A stretch of 50,567 nucleotides of DNA from a virus. Positions 1 to 50,567 of this stretch are shown one piece after another. Each line of letters begins with the position of its first letter. Within the stretch, counting starts at the first letter, position 1. The stretch lies in the IMG/VR virus record IMGVR_UViG_3300006751_004945, positions 1 to 50,567 of that record. One strand, 5' to 3'. The notes beneath the pieces are model-generated. The model did no database searches. It saw only the letters and a list, made by a program, of their open reading frames with translations, and had not been told where the DNA came from. The position numbers and the translations under genes were made by a program.

Positions 1-297
1 AGCGTCTGCGATGGGGGTTAAGGCGTCCTGACGACTGCTGTTTTTCAAGTTTCCATCGTGGTTTCCGAGGATAACATAGGTCGGGGCGATATCAGCAAGA
101 CTGCTAAAGAAATCAGAGCACATTTCCACGAACTCTGGACTGATTTGTGTTTTTGTGTGGGCAATATCTCCACAATGTACAATGTAGTCTGGCTTTTCTT
201 TTCTCAAGATGTCGTATAATTTTTCGAATACAATTTTATATTCATAATGATATTTCAAATTTTTGATATGCGTGTCCGCAATGTGAGCAAACTTCAA
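1..297 (-). CDS. SbcD/gp47-like metallophosphoesterase (5' part, runs off window)
   Basis: This is the N-terminal 99 residues of a calcineurin-like phosphoesterase; the 3' end lies beyond base 1. Visible metal-binding motifs are D8-x-H10 (ADTH), G43-D44 and GNHD at 78-81, the standard order for SbcD/Mre11/T4 gp47 nucleases. Those proteins form the nuclease subunit of a recombination exonuclease with an SbcC/gp46 ATPase; the partner is not in this window. I chose a TTG start at 297 because no ATG precedes the first motif and a GGAG ribosome site sits 7 bases upstream. The gene starts 10 bases after the primase stop, so the two are probably co-transcribed. The family assignment is firm; the specific gp47 role is inferred from the replication context. 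Confidence 0.8.
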   Translation of the reverse strand, partial: MKFAHIADTHIKNLKYHYEYKIVFEKLYDILRKEKPDYIVHCGDIAHTKTQISPEFVEMCSDFFSSLADIAPTYVILGNHDGNLKNSSRQDALTPIADA

Positions 298-307
298 ACT
301 TTCTCTC

Positions 308-1231
308 CTATAAGTCAAAAATTGCGGAGATTAATGTATCTTCTTCATTAATCCCCGGAGCTTCTTGGCTTAATTTTTTTACTTCTTCTTTGGACATATC
401 GCCTACGTCCCTCTCATCATCGTATTGCAATTCTCGTACTTCAATACCGTACTTAAAAAATAATCTTTTGATGTTATTGGCTTTGTATTTTGCATCTGGG
501 TCTAATGCCAACAAAACCGGCGTATTGTTCTGGACTATCTTTTTGAATAATCTAGATGTTTCTCTAATTGTTGAGCCCAAAATAGGAACCGCATTATCTG
601 CCTTGACGGCATCAAACGCTCCTTCAACAATTGTGACCTCTTTATCAAAATCGATATATAATTCATTGAATACGATATCGCGACTGACTGGAGGATTTTT
701 ATATCTTCTATAATCGTCTGTAAATGTTCTTGCTATGAAATAATTTAAGTCTCCGTTTTCGTTAAATGATGGGATTATGATCCTTCCCTTGAATGGGCCA
801 TCGGAACAAAAGCCGATTTTCCACTTTAGGATGTCCCCTCTGCCAATGTCTCGCCCCTCAAGGTACCGCAGGGGTGCCTTAAATTTGCAGTTTCCAGTTA
901 GGGTGTGAAAATTTGGAGGCATTTCAACTATTTGTTCGAAATTGTCTTCCCCCTCTTCCTCGAAAAGACTTTCGAAGTCATTTAGATCGGTTTTCTCGCC
1001 AGAAAACGCCTTCCATGCTTCTCGATCCTTTTGTGAACCAAACTTTCGAACCAATCGATAAAGATTTCTACCCTTCTGATCACAAATCCAGCACTTGTAG
1101 ACACCCCTTTGGATGTTGACAGAGAATTTCCTCTTGTGATGCTTACAAAACGGACATTGAAATAAATGCTCGTTGTTTGATTTATGAGATTTCCCAAGAA
1201 AGCTCGTTATAATCGAAAGCTTTTCGTCCAT
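308..1231 (-). CDS. DnaG/gp61-type DNA primase (Zn ribbon + TOPRIM)
   Basis: This is a putative primase that would lay down RNA primers at the phage replication fork. An N-terminal zinc ribbon has C26-x2-C29 and C47-x2-C50. A GRIIIP segment follows near residue 149, and then a TOPRIM domain with the VEG acid at E203 and a D244-P-D246 metal-binding pair. At 307 residues it is compact, close to T4 gp61 and shorter than cellular DnaG, and no helicase or helicase-interaction domain is obvious. The ATG at 1231 has no ribosome-binding site and lies 7 bases from a -10 box, so translation may be leaderless. No in-frame start between the ATG and the zinc ribbon looks better. It probably forms a replication/recombination unit with the phosphoesterase downstream. 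Confidence 0.85.
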   Translation of the reverse strand: MDEKLSIITSFLGKSHKSNNEHLFQCPFCKHHKRKFSVNIQRGVYKCWICDQKGRNLYRLVRKFGSQKDREAWKAFSGEKTDLNDFESLFEEEGEDNFEQIVEMPPNFHTLTGNCKFKAPLRYLEGRDIGRGDILKWKIGFCSDGPFKGRIIIPSFNENGDLNYFIARTFTDDYRRYKNPPVSRDIVFNELYIDFDKEVTIVEGAFDAVKADNAVPILGSTIRETSRLFKKIVQNNTPVLLALDPDAKYKANNIKRLFFKYGIEVRELQYDDERDVGDMSKEEVKKLSQEAPGINEEDTLISAIFDL

Positions 1232-1237
1232 AATAAT

Positions 1238-1266
1238 AATATAACATAACCACCACTACTTGTCAA
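1238..1266 (-). promoter_or_regulatory. sigma70-type promoter for primase gene
   Basis: Read on the minus strand, TTGACA (1266-1261), a 17-base spacer and TATATT (1243-1238) give a near-consensus sigma70-type promoter. It lies in a 43-base intergenic gap. The expected transcription start, 7 bases past the -10, coincides with the A of the primase ATG at 1231. Use by host polymerase is inferred. Confidence 0.7.
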
Positions 1267-1274
1267 GAATTATT

Positions 1275-2765
1275 TTACGATTCAGGGAGTGCGCTGTCGT
1301 AACCCGAGACATAAGAGGTATTTACTGAATCCGAAGTTGATACAACCGCCTGACTAGAGGTAGCATCAACTACTTTTCCTCCGACTTTTTTCGTTGTTTG
1401 TTGAGCCCAATCGACCAAGTCGGCTTTTATATTAGAATCTGTTAGGATTGCGAGATCCTTGGTCAACTGGGCTTGGCTGGCGCAAAACTCCTCGTCTGCT
1501 TCGCACAATTGTCCAGCAAATTCTAGCGCCTTTTTTGCTACGGTGGTTCCCATTTGCCCTATTTCTGCGGCGTTATCATCAAGTTCGCTCAAGATCTTCA
1601 TTGCTTGTTTCGTGTTTTTTGCGGCGCGTACCTTCTTTTCCGCCATATAGAGCATCGACATGGCGTCATGAGCATCCTTGGTATGTGCATCGGCTTCGGT
1701 CGCGAACTCCACTGCCATACTGGAAAAAGAGCCGTCATTAGTTTGAGCGGCCAGAGTTTTTATGGCCATTGTAGAATTTGAATCTCCAACTTCGTCCGCC
1801 AATTGTAAAATGGCGCGTCCGATTGCGTTTGAAATATCTTTTACATCGTCGGCCCATTCCAGATTTTCAATTATTTCATTTAGCTGCCTTTTTAGAGATT
1901 CAGCCATAGCTTCTGCACTCTCTTTGCCAGCTTTGACCTTATTCATGACTAGGTCTTTTCCCTTTTTAAACCCCTTCTTGGCCGCAGTACCCACAACAAT
2001 TCTTGCAGCCCTCTTGAGGGCGAAAGGAACTATAACATAGAAGGCCGGGAACCAAATAGAAAGAGTTGCCAAAGCCAAACAGAGGCCAATCAATGCTAAT
2101 TTGACGTCGGGGCGCCCCATAATACTACTATATTTTCCCAAAGCAGCCACAATCAGCTTGCCTATTGTTTTAACTGCTTTTAGAAACATTTTTGCAGCTT
2201 TTAGAACGATATTTCCAATCACAGAAGCAACCTTCCCCAAAGTACCCTTATCTTTGATGGAGCCAAGCAGTTCTTGGGCTTTTTTTGCTGCGGATTGTAT
2301 TGCTTGGGATACCATTTTTCTAAAAATTAGCCCCTTGCCAATTATTTGAAATACAATTTTAGAACCCATAATGAGGCCCTTCTTTTTCACTGCGTCTTTT
2401 GCGTCGTCTGCCTTTGTTCTGGTGGGGTCTTCTTCTCCAGCATCCTTTGCCTGAGAGGAGGCCTCCTTTTCCCATCCCCGCTTTCCAAATAATTCTTCCA
2501 AAACTTCTTTTTCTTCTTGGGGCGCTTGGGAAATTTCATAAAGTGTTGACTTTTCCCACATCTTCAGAGCAGTATCGAGGGAGATTTTATTATTTTCAAG
2601 ATTCTCAAAAAGTTTTCCGAAGGTCATCGTGTTTGCATGCTTTTTTGAATTATTTTCAAATAGAAAGACCGGACTTAGATATAATTCTTCTTCTGCGGCT
2701 TTGGGGATCTCATATTCTTTCTCAAACTTTCTCCAACTCTCCATAATGAGCTTCATTTCAGACAT
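1275..2765 (-). CDS. Hypothetical protein with hydrophobic central segment
   Basis: No function is recognised for this 496-residue protein. The N-terminus (MSEMKLIMESWRKF) is acidic and helical. A charged linker near 110-135 is followed by a Lys/Ala-rich amphipathic stretch of about 135-220 and a strongly hydrophobic segment of about 220-250 that could span a membrane. The C-terminal half is Ala-rich and probably helical. I placed the start at the ATG at 2765 rather than an upstream ATG at 2813: AGGAG lies nine bases before it, and the start overlaps the resolvase stop by 8 bases (ATGTCTGA), typical of this genome. It could be a membrane-interacting virion or ejected protein, but that is only a guess from composition and its position after the tail genes. 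Confidence 0.65.
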   Translation of the reverse strand: MSEMKLIMESWRKFEKEYEIPKAAEEELYLSPVFLFENNSKKHANTMTFGKLFENLENNKISLDTALKMWEKSTLYEISQAPQEEKEVLEELFGKRGWEKEASSQAKDAGEEDPTRTKADDAKDAVKKKGLIMGSKIVFQIIGKGLIFRKMVSQAIQSAAKKAQELLGSIKDKGTLGKVASVIGNIVLKAAKMFLKAVKTIGKLIVAALGKYSSIMGRPDVKLALIGLCLALATLSIWFPAFYVIVPFALKRAARIVVGTAAKKGFKKGKDLVMNKVKAGKESAEAMAESLKRQLNEIIENLEWADDVKDISNAIGRAILQLADEVGDSNSTMAIKTLAAQTNDGSFSSMAVEFATEADAHTKDAHDAMSMLYMAEKKVRAAKNTKQAMKILSELDDNAAEIGQMGTTVAKKALEFAGQLCEADEEFCASQAQLTKDLAILTDSNIKADLVDWAQQTTKKVGGKVVDATSSQAVVSTSDSVNTSYVSGYDSALPES

Positions 2766-3282
2766 TTTCGTGATTCTCCTGTAATAAATAGTGTCCTGCC
2801 CGAGCAACGACAATCGCGTCAGCGATATCGTAGCAATATTTCTGGACGTTGCCGTGTCTGGTATAAATTATTTCAAACTCTTGACTCTCAATAAAGTGTT
2901 CCATAACGACTTCCTTGGCTTTCTTGCCTTTTGCGACCTTTATTCCACACTTTGACCTTGCCGAGATGGGGGTTACATAGTTTGGCTCCATATCGAAGAG
3001 CTGATAGCATTGCCAAGAGATAATGCCGTTGAATCTCTGGAGAACTGACATAGTTTTTGCTGTCGAGCCTCCACGTCGGAAGAACATTAGAGCCTGTTCA
3101 ATAAAGATGTGCTCGATATTATGATTCTTTTTTATTTCTTTGAGGGAATCTTGGACTTTTTTAGCTTTTTCGAAGAAGTTTCCGGTTTTTCGCAAGTCGA
3201 TATACTCCGTATAAACGATTTTGTTATCGTTCATGACGCATACTCCGACTATGCTTGTGCTTATGTCCAAACCCAGTATCAT
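2758..3282 (-). CDS. RuvC-like Holliday junction resolvase
   Basis: This 174-residue protein has an RNase H/RuvC fold. The acidic residues expected for the metal site are D6 in a GLDIS strand, E62 in IFIEQ, and D152/D155 in a C-terminal YDIADA helix. A basic loop with tandem glycines follows E62 (FFRRGGS). Such enzymes cut branched DNA. In T4-like phages gp49 debranches DNA before packaging, and this protein may do the same by a different fold. Its ATG follows the stop of the upstream virion gene with no spacing (TAGATG), suggesting translational coupling. The family is well supported; substrate specificity is inferred. Confidence 0.78.
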   Translation of the reverse strand: MILGLDISTSIVGVCVMNDNKIVYTEYIDLRKTGNFFEKAKKVQDSLKEIKKNHNIEHIFIEQALMFFRRGGSTAKTMSVLQRFNGIISWQCYQLFDMEPNYVTPISARSKCGIKVAKGKKAKEVVMEHFIESQEFEIIYTRHGNVQKYCYDIADAIVVARAGHYLLQENHENV

Positions 3283-4452
3283 CTAAAAATCCAATTTCAA
3301 TTTAAAGGTTAGGTTTCGATCTGCGGTCTTTTTAATGGGGTACGCCGTGGATGCGATACCGATCAAATTTTTATTCTCGTCATAAATCCCGATTTTCGTT
3401 ATATATGTTGTTTTTTCGAAATCTGCATCTGGGTCTGGATAACTAGAGCTTACTATATTTTTTATTTCTAATTCAGGCTCGACTAAACCAGTAGTTCCAA
3501 CTTGGAATTCTTTCCCTTGGTTTTCGGAGGGATATGTTGGGTTATTGGAATGGTTCATTTCTCCCCTTTCTGCGTGCGCCATCAGGGTAAGGGTTGGTAT
3601 GAAATTTGTTCCCTCAAAATCAAAGGTAAAACTTGCACTAGGGATGATTCCAGAGGGGAGGCCATCGTTTGCGCCGGCGCCAAAGAAAATCCAAGATGAG
3701 GTCTGAAGATTTGTAATATCGTCTAAATAATTTCGTGATACTCCTGTCTCTAGAGGCCATGAGCCGGTTAGAACAACAAAGCCCTCGTTATATAAGACGG
3801 TGCCGGCGACAGACCCCGAACCAGGACTTCCAGGGGGGGCGACCTGGATCAGCTCTCCATTTTGATTTCTATCTTGTAATCGACCAATCAGTGTTCCCGA
3901 AATGTAAAAATCCAAATTTACTGTGCCGCGCTTGATAGAAGACCCATAGAAAATAGAAGGTATTGAAGTCAGGCTCAATTCTTGCGTTGCCTTGTTTCCC
4001 AGACTAGAACTATATGCGTAATGAGCGCTGATATTTTTGTAATAGTTTAGGGTATTCTGAAGCGATTGTATGTGTGGTCGGAAAATGAAGCCGGATGGGA
4101 AATATTCACGGGTGATACTCGAAGAAAGCGGGTAAGATCCCGTCAGAGTCTCTCCGTAGGTGAAATCGGCATTAAACTCTGACGTTGAAACCGTTTTGAA
4201 ACTCGAAAGAGTACCCTGTTTCGTAATAAACGGATAAATCAATCCAGTTTCTGATTCATTTCTATCCACATTAAGTTCATAGAGAGAAATAAATCCAGTA
4301 TCTACATTCGGAGTACTCCCGGTGAAGGCGCCACTTATCTGTGATCTATTCTGGTAGTATAATTTTGAATCATAGATATCAAATCGGATCTTTGGGTGAG
4401 CTTTTATTACGTTATGAAAAACATCATTTTGTTCAAATTTTTTATATGACAT
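3283..4452 (-). CDS. Putative virion protein, paralogue of the upstream gene
   Basis: This 389-residue protein is rich in Ser, Thr, Gly and aromatic residues, like beta-rich phage structural proteins. Its C-terminal third parallels that of the neighbouring 323-residue protein: a YPSENQ motif (YLSESQ in the neighbour), then TYITKIGIYDENKNLIG (YVTTVGLYSADNELLA), and an end in a K/R-L-K/R-L-D-aromatic tail. This suggests an old tandem duplication. No enzymatic motif or signal peptide is seen. Placement between large tail proteins and the resolvase gene suggests a tail, baseplate or neck component. The exact role is unknown. Confidence 0.65.
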   Translation of the reverse strand: MSYKKFEQNDVFHNVIKAHPKIRFDIYDSKLYYQNRSQISGAFTGSTPNVDTGFISLYELNVDRNESETGLIYPFITKQGTLSSFKTVSTSEFNADFTYGETLTGSYPLSSSITREYFPSGFIFRPHIQSLQNTLNYYKNISAHYAYSSSLGNKATQELSLTSIPSIFYGSSIKRGTVNLDFYISGTLIGRLQDRNQNGELIQVAPPGSPGSGSVAGTVLYNEGFVVLTGSWPLETGVSRNYLDDITNLQTSSWIFFGAGANDGLPSGIIPSASFTFDFEGTNFIPTLTLMAHAERGEMNHSNNPTYPSENQGKEFQVGTTGLVEPELEIKNIVSSSYPDPDADFEKTTYITKIGIYDENKNLIGIASTAYPIKKTADRNLTFKLKLDF

Positions 4453-4476
4453 AATACCAACATCTACTTTTATCTA

Positions 4477-5448
4477 CTAATAATCTAATCTAACCCTCAA
4501 AGTTAATTCGTTGGTTGGATCCTTCTTTAGAGGCTCTGATAATTTTGCAACAGCTAACAGTTCGTTATCTGCACTATAGAGACCGACGGTCGTTACATAA
4601 GAGACGGGATTATCTGTCGTCTCCTGCTTTACCCTTATTTGACTCTCTGATAAATATGTAGGATTCGTTGAATAATTGAATTCATTATGTGCTGCGCGAC
4701 AGAAATAAATTGTAGAATTTAATTCCGTAGTGTTATTGAAGTCGTTATTGATCCAGCACTTCCTGACGTTGTCGGCGGTACCGGAGATTGAAAAACTTCC
4801 AGTATAGAACTCCGCGTCATTAAAGATATTTTGCGAAGCATTAATAACTGCGATGCCGGCTTGATAATAAATAAGACCCTGTCCTGTGCCTGGTGCTGCG
4901 GCGGATCCGGTATAAAGAATTCCATACTCGCCGGCTGGGGAATTAACTCTGTAATCATTTTCGGCGCCGTAATCGGCGAGCACTAAGGGAGTTCCAGCGG
5001 AACGGCTGATTTCCAAGGAAAAGTTCCCTTTCTTGATTTCATCTTTATAGAGGAGTCTGGAGTAATTTACAAATACACATTTATTGAATTGGGTTCCGCC
5101 AGTTAAATCTCCATCGCGGTCGAATTTCCGGATGGATCCGGCTTCATCGTAGCCAACAAGCACCTGTGCCATCTGATAATAAATATTTTGCTTTTTATCG
5201 TTTTGAAGATTTGCCGGGTTGGCTATATACTTCGTGTATCCATAAGATATATCAAAAATGTGATTCGCCGAGGAACTCAATACTGGGTAGTCGTAAACGC
5301 TCTGGAACATTCCATGCGAATAGTTCTTGATGTTCTCATCATTATAAGTACCCGAGACAATTGTCCCGGTAATAGGAATTGCCTCATGTAGAAGCGTCCT
5401 CGTTGTTGCAATATCATTATTTAATAGTGTTTTGAAAACTTGTGCCAT
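4477..5448 (-). CDS. Putative virion protein, paralogue of the downstream gene
   Basis: This 323-residue protein is probably structural. It starts MAQVFKTLLNNDIATTRTLL after a ribosome site (AAGGATGAG). The C-terminal domain matches that of the 389-residue neighbour, with a YLSESQ motif, a GLYSADNELLAVAKL strand segment and a terminal RLDY. The N-terminal half differs between the pair, so the shared C-terminal part may be an assembly or attachment module. No catalytic motif is visible. The virion role is inferred from composition and from its place in a continuous run of tail genes. Confidence 0.65.
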   Translation of the reverse strand: MAQVFKTLLNNDIATTRTLLHEAIPITGTIVSGTYNDENIKNYSHGMFQSVYDYPVLSSSANHIFDISYGYTKYIANPANLQNDKKQNIYYQMAQVLVGYDEAGSIRKFDRDGDLTGGTQFNKCVFVNYSRLLYKDEIKKGNFSLEISRSAGTPLVLADYGAENDYRVNSPAGEYGILYTGSAAAPGTGQGLIYYQAGIAVINASQNIFNDAEFYTGSFSISGTADNVRKCWINNDFNNTTELNSTIYFCRAAHNEFNYSTNPTYLSESQIRVKQETTDNPVSYVTTVGLYSADNELLAVAKLSEPLKKDPTNELTLRVRLDY

Positions 5449-5464
5449 TTCTCAATTCTCATCC

Positions 5465-6379
5465 TTATTGTTGTTTAATAAACCTTATCGGAATATCAAT
5501 TTTGTACCCCGTAGTTACTCCTGAAATTCTCAAATTTGTATCTAGATAATAAAAAGGAATACCTTCAAGGGAGATTGTGCTCCCAAGTCGCGTGAACAAA
5601 AAATTTCCAGTGTTGTTTAAATCCAGAGAAGCCATAACCGAACATTCAAAGCGCGTTCCGCTGGCGCCTTGTATAGGGGATTTGTCTGTGGTCCCGAACG
5701 TTTTTATATACGCTTTATCGGTACCGCGAGATAAATAATAGGCCGCTATTTGGTCGTCATCAATGAATGACGGAACAGCCTGTGTTACGTCATTGGCTGT
5801 GTTCGTGGAGTTTACAATTACCCCCAGCCTATTGTCTATTTCTATCATGTATTGAGTTTCCATAAGATCTGAAGATAAGGTTCGGCCAGCTGAAGATTTA
5901 TTATTAATTCCCTGGTCGACCATAATTGCGTTGCCTGTTGTTCCATTCTCGCCGTTAATAAATGCGGCGATGGAGCCGGTGGAGACGAGGCCGGAGAGGG
6001 TGGTGTTCGTTGTATCGTCAGCTGCGATCAAAATAGTTCCCAGACTTCCTGTTCCGGCGTTACTGATACCATCGACAGAGTTGCGCATCAAAACTGGCAT
6101 ATATAATAAATTAGTCCTGGCTATTGTTATAATTTTGGAATTCATATTCGAAGTATTGTTTGTAAATGCCTCCAAAACTGGAGTTTGCATGATTTCTAAA
6201 TCATAATAGGCGGATCCACTCGGATTCTGATTATTAAATAAAGTATAATCTATCTCGTCGTCGCCAAGTGCGAATTTTGTAATTCTAAAACTCCCATCTC
6301 CTTGCGCCAGCCTCTTTCTGCCAGTGTCTGTTAATACAGCGTCCAGTATAATGTCGCCGGAATTATCTAAAAATGCCAT
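5465..6379 (-). CDS. Putative virion structural protein (MAFLDNSGDIILDAVLTDTG type)
   Basis: This 304-residue protein has a distinctive N-terminus with the pattern DAVLTDTGRKRLAQGDGSFRITKFALGDDEI split over two segments (residues 13-43). The first 45 residues resemble the opening of the 340-residue protein encoded at 11827-12849 (LDIQLTQYGKHLLSTG), so the two may share an N-terminal attachment fold. The remainder is Ser/Thr/Asn-rich and beta-like, ending in a compact Ile/Arg-rich strand. AGAGGA lies upstream of the ATG. I infer a tail or baseplate component; no enzyme motif is present. Confidence 0.65.
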   Translation of the reverse strand: MAFLDNSGDIILDAVLTDTGRKRLAQGDGSFRITKFALGDDEIDYTLFNNQNPSGSAYYDLEIMQTPVLEAFTNNTSNMNSKIITIARTNLLYMPVLMRNSVDGISNAGTGSLGTILIAADDTTNTTLSGLVSTGSIAAFINGENGTTGNAIMVDQGINNKSSAGRTLSSDLMETQYMIEIDNRLGVIVNSTNTANDVTQAVPSFIDDDQIAAYYLSRGTDKAYIKTFGTTDKSPIQGASGTRFECSVMASLDLNNTGNFLFTRLGSTISLEGIPFYYLDTNLRISGVTTGYKIDIPIRFIKQQ

Positions 6380-6395
6380 TCTTGTGTTCCTCTTC

Positions 6396-6404
6396 TATAA
6401 ATAG
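6396..6404 (-). promoter_or_regulatory. CTATTTATA motif before ribosome site (candidate late element)
   Basis: On the minus strand CTATTTATA precedes an AGAGGA ribosome site and the ATG at 6379, inside a 50-base gap. Similar motifs occur before gp25, gp6 and the gene starting at 2765. The opposite strand reads TATAAATA, the T4 late promoter core, but in the wrong orientation. Function is unproven. Confidence 0.22.
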
Positions 6405-6429
6405 TTTATTCTAATTTAATTAGTTGTTT

Positions 6430-8745
6430 TTATTTAACAGGTACTTGCTCTGTTTTAAAAATAATGTTTAAGTCCACCTTTTTTCCCGATTTTTTGGAAA
6501 TTAAGCGAATTTTAAATTTTTTCCCCCACAAATTTTCTTCTATGAGGCCTAGGCGAGCAGATGTTAATCCGTTGGCTGTTGACATGTCCGTTATTCGAGA
6601 TGCATCAAAGATTCCTTGCGCCATTCGAGGGACGATATTGAAAATTTGTTTCATCCCCTTACTCAACTGAGTGTTTTGTGTTTTTTCTAATTCCACACTC
6701 TCCACTAATAAGTAGATAGCACCCTTCTCATCTACTAATTCAATTTTAAAAATTGCAGAAGGGTTGGACATTTTGCCATGAATATCGATAACCCGAAAAG
6801 TATAATAATATTTTGTGTTTGGTTTAAGACCCTCGATGATGGTTGAGGAGGAAAGGTGAATGCCTTTCGATTCCAAAAAGGTGTCGACTGTTCTTATCAT
6901 TTTCCCGGCGAAATCAGAATATTTCTCTGGATGTTTTGTTATCCTAAAAATTTGGAATTGAGATGGGGGGTCGTCGCTTCGAAAGGGGAGGGGGGCGCCA
7001 GGCGGTAACTTAAGGGATTTCGCGATTTTTGAAAAAACAAATGAATCATCCGGGTTTATGATGATTGGTGACATTTTGTATTCCCCGGTGCCAGAATTCA
7101 AAAGTATCTTTATTTTTCCACTCTTTCCCTTTAAGGGCAAAAAATTGATTTCAGGAGGAATTGGAAGACTATCATAAACCGCAGCTTCCGCGCTGAAGAG
7201 TGGAAGTTCGACAATTTTCACCGAGGGCCTCACCGAAACATCGAATTTGGCCGCCAGTGGGAGCGGGATATTGATTTCGGGCATGAGAAAATTGGAATTG
7301 GAATCATCGGAATCGGGATTGGAACCGATGGCGTTATCTTCCCCTAAGAAGTCGGAGGGGGATTGTTCGTCGGTGATGTCGGTGTCGCCGATCATGATTT
7401 TAACGTTATTATATTTGTATTCGGAGCCCAGAACCAGCTGATATGCAAATGCTTGATACTGATATGTTTGAGAATATTTTACTTGAGTGTCGACGAAATT
7501 ATATACATCTATCTCGTTGGAATTGGGGAAAAGATAGGTGGAAATTAATTTTCCTGATTTTCTTTTTTCTAACTTGTAGGCGACCGTCTCAGAGTGCGAA
7601 GGGGCGCCTTTTAAAATATCGATGTAAGTTCTTAGATAATCATTCACCAACTCCTGCATCTTGCCCTCAAATGTCAACAAATGCAGAAATTTTGAAAATT
7701 TATTTATTTTTTCGGGCCTGGGACCAATGATGGAAGGCTTTTTGGGGGGCGGTTTTTGGCGCTGGGAGGGCGCTGGGCCGAACTCCCTCAAGACGTCTTC
7801 CCACCAAGTAAAAATATCGTATGTATTAAAATCACCCTGTCCGTTGGGAGAAACAAAAACTACAGAACCGTCTTTAGAAACTGAAAATTCTTCACGATAG
7901 CCAGTAAACGACGTCGGCTGTGTGTTTGTTTCCGACAAAAAATTAAGAAACTCGGTACTCATTTCCGCATCTTTCAAAATTTCTGCGAATCTTGTATTTA
8001 TTTGTGTTGGGAAAGAAATTTCATTACACATCGGAAACGAGGATTTATAGGCGCTAGCAGCGTTCAAGAATTGAGTGTTTTCAATCGGCAAAAGATCTAC
8101 AGTCGGCTTTATTTCAGGACGGCGAGTATTTCCAATCATACGAGCGTAGGTTCCCAAGCGCGATTTCATATCTTTCATGGGGTTTTTCTTTTCGTCATCT
8201 TGACTAGCCTGGTAGACCGTATACAAGTCGGGGAGGAGTATTTCTGGAGCTGTTTGAGTCTGTACTTCATAGGCCTTTTGGAAAAAATTATAATTTGGAC
8301 TGACTTGATAAACTTCTTGTTTTGGAACATTTTCTAGAACTTTTGATTCAAGTGTGGAATATGGAATTCCCAAAGTGAGCCCTGCATCTCCAAACATTGT
8401 TCCAGTGACGATAAATGGCTGTTGGCCCGGGCGCTCTCCCAAAACCGGGTGTACACCCAAAATATAGTTTCGGAAATCCTGGCCTGTCGGGAAGCGGGTG
8501 CTATCCGAAATCAAAGTGACAGTTTGAGTGATTGTATAATATGGAGGCTTTTCATAATCCTGATTAATAGTATGGGGGTCCCATTGAACGGACGTAAATT
8601 TCCCAGTGCCGAACGATGAGGTGCCACGCTGGAATTTGCCGGCATCGTCGACTATCCAATAGCTACCCAATTCCTCTCGGACAGGGTCGGCGGCAGGGGC
8701 GACCATTTCGCTTAATAAGAATTTGCTCTTTTTAGATGTTGCCAT
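6430..8745 (-). CDS. Putative tail protein with fibronectin type III-like domain
   Basis: This is a 771-residue probable virion protein. Residues of about 630-665 carry a fibronectin type III-like strand pattern (LKPNTKYYYTFRVID followed by a SNPS turn), a fold often found in phage tail proteins and used for carbohydrate or protein contact. The central region is Pro-rich (QKPPPKKPS near residue 340). I chose the ATG at 8745 (MATSKKSKF) over one at 8763, because the latter falls inside the preceding gene while 8745 follows GAGGAAG and sits one base past that gene's stop. The specific role is unknown; tail or baseplate is inferred from context. Confidence 0.65.
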   Translation of the reverse strand: MATSKKSKFLLSEMVAPAADPVREELGSYWIVDDAGKFQRGTSSFGTGKFTSVQWDPHTINQDYEKPPYYTITQTVTLISDSTRFPTGQDFRNYILGVHPVLGERPGQQPFIVTGTMFGDAGLTLGIPYSTLESKVLENVPKQEVYQVSPNYNFFQKAYEVQTQTAPEILLPDLYTVYQASQDDEKKNPMKDMKSRLGTYARMIGNTRRPEIKPTVDLLPIENTQFLNAASAYKSSFPMCNEISFPTQINTRFAEILKDAEMSTEFLNFLSETNTQPTSFTGYREEFSVSKDGSVVFVSPNGQGDFNTYDIFTWWEDVLREFGPAPSQRQKPPPKKPSIIGPRPEKINKFSKFLHLLTFEGKMQELVNDYLRTYIDILKGAPSHSETVAYKLEKRKSGKLISTYLFPNSNEIDVYNFVDTQVKYSQTYQYQAFAYQLVLGSEYKYNNVKIMIGDTDITDEQSPSDFLGEDNAIGSNPDSDDSNSNFLMPEINIPLPLAAKFDVSVRPSVKIVELPLFSAEAAVYDSLPIPPEINFLPLKGKSGKIKILLNSGTGEYKMSPIIINPDDSFVFSKIAKSLKLPPGAPLPFRSDDPPSQFQIFRITKHPEKYSDFAGKMIRTVDTFLESKGIHLSSSTIIEGLKPNTKYYYTFRVIDIHGKMSNPSAIFKIELVDEKGAIYLLVESVELEKTQNTQLSKGMKQIFNIVPRMAQGIFDASRITDMSTANGLTSARLGLIEENLWGKKFKIRLISKKSGKKVDLNIIFKTEQVPVK

Positions 8746-8746
8746 T

Positions 8747-11700
8747 TTATTTCTTCCTCGCAACTAGACTTTTAGAAAAGGGGGCCGTAGCTAGTGAACG
8801 GAGTGTATCTTCTTTCCTTAATTCATCGGGTGATGAGTGGGGATCAGCGGAAGTTTCTAATCTTTTCAGTGTCGTTTTATTTTTTACAAAGAAGAAATAT
8901 TTATCTATGACAGGCAGGTCAAGAATGTCGTGGTGAATTATCCCAATTTCATCGTTTTCATATTTCTCTACGCGGCACAAAAGTGCTTCGCCAGTTGTTA
9001 CGCGGTCTAGAGTATTTTCCGAAAATGACTTCCAAATCGGCTGCTTTATTAAAATTTTTCCCAATTTATCTTTCTCATACCCATCTTGATATTCTAATTT
9101 GAAGAGAGTTGAATAATTATATAAAAACATTAAATTTGTTTTTTCACTGCTTGGGAAATCGATTCCGTCTTTTTCGTATTCTTGCCAGTTATTAACAACT
9201 GCTGGCGATTTTGAAAGAAAAAGAGAGGAGATTTGGTTTGGCAAACCCTCCAATTGGCCAGTTTTGAGCTTTGATTTTCTAATTTTTGTATCAACAAGGT
9301 TTTCATTAGACGCCAAATTAAAATTTGGCATGCTCAAAGAAGGAGAAGGCTCTAGGGCTTTGTTTGAAGCAGCCGAGGTGAAGATACTTCCTATTGTCGT
9401 AAGGCCCTTGGATAAAGTGGGGCTATACGCCGTCTTCTCGGGCCTGGGTCCGGTTACGCTGAAATCATTATCGCAACTGGGAGGAATTGTTGGTTTTGTC
9501 TCTTTTGTGTCCTTATTCTCCAGCATTGTTGGAGTGATAGTTACAGAATATGACCCCAATAATTTTTCCATCAGCGCCAGGGTGGAGGTGGTACCCTTAG
9601 TTTCAATCGAGAAAGGCGGCAATGTAGGCTTTGGGCCCGGAGGGGCAGACATCAAATAAGAAGTAAAACTTTCATATCTTCCATTTTGCCAAATTGCAGT
9701 TCCCTTATTTTGTAATTCGAGCTTATTTCCGCCGGCAGTGATACTTTGAGGAGTAAAATAAGTATAAAAGGAATCAGATAAATTTGAAATTCCCTTATTT
9801 TCATCATTGAGGCCAGGGACTTTTCCTAGACCTTTCTCTATGTCTTTTGGATTATCATTTGTAAAATATTTCAGGGCTTCTTCTTTAGATCGATTCAAAA
9901 AATCTTTCAGATATAAGATCGGAGTATTCGTGGGCAGAACTTTGTGGCCATCAGAGGCAACGACGTCGGCGTCCACAGTCGAATTGAAGAAATGCTCGCA
10001 AACCACCATAAATTTTTCGTAATTATTGTTATTATAAATTCGACTTAATGAGCCGTCTATTTGTTGGTCTGAAACTTTAACTTTTCCTACTAACATTTCA
10101 TAAATCAATGTTTCGAAATTTAATAATAAATTAATCAAAGCCATGATGCCCTCTGGGGTTCCAAGGACGGGATTTGAAATTGCCGTTAATTCTTTGATGA
10201 TGGCGCTCCGTTTGGGCAGTCCAAGATCCATAAAATCTGACAGAACTTCGACATAGGCCCAAATGCCAGCTTGCCATGGGCGTTGGCCATTAGCTGCATA
10301 AAATTTAGACAACTTTCTCTTAAATTTTCTGTTAAATGCATCATAAAAATTAACTGATGTTGAAATTGTATAATAATTTCTCAACACCGTGAGGGCAGAT
10401 GTAATTTTTTTCAAAGAATCTTGCAGAAAAATAACAGTACCGTCTTCAATCTGCATTGTTATTCCGTATTGATAGAGTCCGTAAGTCTTTTTTATTAAAG
10501 AATTATCAACAGAAATAAACCTCCTGACTGGATCCGGAGAGACTTTTTTCGTATTTTTTCTCATTTCTCCGACGCATCCTATAAAATTATCTTTTTTTCT
10601 ATCTCCAGCCGAGAGGTGGCCATAATATAATTTTTTTGTCAAGAATCTTATATTTCTCGACTCACCATTCAGGGCTATCAACTCTGGCGCCTCATTTACA
10701 TCAAAAATAGAAATATCATCTATTGTGGTCCCCAAAGAAGACGCAGTTGTTTGCTTCTTTACTCTCCTCCTCGTAATTTTCATTTCTGAAATTCGTGAAT
10801 TTCTTAAAATCTTTTTTCGAGCGGGGCGCTCCAATAGGGGCCAGAAAATAGTATTATCTTTTAGGAGATTTTCGAAATTAATATCAAAGATAAAGGATAC
10901 TACGCCGGCGTCTGACCTGGAAGTTTCTCCCTGAGAGTAATAATTTTCCGTTTTTACCCCTAAATTCAAAAATTGGCCATTTTTTAGGCTTTTCTGCACG
11001 CCGTAAAGAGCCGGCTCTTTACGGCCGCCGTAAAGAGCCTCTTTTGCCAAAAATAGTTTGGGACTTTCCGCTTCTGTTATTTCGCGACGTCGTAGATCTT
11101 GTACTTTGTAGTTCGGAGTAGAAACTCTTTTTAGTACTTTTAGGGGACTTGTATTCGGAGCATAATAAGACTTTCCATCCTTAGATTTTGCGACGGGGCC
11201 TGTCCAGATCTGCTCACCATCCTTGCCAGATGTCAAAAAAAGATAACTTTCTAAAGAAATAGAGCCTTTTCGCACTACGGCTTCTCCGGAAATCTCCCCC
11301 AAGGTTTTATCAGTGAAAGTGCCTGCCGGAAAATTTAATCCGCGAGATTTAGATAGGGCGGCTAAATCGACATAGGCGTATGCGAAGATAGATAGGTGGT
11401 CTTTTAGGTCCAATTGTATTATTATGTTATCTGGCAAGACAAAAGGGACTCGATATACCAGACCTTGATTGTCCGCCACTAATGGATCGACAAGATATTT
11501 GTCCTTATTGAAATCCGGAAGGGCGTCATTTAGCCAAAATTCATATTGAATGTAATCTCCGGAATTCTTCATAATCTGCGAAATGCTCTTATTCGCGATT
11601 AGATCTGTGGTTTTTTGTGAGTTTGATTGAATTATCGCTATTTTTAAAAATTTTCTGTAATCTTCTTGTAAGAGCCATGACTTATCGGGGTTATCTAAAA

Positions 11701-11827
11701 CATCGTCGATTGATAGATCTAAGCGTAGCCTGACAAGATCTCTCTGTCCCGACTCCAGCAAAATTCTGTCTATGTTTATGAAGGGAACAAATGAGGTCTG
11801 TTGAGATGTTGTAAGAAGGCGCGCCAT
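8747..11827 (-). CDS. Large putative virion protein (1026 aa)
   Basis: This large protein has no motif I can tie to a family. The N-terminus (MARLLTTSQQTSFVPFINID) opens a region of alternating strands and helices. Residues of about 330-365 are very basic (KKILRNSRISEMKITRRRVKK), and the C-terminal quarter is Pro/Ser/Lys-rich. The start codon shares one base with the stop of the previous gene (TAATG), implying translational coupling. It is followed one base later by the FN3-bearing tail gene. I infer a structural or assembly role in the tail from its place in the run of virion genes. Confidence 0.6.
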   Translation of the reverse strand: MARLLTTSQQTSFVPFINIDRILLESGQRDLVRLRLDLSIDDVLDNPDKSWLLQEDYRKFLKIAIIQSNSQKTTDLIANKSISQIMKNSGDYIQYEFWLNDALPDFNKDKYLVDPLVADNQGLVYRVPFVLPDNIIIQLDLKDHLSIFAYAYVDLAALSKSRGLNFPAGTFTDKTLGEISGEAVVRKGSISLESYLFLTSGKDGEQIWTGPVAKSKDGKSYYAPNTSPLKVLKRVSTPNYKVQDLRRREITEAESPKLFLAKEALYGGRKEPALYGVQKSLKNGQFLNLGVKTENYYSQGETSRSDAGVVSFIFDINFENLLKDNTIFWPLLERPARKKILRNSRISEMKITRRRVKKQTTASSLGTTIDDISIFDVNEAPELIALNGESRNIRFLTKKLYYGHLSAGDRKKDNFIGCVGEMRKNTKKVSPDPVRRFISVDNSLIKKTYGLYQYGITMQIEDGTVIFLQDSLKKITSALTVLRNYYTISTSVNFYDAFNRKFKRKLSKFYAANGQRPWQAGIWAYVEVLSDFMDLGLPKRSAIIKELTAISNPVLGTPEGIMALINLLLNFETLIYEMLVGKVKVSDQQIDGSLSRIYNNNNYEKFMVVCEHFFNSTVDADVVASDGHKVLPTNTPILYLKDFLNRSKEEALKYFTNDNPKDIEKGLGKVPGLNDENKGISNLSDSFYTYFTPQSITAGGNKLELQNKGTAIWQNGRYESFTSYLMSAPPGPKPTLPPFSIETKGTTSTLALMEKLLGSYSVTITPTMLENKDTKETKPTIPPSCDNDFSVTGPRPEKTAYSPTLSKGLTTIGSIFTSAASNKALEPSPSLSMPNFNLASNENLVDTKIRKSKLKTGQLEGLPNQISSLFLSKSPAVVNNWQEYEKDGIDFPSSEKTNLMFLYNYSTLFKLEYQDGYEKDKLGKILIKQPIWKSFSENTLDRVTTGEALLCRVEKYENDEIGIIHHDILDLPVIDKYFFFVKNKTTLKRLETSADPHSSPDELRKEDTLRSLATAPFSKSLVARKK

Positions 11828-12849
11828 TAATCGTCATCCTCACAAATAATCGTATCCTGCAAATCAATTTCTGAAGAATATGGGTTCGCTATAGCATCTG
11901 TATAGGGCAGATCTGGACAGTTGATGTCTAGGGCTACCTTTAGCTTTTTTGATTTCAATTTTGAAATTTTATCACAGATTAAGGCCTCGGAGATTTCGTC
12001 GTCTACTAAAACATCGAAAAAATATTCTACATGTTCCGGGGTAAGCGGGTCATTACTTCTCTTTATTTCTTCTCGATCCAAGAGGATACCATTCACCACA
12101 GCTTTCGGTCTATTTCTGGCAAACTTAAGCGGTCGGAGATCTTCCTCCAATTTTGTGCCCTTGGAGCCGCTGACATCCACAACTTCAAAAACCTCTATTT
12201 CAAAGTTTTCCTTTGTGAAATTAACGTTATCTTCGACTAAGAGGCCTAAAATATTATCCGTCTTAACAATTACCGTCGTTCCATCATCAAATACAGGGCT
12301 AGCTAATTCTGGATCGGTACCAAGAATGCCCTCGCCCTCGAACAGATTTGAAATCATTGTTTTATAACACAACTCCATATCAATCTGCGGGATAGGCAAA
12401 TCTTGGAATTCACTCTTGAGGGTTTTAGAAAAATTTCCTATTTTACCATTTAAAAATTGCAAATTGAACCGGGGAGTCTTTTGTTGACCCATGTCTGATG
12501 TTCCTAGCGCGCGGTTTAGAACATATTCCCTCTCTGGCGTCGAAAGAATATTTATTTTTTTGAATTCCGCGACGGTAAATGGCTTCTGTCTTTCATTATA
12601 ATCTTTAGTTATTTCTGTTTCCACCCCTATATAATTGTGTTGAGTTCTCTTATAAGGTGTCTCGCTAACAATCCTACCCCGGGCCCTATTTTGAGACTCT
12701 GTGGCGCCAGTATAAGCTCGGTCATAAAGGACGCAGTCATCAAAAAAGCGATAATAAGTTGGATTAAGTTTTCCCGTAGAAAGCAGGTGCTTTCCATATT
12801 GAGTTAGCTGTATGTCTAATACTTGTTCTTTTTTATTGAAATAGCTCAT
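11827..12849 (-). CDS. Putative virion protein (MSYFNKKEQVLDIQLTQYG type)
   Basis: This 340-residue protein begins MSYFNKKEQVLDIQLTQYGK, followed by a Tyr/Asp-rich YYRFFDDCVLYDRAY region. Its opening pattern (hydrophobic, then T-x-Y/T-G-x-x-x-L) resembles the 304-residue protein at 5465-6379, suggesting a shared attachment domain. The C-terminus is acidic, ending IICEDDD. It lies between a 1514-residue LamG protein and the 1026-residue virion protein and overlaps the latter by one base. No catalytic residues are evident. A tail or neck completion role is possible but inferred. Confidence 0.65.
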   Translation of the reverse strand: MSYFNKKEQVLDIQLTQYGKHLLSTGKLNPTYYRFFDDCVLYDRAYTGATESQNRARGRIVSETPYKRTQHNYIGVETEITKDYNERQKPFTVAEFKKINILSTPEREYVLNRALGTSDMGQQKTPRFNLQFLNGKIGNFSKTLKSEFQDLPIPQIDMELCYKTMISNLFEGEGILGTDPELASPVFDDGTTVIVKTDNILGLLVEDNVNFTKENFEIEVFEVVDVSGSKGTKLEEDLRPLKFARNRPKAVVNGILLDREEIKRSNDPLTPEHVEYFFDVLVDDEISEALICDKISKLKSKKLKVALDINCPDLPYTDAIANPYSSEIDLQDTIICEDDD

Positions 12850-12868
12850 TTGTTAGTAATTATCTTCT

Positions 12869-15800
12869 TTATTTATTTTCGTTATAGTTAAATTCCGGGT
12901 ATTTGAAATCGGTATCTGCTTCGAATTTTTCTGCTGATTTTTCCTTAGAGGTGCCGCCTCTTCTTAATGTAACCTGGGTCTCCATGTTTCCCAACTCGAT
13001 CAAAGAGAAAAAGTCGTAAGGCCAATTATAACTAGGCGCGTTGGGGGTGCCAGGGGGCGTCCTGGATAATTGATTTTTATTCGCCGTGGTCTTTTCGAAA
13101 TAATCTTTGCTGGCTCGCTGTTTAATTTTGAAGACTACCCAGCGGACGTCCTTTTCAAAGTCTTCGGCATCCAAAAGCTCCCCCTTCACCAAGGGGTGAG
13201 TTATTGAGGAATCCGTCGAGGGCTCATTGAAAACAGATTTAAGGCCGGCATCTGGCATTACATTTTGCCAGATATGTGACAAATCCCCAGAAGTAAAAGT
13301 ATGAGTAAATTCAAAAATATACATGGCAAAGGCGCCGATTTCGGGATTATTTAGAACTTCTGAGTAATTTACAAAATCATATCTTGGCGGCAAGACGAAT
13401 TTTTGCATTTTTGAGACCAAGTCAAATAAAGACTTTCCCACTTCCGCGTCGGGATGGATTAAAGCTGTGCCGGCTTGGTGATCTAGGATAGCTTGAATTT
13501 TTTCTTTTTCCAGACTAAATAATTTTTGATTTCCGTTTTCTAAATAAAACGGGATTGCTACGATAGCTTCAGATACCTCTTTCCCTTCTTTAAGTTGTCC
13601 CAACTTCTTGCTGATTTTCTTTTGACTCGTTCCTGAAGGGCCATGGCTTTTGCCGGTAGGTGGCTGGAATTGTGTGAAGCCGGCGATGTCCATAAGAGAG
13701 TGCACTCCAGAGCCGGCGCCGTAATCATCGTAATGTTCGCTCTCGAAGTGGCCTTCTGAAGAAGCGGCTGTATCGGGGCCCCATGGGGTAAGGAGGAGTT
13801 CAGGGCCCTTGTAGGCTCCTCGGAAATTCACCCAATTCTCGGGAATATCTGCAACCTCTAAATAAACCCCCTCATTTGATCGGGGGATGCATCCGTATTG
13901 ATGCCACATGCCTCGGGGTACCGACTCCGAGCCGTGAGTGGGAATTGTCAAAGTATTATCCTCGGCTCGTATCGGTCGGATTGACTGATCTCCGAAATTA
14001 AACATTGGCGTTTCAAATTTGGGCTGGATGACCCACCTTCCGCTAATTCCAACTGTTGATTTTTGAGATTTCTTTCCGTCGGCAGAGAAGTCTTGGACCA
14101 GAACATCTTCCCTTCCCAGGAGATTAATGGACGCAGATAATTGCATGGCGAATTTATTTGCATGAAGCGGAGACATTGGCATCGGGCCAGAACCGTTCCA
14201 GGTGGACGGGTTTGCCCAAAAGTGCCATCCGGTGCCTTCAACGCCAGGGTCAAAGGACGAGAGGCCCGACCAGGCGCAAGTTCCGCTGAGCGTTGTGGAT
14301 GAGGTGGGTGCAAAAACTGCTGGGAGATAGATCCCATCGTAGCCGATTTTGGCGCCGAGGTCAGATCTGGCCGTTGGCAAATATTCACTTGCCGGGGTAC
14401 CCTGATACCGCGTGCGCAAAATGGGGCGGCCGTCGATTCTCCAATAGATAATTTTCGAATTATTTAAAATTTGGTCTAATGAGACATTTCCCGTGACGTT
14501 ATCTGGCGCCGTGTACAGTATGTCTGCCCAAGCCTCGCCGTTATAGTAGGGTGGTGTGAAAGACGGGTTATAGCCATTTAAACTATCAGACGGATATAAA
14601 TCTTGATTGGACCGACCCAGAGAGCAAGTAGAGGCAAAGACAAATGAGCCGCCCGGTCCGGCGACCTTGTTCCCAGCATAAGAGAGTCTTGCACACTGAG
14701 TTTGTAAGCTTCCGGTTACGGGGTTGAACAACTGGCTTGTGGCTGCGACGGGTGGGCCAAAGGCGGTTGGGCGGCTGTACATGGTGAACGTCTCTCTTAA
14801 ATCTGGCTGAAAGAGGGGGTCCTGGGGTATTTCATAGCCCGAAATAATTTCGAGGCCGTTCTGAGTGGTCGGAGGAAATATTGGATGATACCACTTTCTT
14901 GAAGTATTCATTGAGCGGCGTATTTTTACCCTCATTCCATATGTTTTGCCCGGGTCGACCTTCCCGAAGTCTTTTGAATTATCCGGGAGTGACCTAATAG
15001 CCGTAAATTCATCATTTCGTAAAAAGAATTCCGGGATTTCTGCCAAAAAATTATTGATCATCAATTTATAAAGATTGTCGCCGGCTTGTCCTAGTTTTGC
15101 CGATAAGTCAAGAGAACAAGAGGGGTCGGGCTCCATATCTACTATATTCTTATCTTGTAAATATTCCTCCGGCTCAAGCAGGGCTTCGAAGGGTACTCGG
15201 TAGTCCCACCCATTCGTGCCATTCGAGCCAGTGCCGAGGGCCCAATAACCACTGCTTGTAAGTTCGGTGGCGCCGGAGACATAAGATCTGTATTCAAACT
15301 TGGAAACGGTATCTGTGGCCACGGGATAATCCACGGCGATGCCGGCTTTTATCGAATTATATAATATTCCCGGAGAAAACATTGCTGCCATCACTGGCCG
15401 GCTGCGCGCTCCTGGGGAGTCCAGATCTGTGCCGTCGGCCTCGATAAAGGAGGAATATGACTTTGAAAATTGAGAAACAATTTGAAGCGTTCTTTCTGAG
15501 GGGTAAAATCCATCGTAGGGAATGAATTTTTTTAAGGCCTTGCATTTGATTGTTATCTCGCTTGGGATTGCCATTTCATCATGATCCGTTTTAACGACAT
15601 CAAAAAATTGCATAAATTCTGAATTTGTATAAAAGGTGTTAAAATTAGCTTCCGAACTGTTCTGTGGAATAGACTCGTTGTTTGTGGGGAGTCCGAAAAT
15701 TGAGAAGTTATCACATGTTTTTATCAAAAAATCTTCATTTTGAGTATATTTGTCAATTTGATCACTTATCCTGAAGGATGAAAGAATTGTGCCGCCCTTA

Positions 15801-17413
15801 AAAACAAATTTTGTGTCCACTGCATAATCATTATAAGAATCATAAAATGGAGATCTAGGAGAAGAAATAAACGGACTGCTGTGGCCGGCAAGACGGTCGG
15901 CCTCCCAAAGTGCGGTTCCCCCGAATGGTTCAATTGAACCAAGGGGAGCCTCATTCAAATAAGGAGAAGAACAGCCAGATAGCGCCTGCCACCTCAAATT
16001 CAAAATCGAAATTGCGGCGTCTCGCTCTGGTATTTCAATTCCGTGCCTGTCGACTACCGAATAAGCGCTTTTGAGGGTCTGTTTTCTATTATAAGTTGGG
16101 GAGGCGTGGAGCGTGCTGTTGAGGCCTCCGGGAAGGACAGAGGCTGTTGTGAAGAACATCTTCGACCCCGAATGACTCATTGACGCAGTGTGAAGAATCG
16201 CGGCTTTATTTAGACCGCATGTTGGGGAAGTCATGTCTGTGATGTTGGCTGCGTCGGAGGAGAATGGGCCCAAGTCTTGAATAATTCCCGCATTTTCTCC
16301 GCCGGCGATATCACCGGGTGAGTCACCATTGCGCCACCAAGAAACCAAATCAGAAGAGAAAGATAGATCTTCCAGCTCTCTCGCCTTTCCAAGATTATAA
16401 AGCTCGAAAACCTCTGTGTTACTTAGGGTTTTTTTCCAAACCGATGGCTCGTCTATTAAGCCATTAAAAATATAAAAATAAGATCCAGTGTCATAAATTC
16501 CTCCAAGAAAGCCGGGGGCGGGTCCGGCTTTTTTGGCATGACCGATGAAACATGCGTTTCCAATTTCCGACAAGACCTCGGCGCCCCCAATTGGGCCGGG
16601 GTTGTAATAAGTTAGTCCTGGTGCAAGGATGCCGTTTAGATAGAGCTTTAGCCTACCTTCAGCAGAGTTCGATGCCGTTGTATACGTCATTGCCAAGTGG
16701 AGAAATGATCCTGCTGATGCAGAAGAAGCTGCCGTCCAAGAATCGGTGGTGTACACGCTATCATGGGTGGTTATTGTTCCGGCGCCATCGTCATAAATAA
16801 CCTCGGCTGTGAGATGATACACACTTTCCATAAAGTCTGGAGGGTTTCCTCTCTTATCTAGGGCCAAATAAATCCCTCCGGGATCTAAATTTGTTGTTCT
16901 TGTTGATCCAAAATAAAAAACTGGCCACGCATTTACATATGGGCGCTTATGGGCCCCGGGGGGCCAGCCAAGGGGCTTGACGCCGGCGTTTTGGGCCTGT
17001 ACGGGAAGTATCCACGCTGACAATGAAAAATTGCCGGACGAGAATTGGGAGTCCCAGTCATTTGTCGTTTTATATGTGCCGGCGGCCGGGAGTGAGGCAG
17101 TGGATGCTGCCGTCTCGTAACCTATCTGAACTCCAGAGCCGGAGAGCAATTGGGGATAGTCGGCCTCATCCATAGTGGGAGCAAGGGGGTGAAAGCTCTC
17201 ATTCGGCCAAGTTATCCCAAAATTGCTACATGAAAGGGCATAGGTATTAGCAAATCTTTCCCCAGAATGGACAAAAGTATAATCATTCTGTAACTCGCCG
17301 GAAGACCCACTTTTGGCGGTGTCTGCCGTATAAATTGGCGATGTCTCAAAGTTCTCAACGGCATCCAGGGCCCAGGAGCTTTGAGAAACATTATATCCTT
17401 GAGAATTAGGCAT
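12869..17413 (-). CDS. LamG-domain tail protein (1514 aa)
   Basis: This large probable adhesin or baseplate/fiber protein carries a concanavalin A-like LamG domain at about residues 120-350. The domain opens at FSLSAWILP, includes LHLAMTYTTASNSAEGRLKLYLNG and ends at FNGLIDEPSVWKKTLSNTEV. That last strand-turn motif is shared with the 740-residue protein upstream. LamG domains bind glycans or proteins, so this may contact the host surface. The remaining 1150 residues are Pro/Gly/Ser/aromatic-rich without a recognised family. The ATG follows GGAGG by a few bases and lies two bases past the previous stop. The glycan-binding role is inferred. Confidence 0.72.
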   Translation of the reverse strand: MPNSQGYNVSQSSWALDAVENFETSPIYTADTAKSGSSGELQNDYTFVHSGERFANTYALSCSNFGITWPNESFHPLAPTMDEADYPQLLSGSGVQIGYETAASTASLPAAGTYKTTNDWDSQFSSGNFSLSAWILPVQAQNAGVKPLGWPPGAHKRPYVNAWPVFYFGSTRTTNLDPGGIYLALDKRGNPPDFMESVYHLTAEVIYDDGAGTITTHDSVYTTDSWTAASSASAGSFLHLAMTYTTASNSAEGRLKLYLNGILAPGLTYYNPGPIGGAEVLSEIGNACFIGHAKKAGPAPGFLGGIYDTGSYFYIFNGLIDEPSVWKKTLSNTEVFELYNLGKARELEDLSFSSDLVSWWRNGDSPGDIAGGENAGIIQDLGPFSSDAANITDMTSPTCGLNKAAILHTASMSHSGSKMFFTTASVLPGGLNSTLHASPTYNRKQTLKSAYSVVDRHGIEIPERDAAISILNLRWQALSGCSSPYLNEAPLGSIEPFGGTALWEADRLAGHSSPFISSPRSPFYDSYNDYAVDTKFVFKGGTILSSFRISDQIDKYTQNEDFLIKTCDNFSIFGLPTNNESIPQNSSEANFNTFYTNSEFMQFFDVVKTDHDEMAIPSEITIKCKALKKFIPYDGFYPSERTLQIVSQFSKSYSSFIEADGTDLDSPGARSRPVMAAMFSPGILYNSIKAGIAVDYPVATDTVSKFEYRSYVSGATELTSSGYWALGTGSNGTNGWDYRVPFEALLEPEEYLQDKNIVDMEPDPSCSLDLSAKLGQAGDNLYKLMINNFLAEIPEFFLRNDEFTAIRSLPDNSKDFGKVDPGKTYGMRVKIRRSMNTSRKWYHPIFPPTTQNGLEIISGYEIPQDPLFQPDLRETFTMYSRPTAFGPPVAATSQLFNPVTGSLQTQCARLSYAGNKVAGPGGSFVFASTCSLGRSNQDLYPSDSLNGYNPSFTPPYYNGEAWADILYTAPDNVTGNVSLDQILNNSKIIYWRIDGRPILRTRYQGTPASEYLPTARSDLGAKIGYDGIYLPAVFAPTSSTTLSGTCAWSGLSSFDPGVEGTGWHFWANPSTWNGSGPMPMSPLHANKFAMQLSASINLLGREDVLVQDFSADGKKSQKSTVGISGRWVIQPKFETPMFNFGDQSIRPIRAEDNTLTIPTHGSESVPRGMWHQYGCIPRSNEGVYLEVADIPENWVNFRGAYKGPELLLTPWGPDTAASSEGHFESEHYDDYGAGSGVHSLMDIAGFTQFQPPTGKSHGPSGTSQKKISKKLGQLKEGKEVSEAIVAIPFYLENGNQKLFSLEKEKIQAILDHQAGTALIHPDAEVGKSLFDLVSKMQKFVLPPRYDFVNYSEVLNNPEIGAFAMYIFEFTHTFTSGDLSHIWQNVMPDAGLKSVFNEPSTDSSITHPLVKGELLDAEDFEKDVRWVVFKIKQRASKDYFEKTTANKNQLSRTPPGTPNAPSYNWPYDFFSLIELGNMETQVTLRRGGTSKEKSAEKFEADTDFKYPEFNYNENK

Positions 17414-17415
17414 TC

Positions 17416-20400
17416 TTAACCTCCGAACTTCGTTTTGCCAAGAGCGCTTCGTTGGCTCCTGCTATTTCTCCAAAAATCATTTTGATAACCTTCTCTTTCT
17501 CTGTTTCTTTTTTTGTATGTATTCGGGGCTGCCGGGAAAACGATTTCTTTATAAATTATACTGTCAAAAAGTTGGAAATTATATTCTTTTTCGCCGGTTA
17601 CCTTATTAATTAGTGGGGTTTGCAGATATTTATCCTTTATACTATCGTATGCAAGGCTCTTCTGGGGTTGCAAATCTAAATCTGCGTTTATTTCTTCGTG
17701 GGAGAAAAAGGACAAGTCGTTGGCATAACTACTATTAACTTCTAATTTAATAACTCCGACGGCCGTATTTGTTTCACTATTTAATATTTGAGCAATAGGC
17801 CTGTACTTGCTTACAACACAAGGCTCACTGAACGTTTTCTGAGGGCCAAATCGCGGGATTATTGTCTTTTGTACTTTATTTTTAAAAGAGGGCCCGGGAC
17901 TGTTTCTGTAGGATATTAGATTATTTTCCCTAAGATGTCTGGCGTTGGCAGTCTGGCCGGTGCGGATCTGCTCCCACGTTGGCCAGATTTGCCAAGGATA
18001 TGATGAAGAGAGGGGCCCAAAAGTTATTGCGGGTGTTAGACCGATAGAGCTACTATAAGGGGCGCCTGAAGGCGGCAGAAACCCACAAAATGGGCTTGAA
18101 ATATATGAGGAAGTTATCCATGCGTATTGAAAGTCACTTTGGGGAATTTGATGCTGGACATACCAATTATCATACTGCTGGTCTTTTATGACTGTCGAGC
18201 CGCTAAGGCGGTATGCATATCCAGTATTTCTATTTACCTGATAAATTGAGCCTGTGCCCTCGTAGTTGAGGGGATTGACTGTCGAAGCTTGGGCTCCGGG
18301 GATTTTTGCGGAGTTTGAAAAATACCCGAATCGATTGACGTGAGATGTCTGAAGCATTTGTAGAACATTTCTGACGAAATGGTTCCTATAATTGAGGTCG
18401 TTGTTCGGTGACATCTCGGCGGCGTATCGGTCCAGGCCCGGGCCTCCGTTGGCGTCACCCATAGTATCGGGGCCTCCAGGAGACGAAAATCTCTCTACAA
18501 TAACAAATTCGTTGGGGCCCCATTCCTCTCCATCGGGCCCATTGCGCTGAATTTCTGCTCCATTGAGCGTTGCCATATCCGGGATCCAATAGGAGGAGCT
18601 AGAGTCTGAAACCGGATCATTTAGCGGGAAGCCTCCATATTTCACAAATGCGCGGTTGTTTATTGACCTACCAGATGTCATGACTATCTGATAATCATGT
18701 TCATAATTTCCTCCTGCACCTTTAAGATTTTTTATGTTTAGGGGGCGCTTGGCAGTTTCGTCGCGGTAGTACATGGCGCGAGGATTGTGTGGCTCTGGAT
18801 GAGTTATTGAGAAGGGTGGCAGTATATCAAAATTCCAACCCTCTGGTCTAGAATCTTGGCTATCGGATCCGAGATTAATCGGAATGTGGCGAAATTGCAG
18901 GCCACCGACGTTTGCATTTGTAAATGGGCCCTGCATGGGTGTTTCCATGTCTGGTCCGTAAGCGTCTTTGTGAAGATTATTAAATTGAATTCCTATTTCC
19001 GAGGAACTATAGGGCGTGTAGGGGAAAAATCTCTGTAGTGAGGAATTTAAATATTCCGTCGGCGGATTTGTTGTTATGTCGCCATTTATTATTGTTTTTG
19101 TTAATTTTGGATCCGCACAATCCTCTTGCGGTGTTAAATCGGAAATCTGCATGCCGTTTGTCGTGCCGAAATTCATCTGTGAGCGCGCCAGGGGGATTGC
19201 TTTTCGTGCCTCGATGTTATTTCCGCCTCGGATAGCTTTGTCTCGGACAACATTTAATCGAAGCGGGGTAGTATATGATCGCCGGAGGGCACGAACGGAA
19301 ACATCTAAATATTGCTGTCTACACGAGTCAACTGCTGGGTTCCCGGAGGTAATTACATTATTATCCCTCTTTGTTCGCGCGTTCCACCAAAAGCAATTTT
19401 CATTCTGAAGATTGTCAATTGGGTGATGGCCTACTTTCCAGTCATAAAGGTGGCGGTTAATTCCTATTAGGCCGGCTTCTGGGTCCCTGGGTGTGAATTC
19501 TAGTGTTGGGAATTTTGACCAGTATTTATTTCTTTCTAATACATGACTTTCAATCATGTTTCTGATGCCGTCTGAAAAATCTGCTGATGCTGGGATTAAT
19601 TTTTGCAACATGTGGCCCAAGGATTGGTCTACCCAGCGATAGAAATTAATAAATTTTTCAATATCAGGTTCATTTTCAACTTTTTCGAAAAATAAACTCT
19701 TTAATTTGTCTAAATTCTTGTATTCTTGACGATAGCGGTTAACGGGCTCGCCAACTAAGTTATTGAAATCGATAATCGTAGCAAACATTTTAATCATTTC
19801 TTCAGAAATGGTCTGATACATACTTTTTTCAATTCCGAAAAAATGGCGCGATGGTTTTGTGTCCCTGGTGAAAATAAGATCTGTTTCTCCGAGGGCAGAC
19901 ACAGTGTTGGAGGCTTGGACTATTTCTGGGAGTACTTGTTTTCCGGAATGAATGTACCTCGCGTCCATTATTTTAGTGTCGTTGGCTAAGTAAAAGTCGC
20001 CTCGTCCGGGTAATTGGTGGTTTACGACGTCACCGAGCCAGCGATATCGATCAATAGTTGTCAGAGAGCCGGAAGACACGTCCGGAACATTATAGCCCGC
20101 ATCGGAAATGAAGGGTATTCCGGAGGGGCCAGCGTCTGACGAGGTTACTGTACTAAAATCCCAATTTAATGCCAATGTTTCGATCTGTGGAATTTCGGTG
20201 CCGGCGAGAGAAGTTGGCATTAAATAAGTGTTCCCATACGGAGAGGCGGTGCCGGCATTTGATGGGTCTCGCGCGTGTGCGGCAAGCGAATCGTCGTCTA
20301 AGTGGCTGGCCCAATAGCGCAGGGAGCTTATTTTGACGTCGGTGCGTGCCAGGGTTGAACCCGTGAAATTGGTTCTGTGGGCCCCGAGATAAAATCTTTT

Positions 20401-22872
20401 AGCTTCACCGAGGAAAGCACTGCCCGAGGCGTGATTTAGACTAGCAGTAAGCGTAAATTCGCTAGCAACGTAGTCCGCCAGCGAATTTATACCGGAAAAT
20501 TCCAATAAATATCCAGTATTACCCGACCCAGAAGGCAGATCTGACATGGGAAAGTCTGTTGGGTGAAGGCGAATGGCGAAATTCCACTTTTGATTATCAT
20601 ATACATCTTTAAAAATGTCGGTCGTCAAATTTATTGTGCCGTCTGTATTTTGAATATTGAAATAAACATCTTTTGAGTCTTTTTTGGGGCGCAAAGAGTA
20701 TACTTGTAGGTCAAAATCGGGAGATTTCCAGGTCAGGTCGCTTGTGGAGGTGATGGCTGTGTGGAATCCGTAGATGGAGCTTGTCAAAAACGGAGTATTA
20801 AAATATGCAGAGTTACTTTCTTCAATCTTCTTTGGGAAAATTACCTCCACTTCCGCCGTAAAGGCTGTATAGTCCGCCATTGATGAGCTTACACCCGGTA
20901 TATATGAGAGTGTGGCGGCGCTAGCGCTAGAAGTTTGTTGATAAACGGTTGCTTCAAATTTGTCAGGATCATTGAAATCGGCGTATTTCTTTCTAACCGA
21001 AGCGGCGCGGTAAGAATCCCTAAAATCATAGACAACATTGTCGCCATAGATGTTTATCTTTATAAGTTCTTCGTCGACTCCATAGCATCTTATTAAATTT
21101 CTAAAGGCTTTTTCTGTACCTTTAGACTTAAAAATGTATGTCAGATTATTATAAATATTTTTATAAATTGCATTTTTGATGTCTGTTAAATCAAGTTCAA
21201 ATTTTTGTTTTTTGTCTTTTCCTAGAATTTGTTCTATAACATCAGCATTTGCAAAAATTTCCGGAGCGATGAAGCCTGAAGATTCTAAGATTTTATTTAA
21301 AAATGGAAGAGGCTTTTTGTCTAAGGCCTCATATCCTTTATTTTTTATGGTCGCAAGGGAATCGATCTGAAGATGGAGGGTGTCGAAATAGCTGCTTATG
21401 ATTTGAACTAAATTTTGTAAGTCTTTCGTTCCGTTATCAGAATTTTCGTCTGTAATCCATGAAGGTATGGATGTATAAATCGAAGAATTATTAGTTATGT
21501 CGTATTCAGAGCCAGATGCAGCCCATGTGGACTTCGTAGAGGAAACTTGCGGGTGGAATGAATAAATAATTGGGTCCCTAAACTCACTATCTTTCCCGAA
21601 GTTCTCGTTGATAGCGGAGCCAGTAGAGCGGGCGTCCTCGGTGTAGCCGACCCATGTACCATTAGAAATACGACCCGAATAATCCAAAGTCACCGAGTCA
21701 ACGGGAGCAAGCCCCGTGATTCCTTCATTAAATTTATAATAAACCCCCAAATCAACATTAGCATCATCGGAATTTGAGCCGCCACCAACCTGTGTGAACC
21801 AATTTTTTCCGATCTCCTCTGATGTTCTTGCCGTTTTCCAATAGCGAAATTCATCAATTGAGCCGGAGAATTTTGCGGATCCTTCAAGCGCGGGGGAAAG
21901 CGAGGTAAAAGAAACGCCATTAGTATAGGGGCGCATTGCACCCAGGTTCGCGATAAGGGACCCGGTGATTTCATCTATAAGATCTGATGTTTCAGTAGAT
22001 TTGAGGGCGCCATCAAGATATGCCGTCGATAATACAACACTTCCAGAATTTTTATAAGTCAAGGCCAGGTGGTGCCACTTATTATCAAGCAGGTCTGAAT
22101 TTTTAATACCAGAATGGATCAGATAGTCGGATGTTGACCCAGAAACATAATAAGTTCTCAAAGGAAGGTCGGCAGGGGCAGTCTGATCTGTAGCCAAGAG
22201 TATTTGAAAGGACCCCGACGTGTCGGCGCCTGATGCGTCATTTGTTAAATGAAAAATTGTCTCAACATGAGAGTCGGCGAAGGGGATTAATTGTTCTTTT
22301 CTTATCCACAATTCTACCGTAACCCCCTCATTAAAATCAAATTTAAGATTAGAATCTCTATTTTTACCTGGATCATAGTAATTTGAGTTTTCAAAGGTTG
22401 ATGAAAGCTCTTTGTTTATCATCCCTTCGGAGGCCGTGTGGGGGCCCCCGATGATTTGAATATATTCTATAGAATCTGGATAACCGGCAGCGGGGGTAGA
22501 TAAGGGAGGAATTTTTGTCCCCCAACCATTCGAGGAAATTGTTATATATCCAGTCGTTCTTGGATAAACAGAGTCCAAGATAAATAAGTCGAGATATGTC
22601 GACTTATTTAAAAATTCTGTTCTTTCTCGGAATGAACCATCATAAGGATAAGAATTATAAATTCGTTCAAATGATCCTAAATAATATTCGGCAGCGGAGC
22701 CAAATTTTGCAAAGGATTTGGGATTTTCGAAATCTACAAGAGGAATAAATCTTTCTTTTTCTTTTAGTTTCTCTGCGAGATTCTCAGAAGATTCCACATC
22801 GGGCCCGATTTTAGAAATGTCGGAAGCTAGAACTTTATAAGATCCGCCATTGAAAAAATCTTTAATACTCAT
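17416..22872 (-). CDS. Giant tail/baseplate protein with two LamG-like regions (1818 aa)
   Basis: This is a very large virion protein. The N-terminus (MSIKDFFNGGSYKVLASD, then YPYDGSFRERTEFLNKSTYLDL near 75-95) looks like an assembly domain. A LamG-like region spans about 180-360 (VTVELWIRKEQ, KWHHLALTY, FSGSIDEFRYWKTARTSEE). A second such region lies at about 640-860, with NQKWNFAIRLH. The linking section around 500-620 is helical and Lys-rich. The C-terminal third is Tyr/Pro/Asn/Ser-rich. Its ATG overlaps the previous stop in an ATGA junction. It resembles large tail-tip or fiber proteins of environmental myoviruses; the precise position in the virion is unknown. Confidence 0.7.
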   Translation of the reverse strand: MSIKDFFNGGSYKVLASDISKIGPDVESSENLAEKLKEKERFIPLVDFENPKSFAKFGSAAEYYLGSFERIYNSYPYDGSFRERTEFLNKSTYLDLFILDSVYPRTTGYITISSNGWGTKIPPLSTPAAGYPDSIEYIQIIGGPHTASEGMINKELSSTFENSNYYDPGKNRDSNLKFDFNEGVTVELWIRKEQLIPFADSHVETIFHLTNDASGADTSGSFQILLATDQTAPADLPLRTYYVSGSTSDYLIHSGIKNSDLLDNKWHHLALTYKNSGSVVLSTAYLDGALKSTETSDLIDEITGSLIANLGAMRPYTNGVSFTSLSPALEGSAKFSGSIDEFRYWKTARTSEEIGKNWFTQVGGGSNSDDANVDLGVYYKFNEGITGLAPVDSVTLDYSGRISNGTWVGYTEDARSTGSAINENFGKDSEFRDPIIYSFHPQVSSTKSTWAASGSEYDITNNSSIYTSIPSWITDENSDNGTKDLQNLVQIISSYFDTLHLQIDSLATIKNKGYEALDKKPLPFLNKILESSGFIAPEIFANADVIEQILGKDKKQKFELDLTDIKNAIYKNIYNNLTYIFKSKGTEKAFRNLIRCYGVDEELIKINIYGDNVVYDFRDSYRAASVRKKYADFNDPDKFEATVYQQTSSASAATLSYIPGVSSSMADYTAFTAEVEVIFPKKIEESNSAYFNTPFLTSSIYGFHTAITSTSDLTWKSPDFDLQVYSLRPKKDSKDVYFNIQNTDGTINLTTDIFKDVYDNQKWNFAIRLHPTDFPMSDLPSGSGNTGYLLEFSGINSLADYVASEFTLTASLNHASGSAFLGEAKRFYLGAHRTNFTGSTLARTDVKISSLRYWASHLDDDSLAAHARDPSNAGTASPYGNTYLMPTSLAGTEIPQIETLALNWDFSTVTSSDAGPSGIPFISDAGYNVPDVSSGSLTTIDRYRWLGDVVNHQLPGRGDFYLANDTKIMDARYIHSGKQVLPEIVQASNTVSALGETDLIFTRDTKPSRHFFGIEKSMYQTISEEMIKMFATIIDFNNLVGEPVNRYRQEYKNLDKLKSLFFEKVENEPDIEKFINFYRWVDQSLGHMLQKLIPASADFSDGIRNMIESHVLERNKYWSKFPTLEFTPRDPEAGLIGINRHLYDWKVGHHPIDNLQNENCFWWNARTKRDNNVITSGNPAVDSCRQQYLDVSVRALRRSYTTPLRLNVVRDKAIRGGNNIEARKAIPLARSQMNFGTTNGMQISDLTPQEDCADPKLTKTIINGDITTNPPTEYLNSSLQRFFPYTPYSSSEIGIQFNNLHKDAYGPDMETPMQGPFTNANVGGLQFRHIPINLGSDSQDSRPEGWNFDILPPFSITHPEPHNPRAMYYRDETAKRPLNIKNLKGAGGNYEHDYQIVMTSGRSINNRAFVKYGGFPLNDPVSDSSSSYWIPDMATLNGAEIQRNGPDGEEWGPNEFVIVERFSSPGGPDTMGDANGGPGLDRYAAEMSPNNDLNYRNHFVRNVLQMLQTSHVNRFGYFSNSAKIPGAQASTVNPLNYEGTGSIYQVNRNTGYAYRLSGSTVIKDQQYDNWYVQHQIPQSDFQYAWITSSYISSPFCGFLPPSGAPYSSSIGLTPAITFGPLSSSYPWQIWPTWEQIRTGQTANARHLRENNLISYRNSPGPSFKNKVQKTIIPRFGPQKTFSEPCVVSKYRPIAQILNSETNTAVGVIKLEVNSSYANDLSFFSHEEINADLDLQPQKSLAYDSIKDKYLQTPLINKVTGEKEYNFQLFDSIIYKEIVFPAAPNTYKKRNREREGYQNDFWRNSRSQRSALGKTKFGG

Positions 22873-25091
22873 ACTTCTTCAACCCTGAATTTCCATGAAA
22901 AAGGCTGCTTGACATAACTGTCAACTAACTCATCATAATATGCTACTTTAATTCCATAAGCATAGCCTGGCTCTAGTGCATCCATTTTAAAATCAAAATA
23001 ATTCCCACTTACATCAAAAGACATTCCGGTAGCATTATAACTGCTCGAATCGAATGGCACAACTACGAGATCATCTGTAACTCTATGAATTTGATACGAT
23101 GCACTTTCGATAATTAGAGTGTCGTTTTTCTTTGTGGCGACGGTATAGACAGTTGGGCTCCAGTCCTTATCCCTCACATAAAATCTAAATCGGATAGTTT
23201 CGTGGGTATAATAGATAGAACGCAAATTTGTTAGGTTCGTAACATAATTTGGATATGGGCTCCAGCTGGATGCAGCGTGCCTTTTTATCTCAATGGCGCC
23301 GGTATGATAACATGTAGACCCTGGGCCGAACCACCTATCATAAACTTGACTGGCCGTCGTATCTAGGGCGAATGATGCACTATAAATACCAGTAGATACC
23401 CACGGGGCAGCAATTGGTCCAGAGGAAATGACCGAACCGCCGGCGCGCTTTGAATAGATTTTAAGACTTAGATTTCCAGTGGTAACCACCGGGATATCTC
23501 TTAATCTTCCACCTATAACATTATAAAGATAAATTGTCCTATTGTTATCTGAGGCCGGCAAAAGGGAAGAGCTAGCATAAAAATTCCCTCTGTCGTCTTT
23601 TATCGAAGAATCCCAATTGGCATCAATAGATGGGCGCCGGAAGAAAAACTCTGTTCCTCGGCCGAAGAACTTTTTTGTATAATATGTATCTTTTGAGCCG
23701 GCGGTATTAATTAATTGGCCATCGGATTCTTGACCAAAAACTCCGCCGCCGCCGGCGCAGACACTGTCGTCTATTTTCATGGCGCCGGTGCCGCTAGCAT
23801 AAAGATCAATTGGGCCGGTCCTGTCGTAGATACTCGGCTCTGTTGGCGGGGTACCCAGATTTATCTTGTCGGATGGCAAATCGCCGTGTACCCACCAATT
23901 GGTGAGGTGAGTGGCGGAAGATAATTCGCGAATATCCATTGGGCAGCCATTATTATAAATTTCTAAAATTTCTGCATTTGACAAAATATCATCATAAAGA
24001 GAGACGTCGTCTATAAGCCCGTTAAAATTTGTATTATTATTGCCATGGCCTCCAAGTGAAATCATGTCGTAATCTGCTGGGGCGCCCCATGGTGGGCCGC
24101 CTGGCTGTGATGAAATAGTGCACGACGAAGATATTCCATTGATGTAGATTATCGGCGCGATGTTGGGCTTATAGTCTGGGTGCGTGACTGCTATGTGAGT
24201 CCACTCATTAAGAGGGATTGGATTAATAGTCTCCAGCAACCAATTAGAGCCCGGGGAATATACTCTCCCGAAGTTAATTTTCTGGGCACTATCTAGGTAA
24301 ATTGCGCGCGCATATGAGGGGGCCCCAATTGATTTCCAAAAGGCCAGATAGGCAGACGAGATTGGATCTTGGATCCTAGGTTTAACCCACATACTTATGG
24401 AAGTCTTTGCGGCGCCGCCTGGATATCCTCCGGAAGAACCCGATAAAAAAGCTAACTGGTCAAAATCGACAGCCTCTCTTGGATAATATTCAGCGAAATA
24501 AGCTTCCTGACTCGATGTTAGATGGACCCCTACACCGTGATTTTCAATTGTTCCGGCGATCCAATCTTCCACCAGGGCGGTAACGTCAACCCGGAGGTTT
24601 TCGTTTCCTATGGGAAAAGTTTGAGAAAAAGCAGGAGAAGACAGGTAATCTCCCCCTTGGCGCTGCCAAGGGTCAGACTTAGCAGCTTGGATCCAACTCG
24701 AACCCTCATTGCCATCGGTTGTATCTCGGTATTCCTCCATATCCAGCCCAGTTCCCTCCTGCCAAGATCTTGAAATTGGCAGAATTGATAATTCTAGCTC
24801 CCTGGGTGTTGTTTGATTGTGTGGGGCGTTATACATGTTCAAATAAAATCTAACCTTGCCCTGGGCAGGAAGAATCCCATTCACTCTGTCTTGAGAAATC
24901 TTATTAACTGGGAATTTGATTAAGATTCTCTCTAATTCGGTAGAGGTTGACGAGGCTTGACCATATATTGAAAATGTTTCCAGTATATCGGAGAGGCCCA
25001 TGTTTGCATGAGTGCCTCGGGCTGTCAAATTCGCGCGAAAGGCGCTAGTAATAGTGTTGTCTGCATTTGAAAAGTATTTTTTAATGGCCAT
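22869..25091 (-). CDS. Tail protein with DNRLRE-like and LamG domains (740 aa)
   Basis: The N-terminal 200 residues look like a carbohydrate-binding-type beta-sandwich of the DNRLRE kind, with a characteristic LRVDVTALVEDWIAGT strand near 165-180 after repeated short beta segments. A LamG domain follows at about 225-385 (SISMWVKP, LNEWTHIAVTH, FNGLIDDVSLYDDILSNAEI). The C-terminal part is beta-rich. Its ATG shares one base with the stop of the gp6-like gene (TAATG), placing it directly downstream of the baseplate wedge genes, where fiber-attachment proteins often sit. Glycan binding is inferred from domain type, not shown. Confidence 0.7.
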   Translation of the reverse strand: MAIKKYFSNADNTITSAFRANLTARGTHANMGLSDILETFSIYGQASSTSTELERILIKFPVNKISQDRVNGILPAQGKVRFYLNMYNAPHNQTTPRELELSILPISRSWQEGTGLDMEEYRDTTDGNEGSSWIQAAKSDPWQRQGGDYLSSPAFSQTFPIGNENLRVDVTALVEDWIAGTIENHGVGVHLTSSQEAYFAEYYPREAVDFDQLAFLSGSSGGYPGGAAKTSISMWVKPRIQDPISSAYLAFWKSIGAPSYARAIYLDSAQKINFGRVYSPGSNWLLETINPIPLNEWTHIAVTHPDYKPNIAPIIYINGISSSCTISSQPGGPPWGAPADYDMISLGGHGNNNTNFNGLIDDVSLYDDILSNAEILEIYNNGCPMDIRELSSATHLTNWWVHGDLPSDKINLGTPPTEPSIYDRTGPIDLYASGTGAMKIDDSVCAGGGGVFGQESDGQLINTAGSKDTYYTKKFFGRGTEFFFRRPSIDANWDSSIKDDRGNFYASSSLLPASDNNRTIYLYNVIGGRLRDIPVVTTGNLSLKIYSKRAGGSVISSGPIAAPWVSTGIYSASFALDTTASQVYDRWFGPGSTCYHTGAIEIKRHAASSWSPYPNYVTNLTNLRSIYYTHETIRFRFYVRDKDWSPTVYTVATKKNDTLIIESASYQIHRVTDDLVVVPFDSSSYNATGMSFDVSGNYFDFKMDALEPGYAYGIKVAYYDELVDSYVKQPFSWKFRVEEV

Positions 25092-26890
25092 TATTTAATT
25101 ACACCTTTAATATCTTGTTTTGGAAATTTTAACTCAAAGGCGGCATTAAGTGGGCACTTGAGGCTACGGCCGTTATCGGACATTCCCTCGCGGGAAGTAT
25201 AGGAAGTGGGCGCATAGGATGGACCTTTCATTATGGCTATTTCCACATCTTCCGTATCTACAACTCCCCTTACGCGGTTTAAAGTCGAATAAATTTCAGT
25301 TAAATAAATTGGCTCGCCAATGTCTGAAGGCTCTGAGAATTTTTCTCTAAGGGCCTCTGTGCACTTTTCCATTATATCAAATCGGTTATAATCTTTATCA
25401 GCAATTATTTTAAAATTAATTCCTATATTTATGATTTTTCCATCTATAATATCTATGGTATCGTTCACCATTTTCATGTGGCCAAGCCAAACCTTTAAAT
25501 TATTTTTCAAAGTTTGAGAGGATTGAACGAGATAACCCTTCTCGTCAGAAGATAAAAGATAAACGTTTATATTTCTCTTAAAAGAATCCATGTCGCGGAT
25601 GATTTGACACCTTTTTATTGCTCCATATTTTGGTGGCATGGAGTAAATAATTGATTTATAATCCTCGCTCGTGACTGCCCTATTTTGTGCTGCATGGTTT
25701 GCAAGTGTTCTAATTTTTAATTCATCAGATGTGATTGGGCTAACATCTCCAGTAATTGATTCATCATTAAAACACTCGATTGAGGCGCGGACGCGGTTTG
25801 CTGTTGCGGTGCTTAGCGTCTGTGGATTATTAAATTCCACAATTGGGTTGCTCACCTCGGTTACAGAGCCGGCGGCAGCATTGACATTGGTGGAACTATT
25901 TGTCCTATATTTAATAATAAGTCTAGTATTTGATGGCGCCACCCCAAATTTATCAGTGCTCAGCATTTTCGACGGATCGAAAGAAACATCGGAAATATAA
26001 TCTTTTCCATGCAATTTCAAAGTAACATTTGATGGCTCGGCGATGGATGGCTCCGCAAGTTCAGAATCAGATCCGTAACCGAATTGAATTGATGTTTTTC
26101 CATATTCTTGCTCTACCGTAAATCTCCGAGGGACCACAAATGGCTTAAGAATCGAAGGGACGTCATCCCTGTCTTCGCCACGGTTTGAAACATTTTTATA
26201 AATAACATTTTGAGATAAAAAATCGACTTCGAAATATTCGTTTCCTTCCAAATCTACAATTGATAAAATTTCAGATATATTTCTGGAGGATAATTGAATT
26301 TTTTGAAATCTCTTAAAATCGCCGACAGTGACCGTTTCCTCAGAAAGGACTCCAGAGATTATTTTTCCATAAGTTTTCACTGCATATGAAGACGGGGTGC
26401 CAGTTGTGCTATTTATTCTAGCAACCACTATCTCATTATTCGGGTTATCAAACCTAACATCACTCTCTAAAAGGAAAGAAACTCCATTTTTTGATCTTAT
26501 TTGAGAATTTTTCTTTAAGATTGGCAAGTATGACGCGTTGGGGCCTAGGCCCAGGTTGTTTGCGGGAATTATACAATAAAGAGTTATGATTCCCGACGCA
26601 GAAGATTTACCTTGAAATCGAAAACCCATTTGCTTGCTGATCTTAACAACATTATTATATTCTATAGCAGTGTCTAAGAGACCTTCGTTTGCCTGGTAGT
26701 CTAGATAAAAAGATAAAATGTCTCCCACATAAGAGACCGTGTCCAACATCAGGGCGCCAAAAGAGGATTCGTTAAAATCCTGATATGAGTCCGGGTAATA
26801 TCTTTTTGCAAATTCTATCAAATCCTGCCGGATAGTGGTGTAATCTCTGCTTGTATATTTTATTGTTGTTTTTTTCTTATCTTTTGCCAT
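25091..26890 (-). CDS. Baseplate wedge protein, gp6/J family
   Basis: This 599-residue baseplate J/gp6-like protein would form part of the wedge ring that surrounds the tail hub and triggers sheath contraction. The hallmark N-terminal region has SRDYTTIRQDLIEFA, then a GALMLDTVSYVGDILSFYLD segment and ANEGLLDTA near residues 45-75. A second conserved part near 390-430 has the ELKIRTLANHAAQ and AVTSEDYKSI motifs. The gene follows gp25, the order seen in contractile-tail modules. A palindromic CTATTTAAATAG lies just upstream of a weak ribosome site. Family confidence is high. Confidence 0.88.
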   Translation of the reverse strand: MAKDKKKTTIKYTSRDYTTIRQDLIEFAKRYYPDSYQDFNESSFGALMLDTVSYVGDILSFYLDYQANEGLLDTAIEYNNVVKISKQMGFRFQGKSSASGIITLYCIIPANNLGLGPNASYLPILKKNSQIRSKNGVSFLLESDVRFDNPNNEIVVARINSTTGTPSSYAVKTYGKIISGVLSEETVTVGDFKRFQKIQLSSRNISEILSIVDLEGNEYFEVDFLSQNVIYKNVSNRGEDRDDVPSILKPFVVPRRFTVEQEYGKTSIQFGYGSDSELAEPSIAEPSNVTLKLHGKDYISDVSFDPSKMLSTDKFGVAPSNTRLIIKYRTNSSTNVNAAAGSVTEVSNPIVEFNNPQTLSTATANRVRASIECFNDESITGDVSPITSDELKIRTLANHAAQNRAVTSEDYKSIIYSMPPKYGAIKRCQIIRDMDSFKRNINVYLLSSDEKGYLVQSSQTLKNNLKVWLGHMKMVNDTIDIIDGKIINIGINFKIIADKDYNRFDIMEKCTEALREKFSEPSDIGEPIYLTEIYSTLNRVRGVVDTEDVEIAIMKGPSYAPTSYTSREGMSDNGRSLKCPLNAAFELKFPKQDIKGVIK

Positions 26891-26918
26891 ATGTATTTTC
26901 CTATTTAAATAGTATCTT

Positions 26919-27308
26919 CTAGAGTGTTGTCGGCGCAGAAATTAGAAAGCTAGCTACTATTTCTTTTGTGGTTGTCGGTATTTTATAAATGATAGAGAAG
27001 TTGATTAAATTTTCATTTTCTGGATTTTTTTGAAAAAGAATGCCCTGGATTTTTATGTATGGTAAATATTTTGAAACTTGTTCTCTTATTTTTTCGTTGA
27101 TATCTATCTCTACTTCTCCGGCTTTCATTTCAAACAAAAATCGCTTTATTCCCACTCCAAAATTTGGATCCATCATTCTTTCACCTGGGTTTGTTAAAAT
27201 AATGTGTTTTAAATTTTGCGTGCTTACTTGTTGCAGTGTTTTTGTAAGTGTAAATCCATCATCCAGGTCTCTACTGATTGGTAATTTCGGTGAATATCCA
27301 GACGCCAT
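26919..27308 (-). CDS. Baseplate wedge protein, gp25/GPW family
   Basis: This 129-residue protein matches the gp25/GPW lysozyme-like fold that seeds sheath assembly at the baseplate. Residues 39-60 hold the conserved core NPGERMMDPNFGVGIKRFLF, followed by helical E/I repeats and a C-terminal strand (NFSIIYKIPTTTKE). The length is typical of the family. The gene sits immediately before the gp6-like wedge gene, the expected synteny. A strong AAGGAG ribosome site precedes the ATG, with a CTATTTATA motif directly upstream of it. Despite the fold name, gp25 proteins are structural, not lytic. Confidence 0.87.
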   Translation of the reverse strand: MASGYSPKLPISRDLDDGFTLTKTLQQVSTQNLKHIILTNPGERMMDPNFGVGIKRFLFEMKAGEVEIDINEKIREQVSKYLPYIKIQGILFQKNPENENLINFSIIYKIPTTTKEIVASFLISAPTTL

Positions 27309-27328
27309 TTTATATTTCTGCTCCTTTA

Positions 27329-27337
27329 TATAAATAG
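27329..27337 (-). promoter_or_regulatory. CTATTTATA motif before gp25 ribosome site
   Basis: Minus-strand CTATTTATA at 27337-27329 leads within two bases into AAGGAG for the gp25 gene. It is the second clear copy of the element also seen before the gene starting at 6379. It may be a gp55-dependent late promoter variant or an mRNA leader element. Neither is proven. Confidence 0.22.
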
Positions 27338-27350
27338 GCGAAAAACCAAT

Positions 27351-30300
27351 TTAATTTATAGTTTCACCCAAATCTTTGGAAAAATCATTAGTCACGATTC
27401 TTTTAACCACTTGTTCGAGGGCGCCCTCGGCGTATTCAAGAGCGTCGTAATCGCCGTGGTACCCGTTTTCGAATCCGGAAACCTCGGTTTCGTAGCTCCA
27501 CTGTTTATTTAACAAATTGCGGAGATCTGCAATTAAACCACTTAATTCTTTGTGTCTAAGGTTATTTTTTGCAATAGCGTTGTTAAAGACTGTATTAGAG
27601 CCTCCTTTGCCGCTAGGGGAGGAGGAATCTTCTATAGAAGATATATGGCTGTCCAGTGAATCTAGAATTTTTTCCAAAATATTTATGGCCAGTGACCCCA
27701 TAGAGTCCTCGCCGGTTGTTCCGGTTGCAGTCATCGCGGTTTCGTAGGAAGGTGGCAGCTTTGGTGGCTCAAAAGTCCTGGCACCTCCGGAGTGAGGGAG
27801 CGTTGACTTAATGGAGCGAATTTGAGAAATAGTGTATTTAAAATATTCCCTTAAAAACTCCGAGTCGTGCGTGGAAAATTCTGTATAGCCAAGTGGCCTC
27901 GCTAATTTAAGATCAATGAAGGGGTCGCTGTTTTTTTCTAATAGGTCATCAAAAACCCCAAAAAGCTCCTCGGTTATATCGCGGTAGTATCCAAACAACG
28001 CACTGTCTGTTTTAAAAATCAGTGAACTGTCTTCATCCGGCGTGGATGTACGCGCGGATTCGTCGTCCAAATTATTGGAGGTCGATGTCTGAACTGGTGG
28101 ATCTTCGGAGACATCACACCTGTGAGATAAAGGTTTTCCTTCCTTGTCGAACGGGCGCATTCTTTGCAGATTTCTCTCCCACCACTTCAACCCTTCGTCA
28201 ATGAAGGGAAGCTTAATCGTTTTTTGTATTCTATAATTGTCGGCGAAACCCAGCTGTTTGCGATCTTTATAATTGGGGTTTTGTGAGTTGTATAACGCCT
28301 CGAACATCATGCGGGCCTGGTCTTTTGATTTTTTAAAGGTCTGCCTATCCCAACTTTTAAAGCCACGGTGAGGGCCCAAGTAAATGGCGTCTTCGCCGGG
28401 AGATAATGAGGGCAAAAAACCTTTTATTGTATAAATTGCCAACATTGACAGAATTCTCGTAAAAGACAAAGAATATTTAAAAACGGCCTTGTATTGTGCG
28501 CTGTCGAAGAAATCAACCAATAAACATGTTAATTTACTATCAAAGCTGGTGATAATTTTTCCATCACTGAAATTTAAAATCTGAGAGTCTTCAATTTCTT
28601 CTTCCATGGAGGAAATTGGGAACAAACAGATTGGATAAGTGCCGAGTCTAAATGCCTTTGTATTTTGGCATGCCTGCGTAGATAGGGAGGTTGAAATTTC
28701 TTTAAAATCTTCGTCCCAACTTTGGCTCTCGCTCGATGACGTGGATGCGCCCGATGGGGGGATAATACTGATTCTTATTCCAAATTTCCAACTCTTCCAA
28801 AAATCACTTATCATTTTATCAGAATATGTTTCCCCAATAGAATTTAAAAATTCGTCCCACTTTACAACGTTAACCACTCCGAACAGAGAAGGATCGCGGT
28901 ATAAAATCTCGTCCGGGATTGTCAGGCCTAAGCTGTCTGCTTCTTCTGCTTCATAATCTTCTATCATTATATATTTTTCTAATATAAATGGCTTATAGTC
29001 GGAATTTTGTCGATCGGTACTAAAACCATACTCGCCGGAATCAGATATCTTTTTTAGGTCGTATAAAATATCATTTTCGTCCTTTATGACTGACGGCACC
29101 ACATCGCGGACGGCCATCTCCTTTTTAAAGGGGCCGGTATTCCAAGAGGTGATGCCGGCAGGATAATTAATCCAATCTGCGGTTGATATAAAATAAGGAT
29201 CTACATCCCACGAATCTATACTTATTTGCTCCCTAAACCTTTTTGACTCTTCTTCGAGGCCATCCTTAACATACCTTTTCGCTATAATTTGAGCTGCATC
29301 GTCTATATCTTGCCTTCTCAGAAACTCATATTTTTGCTTTTTCTTAAATTTCTTATCTTGTTTGCAATCTCCATTAAGCTTTACCTGTTCTTTATTTAAA
29401 TAATCGATGGCGGCCCATTCCGCCTCCGTTGGGTCGACCAGACCAGCGTCTACTTTCTCGCCGAAGAGTTGTACCATTTGCTCCAAAAATTCCAAATAGT
29501 ATGAATCCTCTCTCAAGCCGAAAAAATTACTTCCCTCCTCTAGGAGGCCCTCTTTCATTTCTTTAGCTATGTACGCAGCGAGCGTGTCATCATAATTTTG
29601 GGGAAATTTTACCGAAAATGCGTTAAAAGCCGGGAGGCCTTTTAGAATTACGTCTACGATATAAATTCTTATAGTAGATTTGAGAGCCCCCTCTATGAAG
29701 GCCTTCGTACTCCTATCAAAAATTTGATAAAATGGTGGAACAAAAATCTTTTTCTGGTTAACATTGAGTCTCAAATCGTCCTTAAATAAGTTAGTATTAT
29801 CGCTAACCTCGGAGGCAATTTCAGAGAAATTGACAATCCCCTCTCTTCTTGGCTCCAGGCCGTCATACTCGGGTACCATTTTATCTAGGATCCCCAACCA
29901 TCCGGTTCTTTCCGGGTATTGGAGATAGAAGGCGGGATGCTCTTCGCTGCCGCCATATTTCTTATAATCTAGGCATATGATCTCCGCTTCGGCGGATTCA
30001 TCATATCCAAAATAAAATGAGGATGAGGCGCCCGAATCTACAATTTGTGTGGCGATGAGGTTTAGATATCTTTTATAAAAATAATAAAACAGTTCCTCTC
30101 CAAATTTTTCTAAAAGAGCATCGTGAGACGAAGAATAGCCGGGTACAGATTTCCAACTATTCAGAATAATTTTTTGAATGGCGGTCTTTTTGTTTTGATT
30201 TGGAGAATTTAAATTAATTTGCAGATCAGATTCTAAATAATTTTGTAAATCCGAATCTATAGCCTCATCCCCCTCAATTATGATTTCATTGCCTTTGGTT

Positions 30301-33300
30301 TTTTTCTTTGTCAAGAAATCTGTAATTGTTAATTGATATTCTTTTGCGTTTAGGCTCTTGTCCTTTATTATAAAGGCATATCCATTAGTGTCCTTTGGGA
30401 ACGAATATTCAAAAACGTCGACGTCATGTTCGGTGGAATAGGACATTGTAAAGTTCCCCTCGTTTTCTAATTGCTTCTTTAAGTTGTCTGCTACGGTTGT
30501 GGGGTAGTTGGCGAGAGAGCCTGTGGTTTCCCCTTCGTTGGCGAGCAGCTTCAAAAGAAGAGACTTTCCGTCAGAGCCGGCGGACGCAAACAGTTGAAAA
30601 AACCCCAAATCGTCTCCTTTTTCCTTACCAAATGGGCCCGAGATTAAATTATTGTGTTGTCTATAGCCAGCACCCAGCTTGTCGGATAAGACCATATCCA
30701 GAAAACCTTGGTGGTCGATTAAATCATCGATAAACGCAATACTAAGCCCATCAAAATAAGCTTTTGTAGCGCTGTCTGTCGCCGCTTTTATTTCGGGGGG
30801 AGCGAGGGGGAGCAGCGCATCAGATTCTTGGTCCGGACATGATGGGTCGTCTAAAATTTTAGGTATTGAACACTCAAGCATTCCGTCCAAATTTTGGAGA
30901 ATATTATTTAAATCTTCTACATCATTTTTTGCCATCTTCTTTAGCGTTTCTAGGTGTTTTGCGCATTCAGTTTCTGGGATTCCTTTATTTTGCTGAAGAA
31001 GATTGCATCTTAATCTGCTAAATTTATCAAGGGCGCCCTGTGATTTACAAATTCCTACACTGCTGGGATTTCCGACATCTGCTAAGCCATTGTCTTCGAG
31101 GTATTTTTTGGGAATAAAATTACTTAATGAACTAAAGAGGTCCGCAACGATATTGGGGTTTGTTAAATTATTTGAAAAACTGTTATTTCTCATTTTTGCC
31201 AATTCAGAAATTAACTTTAGGACTTCGGGATTGGCATCGCCCCTTAAGAGAGAGAGCAACTCTCTCTCTGTCAAGGTAACCGAAATATCATCGACGAAGT
31301 CAGTAACCAATTGGCGTGTATTGTTCGACAGGTCCTGCGTGTATCCGGCCTTGGCTAGTAGCGCTGTGAGGTAATGATCGGTAGATTGGGCGGAAGAATC
31401 GGGTGGTAATTGGAGTGAATTATTTATTATAGCTCTGATGTCTGCGGCTGGAACGTCTCCAATTCCAAAATTTAATGGTTCGTTGCAGATTCCGTCTCCG
31501 AGCGTTGATAAAATCTTGCTTATAATATTTAAAATAGTGTTTACGGCAATTTTAACAATTATTTTTTCAGCCTCTTCTATAATTGGCTTTAAGAAGTCTC
31601 CTATTTGAAATTTTGGGAATTTTGGAAGCTTGATTGGTTTATTAAATTTAGGTAAATCCGGGAAGGACAGGGCCGGGAGATTTACACCAGGAACAGACCC
31701 CTCTAAAGAAAAAGTTGCTGGCTGTTTCAAACAAAATGTAGAATAAAAATCCGGGCCTTCAAAATGTAAAGAGGCGAGATTTAAAATGCTTTGAGGATCA
31801 ATTTCTTCGATTATTGCCTGTCTATAGGCATCATATATATATTCATCCTGTTCTGAAGATCCTCCGGAGGCAATAGTTCCAAATTTTAATTTTTCCTCAT
31901 AGATTGACAAGACTTCATCGTCGTAAGAGGGGTTCTGGTTCGAAATTTGCGCGCTTGAAAAACTTCCTTCGCGGCGGCCTTGTTCCCATGGGGGGACAAA
32001 ATTCTCCAAACCTTGCATTACAAAGGCTAGAGATTCTTGGGCACTCTGCACTGCGTCCTCTTTTGCTCCCTCTTCTTCTTGTTTTGCTTCTTTTGCTTCT
32101 TTTTTTGCTTCTTTTTTTGCTTCTTTTGCTTCTTTTTTTGCTTCTTTTGCTTCTTTTTTTGCTTCTTTTTTTGCTTCTTTTTCTTCTTTTTTTGCTTCTT
32201 TTAATATTTCCTTCTCTTCATCAGTTAATTTGCTAGCAGCTAAATTAAATTTTACCGCCTGGTTAATTGTGATTTCTCTTTGGCTAGTTGGGAGAAGGTC
32301 TAAAAATTTAACCAAAGAGGCATTATCTAAATTTAAAACAAAATTGGCCGAAAGAATTTCATTGATCTCGTTAATTGATAACTCTTGCATTGCCTTATTT
32401 AGGCCGATTCGCGCGAGAGCAGACACTCCTCTTTTCGCGACAGAGTTTACCACCTCTCCCCATAAAGTATATACATCAGAATCATTTCCGTAATTATTAA
32501 TAAGCTCTGGAAATGCATTAACCAGCTCGTCACCGACGGGGATTCGCTCATCAATGAGCATTTGGTATCTTTGCCTCATAGATTGAGGATCTTCTAGGGC
32601 CTTTGCAACCTGCAAGGAATCCTTGAGAGTCTTATAAGGCTTGGAATTATATTGGTCCTCAATAAATTTTCTAAAGGGATAAATTTCGCCGGCAGACTTC
32701 ATATCTATAAAATCATTCCCAGATGCACCTTGTCCCAAATATTTTTGAGTAAATTCTCGCCACCCTATTGGGTCCTTAGCATTAAGGTCGGAATAAATTT
32801 CTGGAAGTCTTTGCACTAAAAGTATAGTATTTGAATTAGATGCATCTCTGTGTTTTTTGAACTCCTCTAGTCCTTGAACTAAAAATTCAGAGCATCCCTT
32901 TTTTTGGCCTACCTTCACATAATCCAAGCTTCCATTAAACCCAATTTTTATTTTTTGCAATTCCTTAATTGAAAAGCCATTTTTTCCCAGGAATCTCAAA
33001 AGAGCCCCCTTGAAGCCGGCTAGGCGAGAGGCCTCTTTCGACAAATTTATGGATGTTGTTTGTGCTGGGTCATAATATGATACTGAGACTTGCTCTTTCG
33101 AGAGCTTTATCATTTTCTTTGCCACATTATCAAACATTTCAGACATTTTTTTTGCCTTAAAAACGACGAAAGCGCTGAGTGGGGTGCCAGGGTTTGTGGT
33201 TTGGGGCGGTCGGGGTGTTGAGGCAGCCGGGATTGAATTATCCAGAACCTGATCGGGTATTATATTTTTTGCAGAATCGGCTTCTTTTGTCGGTACAGAA

Positions 33301-33764
33301 TGGTTTTGGGACGCGTCGGCTTTGGATGTGGACTCGTCTGCTTTGTCATCGAAGGGGGTGTCGAAAGGGGGAGGTTCGTCGGTGGAGGGTATTTTTTCGA
33401 AAATTTCAACCGGGACTGTTACTAAGACTTTTGGCAAGATTTTAAGCCTAGGATCAATATATAAATCCTCTAGCGTCAGATCTTCCATTGAAATTAAATC
33501 TTTTAAATTATCTCTTGATTTTCCATAAAAACCCAAAAGGTCGTCGAGGGCTTCGATTTTTACGGCGGACGCGTCCACCTCTTCAAGAGTCTTTACTTCC
33601 TCCTTTAGAACAATTGTGTCGGAATAAGTTGAGTCTTTTTCATTTATAAAGGGCTCTTCTGTCTTCCTCCAGTCTGGAGTTGGTGCCGGGTTTTTTTTAC
33701 ATTTATTTGGAGGCGGTGTACAATTCACCTCTTCTGGAAATTCTAATTTGCACTCTTCTTCCAT
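27351..33764 (-). CDS. Giant virion protein with KEAK-rich low-complexity region (2137 aa)
   Basis: No family is recognised for this largest protein of the window. The N-terminal 200 residues are Pro/Asp/Ser/Lys-rich and probably disordered. Residues of about 518-564 are an almost pure Lys/Glu/Ala repeat likely to form a charged helix. Near 700-745 a Pro/Phe/Lys strand (FPKFQIGDFLKPI) runs into an Ile/Val-rich amphipathic helix ending ILSTLGDGIC. The C-terminal half is mixed helix and strand. I set the start at the ATG at 33764, two bases past the previous stop; an earlier in-frame ATG would overlap that gene. Lying between the spike-like protein and gp25, it could be a hub, tape-measure or baseplate component, which is inference only. 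Confidence 0.65.
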   Translation of the reverse strand: MEEECKLEFPEEVNCTPPPNKCKKNPAPTPDWRKTEEPFINEKDSTYSDTIVLKEEVKTLEEVDASAVKIEALDDLLGFYGKSRDNLKDLISMEDLTLEDLYIDPRLKILPKVLVTVPVEIFEKIPSTDEPPPFDTPFDDKADESTSKADASQNHSVPTKEADSAKNIIPDQVLDNSIPAASTPRPPQTTNPGTPLSAFVVFKAKKMSEMFDNVAKKMIKLSKEQVSVSYYDPAQTTSINLSKEASRLAGFKGALLRFLGKNGFSIKELQKIKIGFNGSLDYVKVGQKKGCSEFLVQGLEEFKKHRDASNSNTILLVQRLPEIYSDLNAKDPIGWREFTQKYLGQGASGNDFIDMKSAGEIYPFRKFIEDQYNSKPYKTLKDSLQVAKALEDPQSMRQRYQMLIDERIPVGDELVNAFPELINNYGNDSDVYTLWGEVVNSVAKRGVSALARIGLNKAMQELSINEINEILSANFVLNLDNASLVKFLDLLPTSQREITINQAVKFNLAASKLTDEEKEILKEAKKEEKEAKKEAKKEAKEAKKEAKEAKKEAKKEAKEAKQEEEGAKEDAVQSAQESLAFVMQGLENFVPPWEQGRREGSFSSAQISNQNPSYDDEVLSIYEEKLKFGTIASGGSSEQDEYIYDAYRQAIIEEIDPQSILNLASLHFEGPDFYSTFCLKQPATFSLEGSVPGVNLPALSFPDLPKFNKPIKLPKFPKFQIGDFLKPIIEEAEKIIVKIAVNTILNIISKILSTLGDGICNEPLNFGIGDVPAADIRAIINNSLQLPPDSSAQSTDHYLTALLAKAGYTQDLSNNTRQLVTDFVDDISVTLTERELLSLLRGDANPEVLKLISELAKMRNNSFSNNLTNPNIVADLFSSLSNFIPKKYLEDNGLADVGNPSSVGICKSQGALDKFSRLRCNLLQQNKGIPETECAKHLETLKKMAKNDVEDLNNILQNLDGMLECSIPKILDDPSCPDQESDALLPLAPPEIKAATDSATKAYFDGLSIAFIDDLIDHQGFLDMVLSDKLGAGYRQHNNLISGPFGKEKGDDLGFFQLFASAGSDGKSLLLKLLANEGETTGSLANYPTTVADNLKKQLENEGNFTMSYSTEHDVDVFEYSFPKDTNGYAFIIKDKSLNAKEYQLTITDFLTKKKTKGNEIIIEGDEAIDSDLQNYLESDLQINLNSPNQNKKTAIQKIILNSWKSVPGYSSSHDALLEKFGEELFYYFYKRYLNLIATQIVDSGASSSFYFGYDESAEAEIICLDYKKYGGSEEHPAFYLQYPERTGWLGILDKMVPEYDGLEPRREGIVNFSEIASEVSDNTNLFKDDLRLNVNQKKIFVPPFYQIFDRSTKAFIEGALKSTIRIYIVDVILKGLPAFNAFSVKFPQNYDDTLAAYIAKEMKEGLLEEGSNFFGLREDSYYLEFLEQMVQLFGEKVDAGLVDPTEAEWAAIDYLNKEQVKLNGDCKQDKKFKKKQKYEFLRRQDIDDAAQIIAKRYVKDGLEEESKRFREQISIDSWDVDPYFISTADWINYPAGITSWNTGPFKKEMAVRDVVPSVIKDENDILYDLKKISDSGEYGFSTDRQNSDYKPFILEKYIMIEDYEAEEADSLGLTIPDEILYRDPSLFGVVNVVKWDEFLNSIGETYSDKMISDFWKSWKFGIRISIIPPSGASTSSSESQSWDEDFKEISTSLSTQACQNTKAFRLGTYPICLFPISSMEEEIEDSQILNFSDGKIITSFDSKLTCLLVDFFDSAQYKAVFKYSLSFTRILSMLAIYTIKGFLPSLSPGEDAIYLGPHRGFKSWDRQTFKKSKDQARMMFEALYNSQNPNYKDRKQLGFADNYRIQKTIKLPFIDEGLKWWERNLQRMRPFDKEGKPLSHRCDVSEDPPVQTSTSNNLDDESARTSTPDEDSSLIFKTDSALFGYYRDITEELFGVFDDLLEKNSDPFIDLKLARPLGYTEFSTHDSEFLREYFKYTISQIRSIKSTLPHSGGARTFEPPKLPPSYETAMTATGTTGEDSMGSLAINILEKILDSLDSHISSIEDSSSPSGKGGSNTVFNNAIAKNNLRHKELSGLIADLRNLLNKQWSYETEVSGFENGYHGDYDALEYAEGALEQVVKRIVTNDFSKDLGETIN
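32071..32210 (-). repeat. In-frame GCTTCTTTTTTT-type tandem repeat (KEAK codons)
   Basis: About 140 bases are built from short units of GCTTCTTTT and GCTTCTTTTTTT (plus-strand view), encoding alternating KEA and KKEA steps. The unit arrangement repeats imperfectly, so slippage in multiples of three could alter length without breaking the frame. Confidence 0.85.
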
Positions 33765-33765
33765 C

Positions 33766-34761
33766 TTAATTTGTCCTGTTTTGGCCGTTAATGTATTTTG
33801 GTCCAAATGGATATAAATAATTAAAATCAAACATAAGCATATTTATTTTATTTAGCCAGAGGTTCGGTAACTTCGAAATTAAATTTGTTGCAACTGGAAC
33901 ACCTACCGGGATTAAATCCAAAGAGGGGGCCATTCCAAAAGACGGGTTGTGGGTGTGGGCCTGTACGCCGGCATTAAATGCCATCTGATTCATCATAAAT
34001 GCTAAAACAGTGGCGTTAAGATCACTTAGATTATCTTTTAAATCTTTTATCGCCTCGACCAAATTACCGCCGATGGGTATCGGCTGCAAATCTTCGTCAT
34101 TATTTCCTGCAATAAGGTCGATTCCCTTTGTGGCCATAAGAAGAGAGCCCCACGAGTTTGTATCGTCGGTGCCAGTGACAAGTTTGATTCCCTGCCTGGA
34201 TGCAATTCTTACTGCGTCAGCTTTCAAACCAATGGTTGAGCGGGATGCGGAGCGGCCGACGGATCCGTCGCATAAATCTAAATAATCATCTATGTCTGCT
34301 TTTTGACTTATATAGACTCTGGCAGAATCTGCTTTAAAGTTTGGATCAGCGCTGATTCCCTCTCTTGGGCCGACAGCATTCATTGTGCCAACAGAAATGT
34401 CTATCGCAGAGGCCTGCGAGTGGCCGGCGCCACCATAGCCGCTTGCTTTGGATGCGGGGCGGTCTCTCCCTAATATAATTCTTGCATTATTATTATTTGT
34501 AATTTCTTTCTCGCCGGCTGCTTTAGCGTAGAGGGGGACGGCCTCAGCTGATCGGGCGTTATTTAGGCCCAAAACAGAAGGGTCGAAGTCTGTTTGGCTT
34601 ACCCTTGGTGATTCAGAGGTATCATCCGTGGCCTCACAAACACCCAGATTAACAACCTCTTCCTGCCCTTTGGTTAAGTATTTGTAAGTTCGGGCGGCGA
34701 TGGAAAGGGATGTTGCCTGTAGCTTGTAGGCTGTATAAATGGCTGGTATAATTAATGGCAT
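33766..34761 (-). CDS. Putative baseplate spike-like protein
   Basis: This 331-residue protein has a central run of short beta-type repeats: NARIILGRDRPASK, ADSARVYISQKADID, KADAVRIASRQGIKLVTG and LMATKGIDLIAG, at about residues 90-220. Such strand-turn repeats resemble the beta-prism or beta-helix of contractile tail spikes (T4 gp5 C-terminus, gpV, VgrG). A helical segment and a His-containing QAHTHNP motif follow near 265. It lies directly downstream of the M23 peptidase protein and upstream of gp25, where spike and hub genes are expected. RBS AGGAGG is strong. The spike role is inferred from repeats and synteny. Confidence 0.6.
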   Translation of the reverse strand: MPLIIPAIYTAYKLQATSLSIAARTYKYLTKGQEEVVNLGVCEATDDTSESPRVSQTDFDPSVLGLNNARSAEAVPLYAKAAGEKEITNNNNARIILGRDRPASKASGYGGAGHSQASAIDISVGTMNAVGPREGISADPNFKADSARVYISQKADIDDYLDLCDGSVGRSASRSTIGLKADAVRIASRQGIKLVTGTDDTNSWGSLLMATKGIDLIAGNNDEDLQPIPIGGNLVEAIKDLKDNLSDLNATVLAFMMNQMAFNAGVQAHTHNPSFGMAPSLDLIPVGVPVATNLISKLPNLWLNKINMLMFDFNYLYPFGPKYINGQNRTN

Positions 34762-34775
34762 TTCTTTTCTCCTCC

Positions 34776-36509
34776 TTAACTTTTCGCGGTGGGCGGGGCG
34801 CTTGCCTGCGGCGACTTAGAAATATCTGCTTGTTTTTCGTTGCCGACGTCTGTGGCTGCCGGATTCTCTGTTGAAGTTTCTGATACTTTTGGTTGATTAA
34901 CTACATAAGTTAGCTCCGCTTCTGTCAGCGGATTTCCAATTACTGGCTTATACCATATTCTATTAATTGAGCGCCCTGGCTTGGAGTATGGGTTTCTCTC
35001 AACTTTAGGCGAGATATATTGTTGCCCGGTTATAAAGGTGCCAACTCTATAATTTATCCTCAAGTCTTTGTCTTTATTGCTCTTGACGGTTTTTCTGCAC
35101 CACCCGGAGGCGCCTGGGGTCGTATCATTATTTCGGATGGCACCATTTCCTTCGTCTTCTATCATTGCAATTGCATTTATGTCCAAATAACAATATGGGC
35201 CCGGATCGACGTAAACTCCCTTGTAAACCACATCTAAATGCAGATGGGCTTTAAACCACGGAGTTCCACCAACGTAGCCGATTATTTGACCTTTTTTGAC
35301 CTTTTGACCCGTTTTAACAAGGGGGGGTTCTTTCATGTGGAGATATCTGGTGCCGTAGCAAATTGAACTTTTGGCGTTATGTCCCTGACTTCCGCCGCTT
35401 TTTCTTTGCTCGCGGGTCAACCGCTCTGGCCAGTGGAGCAACTCACAATGCCAGCCGGCTTGGCTATTCATTCCAGAGTCAAATGATTTTGAATATATCT
35501 TTTTACCCTTCTCGTCCACCCTGCCGGTGTCCGTCACGCCAATTGCATATCTATGCTGTGTTTCGCGCTGTATCTGCTTACCTGTGGCTGTGTCAGCATG
35601 TGCAACATATCCGTCAGCCATGGCGTAAATGGGGGTCCCATTCGTCCCGATATCTATGCCGGCGTGGGTGCCGGAACGGTCGCCCCTTACATATGTTGGA
35701 GAATGGATCGAGCCGGCCAGCACTCCATTTAAGGGATGAAGAAATGGTCGGTAATCTGGAGGGATGTTTGGATCTAATTTTTCATTATTAAATTCTATTG
35801 GCGGGACGTCCAAAACAGAGTCCGGAAGAATATCTATTAATGGCGATGAGTTGCCGTTTTTAAATGCTTTTTTAGGGTCGGCGCTGGTAGCGGTAGCGCT
35901 GGGTGTCCCGGCGGGTGTAGTTCCTGGTTGGGCCCATTCGGGAGGCAGGAAATTCGCCGTGTTTCTGTCAAGAGTTTGCAAAATTCTTCCGCCGCTAAAA
36001 TTCTTCCTGTCTTTATAATCAACCAATAAGAAGTCACCAGAAGTCACGTCAATGTCTTTATATCCCTCGGTATCTGGAGAAATAACAAATGCCCCTCCGC
36101 CGTCCGATATCATTGCGAGAATACGCTCGTTGTGCTTAAGCCTCTCCTCCTCTTCTAGGCCGGCAAGTTTTTCCGATTTCCACTGTGGGATGTGAGCGTG
36201 AAGTTCGGGTATATATGCGATTACCCTCAAGGGCGGCTTTACTGATCCGAACATCTGGTATATATTTACAAATAATCCAGCGGGCGGCGGTTTTATTACC
36301 TTGAGTGCTATTGCTTGGACCGGGAATGTTGGCAGAGCATCTTGGCCCTGATCCATCACCCACTCTGTAGCTGCTTTAGTTTGTGAAATTCCGGCGCGGA
36401 TCATCTCATTCAACATTCGAAATCCACCGAATGGCATCGTCATGGGATTCAAATCCCCGATAAGTGGAAACCACTTGTCGCCGGCGTCGTCGTCGTCGTT
36501 ATTATTCAT
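34776..36509 (-). CDS. Tail-associated M23 peptidoglycan endopeptidase
   Basis: This is a 577-residue protein whose residues of about 255-435 form an M23 (lysostaphin-type) metallopeptidase. The zinc ligands are H282 and D286 in THAGID, plus H424 in HLHLD, with H422 and H391 (YLHM) as likely catalytic histidines. It would cut peptidoglycan peptide bridges during tail penetration, the role of the gp5 lysozyme in T4. The N-terminal 170 residues look like a beta-rich hub or spike attachment part, followed by a Pro/Ala/Thr linker (about 190-215). I chose the ATG at 36509 (AGGAG upstream, 8-base overlap with the prior stop) over upstream starts that run into the previous gene. Confidence 0.82.
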   Translation of the reverse strand: MNNNDDDDAGDKWFPLIGDLNPMTMPFGGFRMLNEMIRAGISQTKAATEWVMDQGQDALPTFPVQAIALKVIKPPPAGLFVNIYQMFGSVKPPLRVIAYIPELHAHIPQWKSEKLAGLEEEERLKHNERILAMISDGGGAFVISPDTEGYKDIDVTSGDFLLVDYKDRKNFSGGRILQTLDRNTANFLPPEWAQPGTTPAGTPSATATSADPKKAFKNGNSSPLIDILPDSVLDVPPIEFNNEKLDPNIPPDYRPFLHPLNGVLAGSIHSPTYVRGDRSGTHAGIDIGTNGTPIYAMADGYVAHADTATGKQIQRETQHRYAIGVTDTGRVDEKGKKIYSKSFDSGMNSQAGWHCELLHWPERLTREQRKSGGSQGHNAKSSICYGTRYLHMKEPPLVKTGQKVKKGQIIGYVGGTPWFKAHLHLDVVYKGVYVDPGPYCYLDINAIAMIEDEGNGAIRNNDTTPGASGWCRKTVKSNKDKDLRINYRVGTFITGQQYISPKVERNPYSKPGRSINRIWYKPVIGNPLTEAELTYVVNQPKVSETSTENPAATDVGNEKQADISKSPQASAPPTAKS

Positions 36510-36795
36510 TTTGAGAGGTCTCCTGCAACAAATCAAAGATTTCGGCCTTATCGTTGTCAGTGAGACCTTCTTGTTTTGTTTCTTTTTTCTGGAGTAATGT
36601 GGCAACCTTTACTAGCTGCTCATTGGATCTTTGTAGGGTTTCGACATATTTCGCAGCGGTTATTCCCACCTCCCTATGCCTTTCATCACTCTTACTTAAA
36701 TAGACCATTACATCGTCAAGTAGGCGGCGCGTCACATCTCTATCATTTCTTATGTTTTTGATGGCTTCGTCGATGTACTTGTCGATCTTTTTCAT
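36502..36795 (-). CDS. Small helical protein between sigma factor and tail peptidase
   Basis: This 97-residue, almost wholly helical protein is highly charged, with heptad-like patterning around VGITAAKYVETLQRSNEQLVK split over residues 45-65. The ATG at 36795 overlaps the sigma factor stop (ATGA) and has GGGGAGA upstream; an ATG six codons earlier lies inside the sigma gene and is less likely. The C-terminal AEIFDLLQ could be a short protein-binding motif. Position beside the gp55-like gene raises a gp33-like co-activator, and its helical size would also fit a small terminase subunit. Neither can be decided from sequence alone, so I call it hypothetical. Confidence 0.6.
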   Translation of the reverse strand: MKKIDKYIDEAIKNIRNDRDVTRRLLDDVMVYLSKSDERHREVGITAAKYVETLQRSNEQLVKVATLLQKKETKQEGLTDNDKAEIFDLLQETSQNE

Positions 36796-37517
36796 AAATC
36801 TCCCCGGTCCCACTTGGCTTTAAAAATTCTATAACGGTTTCTCATTTTATTCAAACAATTCACAATTTGTTTTGTGTTCAAACCAGTTATTTCCCTTATA
36901 TATAAATAAATAGCCTTCTTATTAAAAATTTCTATTTCATCTGGAGAACTTAGGATGATTTTTATGGCTTCGAGGACTTTTTTTTCATTTTCCCGCAGCT
37001 TCATTTTATCCCAACCCTCTATTTCCTTCCAAAGGTGGGCCCAAAATTCATCTTTTTCGCGGACTTCGTCGTAATCCATTTCTACGGCGACATATTTTAA
37101 TTCCATTTCTTTTGACAGATCTTGAAACTCTATCTCTCTTTGTCGGCTTCTTTTATTTTTCTTTACTTTCTGGATAAACCAGTTTTTCGTGATTACAGAG
37201 AAGTAAGAAAAAGCTTTAGAACCCTTTTCCGGCTTGTATTTATCGAGAACAGTCGTGAGCCAAACTTTACAATCTTCGCGTAAAGTATCGATGTTTGGGA
37301 GGGTTGTAAATCTGTAAGTGAAAACTATTTTGTCTACCATTTCACTCAATGGTGGCTGGATTAACGTCCTGTATAACTCTTCTCGGCGATCATAATCCGT
37401 TGAATTATTATATTCTATGATTGCGTTTTCATGAATCTTTGTGAAATATTTTTTTGAGTTTTTACTTCTTCTTATTCTTCTACGTTTTTTCTTCTTAGGG
37501 ACTTGAGATGTCGTCAT
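36792..37517 (-). CDS. T4 gp55-like late transcription sigma factor
   Basis: This 241-residue protein would redirect host RNA polymerase to phage late promoters. A strongly basic N-terminus (KKKKRRRIRRSK) precedes a sigma region 2-like core. Residues 93-123 contain YKPEKGSKAFSYFSVITKNW and a basic tail, the pattern seen in gp55 proteins (FxPEKxxxxFxYFxxxxxN). A C-terminal helical part with LYIREITGLNTKQIVNCLNK resembles a helix-turn-helix. No sigma region 1 is present, as expected for gp55. It overlaps the preceding membrane protein gene by 23 bases and the following small gene by 4, inside a cluster headed by a perfect sigma70-type promoter. Confidence 0.83.
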   Translation of the reverse strand: MTTSQVPKKKKRRRIRRSKNSKKYFTKIHENAIIEYNNSTDYDRREELYRTLIQPPLSEMVDKIVFTYRFTTLPNIDTLREDCKVWLTTVLDKYKPEKGSKAFSYFSVITKNWFIQKVKKNKRSRQREIEFQDLSKEMELKYVAVEMDYDEVREKDEFWAHLWKEIEGWDKMKLRENEKKVLEAIKIILSSPDEIEIFNKKAIYLYIREITGLNTKQIVNCLNKMRNRYRIFKAKWDRGDL

Positions 37518-37821
37518 TTATACTTTCCTCTTTTTTGTCTGAGTCGGAATACAAATTATATTGATCGAATACAGAGGTTAAATCCTCTGCGTGTTGCAAT
37601 AGGTGGCGCAGAGTTTCATCGCCGTAAAATGTTTCCAATTCATAGACAGATCTCAAGTGATTGGTAAAATTATTGATGACTGTCGTGTTTTCTGTTAATT
37701 CTTCATCATAGTATCTGACCTGCTTGACAAGGTTAGCCACATACCATAAAGTAGCTGCGTGGGCAACAAGACTAAAAATAAACAATAGGACAAAGATCCC
37801 GAAGATTACTGTCCAATTCAT
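37495..37821 (-). CDS. Small membrane-anchored hypothetical protein
   Basis: This 108-residue protein has one N-terminal transmembrane segment (residues 4-28, VIFGIFVLLFIFSLVAHAAT) and an acidic, helical soluble tail. No family is recognised. The start overlaps the previous stop as ATGA, and the end overlaps the sigma factor start by 23 bases, so expression is tightly coupled to that gene. Whether it acts at the host inner membrane is inferred only from the hydrophobic segment. Confidence 0.65.
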   Translation of the reverse strand: MNWTVIFGIFVLLFIFSLVAHAATLWYVANLVKQVRYYDEELTENTTVINNFTNHLRSVYELETFYGDETLRHLLQHAEDLTSVFDQYNLYSDSDKKEESINDDISSP

Positions 37822-38078
37822 GCTTTATATTCCTTTTCTCTCAATTTCTTTTTTTCTTCAGAAATAGATTTTTTATTCTTCTTTATGTAATCTTCAACAA
37901 CGGATCCAACTTTTTTGTCGGAACTCTTGTTGATTTTGTTTATATAAGAAGGTATAGATGGAACACGACGAAAGGCCTGGGAGTTACAAATATTGCAATT
38001 CTCCAGGCTTTCCGACATGCCGTGCTTTATTTCGAAGTATTCATCGCAATCTTCGCAATGATAATTATACCTCGGCAT
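37818..38078 (-). CDS. FmdB-like zinc ribbon protein
   Basis: This 86-residue protein begins MPRYNYHCEDCDEYFE, the signature of FmdB/putative regulatory zinc ribbons. Four cysteines, C8, C11, C28 and C31, form the metal site, followed by a basic, helical tail. The start at 38078 overlaps the preceding gene by 14 bases and was preferred to an ATG ten codons earlier because the family normally starts MPxYxYxC. Such proteins may bind nucleic acid or protein partners. Its place next to the sigma factor suggests a transcription-linked role, which is inference. Confidence 0.75.
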   Translation of the reverse strand: MPRYNYHCEDCDEYFEIKHGMSESLENCNICNSQAFRRVPSIPSYINKINKSSDKKVGSVVEDYIKKNKKSISEEKKKLREKEYKA

Positions 38079-38259
38079 CTGTTTGTTCTTCTTCCTCTTG
38101 TTGACCAAACTCTAAAATGGGCGGATTTTCCACCACTAACCCATCGTCGGTCTCTTTAAAGACGAATTCTTGAAAGACAGGAACAATGTCTGATTGTTCC
38201 ATCAATGATTTTTGTAGCGCCATCATTACTGCGCCGATTGCTTGATTTGATAAATGCAT
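38065..38259 (-). CDS. Small acidic protein, first gene of the sigma-factor operon
   Basis: This 64-residue protein has a helical N-terminus (MHLSNQAIGAVMMALQKSLM) and an acidic Glu-rich tail. A strong AAGGAGAT ribosome site lies seven bases before the ATG, 22 bases downstream of a perfect TTGACA/TATAAT promoter, so it should be well expressed. No family is recognised. By size, acidity and operon with a gp55-like gene it could be a transcription accessory factor, but no motif proves it. Confidence 0.65.
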   Translation of the reverse strand: MHLSNQAIGAVMMALQKSLMEQSDIVPVFQEFVFKETDDGLVVENPPILEFGQQEEEEQTDAEV

Positions 38260-38280
38260 AATTATCTCCTTTGTATCTAT

Positions 38281-38309
38281 ATTATAACCTTTTATTCCGC
38301 ATTTGTCAA
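38281..38309 (-). promoter_or_regulatory. Perfect-consensus sigma70 promoter for the sigma-factor operon
   Basis: On the minus strand TTGACA (38309-38304), a 17-base spacer and TATAAT (38286-38281) match the bacterial sigma70 consensus exactly. The predicted start lies near 38274, about 15 bases before the ATG at 38259. It sits in the 63-base gap after the sugar dehydrogenase, separating the carbohydrate operon from the late-regulator genes. Confidence 0.85.
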
Positions 38310-38322
38310 GGAATAAAGTGAA

Positions 38323-39141
38323 TTATTTTGATTTTGTGACTGCACCAGGAATATCTAGCCAATTTCTATCTCTCCTGACTTCTAAATTTTTTTCCCAAGA
38401 AGATTTTAGAACCCCTGGCTCAACTCCAATCTGAATTGCGTAGTTAATGAATGCGTTAATATCTTTTGGAAAACATTTTCCACCGAAACCCAGATTACCA
38501 TCTGTTCCCGGAACGAGAGTGTGCATTGGGTTGACCCACCCAGATGAAAGCATGCCATCCAAAGTGTGCTCCCAGTTTATCCCATCTTTGTTGGCCATTT
38601 GTTTAAATTCGTTCATAATAGAGATTTTAACAGCAGAAAAACAATTAGAAACATATTTGATGAAGCACGCAGTTTTATGATCTGTCTCTATATATTTTAC
38701 CTTTGGGAAAACTTTCTCGTAAATTGACCTAACTTCTCCAGTATCTTCTGGAGTGCCTCCCAAAACAATTCTAGAGGGATTTTTGAAATCTTCTTTTGCT
38801 GTCTTCTCTGTGAGGAATTCTGGATTTAAAATTATTCTATGTCTATTGTTTTCTAATAATTCTTCTGCGGCGTGAGGAGTTATTGTTGATTTAATAATCA
38901 AAATCTTGTCTGTATTTACTTCATCTAACACAGATTGGATAATAGATACGTCTATTTCGCCAGTCTCCAACATTGGTGTCGGAACACAGATGAAAACATA
39001 TTTCGCATTTCTATTTATCTCTTCCACAGAAGAAGTCGATTTAGAGGGGTCCTTATCACAAACAAGAATATCGTAATAATTATTCAACCCTTCGTAGATC
39101 GCCTCTCCGACGAAACCATTTCCGATTATTGCAAGCTTCAT
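38323..39141 (-). CDS. Nucleotide-sugar dehydrogenase, UGD/WbpA type, lacking C-terminal domain
   Basis: This 272-residue NAD-dependent 6-dehydrogenase would oxidise a UDP-hexose (UDP-GlcNAc in the proposed pathway) to the uronic acid. Motifs are the NAD site GNGFVG (7-12), NPEFLTE (106-112), FIKYVSN (160-166) and the catalytic Cys C223 in GFGGKCFPKD. Family members usually have about 430 residues. Here the N-terminal and central domains are complete, but the C-terminal UDP-binding domain is absent and no frameshift remnant follows. Substrate identity is therefore inferred from the neighbouring WbpB/D/E/I-like genes. GGAGG lies upstream. It is the last gene of the carbohydrate operon. Confidence 0.82.
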   Translation of the reverse strand: MKLAIIGNGFVGEAIYEGLNNYYDILVCDKDPSKSTSSVEEINRNAKYVFICVPTPMLETGEIDVSIIQSVLDEVNTDKILIIKSTITPHAAEELLENNRHRIILNPEFLTEKTAKEDFKNPSRIVLGGTPEDTGEVRSIYEKVFPKVKYIETDHKTACFIKYVSNCFSAVKISIMNEFKQMANKDGINWEHTLDGMLSSGWVNPMHTLVPGTDGNLGFGGKCFPKDINAFINYAIQIGVEPGVLKSSWEKNLEVRRDRNWLDIPGAVTKSK

Positions 39142-39305
39142 CGTGTGCCTCCATATTCAAAATTATATTTAAAATTATTTATGTCCTCTTTACACAATTT
39201 ATAAACGACCTCAATCATATCATCATCATAAAACAAAGAATAATGTTTTTTTTCATTTTTCAAACACCAATAAATCACATTTTTTATCCACAAATCTAAA
39301 TCCAT
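39138..39305 (-). CDS. Possible small ORF (55 aa) coupled to the dehydrogenase gene
   Basis: A 55-codon frame fills the otherwise empty 110 bases between the methyltransferase and the dehydrogenase. It ends in an ATGA overlap with the dehydrogenase start, a junction typical of this operon. The product is charged and aromatic (HYSLFYDDDMIEVVYKLCKE). The first ATG (39305) lies inside the methyltransferase end and lacks a clear ribosome site. A TTG at 39263 or the ATG at 39218 are alternatives. Function unknown; it might also be non-coding or a remnant. Confidence 0.4.
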   Translation of the reverse strand: MDLDLWIKNVIYWCLKNEKKHYSLFYDDDMIEVVYKLCKEDINNFKYNFEYGGTR

Positions 39306-39870
39306 TATTTTTCATATCTTGGAATACTTGCCAATCAGGTCGCAAATTAATATGTTCTGGTAGGACTGTTTTCCCCAAATATACGCAAAATTTTCCTTGC
39401 TTTTTCAATACTCTGTGGACTTCTCTTATTGATTTAAAATATGTATTCTCGTCTAAATGCTCATAAAAATCTGTCGACGTACAAAAATCATATTTTTCAC
39501 TCTCATCTGATAATTCAGAGCAATTTTCAGTTCTCAATTCTACAATCTGAGGGATCAGATCTTTCAAAAAATCATGTATTAATTCTGTATTTTTGTTAAA
39601 ATCAATTGCTGTAATTTTACAATTTGGAAAGATCTTGGATAAAAAATAAATTCCCCTTCCATTAGTAAACCCAAGATCTAGTCCGTGGCCAGCAAGATCT
39701 ATGCCGGCAAACCATTTCTGATAGCGTGTAAGTAGATGTGGGCGATGATTTGTATAATAATTTTTTAGATATTCTACGCTATCACAATTAAAAAACCAAT
39801 TTTTATCATAATTTTCTTCATACCACAGACTCAATTCTTCTTCCGTAAGATTTAATAATTCTTTATCCAT
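39253..39870 (-). CDS. Class I SAM-dependent methyltransferase
   Basis: This 205-residue Rossmann methyltransferase has the SAM-binding motif I GLDLGFTNGRG near residues 62-72. It also has an acidic strand-2 end (ITAIDFN), a motif near STDFYEHLDEN, and the REVHRVLKKQGKFCVY strand of class I enzymes. In a glycan operon it could methylate a sugar or intermediate, but the substrate is unknown. I chose the second ATG (39870), which is 7 bases from GGAGG; the first, at 39876, is only one base from it. It sits between the GT4-like transferase and the small ORF. Confidence 0.75.
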   Translation of the reverse strand: MDKELLNLTEEELSLWYEENYDKNWFFNCDSVEYLKNYYTNHRPHLLTRYQKWFAGIDLAGHGLDLGFTNGRGIYFLSKIFPNCKITAIDFNKNTELIHDFLKDLIPQIVELRTENCSELSDESEKYDFCTSTDFYEHLDENTYFKSIREVHRVLKKQGKFCVYLGKTVLPEHINLRPDWQVFQDMKNNGFRFVDKKCDLLVFEK

Positions 39871-39888
39871 CCTCATTCCTCCAAAATA

Positions 39889-40926
39889 TTATAAAATTTT
39901 TCTCAAAGTTTCTTCAATTATGTCAGCAGATTGTTCCATCGTATTTATATTTAATAAATTATTTGTGGCACTCTCGTAAAGAGGATCAGAGAGGTAAGCC
40001 AGACTTTTGCCCCCGATAGCTACACTAAAAAGCTCTTTTATCTTTTCTGACATTTCTTTTTCATTATCAACCCACACTAAAGTATCTCCATATAATTCTT
40101 TTATGTATTCAATATTATAATTTATGGTTGGAACACCAACCAAGGCCGCCTCTAGCTGTGGGAGGCCATGCCATGCACTTAATTGAAAGAGGGCGCCAGA
40201 GAGAAGAGTATATTTCTTTTCTCCATTTATGTTTGAAAAAAATTTCACCTCTGTATTTGAGTCTTTAAATAAATTTTCTATCCTATGCTGTTCTGGTCCA
40301 GATCCAACTATGACCCAGGTTGTTTTTAGGTTTGCACACCTTACTGCTTCCGCTATTTTGTAAACCAGCTTATTTGGTACAAGTCTGGAAACTGTTATAA
40401 AATAATTTCTTTTTTTGTTATTTCTTTCTTTGTTCAAATTAATTGTCGCATGGGGATATTTTATAAAGCAATTATCCATTTTATTATTTGAGAACTTTAC
40501 AGCAGATTCTTTAAAAGAGACACCAGCACACGAATTAATGTTGCTATTGATAGAACACTTAATTATCTTATCATATTTTGAATAAAATGACTTATTTTTA
40601 TATAAGTGTTTTGCATCGCCCTCTTGGAAACCCCACTTTAACGGATCGTCACCACCGGGATATCCAAAAATCCTAAATGGAGGAATCCACTCCCAGTGTG
40701 AATAGATCGGAATTCCCATTTTTTGAGAAATTTCATATGCATATGGAATGCAAGCCTCCATAGCCGCAAAAACCACGTCATACCTTGTTTGGAGATCTGG
40801 GATCCTAGAGGTACCATAAACTAATAAATCTAATTTTTCAAATCTTTGTGATAAGAATTCTGCCATATCTATCTGTGGTGACCTATTTGCTACACCATTT
40901 GGTGTTATGTATAAAACTTTTGTCAT
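39889..40926 (-). CDS. Glycosyltransferase, GT4-like (GT-B fold)
   Basis: This 345-residue probable glycosyltransferase has a GT-B fold. The C-terminal half carries the typical sequence YFITVSRLVPNK, then TTWVIVGSGPEQHRIENLF, and a donor-side region LSAWHGLPQLEAALVGVPTI with the acidic E preceding the conserved A. The N-terminal acceptor domain is divergent. It overlaps the oxidoreductase upstream in an ATGA junction, so it belongs to the same transcript as the sugar nucleotide genes. Donor and acceptor are unknown; the local pathway's product is a plausible donor. Confidence 0.78.
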   Translation of the reverse strand: MTKVLYITPNGVANRSPQIDMAEFLSQRFEKLDLLVYGTSRIPDLQTRYDVVFAAMEACIPYAYEISQKMGIPIYSHWEWIPPFRIFGYPGGDDPLKWGFQEGDAKHLYKNKSFYSKYDKIIKCSINSNINSCAGVSFKESAVKFSNNKMDNCFIKYPHATINLNKERNNKKRNYFITVSRLVPNKLVYKIAEAVRCANLKTTWVIVGSGPEQHRIENLFKDSNTEVKFFSNINGEKKYTLLSGALFQLSAWHGLPQLEAALVGVPTINYNIEYIKELYGDTLVWVDNEKEMSEKIKELFSVAIGGKSLAYLSDPLYESATNNLLNINTMEQSADIIEETLRKIL

Positions 40927-41861
40927 CTTAAATACCTCAATAGTGGGTGTGAAAAATTATTTGGGGCCTGATGAATTTTGGATTTGTTTATTTTCGATGC
41001 CAATTCTAAAGAAGGGGACAAATCGTCAATACCAAATCCGCCACCCTTTAGTATTTCTACATATGATTTCGTGTGCAAGTCTTCGAAGCCATGGCTAAAT
41101 TCAAATTCTTTTTTTCCAATTTTTATGGATCTATACATTTTTTTTGAAATTTTATTTTGCCTCAACAGCTCACCGTCAATGCTTAATAGCCACTTAATGT
41201 TGGCCCTTTCGAGCTTTAAAAATCCAAAAATCGTTTTGTTTTCTTTAAGAAAAACTACATTTTCTAGTGGGGGACCAAATATCCACATCAACATATCAAA
41301 AAAATGTATACCAATATTCATTGAGAGGCCGCCGGATTTACTAATGTTCGATTTCCAAGAATAATCATACCACTTACCACGAGAGGTAATATAAGTCAAC
41401 TCAATATCATAAACCTTGTTATTATTAATGCTTTGTTTCAGGTCTATAACGGATTCATGTAGGCGTAGTTGTAAAATATTATTTATTTTTCTGCCACTTT
41501 CCTTTTCTAGTAGTTTTAGATATTTTACATTTTTTGGATTAATCACTAAAGGCTTTTCACAAATAACCTCACAGTCATTCCTGAGTCCCAGTCGGATGTG
41601 AGAATCATGAAGATAGTTCGGGGAACAAATGCTCAAATAATCAAGGCCTTTGCCAGAACGCCTCATTTTATCAATATGTCTTTCAAACCTCTCTGTTTCG
41701 GTAAAAAACGACGATTCAGGAAAATAGGAATCAATAATTCCCACAGAATCAAAAGGATCTAGTGCTGCATTGAGAATATTTCCAGTATCTTTTATCGCCC
41801 TCATGTGCCTCGGTGCGACATAGCCCGCCGCACCGATTAATCCAAATTTATTTTTTTTCAT
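40923..41861 (-). CDS. wbpB: WbpB/WlbA-like UDP-sugar 3-oxidase (Gfo/Idh/MocA)
   Basis: This 312-residue NAD-dependent oxidoreductase closely resembles WbpB/WlbA, which oxidises C3 of UDP-GlcNAcA. The opening FGLIGAAGYVAPRHM (6-20), the segment ALDPFDSVGIIDSYFP (33-48), SICSPNYLHDSHIRL and the catalytic CEKPLVINP (K103) are all diagnostic. So is NIGIHFFDM with H186. Length fits the family (about 315). In known pathways it works in tandem with the PLP aminotransferase WbpE, recycling its NAD through 2-oxoglutarate; a WbpE-like gene lies two genes upstream. The start overlaps the acetyltransferase by 14 bases. This is one of the strongest assignments in the window. Confidence 0.88.
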   Translation of the reverse strand: MKKNKFGLIGAAGYVAPRHMRAIKDTGNILNAALDPFDSVGIIDSYFPESSFFTETERFERHIDKMRRSGKGLDYLSICSPNYLHDSHIRLGLRNDCEVICEKPLVINPKNVKYLKLLEKESGRKINNILQLRLHESVIDLKQSINNNKVYDIELTYITSRGKWYDYSWKSNISKSGGLSMNIGIHFFDMLMWIFGPPLENVVFLKENKTIFGFLKLERANIKWLLSIDGELLRQNKISKKMYRSIKIGKKEFEFSHGFEDLHTKSYVEILKGGGFGIDDLSPSLELASKINKSKIHQAPNNFSHPLLRYLR

Positions 41862-42264
41862 TTTTTATAATTTCCTTTGCTGGGTTTCCGCATACAATTC
41901 CGTGTGGCGCAACATCCCTCGTCACCACCGAGCCGGCGCCTATTGTGGCATTTCGACCTATCGTTAGGTTTGGTAAAATTGTGGAATTTGCACCTATAGA
42001 GGCGCCGGACTCGACGATAGTTGGCGGCAAATCACGCCACGCGCCGTTGGAAGGAGCGTGCTTATCGTTCGTAAACACAACATGTGGGCCGATGAAAACA
42101 TTATCCTCGATAATGACATTTTCTGGAATGAATGATGCACAACCTATAGATACTCCTTTTCCTATTTTAACATTTTTTCCTATTTCGGCAAAGGCTCCGA
42201 CTTTCACGTCTTCTCCCAAAATTGCACTATCGTATACGTTCGACATCGGATGTATGTAGCTCAC
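41848..42264 (-). CDS. wbpD: Hexapeptide-repeat N-acetyltransferase, WbpD-like
   Basis: This 138-residue left-handed beta-helix acyltransferase has hexapeptide repeats (such as VKIGKGVSIG, LTIGRNATIG) and an NDKHAPSNGAWRD loop at about 65-78. It ends in GAGSVVTRDV and a CGNPAKE cap. In the proposed pathway it would acetylate the C3 amino group made by the aminotransferase, giving the 2,3-diacetamido sugar. It is shorter than bacterial WbpD (about 190 residues). The start is GTG at 42264, overlapping the aminotransferase stop (GTGA), with AGGAG upstream. The acetyltransferase class is firm; the WbpD role is inferred from context. Confidence 0.8.
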   Translation of the reverse strand: MSYIHPMSNVYDSAILGEDVKVGAFAEIGKNVKIGKGVSIGCASFIPENVIIEDNVFIGPHVVFTNDKHAPSNGAWRDLPPTIVESGASIGANSTILPNLTIGRNATIGAGSVVTRDVAPHGIVCGNPAKEIIKNEKK

Positions 42265-43334
42265 GAGAAACTCCTAATTTTTTCTACAATATATTCCCTC
42301 TCTTTCTTCGACAGTCCAGGATAAATTGGTATTGATAGACATTGTAGACTTCTTTTTTCTGTTTCTGGCAATCCTATGAGCGCCTTATTGTCAAAGAAAG
42401 CGCATTTATGTATTGGCTTTGGATAATAAATTGCCACGCCTATGCCATTGTTCTCCAAATATTTCTTTAGTGAATCTCTTCTTTCTGATAATAAAGTAAA
42501 TTGATTCCACGAATGATGAATGGTGTTGCTTGGGAGCCTTATATCCCTTATTTCTTGCAAGTTTTCTAAATAATATTTTGCATTAAGTTTTCTTTTTTCA
42601 ATCCATGAATCCACCGATTCCAACATAACCCGCAAGAATGATGCCTGAATTGTATCCAGCCTAAAGTTTCCGCCTAGAATACTATAATCATATTTTATCT
42701 TGCAACCATGCTGGCAAACTACTCGGACTTTTTTAATAAACTCCTCCGAGCTTGTTACGACGGCGCCGCCATCCCCCAGGCATCCGAGATTTTTTGCCGG
42801 GAAAAAACTGAATGCTGATGCAAAATAATCACTACTATATTTTGTTCCAAAAGATTGAGCACAATCACCGATCAGATAAGCACCGCGATGATCACAGATC
42901 TTTTTCAAATCAGATGCATCATAATATTCGCCGAACAAATTTACAAAAATAACAGCCCTAGTGTTCTGTGTCCATGCGGCTTCGATCTCTTCGGATCCAA
43001 CGAGAAAAGAGCCTTTTGACAAATCTGCAAACACTGGATTGTGGCCGGCTCTGACAACAGACATGGCGGTTGCGCCAAACGTAAAAGATGGAACAATGAT
43101 ATCTGAGCCCGGAGGCAACTGGAGGGCAATCAAAATAGATAATAGAGCATCCGTACCACTAGACACTCCTTTGCAGTATTTTTCTCCAGTTTTGCGAGAG
43201 AATTCCTGCTCGAATAACTCAACCGGCTTTCCGTTAATGAAGTTACAAGTTTTTAAGTTTTTTTTAAAAGAATTCAATAAATCATCTTCGCATTGTTTTA
43301 TTATTCTGGATAGATCAAAAAGAGGGACATTCAT
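42261..43334 (-). CDS. wbpE: DegT/DnrJ/EryC1 PLP aminotransferase, WbpE-like
   Basis: This 357-residue sugar aminotransferase has SSGTDALL (58-65), IVPSFTFGATA (80-90), IGDCAQSFG (155-163) and the PLP-binding Lys K181 in FFPAKNLGCLGDGG. It would transfer an amino group to the 3-keto sugar made by the WbpB-like enzyme. Length and all core residues fit the family. The ATG at 43334 follows GGGGAGG and overlaps the epimerase gene by 20 bases. The pairing with WbpB and WbpD makes the UDP-3-amino-GlcNAcA assignment likely; other 3- or 4-keto sugars are possible. Confidence 0.85.
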   Translation of the reverse strand: MNVPLFDLSRIIKQCEDDLLNSFKKNLKTCNFINGKPVELFEQEFSRKTGEKYCKGVSSGTDALLSILIALQLPPGSDIIVPSFTFGATAMSVVRAGHNPVFADLSKGSFLVGSEEIEAAWTQNTRAVIFVNLFGEYYDASDLKKICDHRGAYLIGDCAQSFGTKYSSDYFASAFSFFPAKNLGCLGDGGAVVTSSEEFIKKVRVVCQHGCKIKYDYSILGGNFRLDTIQASFLRVMLESVDSWIEKRKLNAKYYLENLQEIRDIRLPSNTIHHSWNQFTLLSERRDSLKKYLENNGIGVAIYYPKPIHKCAFFDNKALIGLPETEKRSLQCLSIPIYPGLSKKEREYIVEKIRSFS

Positions 43335-44343
43335 CTTTTTCCTCCCCTAAAATAGTATTTATAATTATTCTCGATGGGCTTCCTTCATTTATGTAGAGGT
43401 CTGTAATTCTTTTTATTTTTGAGTTAAAAATCCACTCCCTTAGTTCGCATGGCCTGAAGTCATCAAACTTCTTAACAATCCCAACTTCTTCGGTCTCGAC
43501 CCATTCCGTATTTTTTCTCACAACAATTGTCGGCTTTCCAAAAAAACCACTTGTTTTTTGTATGCTTCCGGAATCCGTTATAATAAACTTTGCACAAGAT
43601 AGTAAATTTACCATCTCAGTATAACTCACCGGGGGGATCAAATCAAGATTTTTTGGTATTTTTATCTGTGAAATATATTGTTTTATTCTGTGATGTACTG
43701 GAAAGATTATTTTATTTTCTGTATTCTTACAAAAATCCATTATACACTTTAATCTCTCCAAGTTGCAGTTCGACTGTCTGTGTACTGTCATGACACCAAA
43801 ATCACCGCGAGAGATGCTGGGATTCATATTGTTTAGCAGCTCATATTCTAGGTCCCCGGTATAAATTCCTTCTTTAGATTTTAGATTCTCGACAGCATCG
43901 TATGAAGAACAAAATTTCCAAGTAGAAACCGAATCTGCAAATAATCTATTTATTTCTTCTGGGACTGAAATGTCTCCACAACGCATACCGGATTCTATGT
44001 GTGCAAGAGGAATTCCCATCTTGTAAGATGCCAAGGAGCCGCAAAATGTTGAATTCGTATCGCCTATAACAATTACAATGTCTGGTTTTTCTTTTTCTAA
44101 AATCTTTTCTAATTTTTTAGAAGTTTCGCAGATGAATATAATTTCAGACCCCATTGGGTTCCTTATTTGATAATCTATTTTCAATTTTAGATCTCTTATG
44201 ATATTCCCAGAAACGCTCTCAGAATAATGCTGGCTTGTGTCCACAACAAAGTGCTTCAACTTTCTAATCTTCAGCATATCTACGAGGGGCTTTATTTTTA
44301 TATATTGTGGCCGTGTGCCAATGATAATTCCAATATTATTCAT
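43315..44343 (-). CDS. wbpI: UDP-sugar 2-epimerase, WbpI-like
   Basis: This 342-residue non-hydrolysing UDP-GlcNAc 2-epimerase-family enzyme retains the catalytic set: D95 in GDTNSTF, E117 in HIESG, E129/E130 in VPEEINR and H187 in TVHRQSN, followed by TDSGSIQ. It carries TEWVE (278-282), as in WbpI-type enzymes acting on UDP-diacetamido-glucuronic acid, rather than the TERPE of WecB. In the pathway it converts the gluco- to the manno-configured sugar. The WecB-like alternative (UDP-ManNAc from UDP-GlcNAc) cannot be excluded. The ATG abuts the previous stop (TAAATG). Confidence 0.85.
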   Translation of the reverse strand: MNNIGIIIGTRPQYIKIKPLVDMLKIRKLKHFVVDTSQHYSESVSGNIIRDLKLKIDYQIRNPMGSEIIFICETSKKLEKILEKEKPDIVIVIGDTNSTFCGSLASYKMGIPLAHIESGMRCGDISVPEEINRLFADSVSTWKFCSSYDAVENLKSKEGIYTGDLEYELLNNMNPSISRGDFGVMTVHRQSNCNLERLKCIMDFCKNTENKIIFPVHHRIKQYISQIKIPKNLDLIPPVSYTEMVNLLSCAKFIITDSGSIQKTSGFFGKPTIVVRKNTEWVETEEVGIVKKFDDFRPCELREWIFNSKIKRITDLYINEGSPSRIIINTILGEEKDECPSF

Positions 44344-45207
44344 TTATTGTGGGCCGTCCATAATATTGGTGATGTCAGCTGCCCAAGCCAATCTACTAAA
44401 TTTTTTTACTTTTTTGTATCCATTTTGTGAAATTAGTTTCATTTTTTTTGGGTTTTGTAAGTAGTGATTTATCTTTTCATTTAGGTCTCTATTATTTTCA
44501 AAAATGACCAAGTCTTCCCCATTTATAAAATCTCTCCCTCTACCATCCCAGTCATCAGTAATTAAAAATCCCCCAGAAGCCATGATCTTGTATACTCTGT
44601 CAGAGGCGCCATTCGATGTGCATAAATTTAAATTTATTCTTGTTTGGCTAACAACCTTGGCATGCTCGGAGCCAAACTTGTTATTGAAAAGAGAGACATT
44701 CCTTTTTATTGATTTTATTTTGGAAAGCCTGTTCCCATAAATCGACCCAATAAAAGATAAATCATATTTTTTTGCTAAATTATGTGGCCTATCAACAAAC
44801 TGATCGTACCCCTCACAAACTCTAAATGAATTTTGATTAATCTCTCCAGCAACATCGAGAACGTTCTTTTTATCACAAAAGAAAAAATCTGCTTTTTTTG
44901 TTTTTCTTTTCATTTCCTCATTATATGAACTTAAAGGATCCATGAACCACAAAGATATTTTAGAGTACTCCCTTATTTTATCAAAAATATTAATATTTTC
45001 ACCTTTGCTAATCAAGACATGATCGAAATTTCCCGCCCTAATGATCTCCAAAAGATGATCATCTCTTTTTGAAAACCCCATTTTTTTAGCATTTTCTCTA
45101 AAATTATAACCCACAACGTGGTGGCCACACTGAATTAGGTTTCTTAATTGAGAGTTATTTGTACTTTTATATAAATTATCAAAGACTGCTACAAATAAAA
45201 TTTTCAT
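44344..45207 (-). CDS. CgeB-like glycosyltransferase
   Basis: This 287-residue protein resembles CgeB/Glyco_trans_1_2 glycosyltransferases. It has a Rossmann N-terminus (MKILFVAVFDN), a YDLSFIGSIYGNR strand near 150, an INLNLCTSNGASDRVYKIMA donor-side helix near 190-210, and a SGGFLITDDWDGRGRDFINGEDLVIF segment typical of the C-terminal domain. The acceptor is unknown. It overlaps the previous gene by an ATGA junction and is followed without a gap by the epimerase gene, so sugar synthesis and transfer are co-expressed. Confidence 0.75.
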   Translation of the reverse strand: MKILFVAVFDNLYKSTNNSQLRNLIQCGHHVVGYNFRENAKKMGFSKRDDHLLEIIRAGNFDHVLISKGENINIFDKIREYSKISLWFMDPLSSYNEEMKRKTKKADFFFCDKKNVLDVAGEINQNSFRVCEGYDQFVDRPHNLAKKYDLSFIGSIYGNRLSKIKSIKRNVSLFNNKFGSEHAKVVSQTRINLNLCTSNGASDRVYKIMASGGFLITDDWDGRGRDFINGEDLVIFENNRDLNEKINHYLQNPKKMKLISQNGYKKVKKFSRLAWAADITNIMDGPQ

Positions 45208-45935
45208 TTTGACACTTCTCTATAAAATCTTAAAACTTCATTTCTTTGTTTATAAAACTCAGTGTGGTTTTGTTGATGACTTAGGGCTTCGTCCCCAAAA
45301 CCCCTTCTGTGTTTATATTTGTCAGAATTTATGTGGGGGCCCTGTTTAATAACATAAGTATCTACCTCTCTTTTTCCCCTATTTAAATAAGATAAGGCAA
45401 TATCTTCACAATTATTATATCCATTTGTAATGTGATTATCCAACATACACTCTATACTTTCTCCGGATAAAAACCAGCCGTTTGTTCCAATATCAACTTT
45501 ACTAAAATTTGAATAATTGACAGATCCCAACATTGTATTTGGAAAATATTTATCAGTTTTAAAAATCCTGCCTGATGATCCAATTATACAATCTTTTTCC
45601 TTTTTTGAGAATCTCTCATAAAAGTGTAGGCATTTTTCGCAATAATTTTCGGTTGGAAACATATCATCATCTATAATGAAAAATAAATTTTCTTTGCTAT
45701 CTCTAGCCATCTCAAATCGAGAAAATACAGAACCACCGTCTTCGATTGTTAATATTCTATCTACTTTATTTTCCAAATCTTCTAAAAAATGAGAATTTTC
45801 AGAATTCAATCCATGACAAATCCAAACCTCCTTTGGGGGAACTGTTTGATTTGTGAATAAATCTACTTGCTCCTCTAACCACTCGCCGCGCTTCCACAAA
45901 CTCAATATGACTATGTACTCTGGGGGTGTATTCAT
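45204..45935 (-). CDS. GT-A fold glycosyltransferase-like protein
   Basis: This 243-residue protein starts with YIVILSLWKRGEWLEEQVDLF and has a DDD motif (FFIIDDDMFP, about 85-94), the metal/UDP-sugar site expected for GT-A enzymes. A later NNCEDIALSYLNRG segment corresponds to the acidic acceptor-side motif. The ATG overlaps the prior stop (ATGA) behind an AAAGGA site. It is near in kind to the next upstream gene, which also has a DDD motif, so the two may be distant relatives. Donor and acceptor are not readable. Confidence 0.7.
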   Translation of the reverse strand: MNTPPEYIVILSLWKRGEWLEEQVDLFTNQTVPPKEVWICHGLNSENSHFLEDLENKVDRILTIEDGGSVFSRFEMARDSKENLFFIIDDDMFPTENYCEKCLHFYERFSKKEKDCIIGSSGRIFKTDKYFPNTMLGSVNYSNFSKVDIGTNGWFLSGESIECMLDNHITNGYNNCEDIALSYLNRGKREVDTYVIKQGPHINSDKYKHRRGFGDEALSHQQNHTEFYKQRNEVLRFYREVSK

Positions 45936-46600
45936 CGATTATCCTTTCTGTTTCCAATGTGAAATGCCCGTGCCGACAAGATAAAATCAACTTCAAATCC
46001 TGCCTCCTTTATGGCAAAGCTCCATCTAACATCAGGCGCTTGCTGGAATATCCCAAATGGTTCCACCATCCCATAAACATCCTTGTGTACAATGGAATTG
46101 GAGACGTAACATGTGGGGGACCTCTCAATATAGCCAGAATCAACATCATATTTTAAACCTCGATGCCTAAGACCAAGCTGTGGATTTGGAAATTGCATCC
46201 AATCCTCTCCAAATTCATGCCTTTTCCCACCCCTATCTGTTAATCGAAACCCATATTGTGCCGGAGGTGCATCTTTCAAAAATTCATCGATATTTTTTCT
46301 CCAATCATTATCTGGGATTATATCATCATCCCAGAAAGCTAGCCACTCTTCATTCCTGGTTTTTAATCCCTCTCTGAATTTTCTAGATTTATCCTTTTCC
46401 CACGCATCATATTCAACAAATGTGCCTCCGAGACTCTCTACAGTGTCCCTGAGTCTTTCATTTTTGGGAGATACTAGAGTATATTTTCCTCCGGAAGCTT
46501 CTATACAAGATGGAATGACTTCATTTTTTAAATTGATCATTCTTTTTATATTTTTCTTAGAGGGGCCCGTAGTTACTTGAATTATACCAAAGTCTGTCAT
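45932..46600 (-). CDS. GT-A fold glycosyltransferase-like protein
   Basis: This 222-residue protein has a DDD motif in LAFWDDDIIPDNDW (about 87-100) and a later PDVRWSFAIKEAGFEVDFI region with the acidic residue expected before the acceptor loop. The start is weakly marked: the ribosome site before ATG (AGGTTATTT) is poor, and only three bases separate it from the GT4 gene upstream. It is likely a small family 2-type transferase in the glycan operon. Its specificity is unknown. Confidence 0.68.
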   Translation of the reverse strand: MTDFGIIQVTTGPSKKNIKRMINLKNEVIPSCIEASGGKYTLVSPKNERLRDTVESLGGTFVEYDAWEKDKSRKFREGLKTRNEEWLAFWDDDIIPDNDWRKNIDEFLKDAPPAQYGFRLTDRGGKRHEFGEDWMQFPNPQLGLRHRGLKYDVDSGYIERSPTCYVSNSIVHKDVYGMVEPFGIFQQAPDVRWSFAIKEAGFEVDFILSARAFHIGNRKDNR

Positions 46601-46603
46601 TGA

Positions 46604-47866
46604 CTAAATAACCTCTATCTTTTCAAGCTCTGCGAGCCACTCCATTTCTTCTTCCGATGGATTATAGATATGCTTACAGAACTGACTATACATCCCTTCT
46701 TCTGTAAAGTTCTCAACAAGATACTTTTGAAGCTTCTTGGCATTTCTCTTAAACCGTGAATATTCGCTGCGAACCTCACGCAATCGGCGCTTAAAGGACC
46801 CCTCCCTTGGGAAAGCCCACAGTGAGTCTGCCTGGATAACACCTTCCCAAACCGCCTCTGGTTGAACATTTTGAAGATCATATTCGACGGACGCGAACAT
46901 TGGCTTTTTCTTTCCACTCTTCCTTCGTGCGTCTGGCATATAAAGGAAATCACAGTGACCCGACCATCCGGAAACAACTACTGGCAACCCATTATAAGCT
47001 GCTTCAAAAAGTGGTAGCCCATATCCCTCGCCATGGGCTGTAGAAACAAGTGCCTTAATTTTGGAATGCTGATATAGACCATTCATTTCTTCAGGAGTTA
47101 AATCTCCATGCAAAAGATATACTTTACATTTGCAGTTGTCTCCTCCATATCTTTGAAGCAGAGATTTAAGCCTTGATCCGGTGTGCTCCCTGTCGATGAT
47201 GCTGTTATTTTTGACTGAAGTCTTGAGGACAAGTCCGACTTCTTGATCAAAATTCTCTTCCAGGAACCATTTGACGAGATTGTCAAAGTTCTTTCTTGGG
47301 CCCCATTGAGAAATTGCAAGGTAATTAAAGTCGTAATCGAGCTTTAAATTAAGCTTTTGTTTCTTGAAATTTCTAACAGGATAATTAACCACTTCGATTG
47401 GAGTTTGACAAGCTAAGTGAACAGGTTGTCCGGTTTGGTTGTTTTGCCCCTGGTATGTTGTGTTTTCAAAAACATCCTTCGAATGATTTGAAACAACGAT
47501 GATCTTATCCATTTCGTTGGCTTTTTGGAGCCATACGGGAGCGACCTTTGTCGTTTCAATTCCTGCGGTATATCCGATATTGATAGGTGCGATTCTTTCC
47601 CACTCGTTTGGAATTGTCACCTGCACGGAAATATCAAACTGTCCACCCTGCTGCGTGAAGACATGTGTTTGTGCGATTCTTTCATCCATCCACGTTCTTT
47701 CTTCGTTTGAATCACTTACCCAGCCGGTCTGACCCCAGTTTGTTGGGACAATATAAATATCGAATAGATCTGGCCTTGATCGGAGAGCGCGGAGAGCAAA
47801 CCTTGCCTGCTCTCCGTATCCGGATTGTGATAAAACTGGCCCTTTTAATATGATTTTATGCTTCAT
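46604..47866 (-). CDS. Glycosyltransferase, GT4 type (GT-B fold)
   Basis: This 420-residue GT-B transferase starts MKHKIILKGPVLSQSGYGEQ, a nucleotide/acceptor-domain glycine turn. The donor domain has YLAISQWGPRKNFDNLV near 195-210 and the diagnostic HGEGYGLPLFEAAYNGLPVV region with GSGWSGHCDF nearby. Glu in the E-x7-E-type region (EGYGLPLFEA) is the expected donor-phosphate contact. It overlaps the neighbouring GT4 gene by ATGA behind AAGGAG. The two tandem GT4 genes have the same length but different sequences. Confidence 0.8.
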   Translation of the reverse strand: MKHKIILKGPVLSQSGYGEQARFALRALRSRPDLFDIYIVPTNWGQTGWVSDSNEERTWMDERIAQTHVFTQQGGQFDISVQVTIPNEWERIAPINIGYTAGIETTKVAPVWLQKANEMDKIIVVSNHSKDVFENTTYQGQNNQTGQPVHLACQTPIEVVNYPVRNFKKQKLNLKLDYDFNYLAISQWGPRKNFDNLVKWFLEENFDQEVGLVLKTSVKNNSIIDREHTGSRLKSLLQRYGGDNCKCKVYLLHGDLTPEEMNGLYQHSKIKALVSTAHGEGYGLPLFEAAYNGLPVVVSGWSGHCDFLYMPDARRKSGKKKPMFASVEYDLQNVQPEAVWEGVIQADSLWAFPREGSFKRRLREVRSEYSRFKRNAKKLQKYLVENFTEEGMYSQFCKHIYNPSEEEMEWLAELEKIEVI

Positions 47867-49125
47867 TTTGTAATCTCCTTAAAATCCCACGGTTTATATC
47901 CTTTTCTCGTTTCCCACGAGCCATGATTCTCTACAACCGAGTCGATTAGGTCGACCCATTGTTTTTGGAAGTTTTCGAAATTGTAATTTTTTGTGACATG
48001 GTGGCGCCCTTTCATGCCGAGGAGGCGCCTCTCTTCATGACTCATCGAAAAAATGTCTCTCAGAGCCTGTATAAAGTCTTCCTTAGAAATCCTGTCCTCA
48101 TAGATGTATGGAACCTGCTGAGAGCCTATGATAGCCCTTGAGGCCGGCGTAAGACCTATTCCAAACCACTGTTCTCCGTCTGTTACTTGTTCTTGCAGGC
48201 CTCCAGTCATGTTGACGATAATCGGAGTCTGACACGCAAGCGATTCTAGAGTTGCTAGGCCGAAGCCTTCTGCATCTGAAATATTAATCGTGCAATCTGA
48301 CATGTTATACATCGCAGCCAGGGCGGATGGGGCTATTTTTTTAGTAGAAAAAATAATGCGACCATCAGTAGCTCCTAAATCCTCCAGAATTTTTTCCAAG
48401 TTTGGACCGTTAGGGTCGTGTGGATCCGTGTGCATGAGCAAGCGCACCTTGTCCGGCCCAACTTCATTCGCGAATTCATTAAACCAATAAATTAAGGAAC
48501 CTGACATCTTTCTTCTAGCATTCCTATTGTTCCAGAAGAAAGTGACTCGGCCACTTTCTTCTTTAAAATGTGTTTTTCTGAGTTTGGCTATTTGATCGTC
48601 AGGAAATGGATGAAAAATAGAAGCGTCAACCGCGTGTGGAATATAATGATTTTCAACATGAGGAGAAACCCTATTGACGATATCGTATGTAACCTTAGAA
48701 ATAGAAGCTATAACATCCGTCGAACTATAAAATTGATTATTAAAAGTAGGAAGGGGATAATTGTCCCAAACATGATAATAAACCATCGGAACATGTTTTC
48801 TGACCTCATTTTCTATCATCCACAGAAAGCCATAAAAGCGAGGATCAGTCATAAACCAAAGCAAGTCTGGCTTTTCATTGAAAATTAAAGATCTAATCAT
48901 CTCTTGGCTTCCGTACCCCTTGACGGGGTGAATTATCCAGTCTTCCTCAAATGGTGTGACCCTTTGCGGCTTGTAGTCTTTGTGAGCTACTGCTCCACCT
49001 AAACAAACAAATTTATAACGGCCGGTCTTTAGAAGTGTCTCAATAATATATTTAGTTTGTGTGCCGACTCCCGATGGAGCCAGCGGGTGATCAGAGATCA
49101 CCAAAATCTTCTTTTTTTCTGTCAT
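47863..49125 (-). CDS. Glycosyltransferase, GT4 type (GT-B fold)
   Basis: This 420-residue transferase starts KKILVISDHPLAPSGVGTQT, the glycine-rich loop of the N-terminal Rossmann domain. The donor side shows FFWNNRNARRKMSG near 195-210 and the EGFGLATLESLACQTPIIV motif (about 290-310) with the paired glutamates that hold the nucleotide-sugar. It is the first glycosyltransferase in the operon. A stop-to-start gap of eight bases and an AGAGG ribosome site follow the PD-(D/E)XK gene. Donor and acceptor are unknown. Confidence 0.82.
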   Translation of the reverse strand: MTEKKKILVISDHPLAPSGVGTQTKYIIETLLKTGRYKFVCLGGAVAHKDYKPQRVTPFEEDWIIHPVKGYGSQEMIRSLIFNEKPDLLWFMTDPRFYGFLWMIENEVRKHVPMVYYHVWDNYPLPTFNNQFYSSTDVIASISKVTYDIVNRVSPHVENHYIPHAVDASIFHPFPDDQIAKLRKTHFKEESGRVTFFWNNRNARRKMSGSLIYWFNEFANEVGPDKVRLLMHTDPHDPNGPNLEKILEDLGATDGRIIFSTKKIAPSALAAMYNMSDCTINISDAEGFGLATLESLACQTPIIVNMTGGLQEQVTDGEQWFGIGLTPASRAIIGSQQVPYIYEDRISKEDFIQALRDIFSMSHEERRLLGMKGRHHVTKNYNFENFQKQWVDLIDSVVENHGSWETRKGYKPWDFKEITK

Positions 49126-49133
49126 TTAAACCT

Positions 49134-49895
49134 CTATGGACATTCCGGCGATCTACAAAATTCGCATTTCGTACACGACCGCTTGTCCTTAATGTAATTT
49201 TTTTTCTTAATATTAAAGAGCGCCTTCTTTAAAAGGTTTGTGGCGTTCTCTATTTTTTTGCTTCCACTTGTAACTCTAAAAATCTCAACCCTCGACTTTT
49301 TTGCTGTTCTTTTTAATAGTGCGAAATGCGTTTCGATATCTTTCAAGTCAATTCCGTGCTTCTTTGCAAAGAAAACCTTGTATAATGTTAGTTGGTAAGT
49401 TACCATTGGATCAGAACGGCGGCGCATATCCCAACCCCACGAACAGGATTTCCAATCAATAATGTGGTATTTTCCATCCGAGGTCTTCACAACTGCATCA
49501 ATGTACCCTTTGAAATTATAATCCTCGGCCTCAATTGGTACCATCAGTGGTTCTTCTGTTGAAATTACCTCATAGCCAGCTGGGAAGTATTCAGAGATCG
49601 CTGGCATAATTTCTGGTAAGATTCCCATGGCTTGTGTTGCCATTTTTTCAGGATCTTCGCGGAAAACAATGTCGCCGTCGAGTTCCGATAAACATTCTTC
49701 AAACCTTTTAACAAAGAATTCTTGAGCTTCGAATGTTTCATTTAACATCTTCTTCTCGGCGACGTCATGAATTGCTGTCCCAAAGGCAGTATATTCATTT
49801 CCTCTAAATCCTTTTAATTTATCAATATAAGTTAATTTGTGATAAAAAGGACAGAAATTCCAATTTTTTAATTCCGAAAACGAAATGTGTGGCAA
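49134..49895 (-). CDS. PD-(D/E)XK nuclease, RecB/Cas4-like with Cys cluster
   Basis: This 253-residue protein has the RecB-family core: GTAIHDVAEK with H43, a GYIDAVV strand with D133, and D147-W148-K149 in IIDWKSCSW (the PD-(D/E)XK catalytic set). An N-terminal C15 plus a C-terminal cluster C241, C244, C247 and C252 fit the Fe-S cluster seen in Cas4/AddB nucleases. It may process DNA ends in recombination or packaging. The start is TTG at 49895 with GAGGA upstream; no ATG lies ahead of the conserved core. A sigma70-type promoter lies within the preceding gene, so it could be expressed independently. Confidence 0.8.
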   Translation of the reverse strand: MPHISFSELKNWNFCPFYHKLTYIDKLKGFRGNEYTAFGTAIHDVAEKKMLNETFEAQEFFVKRFEECLSELDGDIVFREDPEKMATQAMGILPEIMPAISEYFPAGYEVISTEEPLMVPIEAEDYNFKGYIDAVVKTSDGKYHIIDWKSCSWGWDMRRRSDPMVTYQLTLYKVFFAKKHGIDLKDIETHFALLKRTAKKSRVEIFRVTSGSKKIENATNLLKKALFNIKKKNYIKDKRSCTKCEFCRSPECP

Positions 49896-50297
49896 TTATT
49901 CCTCGGTGACAGATTGTGCCTCAGATGATGTGATAGTTTCTTTTTTCTCTACTTCTATTATAACATCTTCAGGAGATTTGTCAAGTACTTTTTCTACTTT
50001 TTCTACTTTTTTTCTGGTTCTTCGGGCTTTTTTCTTAACTGGCGTTATTCTTTTTATTTTTTTGACACATTCAAAAACCCAAGTTGCCTGATTGGAGCCT
50101 TTTTCTGTGTTTTTTAATAATAGTGGCCCTTCGATAAATTTATCGAAAGCCTCTTTTCTTGAGACCAACAGGCGCTCTACCATTGCTCTCGTTATCTTGA
50201 GCCTCCCAACAGAACCATACCTGTCGAAAAGCGGAAGTTTAATGCTGACATAAATTTTATTTTGTTTTTTGGTAATTTCTACCCATTCGCTATTCAT
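49896..50297 (-). CDS. Hypothetical protein with basic, low-complexity C-terminus
   Basis: This 133-residue protein has a folded-looking N-terminal 85 residues (VSIKLPLFDRYGSVGRLKITR and a TWVFECVKKIKR strand). A basic KKKARRTRKKVEKVEKVL linker and an acidic Ser/Glu tail follow. The start overlaps the previous stop by 8 bases (ATGAATAG) behind GAGGAA. No family is recognised. The basic linker could bind nucleic acid, in keeping with the neighbouring nuclease, but this is inference. Confidence 0.6.
   Translation of the reverse strand: MNSEWVEITKKQNKIYVSIKLPLFDRYGSVGRLKITRAMVERLLVSRKEAFDKFIEGPLLLKNTEKGSNQATWVFECVKKIKRITPVKKKARRTRKKVEKVEKVLDKSPEDVIIEVEKKETITSSEAQSVTEE
49957..49984 (-). promoter_or_regulatory. 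sigma70-type promoter inside the 133-residue gene
   Basis: On the minus strand TTGACA (49984-49979), a 16-base spacer and TATAAT (49962-49957) are both perfect hexamers. The expected start is near 49950, giving a 55-base leader to the nuclease TTG at 49895. It could drive the nuclease and the glycan operon. Being inside a coding region, its use needs proof. Confidence 0.5.
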
Positions 50298-50567
50298 AAT
50301 CGTGTAATTCCTCTATTTTTTTGTAAAGTTGTGGACTAATCTCTGAAAGATATTTTGGTGCGTCTAGAAAATAATGCTCGAATCCATTTGCAAAGTATTC
50401 CCTCAAGGAAGTTGCTGCGTATGCAGAACAAAAAATCCCATAAGAATTACAAATAAAGTTTAATCGATCATAGCCGACATCCTGATAAAGATAAAGATCT
50501 AGATCTTTCGTGTATTCTGAATTTAAAAATAATTTTTGATTTGGCTGCAATCCTTCATTATCGAGAA
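50290..50567 (-). CDS. Partial protein, C-terminal metallopeptidase-like fragment
   Basis: The reading frame stays open to the edge of the window, so the true start lies beyond base 50567; a TTG at 50550 is unlikely to be the start. The visible C-terminus contains TSLREYFANGFEHYFLD and SPQLYKKIEEL, which resemble the third-ligand helix and tail of anthrax-lethal-factor-like (gluzincin) metalloproteases. Without the HExxH motif the assignment is only suggestive. Confidence 0.45.
   Translation of the reverse strand, partial: LDNEGLQPNQKLFLNSEYTKDLDLYLYQDVGYDRLNFICNSYGIFCSAYAATSLREYFANGFEHYFLDAPKYLSEISPQLYKKIEELHDYE

Follow-up and report, generated by a model that had tools for sequence, protein, structure and literature searches.

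Locus organization

The sequence analyzed, referred to here as the window, is a 50,567 nt IMG/VR contig from an uncultivated tailed phage, and it also carries baseplate genes. Its glycan gene island is on the minus strand (Table 1). Five open reading frames of the island, taken in order of rising coordinates from 38323, have Pfam matches to UDPG_MGDP_dh_N plus UDPG_MGDP_dh, GFO_IDH_MocA, Hexapep, DegT_DnrJ_EryC1 and Epimerase_2, respectively. A previous reading, made from the sequence alone, had placed these five in one overlapping operon that encodes a route from UDP-GlcNAc to UDP-ManNAc3NAcA. All five are confirmed in position and strand. The overlap holds for the genes of the epimerase, aminotransferase, acetyltransferase (D) and WbpB, each of which overlaps the next, and wbpB overlaps a glycosyltransferase gene; however, the gene of the short dehydrogenase (sDH) is not contiguous with wbpB. 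The glycosyltransferase gene, a methyltransferase gene and a gap of 111 nt lie between them. In viral contig L005, a copy of the methyltransferase gene (82% identical) lies immediately before wbpI on its upstream side, and copies of the glycosyltransferase gene follow wbpB in L005 (57% identical) and L089 (56%). The order wbpI-wbpE-wbpB recurs in other viral contigs. No clear membrane segment, flippase or polymerase was found among the proteins of the island.

Table 1. Features of the glycan island in the window, with the evidence for each and the predicted pathway step
Feature	Position	Strand	Evidence and predicted role
Perfect sigma-70 consensus promoter, TTGACA-16-TATAAT	49957..49984	-	Upstream of exonuclease/glycan operon
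GT-B glycosyltransferase	47863..49125	-	PF00534; 78% identical in L003
GT-B glycosyltransferase	46604..47866	-	PF00534; 76% identical in L003
Possible glycosyltransferase	45932..46600	-	Weak NCBIfam match only; 58% identical copy in L003
Possible GT-A type glycosyltransferase	45204..45935	-	Weak PF09258, below its cut-off; operon context
Glycosyltransferase-like	44344..45207	-	PF13524
WbpI-type UDP-GlcNAc3NAcA 2-epimerase, 342 aa	43315..44343	-	8sxv, RPQ and TEW motifs; step 5
WbpE-type C3 aminotransferase, 357 aa	42261..43334	-	PF01041, 3nyu, tree; step 3
Compact left-handed beta-helix N-acetyltransferase D, 138 aa, GTG start	41848..42264	-	Hexapep; step 4, WbpD role
WbpB-type 3-dehydrogenase of UDP-GlcNAcA, 312 aa	40923..41861	-	3oa2 match; step 2
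GT-B glycosyltransferase	39889..40926	-	PF00534
SAM-dependent methyltransferase	39253..39876	-	PF13649/PF08241
sDH, compact two-domain UGD-type sugar 6-dehydrogenase, 272 aa	38323..39141	-	PF03721 and PF00984 only; proposed step 1
Perfect sigma-70 consensus promoter, TTGACA-17-TATAAT	38281..38309	-	Just past sDH stop; marks start of next transcription unit

The operon is bounded by two perfect sigma-70 consensus promoters, where 0.06 would be expected in the whole window. Both are found in L003, the one upstream of the exonuclease gene at the same relative position (2032–2059) and the one after the sDH stop at the same place (11768–11796). The operon is probably run from a host-type sigma-70 promoter. 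T4-type late promoter motifs (TATAAATA) are above chance in the window, yet 8 of 10 are in the opposite orientation to the genes and they are therefore not considered to be promoters of this operon.

Predicted enzymes of steps 2 to 5

Steps 2 to 5 are assigned from protein family, from signature residues and from the conservation of neighbouring genes. Among PDB entries, the predicted WbpB is most similar to P. aeruginosa WbpB (3oa2, E = 1.7e-95, residues 5–309), a resemblance well beyond what chance would give, and the next PDB match that is not a WbpB has an E value of 4e-8. K103 (in EKP) and H186 (in GxHxxD) are invariant in five phage homologues; we take this Lys and His to be the catalytic residues of the superfamily. 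By sequence comparison the identity of WbpB appears nearly unambiguous.

The aminotransferase matches WbpE (3nyu) with E = 4e-52, and its best single PDB match is QdtB. The PLP lysine, Lys181, and Asp157 are invariant. It has the signature GTDAL, LGC and RLDT in common with WbpE, where QdtB, 7b0d and 5u1z have RLDE. The sequence-only reading had named grouping with other sugar routes as the point to check for this enzyme and for the epimerase. In the tree, the aminotransferase falls in a C3-aminotransferase clade (98–99% support) with 17 of 19 wbpB-adjacent viral enzymes and bacterial wbpB-linked ones, apart from WecE, although the viral clade is not cleanly split from QdtB-type (dTDP-sugar C3) enzymes. 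A loop deletion is present in this protein. It is not regarded as decay, since the genes of L090, L094 and L100 are similarly shortened and otherwise intact.

The D enzyme has a Hexapep match of 85 bits, and its best PDB matches are sugar N-acetyltransferases, including QdtC and the WlbB-type 3mqg. Residues F64-T65-N66 are invariant with bacterial WbpD in the alignment. Compact D enzymes are 130–138 aa, compared with about 190–200 aa in wbpB-linked bacterial WbpD, and one coil and the C-terminal tail are missing. The motif is FTNDK, as in other C3-amino-sugar acetyltransferases, where bacterial WbpD has FTNVxNPR. Because of its length, this motif and the missing coil and tail, the enzyme is called WbpD-like by role and is not classified as WbpD.

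The epimerase matches 8sxv with E = 3e-40. In the T. thermophilus UDP-GlcNAc3NAcA 2-epimerase, Trp307 replaces an Arg that is conserved in UDP-GlcNAc 2-epimerases (PMC10622841). The phage protein has W281 (in TEWVE) at this discriminating position, together with an RPQ motif. Fourteen viral epimerases in wbpB loci have RPQ and a detectable Trp, whereas RPE and Arg are found in E. coli WecB and in three viral epimerases encoded in wbpB-free loci. The epimerase is therefore unlike a UDP-GlcNAc 2-epimerase. Ile17 and Ile93 are found where T. thermophilus has Ala18 and Tyr96, which are secondary WbpI determinants. Tyr is present at the latter position in L002, L003, L005, L114, L117 and L120, and Tyr or Phe in most viral homologues. 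Ala18 and Tyr96 are not treated as defining WbpI because the accommodating changes have been described for one structure.

The short dehydrogenase

The sDH residues T86, E108, K162, N166, C223 and D227 show little or no variation among 40 viral homologues. The predicted fold is confident (AF2 pLDDT 95.5), with UGDHs as the best Foldseek matches. Catalytic residues are in fact kept in all five enzymes, as had been claimed, but sDH is without the whole C-terminal UDP-binding domain and D falls about 60 residues short of bacterial WbpD in length. By Pfam, the UDP-binding domain (PF03720) is absent from the sDH protein and from the window. It was not found as a separate gene in 15 viral contigs and is present in both bacterial genomes searched. 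Among the versions of the route that were examined, the shortened first enzyme is seen only in viral ones. An assembly break in a longer gene is rejected as an explanation, since dozens of other contigs encode the dehydrogenase at this length.

The sDH motif is the UGD-type GGKCFPKD and the profile matches are also UGD-type; bacterial WbpA encoded beside wbpB has GGHCIGVDPYYL. A diverged WbpA is rejected as well. Grouping with bacterial WbpA gives p-AU values of 0.0013 for the window clade and 0.0002 for all wbpB-adjacent short dehydrogenases. However, of the 18 viral loci that encode a WbpE-type aminotransferase, 12 have a short dehydrogenase gene no more than 2.6 kb from wbpB, compared with 0 of the 42 loci lacking that aminotransferase (Fisher p = 1.3e-8), and for this reason sDH is still probably the enzyme of step 1. 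Exactly one sDH, beside wbpB, is present in 12 of 15 contigs searched whole, including contigs of 231 and 316 kb. Thus sDH is probably a non-orthologous stand-in for WbpA that, judged from sequence and gene context, would convert UDP-GlcNAc to UDP-GlcNAcA.

Other viral contigs and known systems

A total of 66 viral wbpB loci was found. All five genes are present in six other contigs, two of them near-identical (L003, L087/L088, L114, L117 and L120); in other loci the epimerase is absent or, as in L005, a formyltransferase takes the place of D. Genes annotated wbpD, wbpE and ugd, of the same families, already appear in lists of viral auxiliary genes (extracts of PMC13211439, PMC12783922 and PMC12016548). 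They are reported there as single genes, and the extracts describe no complete route, specificity residues or compact dehydrogenase. Calling a full route in a phage unusual thus needs tempering. A literature search returned nothing on a complete Wbp route in a phage or on phage UGDs that lack the UDP domain. A tblastn search of one collection of cultured phages with WbpB gave weak, partial matches only, and the route was therefore not detected in any phage of that collection. Judged by baseplate and sigma-like genes, the closest cultured phage is Flavobacterium phage immuto, at about 30% identity. Cultured phages do encode short UGD-like UDP-glucose dehydrogenases (Campylobacter phage CP220, 256 aa; phage C48C1, 319 aa), but these are not beside wbpB and join the wbpB-adjacent sDHs in the tree only as long, unsure branches.

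Judged by protein family, signature residues and the way the genes are grouped, the phage genes encode the same four late activities as the Wbp/Wlb systems (WbpA-B-E-D-I of P. aeruginosa, T. thermophilus HB27 and Bordetella Wlb), and the predicted product, UDP-ManNAc3NAcA, is also the same. The phage genes differ in being phage-borne, with a non-orthologous two-domain first enzyme that has no UDP-binding domain and a compact acetyltransferase; in addition, several phages have no epimerase, or encode a formyltransferase instead of D. The closest cellular WbpB sequences found are mostly from Bacteroidota (54–63% identity), which have a Wbp/A-LPS system (P. gingivalis ugdA, wbpB, porR and PGN_0002). 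These bacteria mostly have no wbpI near wbpB, with none in P. gingivalis (PMC4031482), and their WbpA is full-length with the GGHCIGVDPYYL motif.

Proposed pathway and alternatives

It is reasonably probable that the block serves the phage as a glycan operon, with a core that makes UDP-2,3-diacetamido-2,3-dideoxy-mannuronic acid, and that the glycosyltransferases of the operon transfer the sugar, more likely to a phage component. In the proposed route sDH, in place of WbpA, would oxidize UDP-GlcNAc at C6, WbpB would oxidize the product at C3, the WbpE-type transaminase would aminate C3, the compact D enzyme would N-acetylate and WbpI would epimerize at C2. The step-for-step match to the bacterial pathway that had been claimed is supported by B, E, D and I, given an epimerase unlike UDP-GlcNAc 2-epimerases and an aminotransferase in the wbpB-linked C3 clade. 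It fails at step 1, because sDH is not related to WbpA (p-AU 0.001) and has no UDP-binding domain.

The UGD-type motif and profile matches of sDH can also be read in another way, with B, E, D and I acting as proposed on UDP-GlcNAcA from a host WbpA, and sDH as a UDP-glucose 6-dehydrogenase that provides other glycosyltransferases in the operon with UDP-GlcA. The relatives of sDH in wbp-free phages often adjoin SDR genes resembling those of UDP-glucuronate pathways, and L002, L004 and L005 have wbpE/wbpB with no sDH-family dehydrogenase on the contig. However, no SDR or UXS-like gene accompanies sDH in the island of the window, the adjacency to wbpB is strongly non-random, and the best tree places the wbpB-adjacent short dehydrogenases on one side of a branch (support 73, not decisive). 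This explanation is considered unlikely. Use of a different nucleotide sugar, e.g., UDP-GlcA leading to a 3-acetamido uronic acid that has no acetamido group at C2, is very improbable; the dehydrogenase is UGD-type, and relatives of the acetyltransferase and aminotransferase act on dTDP sugars, but the match to WbpB is very strong and spans the full length, and WbpI has the UDP-GlcNAc3NAcA-type Trp.

A further alternative concerns the target and not the pathway. ManNAc3NAcA and GlcNAc3NAcA are bacterial surface sugars (PMC10622841, PMC4031482), most bacterial relatives of wbpB come from Bacteroidota, in which A-LPS is supplied by the Wbp pathway (PMC4031482), and a host-type promoter starts the operon. 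The sugar may then alter the surface glycan of the infected cell, resulting in superinfection exclusion or mimicry of a host polysaccharide. The island has no clear membrane-spanning protein, flippase or polymerase, and such a target seems somewhat unlikely. In the favored reading, the glycosyltransferases would act on a cytosolic acceptor; the absence of a clear membrane protein from the island weakly suggests that this is more likely to be a phage component (virion protein or DNA) than a newly made surface polymer.

A broader proposal, which is quite possible but is put forward with less than even confidence, is that tailed phages have assembled their own modular Wbp pathway. It would be started by a compact 6-dehydrogenase without a UDP-binding domain and varied in its last steps (with or without the 2-epimerase, and acetyl or formyl at C3), giving a family of diacylamino uronic acids that modify phage components. 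If this is correct, phages make a rare, charged bacterial surface sugar themselves from host UDP-GlcNAc, a common metabolite, and this would open a testable way to learn which molecules are decorated by the many glycosyltransferase islands of phages. A member of the sDH superfamily that works without the UDP-binding domain would revise what the reaction is thought to need, and sDH would offer a compact catalyst for the synthesis of rare uronic acids.

Gene content and relatives

The five enzymes are encoded by one virus entry of IMG/VR, 50,567 nt long. The same record has genes for baseplate wedge proteins, a primase, a RuvC-like resolvase, a recombination exonuclease and an endolysin-like peptidase. 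Among cultured phages, Flavobacterium phage immuto and Microcystis phage Mel-JY01 come closest, with about 30% identity (baseplate, sigma-like protein). Immuto, the nearest, has a different sugar island (NC_055915, 56000–60000) with a dTDP-sugar transaminase, a pilin-glycosylation-like protein, an epimerase and glycosyltransferases. The sequence-only reading proposed a full route from UDP-GlcNAc to UDP-ManNAc3NAcA, and its five ORFs, checked on the window sequence, are positioned exactly as it placed them.

The diacetamido sugar pathway is already known (PMC10622841), and three reports describe single wbp genes as viral auxiliary genes (PMC13211439, PMC12783922, PMC12016548). A search of open-licence literature turned up neither a complete phage route supported at residue level nor the compact dehydrogenase described below.

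Genes of the proposed pathway, and promoters, in the window
Feature	Position	Strand	Remark
Short dehydrogenase	38323–39141	minus	proposed step 1
wbpB	40923–41861	minus	
D (acetyltransferase)	41848–42264	minus	
wbpE	42261–43334	minus	
wbpI	43315–44343	minus	
Perfect sigma-70 promoter	49984–49957	minus	upstream of exonuclease-glycosyltransferase-wbp block; counterpart L003 2032–2059
Perfect sigma-70 promoter	38309–38281	minus	directly after dehydrogenase stop; counterpart L003 11768–11796

Assignment of the WbpB, WbpI, WbpE and D proteins

The window WbpB matches P. aeruginosa WbpB with E = 1.7e-95, against E = 4e-8 for the next type of protein. Similarity alone is not decisive for the WbpI substrate because both epimerase types match closely (T. 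thermophilus UDP-GlcNAc3NAcA 2-epimerase, E = 3e-40; UDP-GlcNAc 2-epimerase 4neq, 2e-42). A conserved Arg of UDP-GlcNAc 2-epimerases binds the C3 hydroxyl, and the diacetamido enzyme has Trp307 instead, which is the decisive change (PMC10622841). The window protein has Trp281 within TEWVE, and RPQ as in the T. thermophilus enzyme. RPQ with a detectable Trp is found in 14 viral epimerases of wbpB loci; RPE with Arg is found in E. coli WecB and three viral epimerases of loci without wbpB. The lesser determinants Ala18 and Tyr96 are both Ile in the window. A second viral wbpB-linked group (L098, L102, L103, L109) has RPN with His at the Trp/Arg position, and the motif is absent from a few further viral epimerases; both may have a different substrate.

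The top PDB match of the aminotransferase is QdtB, with WbpE lower, and a tree was therefore needed. The window protein and 17 of the 19 viral aminotransferases encoded beside wbpB belong to one clade, which has 98–99% support and also contains wbpB-linked bacterial enzymes and QdtB; WecE and the viral aminotransferases of wbpB-less loci lie elsewhere. Its GTDAL, LGC and RLDT motifs are WbpE-like; three dTDP-type PDB enzymes have RLDE. About six residues of the VGTxGD loop preceding the PLP-lysine strand are missing near residue 170, and the loop is shortened similarly in L090, L094 and L100. The D protein is a compact acetyltransferase of the hexapeptide type; its nearest PDB relatives, QdtC and WlbB-type 3mqg among them, are sugar N-acetyltransferases. 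One coil and the C-terminal tail of bacterial WbpD are missing from it, and FTNDK stands in place of FTNVxNPR.

The short dehydrogenase

Bacterial WbpA adjoining wbpB is 415–459 aa with the motif GGHCIGVDPYY. The phage enzyme is UGD-type, 272 aa, has GGKCFPKD and consists of the NAD and central domains only. Its oxidation-chemistry residues, whose roles we take to be those of UDP-glucose dehydrogenase, are kept in 40 viral homologues. The AlphaFold model is a confident two-domain fold (pLDDT 95.5, pTM 0.90) with UDP-glucose dehydrogenases as best PDB matches. The missing domain, PF03720, was found in both bacterial genomes searched and in none of 15 viral contigs searched. The short viral enzymes form their own clade in the tree; a grouping with bacterial WbpA was rejected (p-AU 0.0013 and 0.0002). 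Relatives are very common in viral contigs, at least 589 among at least 600 matched stretches, and SDR epimerase/decarboxylase-like genes often adjoin them (L155–L233, the best 80 of the at least 589).

We lean towards the short enzyme as step 1. It is within 2.6 kb of wbpB in 12/18 viral loci with a WbpE-type aminotransferase (window included) and in 0/42 without (Fisher p = 1.3e-8; non-redundant counts made by hand, ignoring phylogeny and contig ends). Exactly one copy, beside wbpB, is present in 12 of 15 contigs searched whole, among them contigs 231 and 316 kb long. Twelve short dehydrogenases tested jointly, 11 beside wbpB plus that of L155, where the contig stops too early for a wbpB to be visible, all lie on the same side of a branch, whose support is only 73. 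Three phages with wbpE and wbpB have no short dehydrogenase, so the host may instead supply UDP-GlcNAcA; SDR genes as common neighbours of the relatives, as in UDP-GlcA routes, likewise speak against the short enzyme as step 1.

Expression and target

The two perfect sigma-70 promoters (0.06 expected) are conserved in position in the related phage L003. Because they stand at both edges of the block and recur in L003, the block is probably transcribed as one host-type unit, apart from the virion genes after it. The window also has 10 T4-late-promoter-like octamers (TATAAATA; 4.25 expected), eight of them on the opposite strand from the genes. None of the island proteins contains a strong membrane segment, which mildly favours a cytosolic acceptor of the sugar; the top membrane score, 1.72, is in a stretch of the aminotransferase that belongs to a soluble fold by homology.

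Distribution and variation in viruses

Searching with two short peptide patterns gave 66 viral wbpB loci; all five genes are present in six of them (L003, L087, L088, L114, L117, L120; two near-identical). A terminase gene above the family cut-off is present as well on the contigs holding L004, L086 and L120, which are therefore phages. Variation of the cassette is modular. Contigs of L004, L090, L094 and L100 have no epimerase, and several of these variant contigs are fragments, so that absence of a gene is no proof. PF00551 formyl transferase genes occur in the wbp-carrying phages L005 (9293–9967) and L002 (5478–6242). The L005 gene lies between wbpE and wbpB and D is absent, which suggests a 3-formamido sugar variant. 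Cellular WbpB relatives are mainly from Bacteroidota, where the pathway serves A-LPS (PMC4031482).

Between the window (38323–49125) and L003, wbpI, wbpE and wbpB are only 49–62% identical and most flanking genes 70–91%, and the window WbpB is placed with those of L089 and L005 in a tree (support 88). From this divergence and placement, the cassette seems to have been exchanged between phages.
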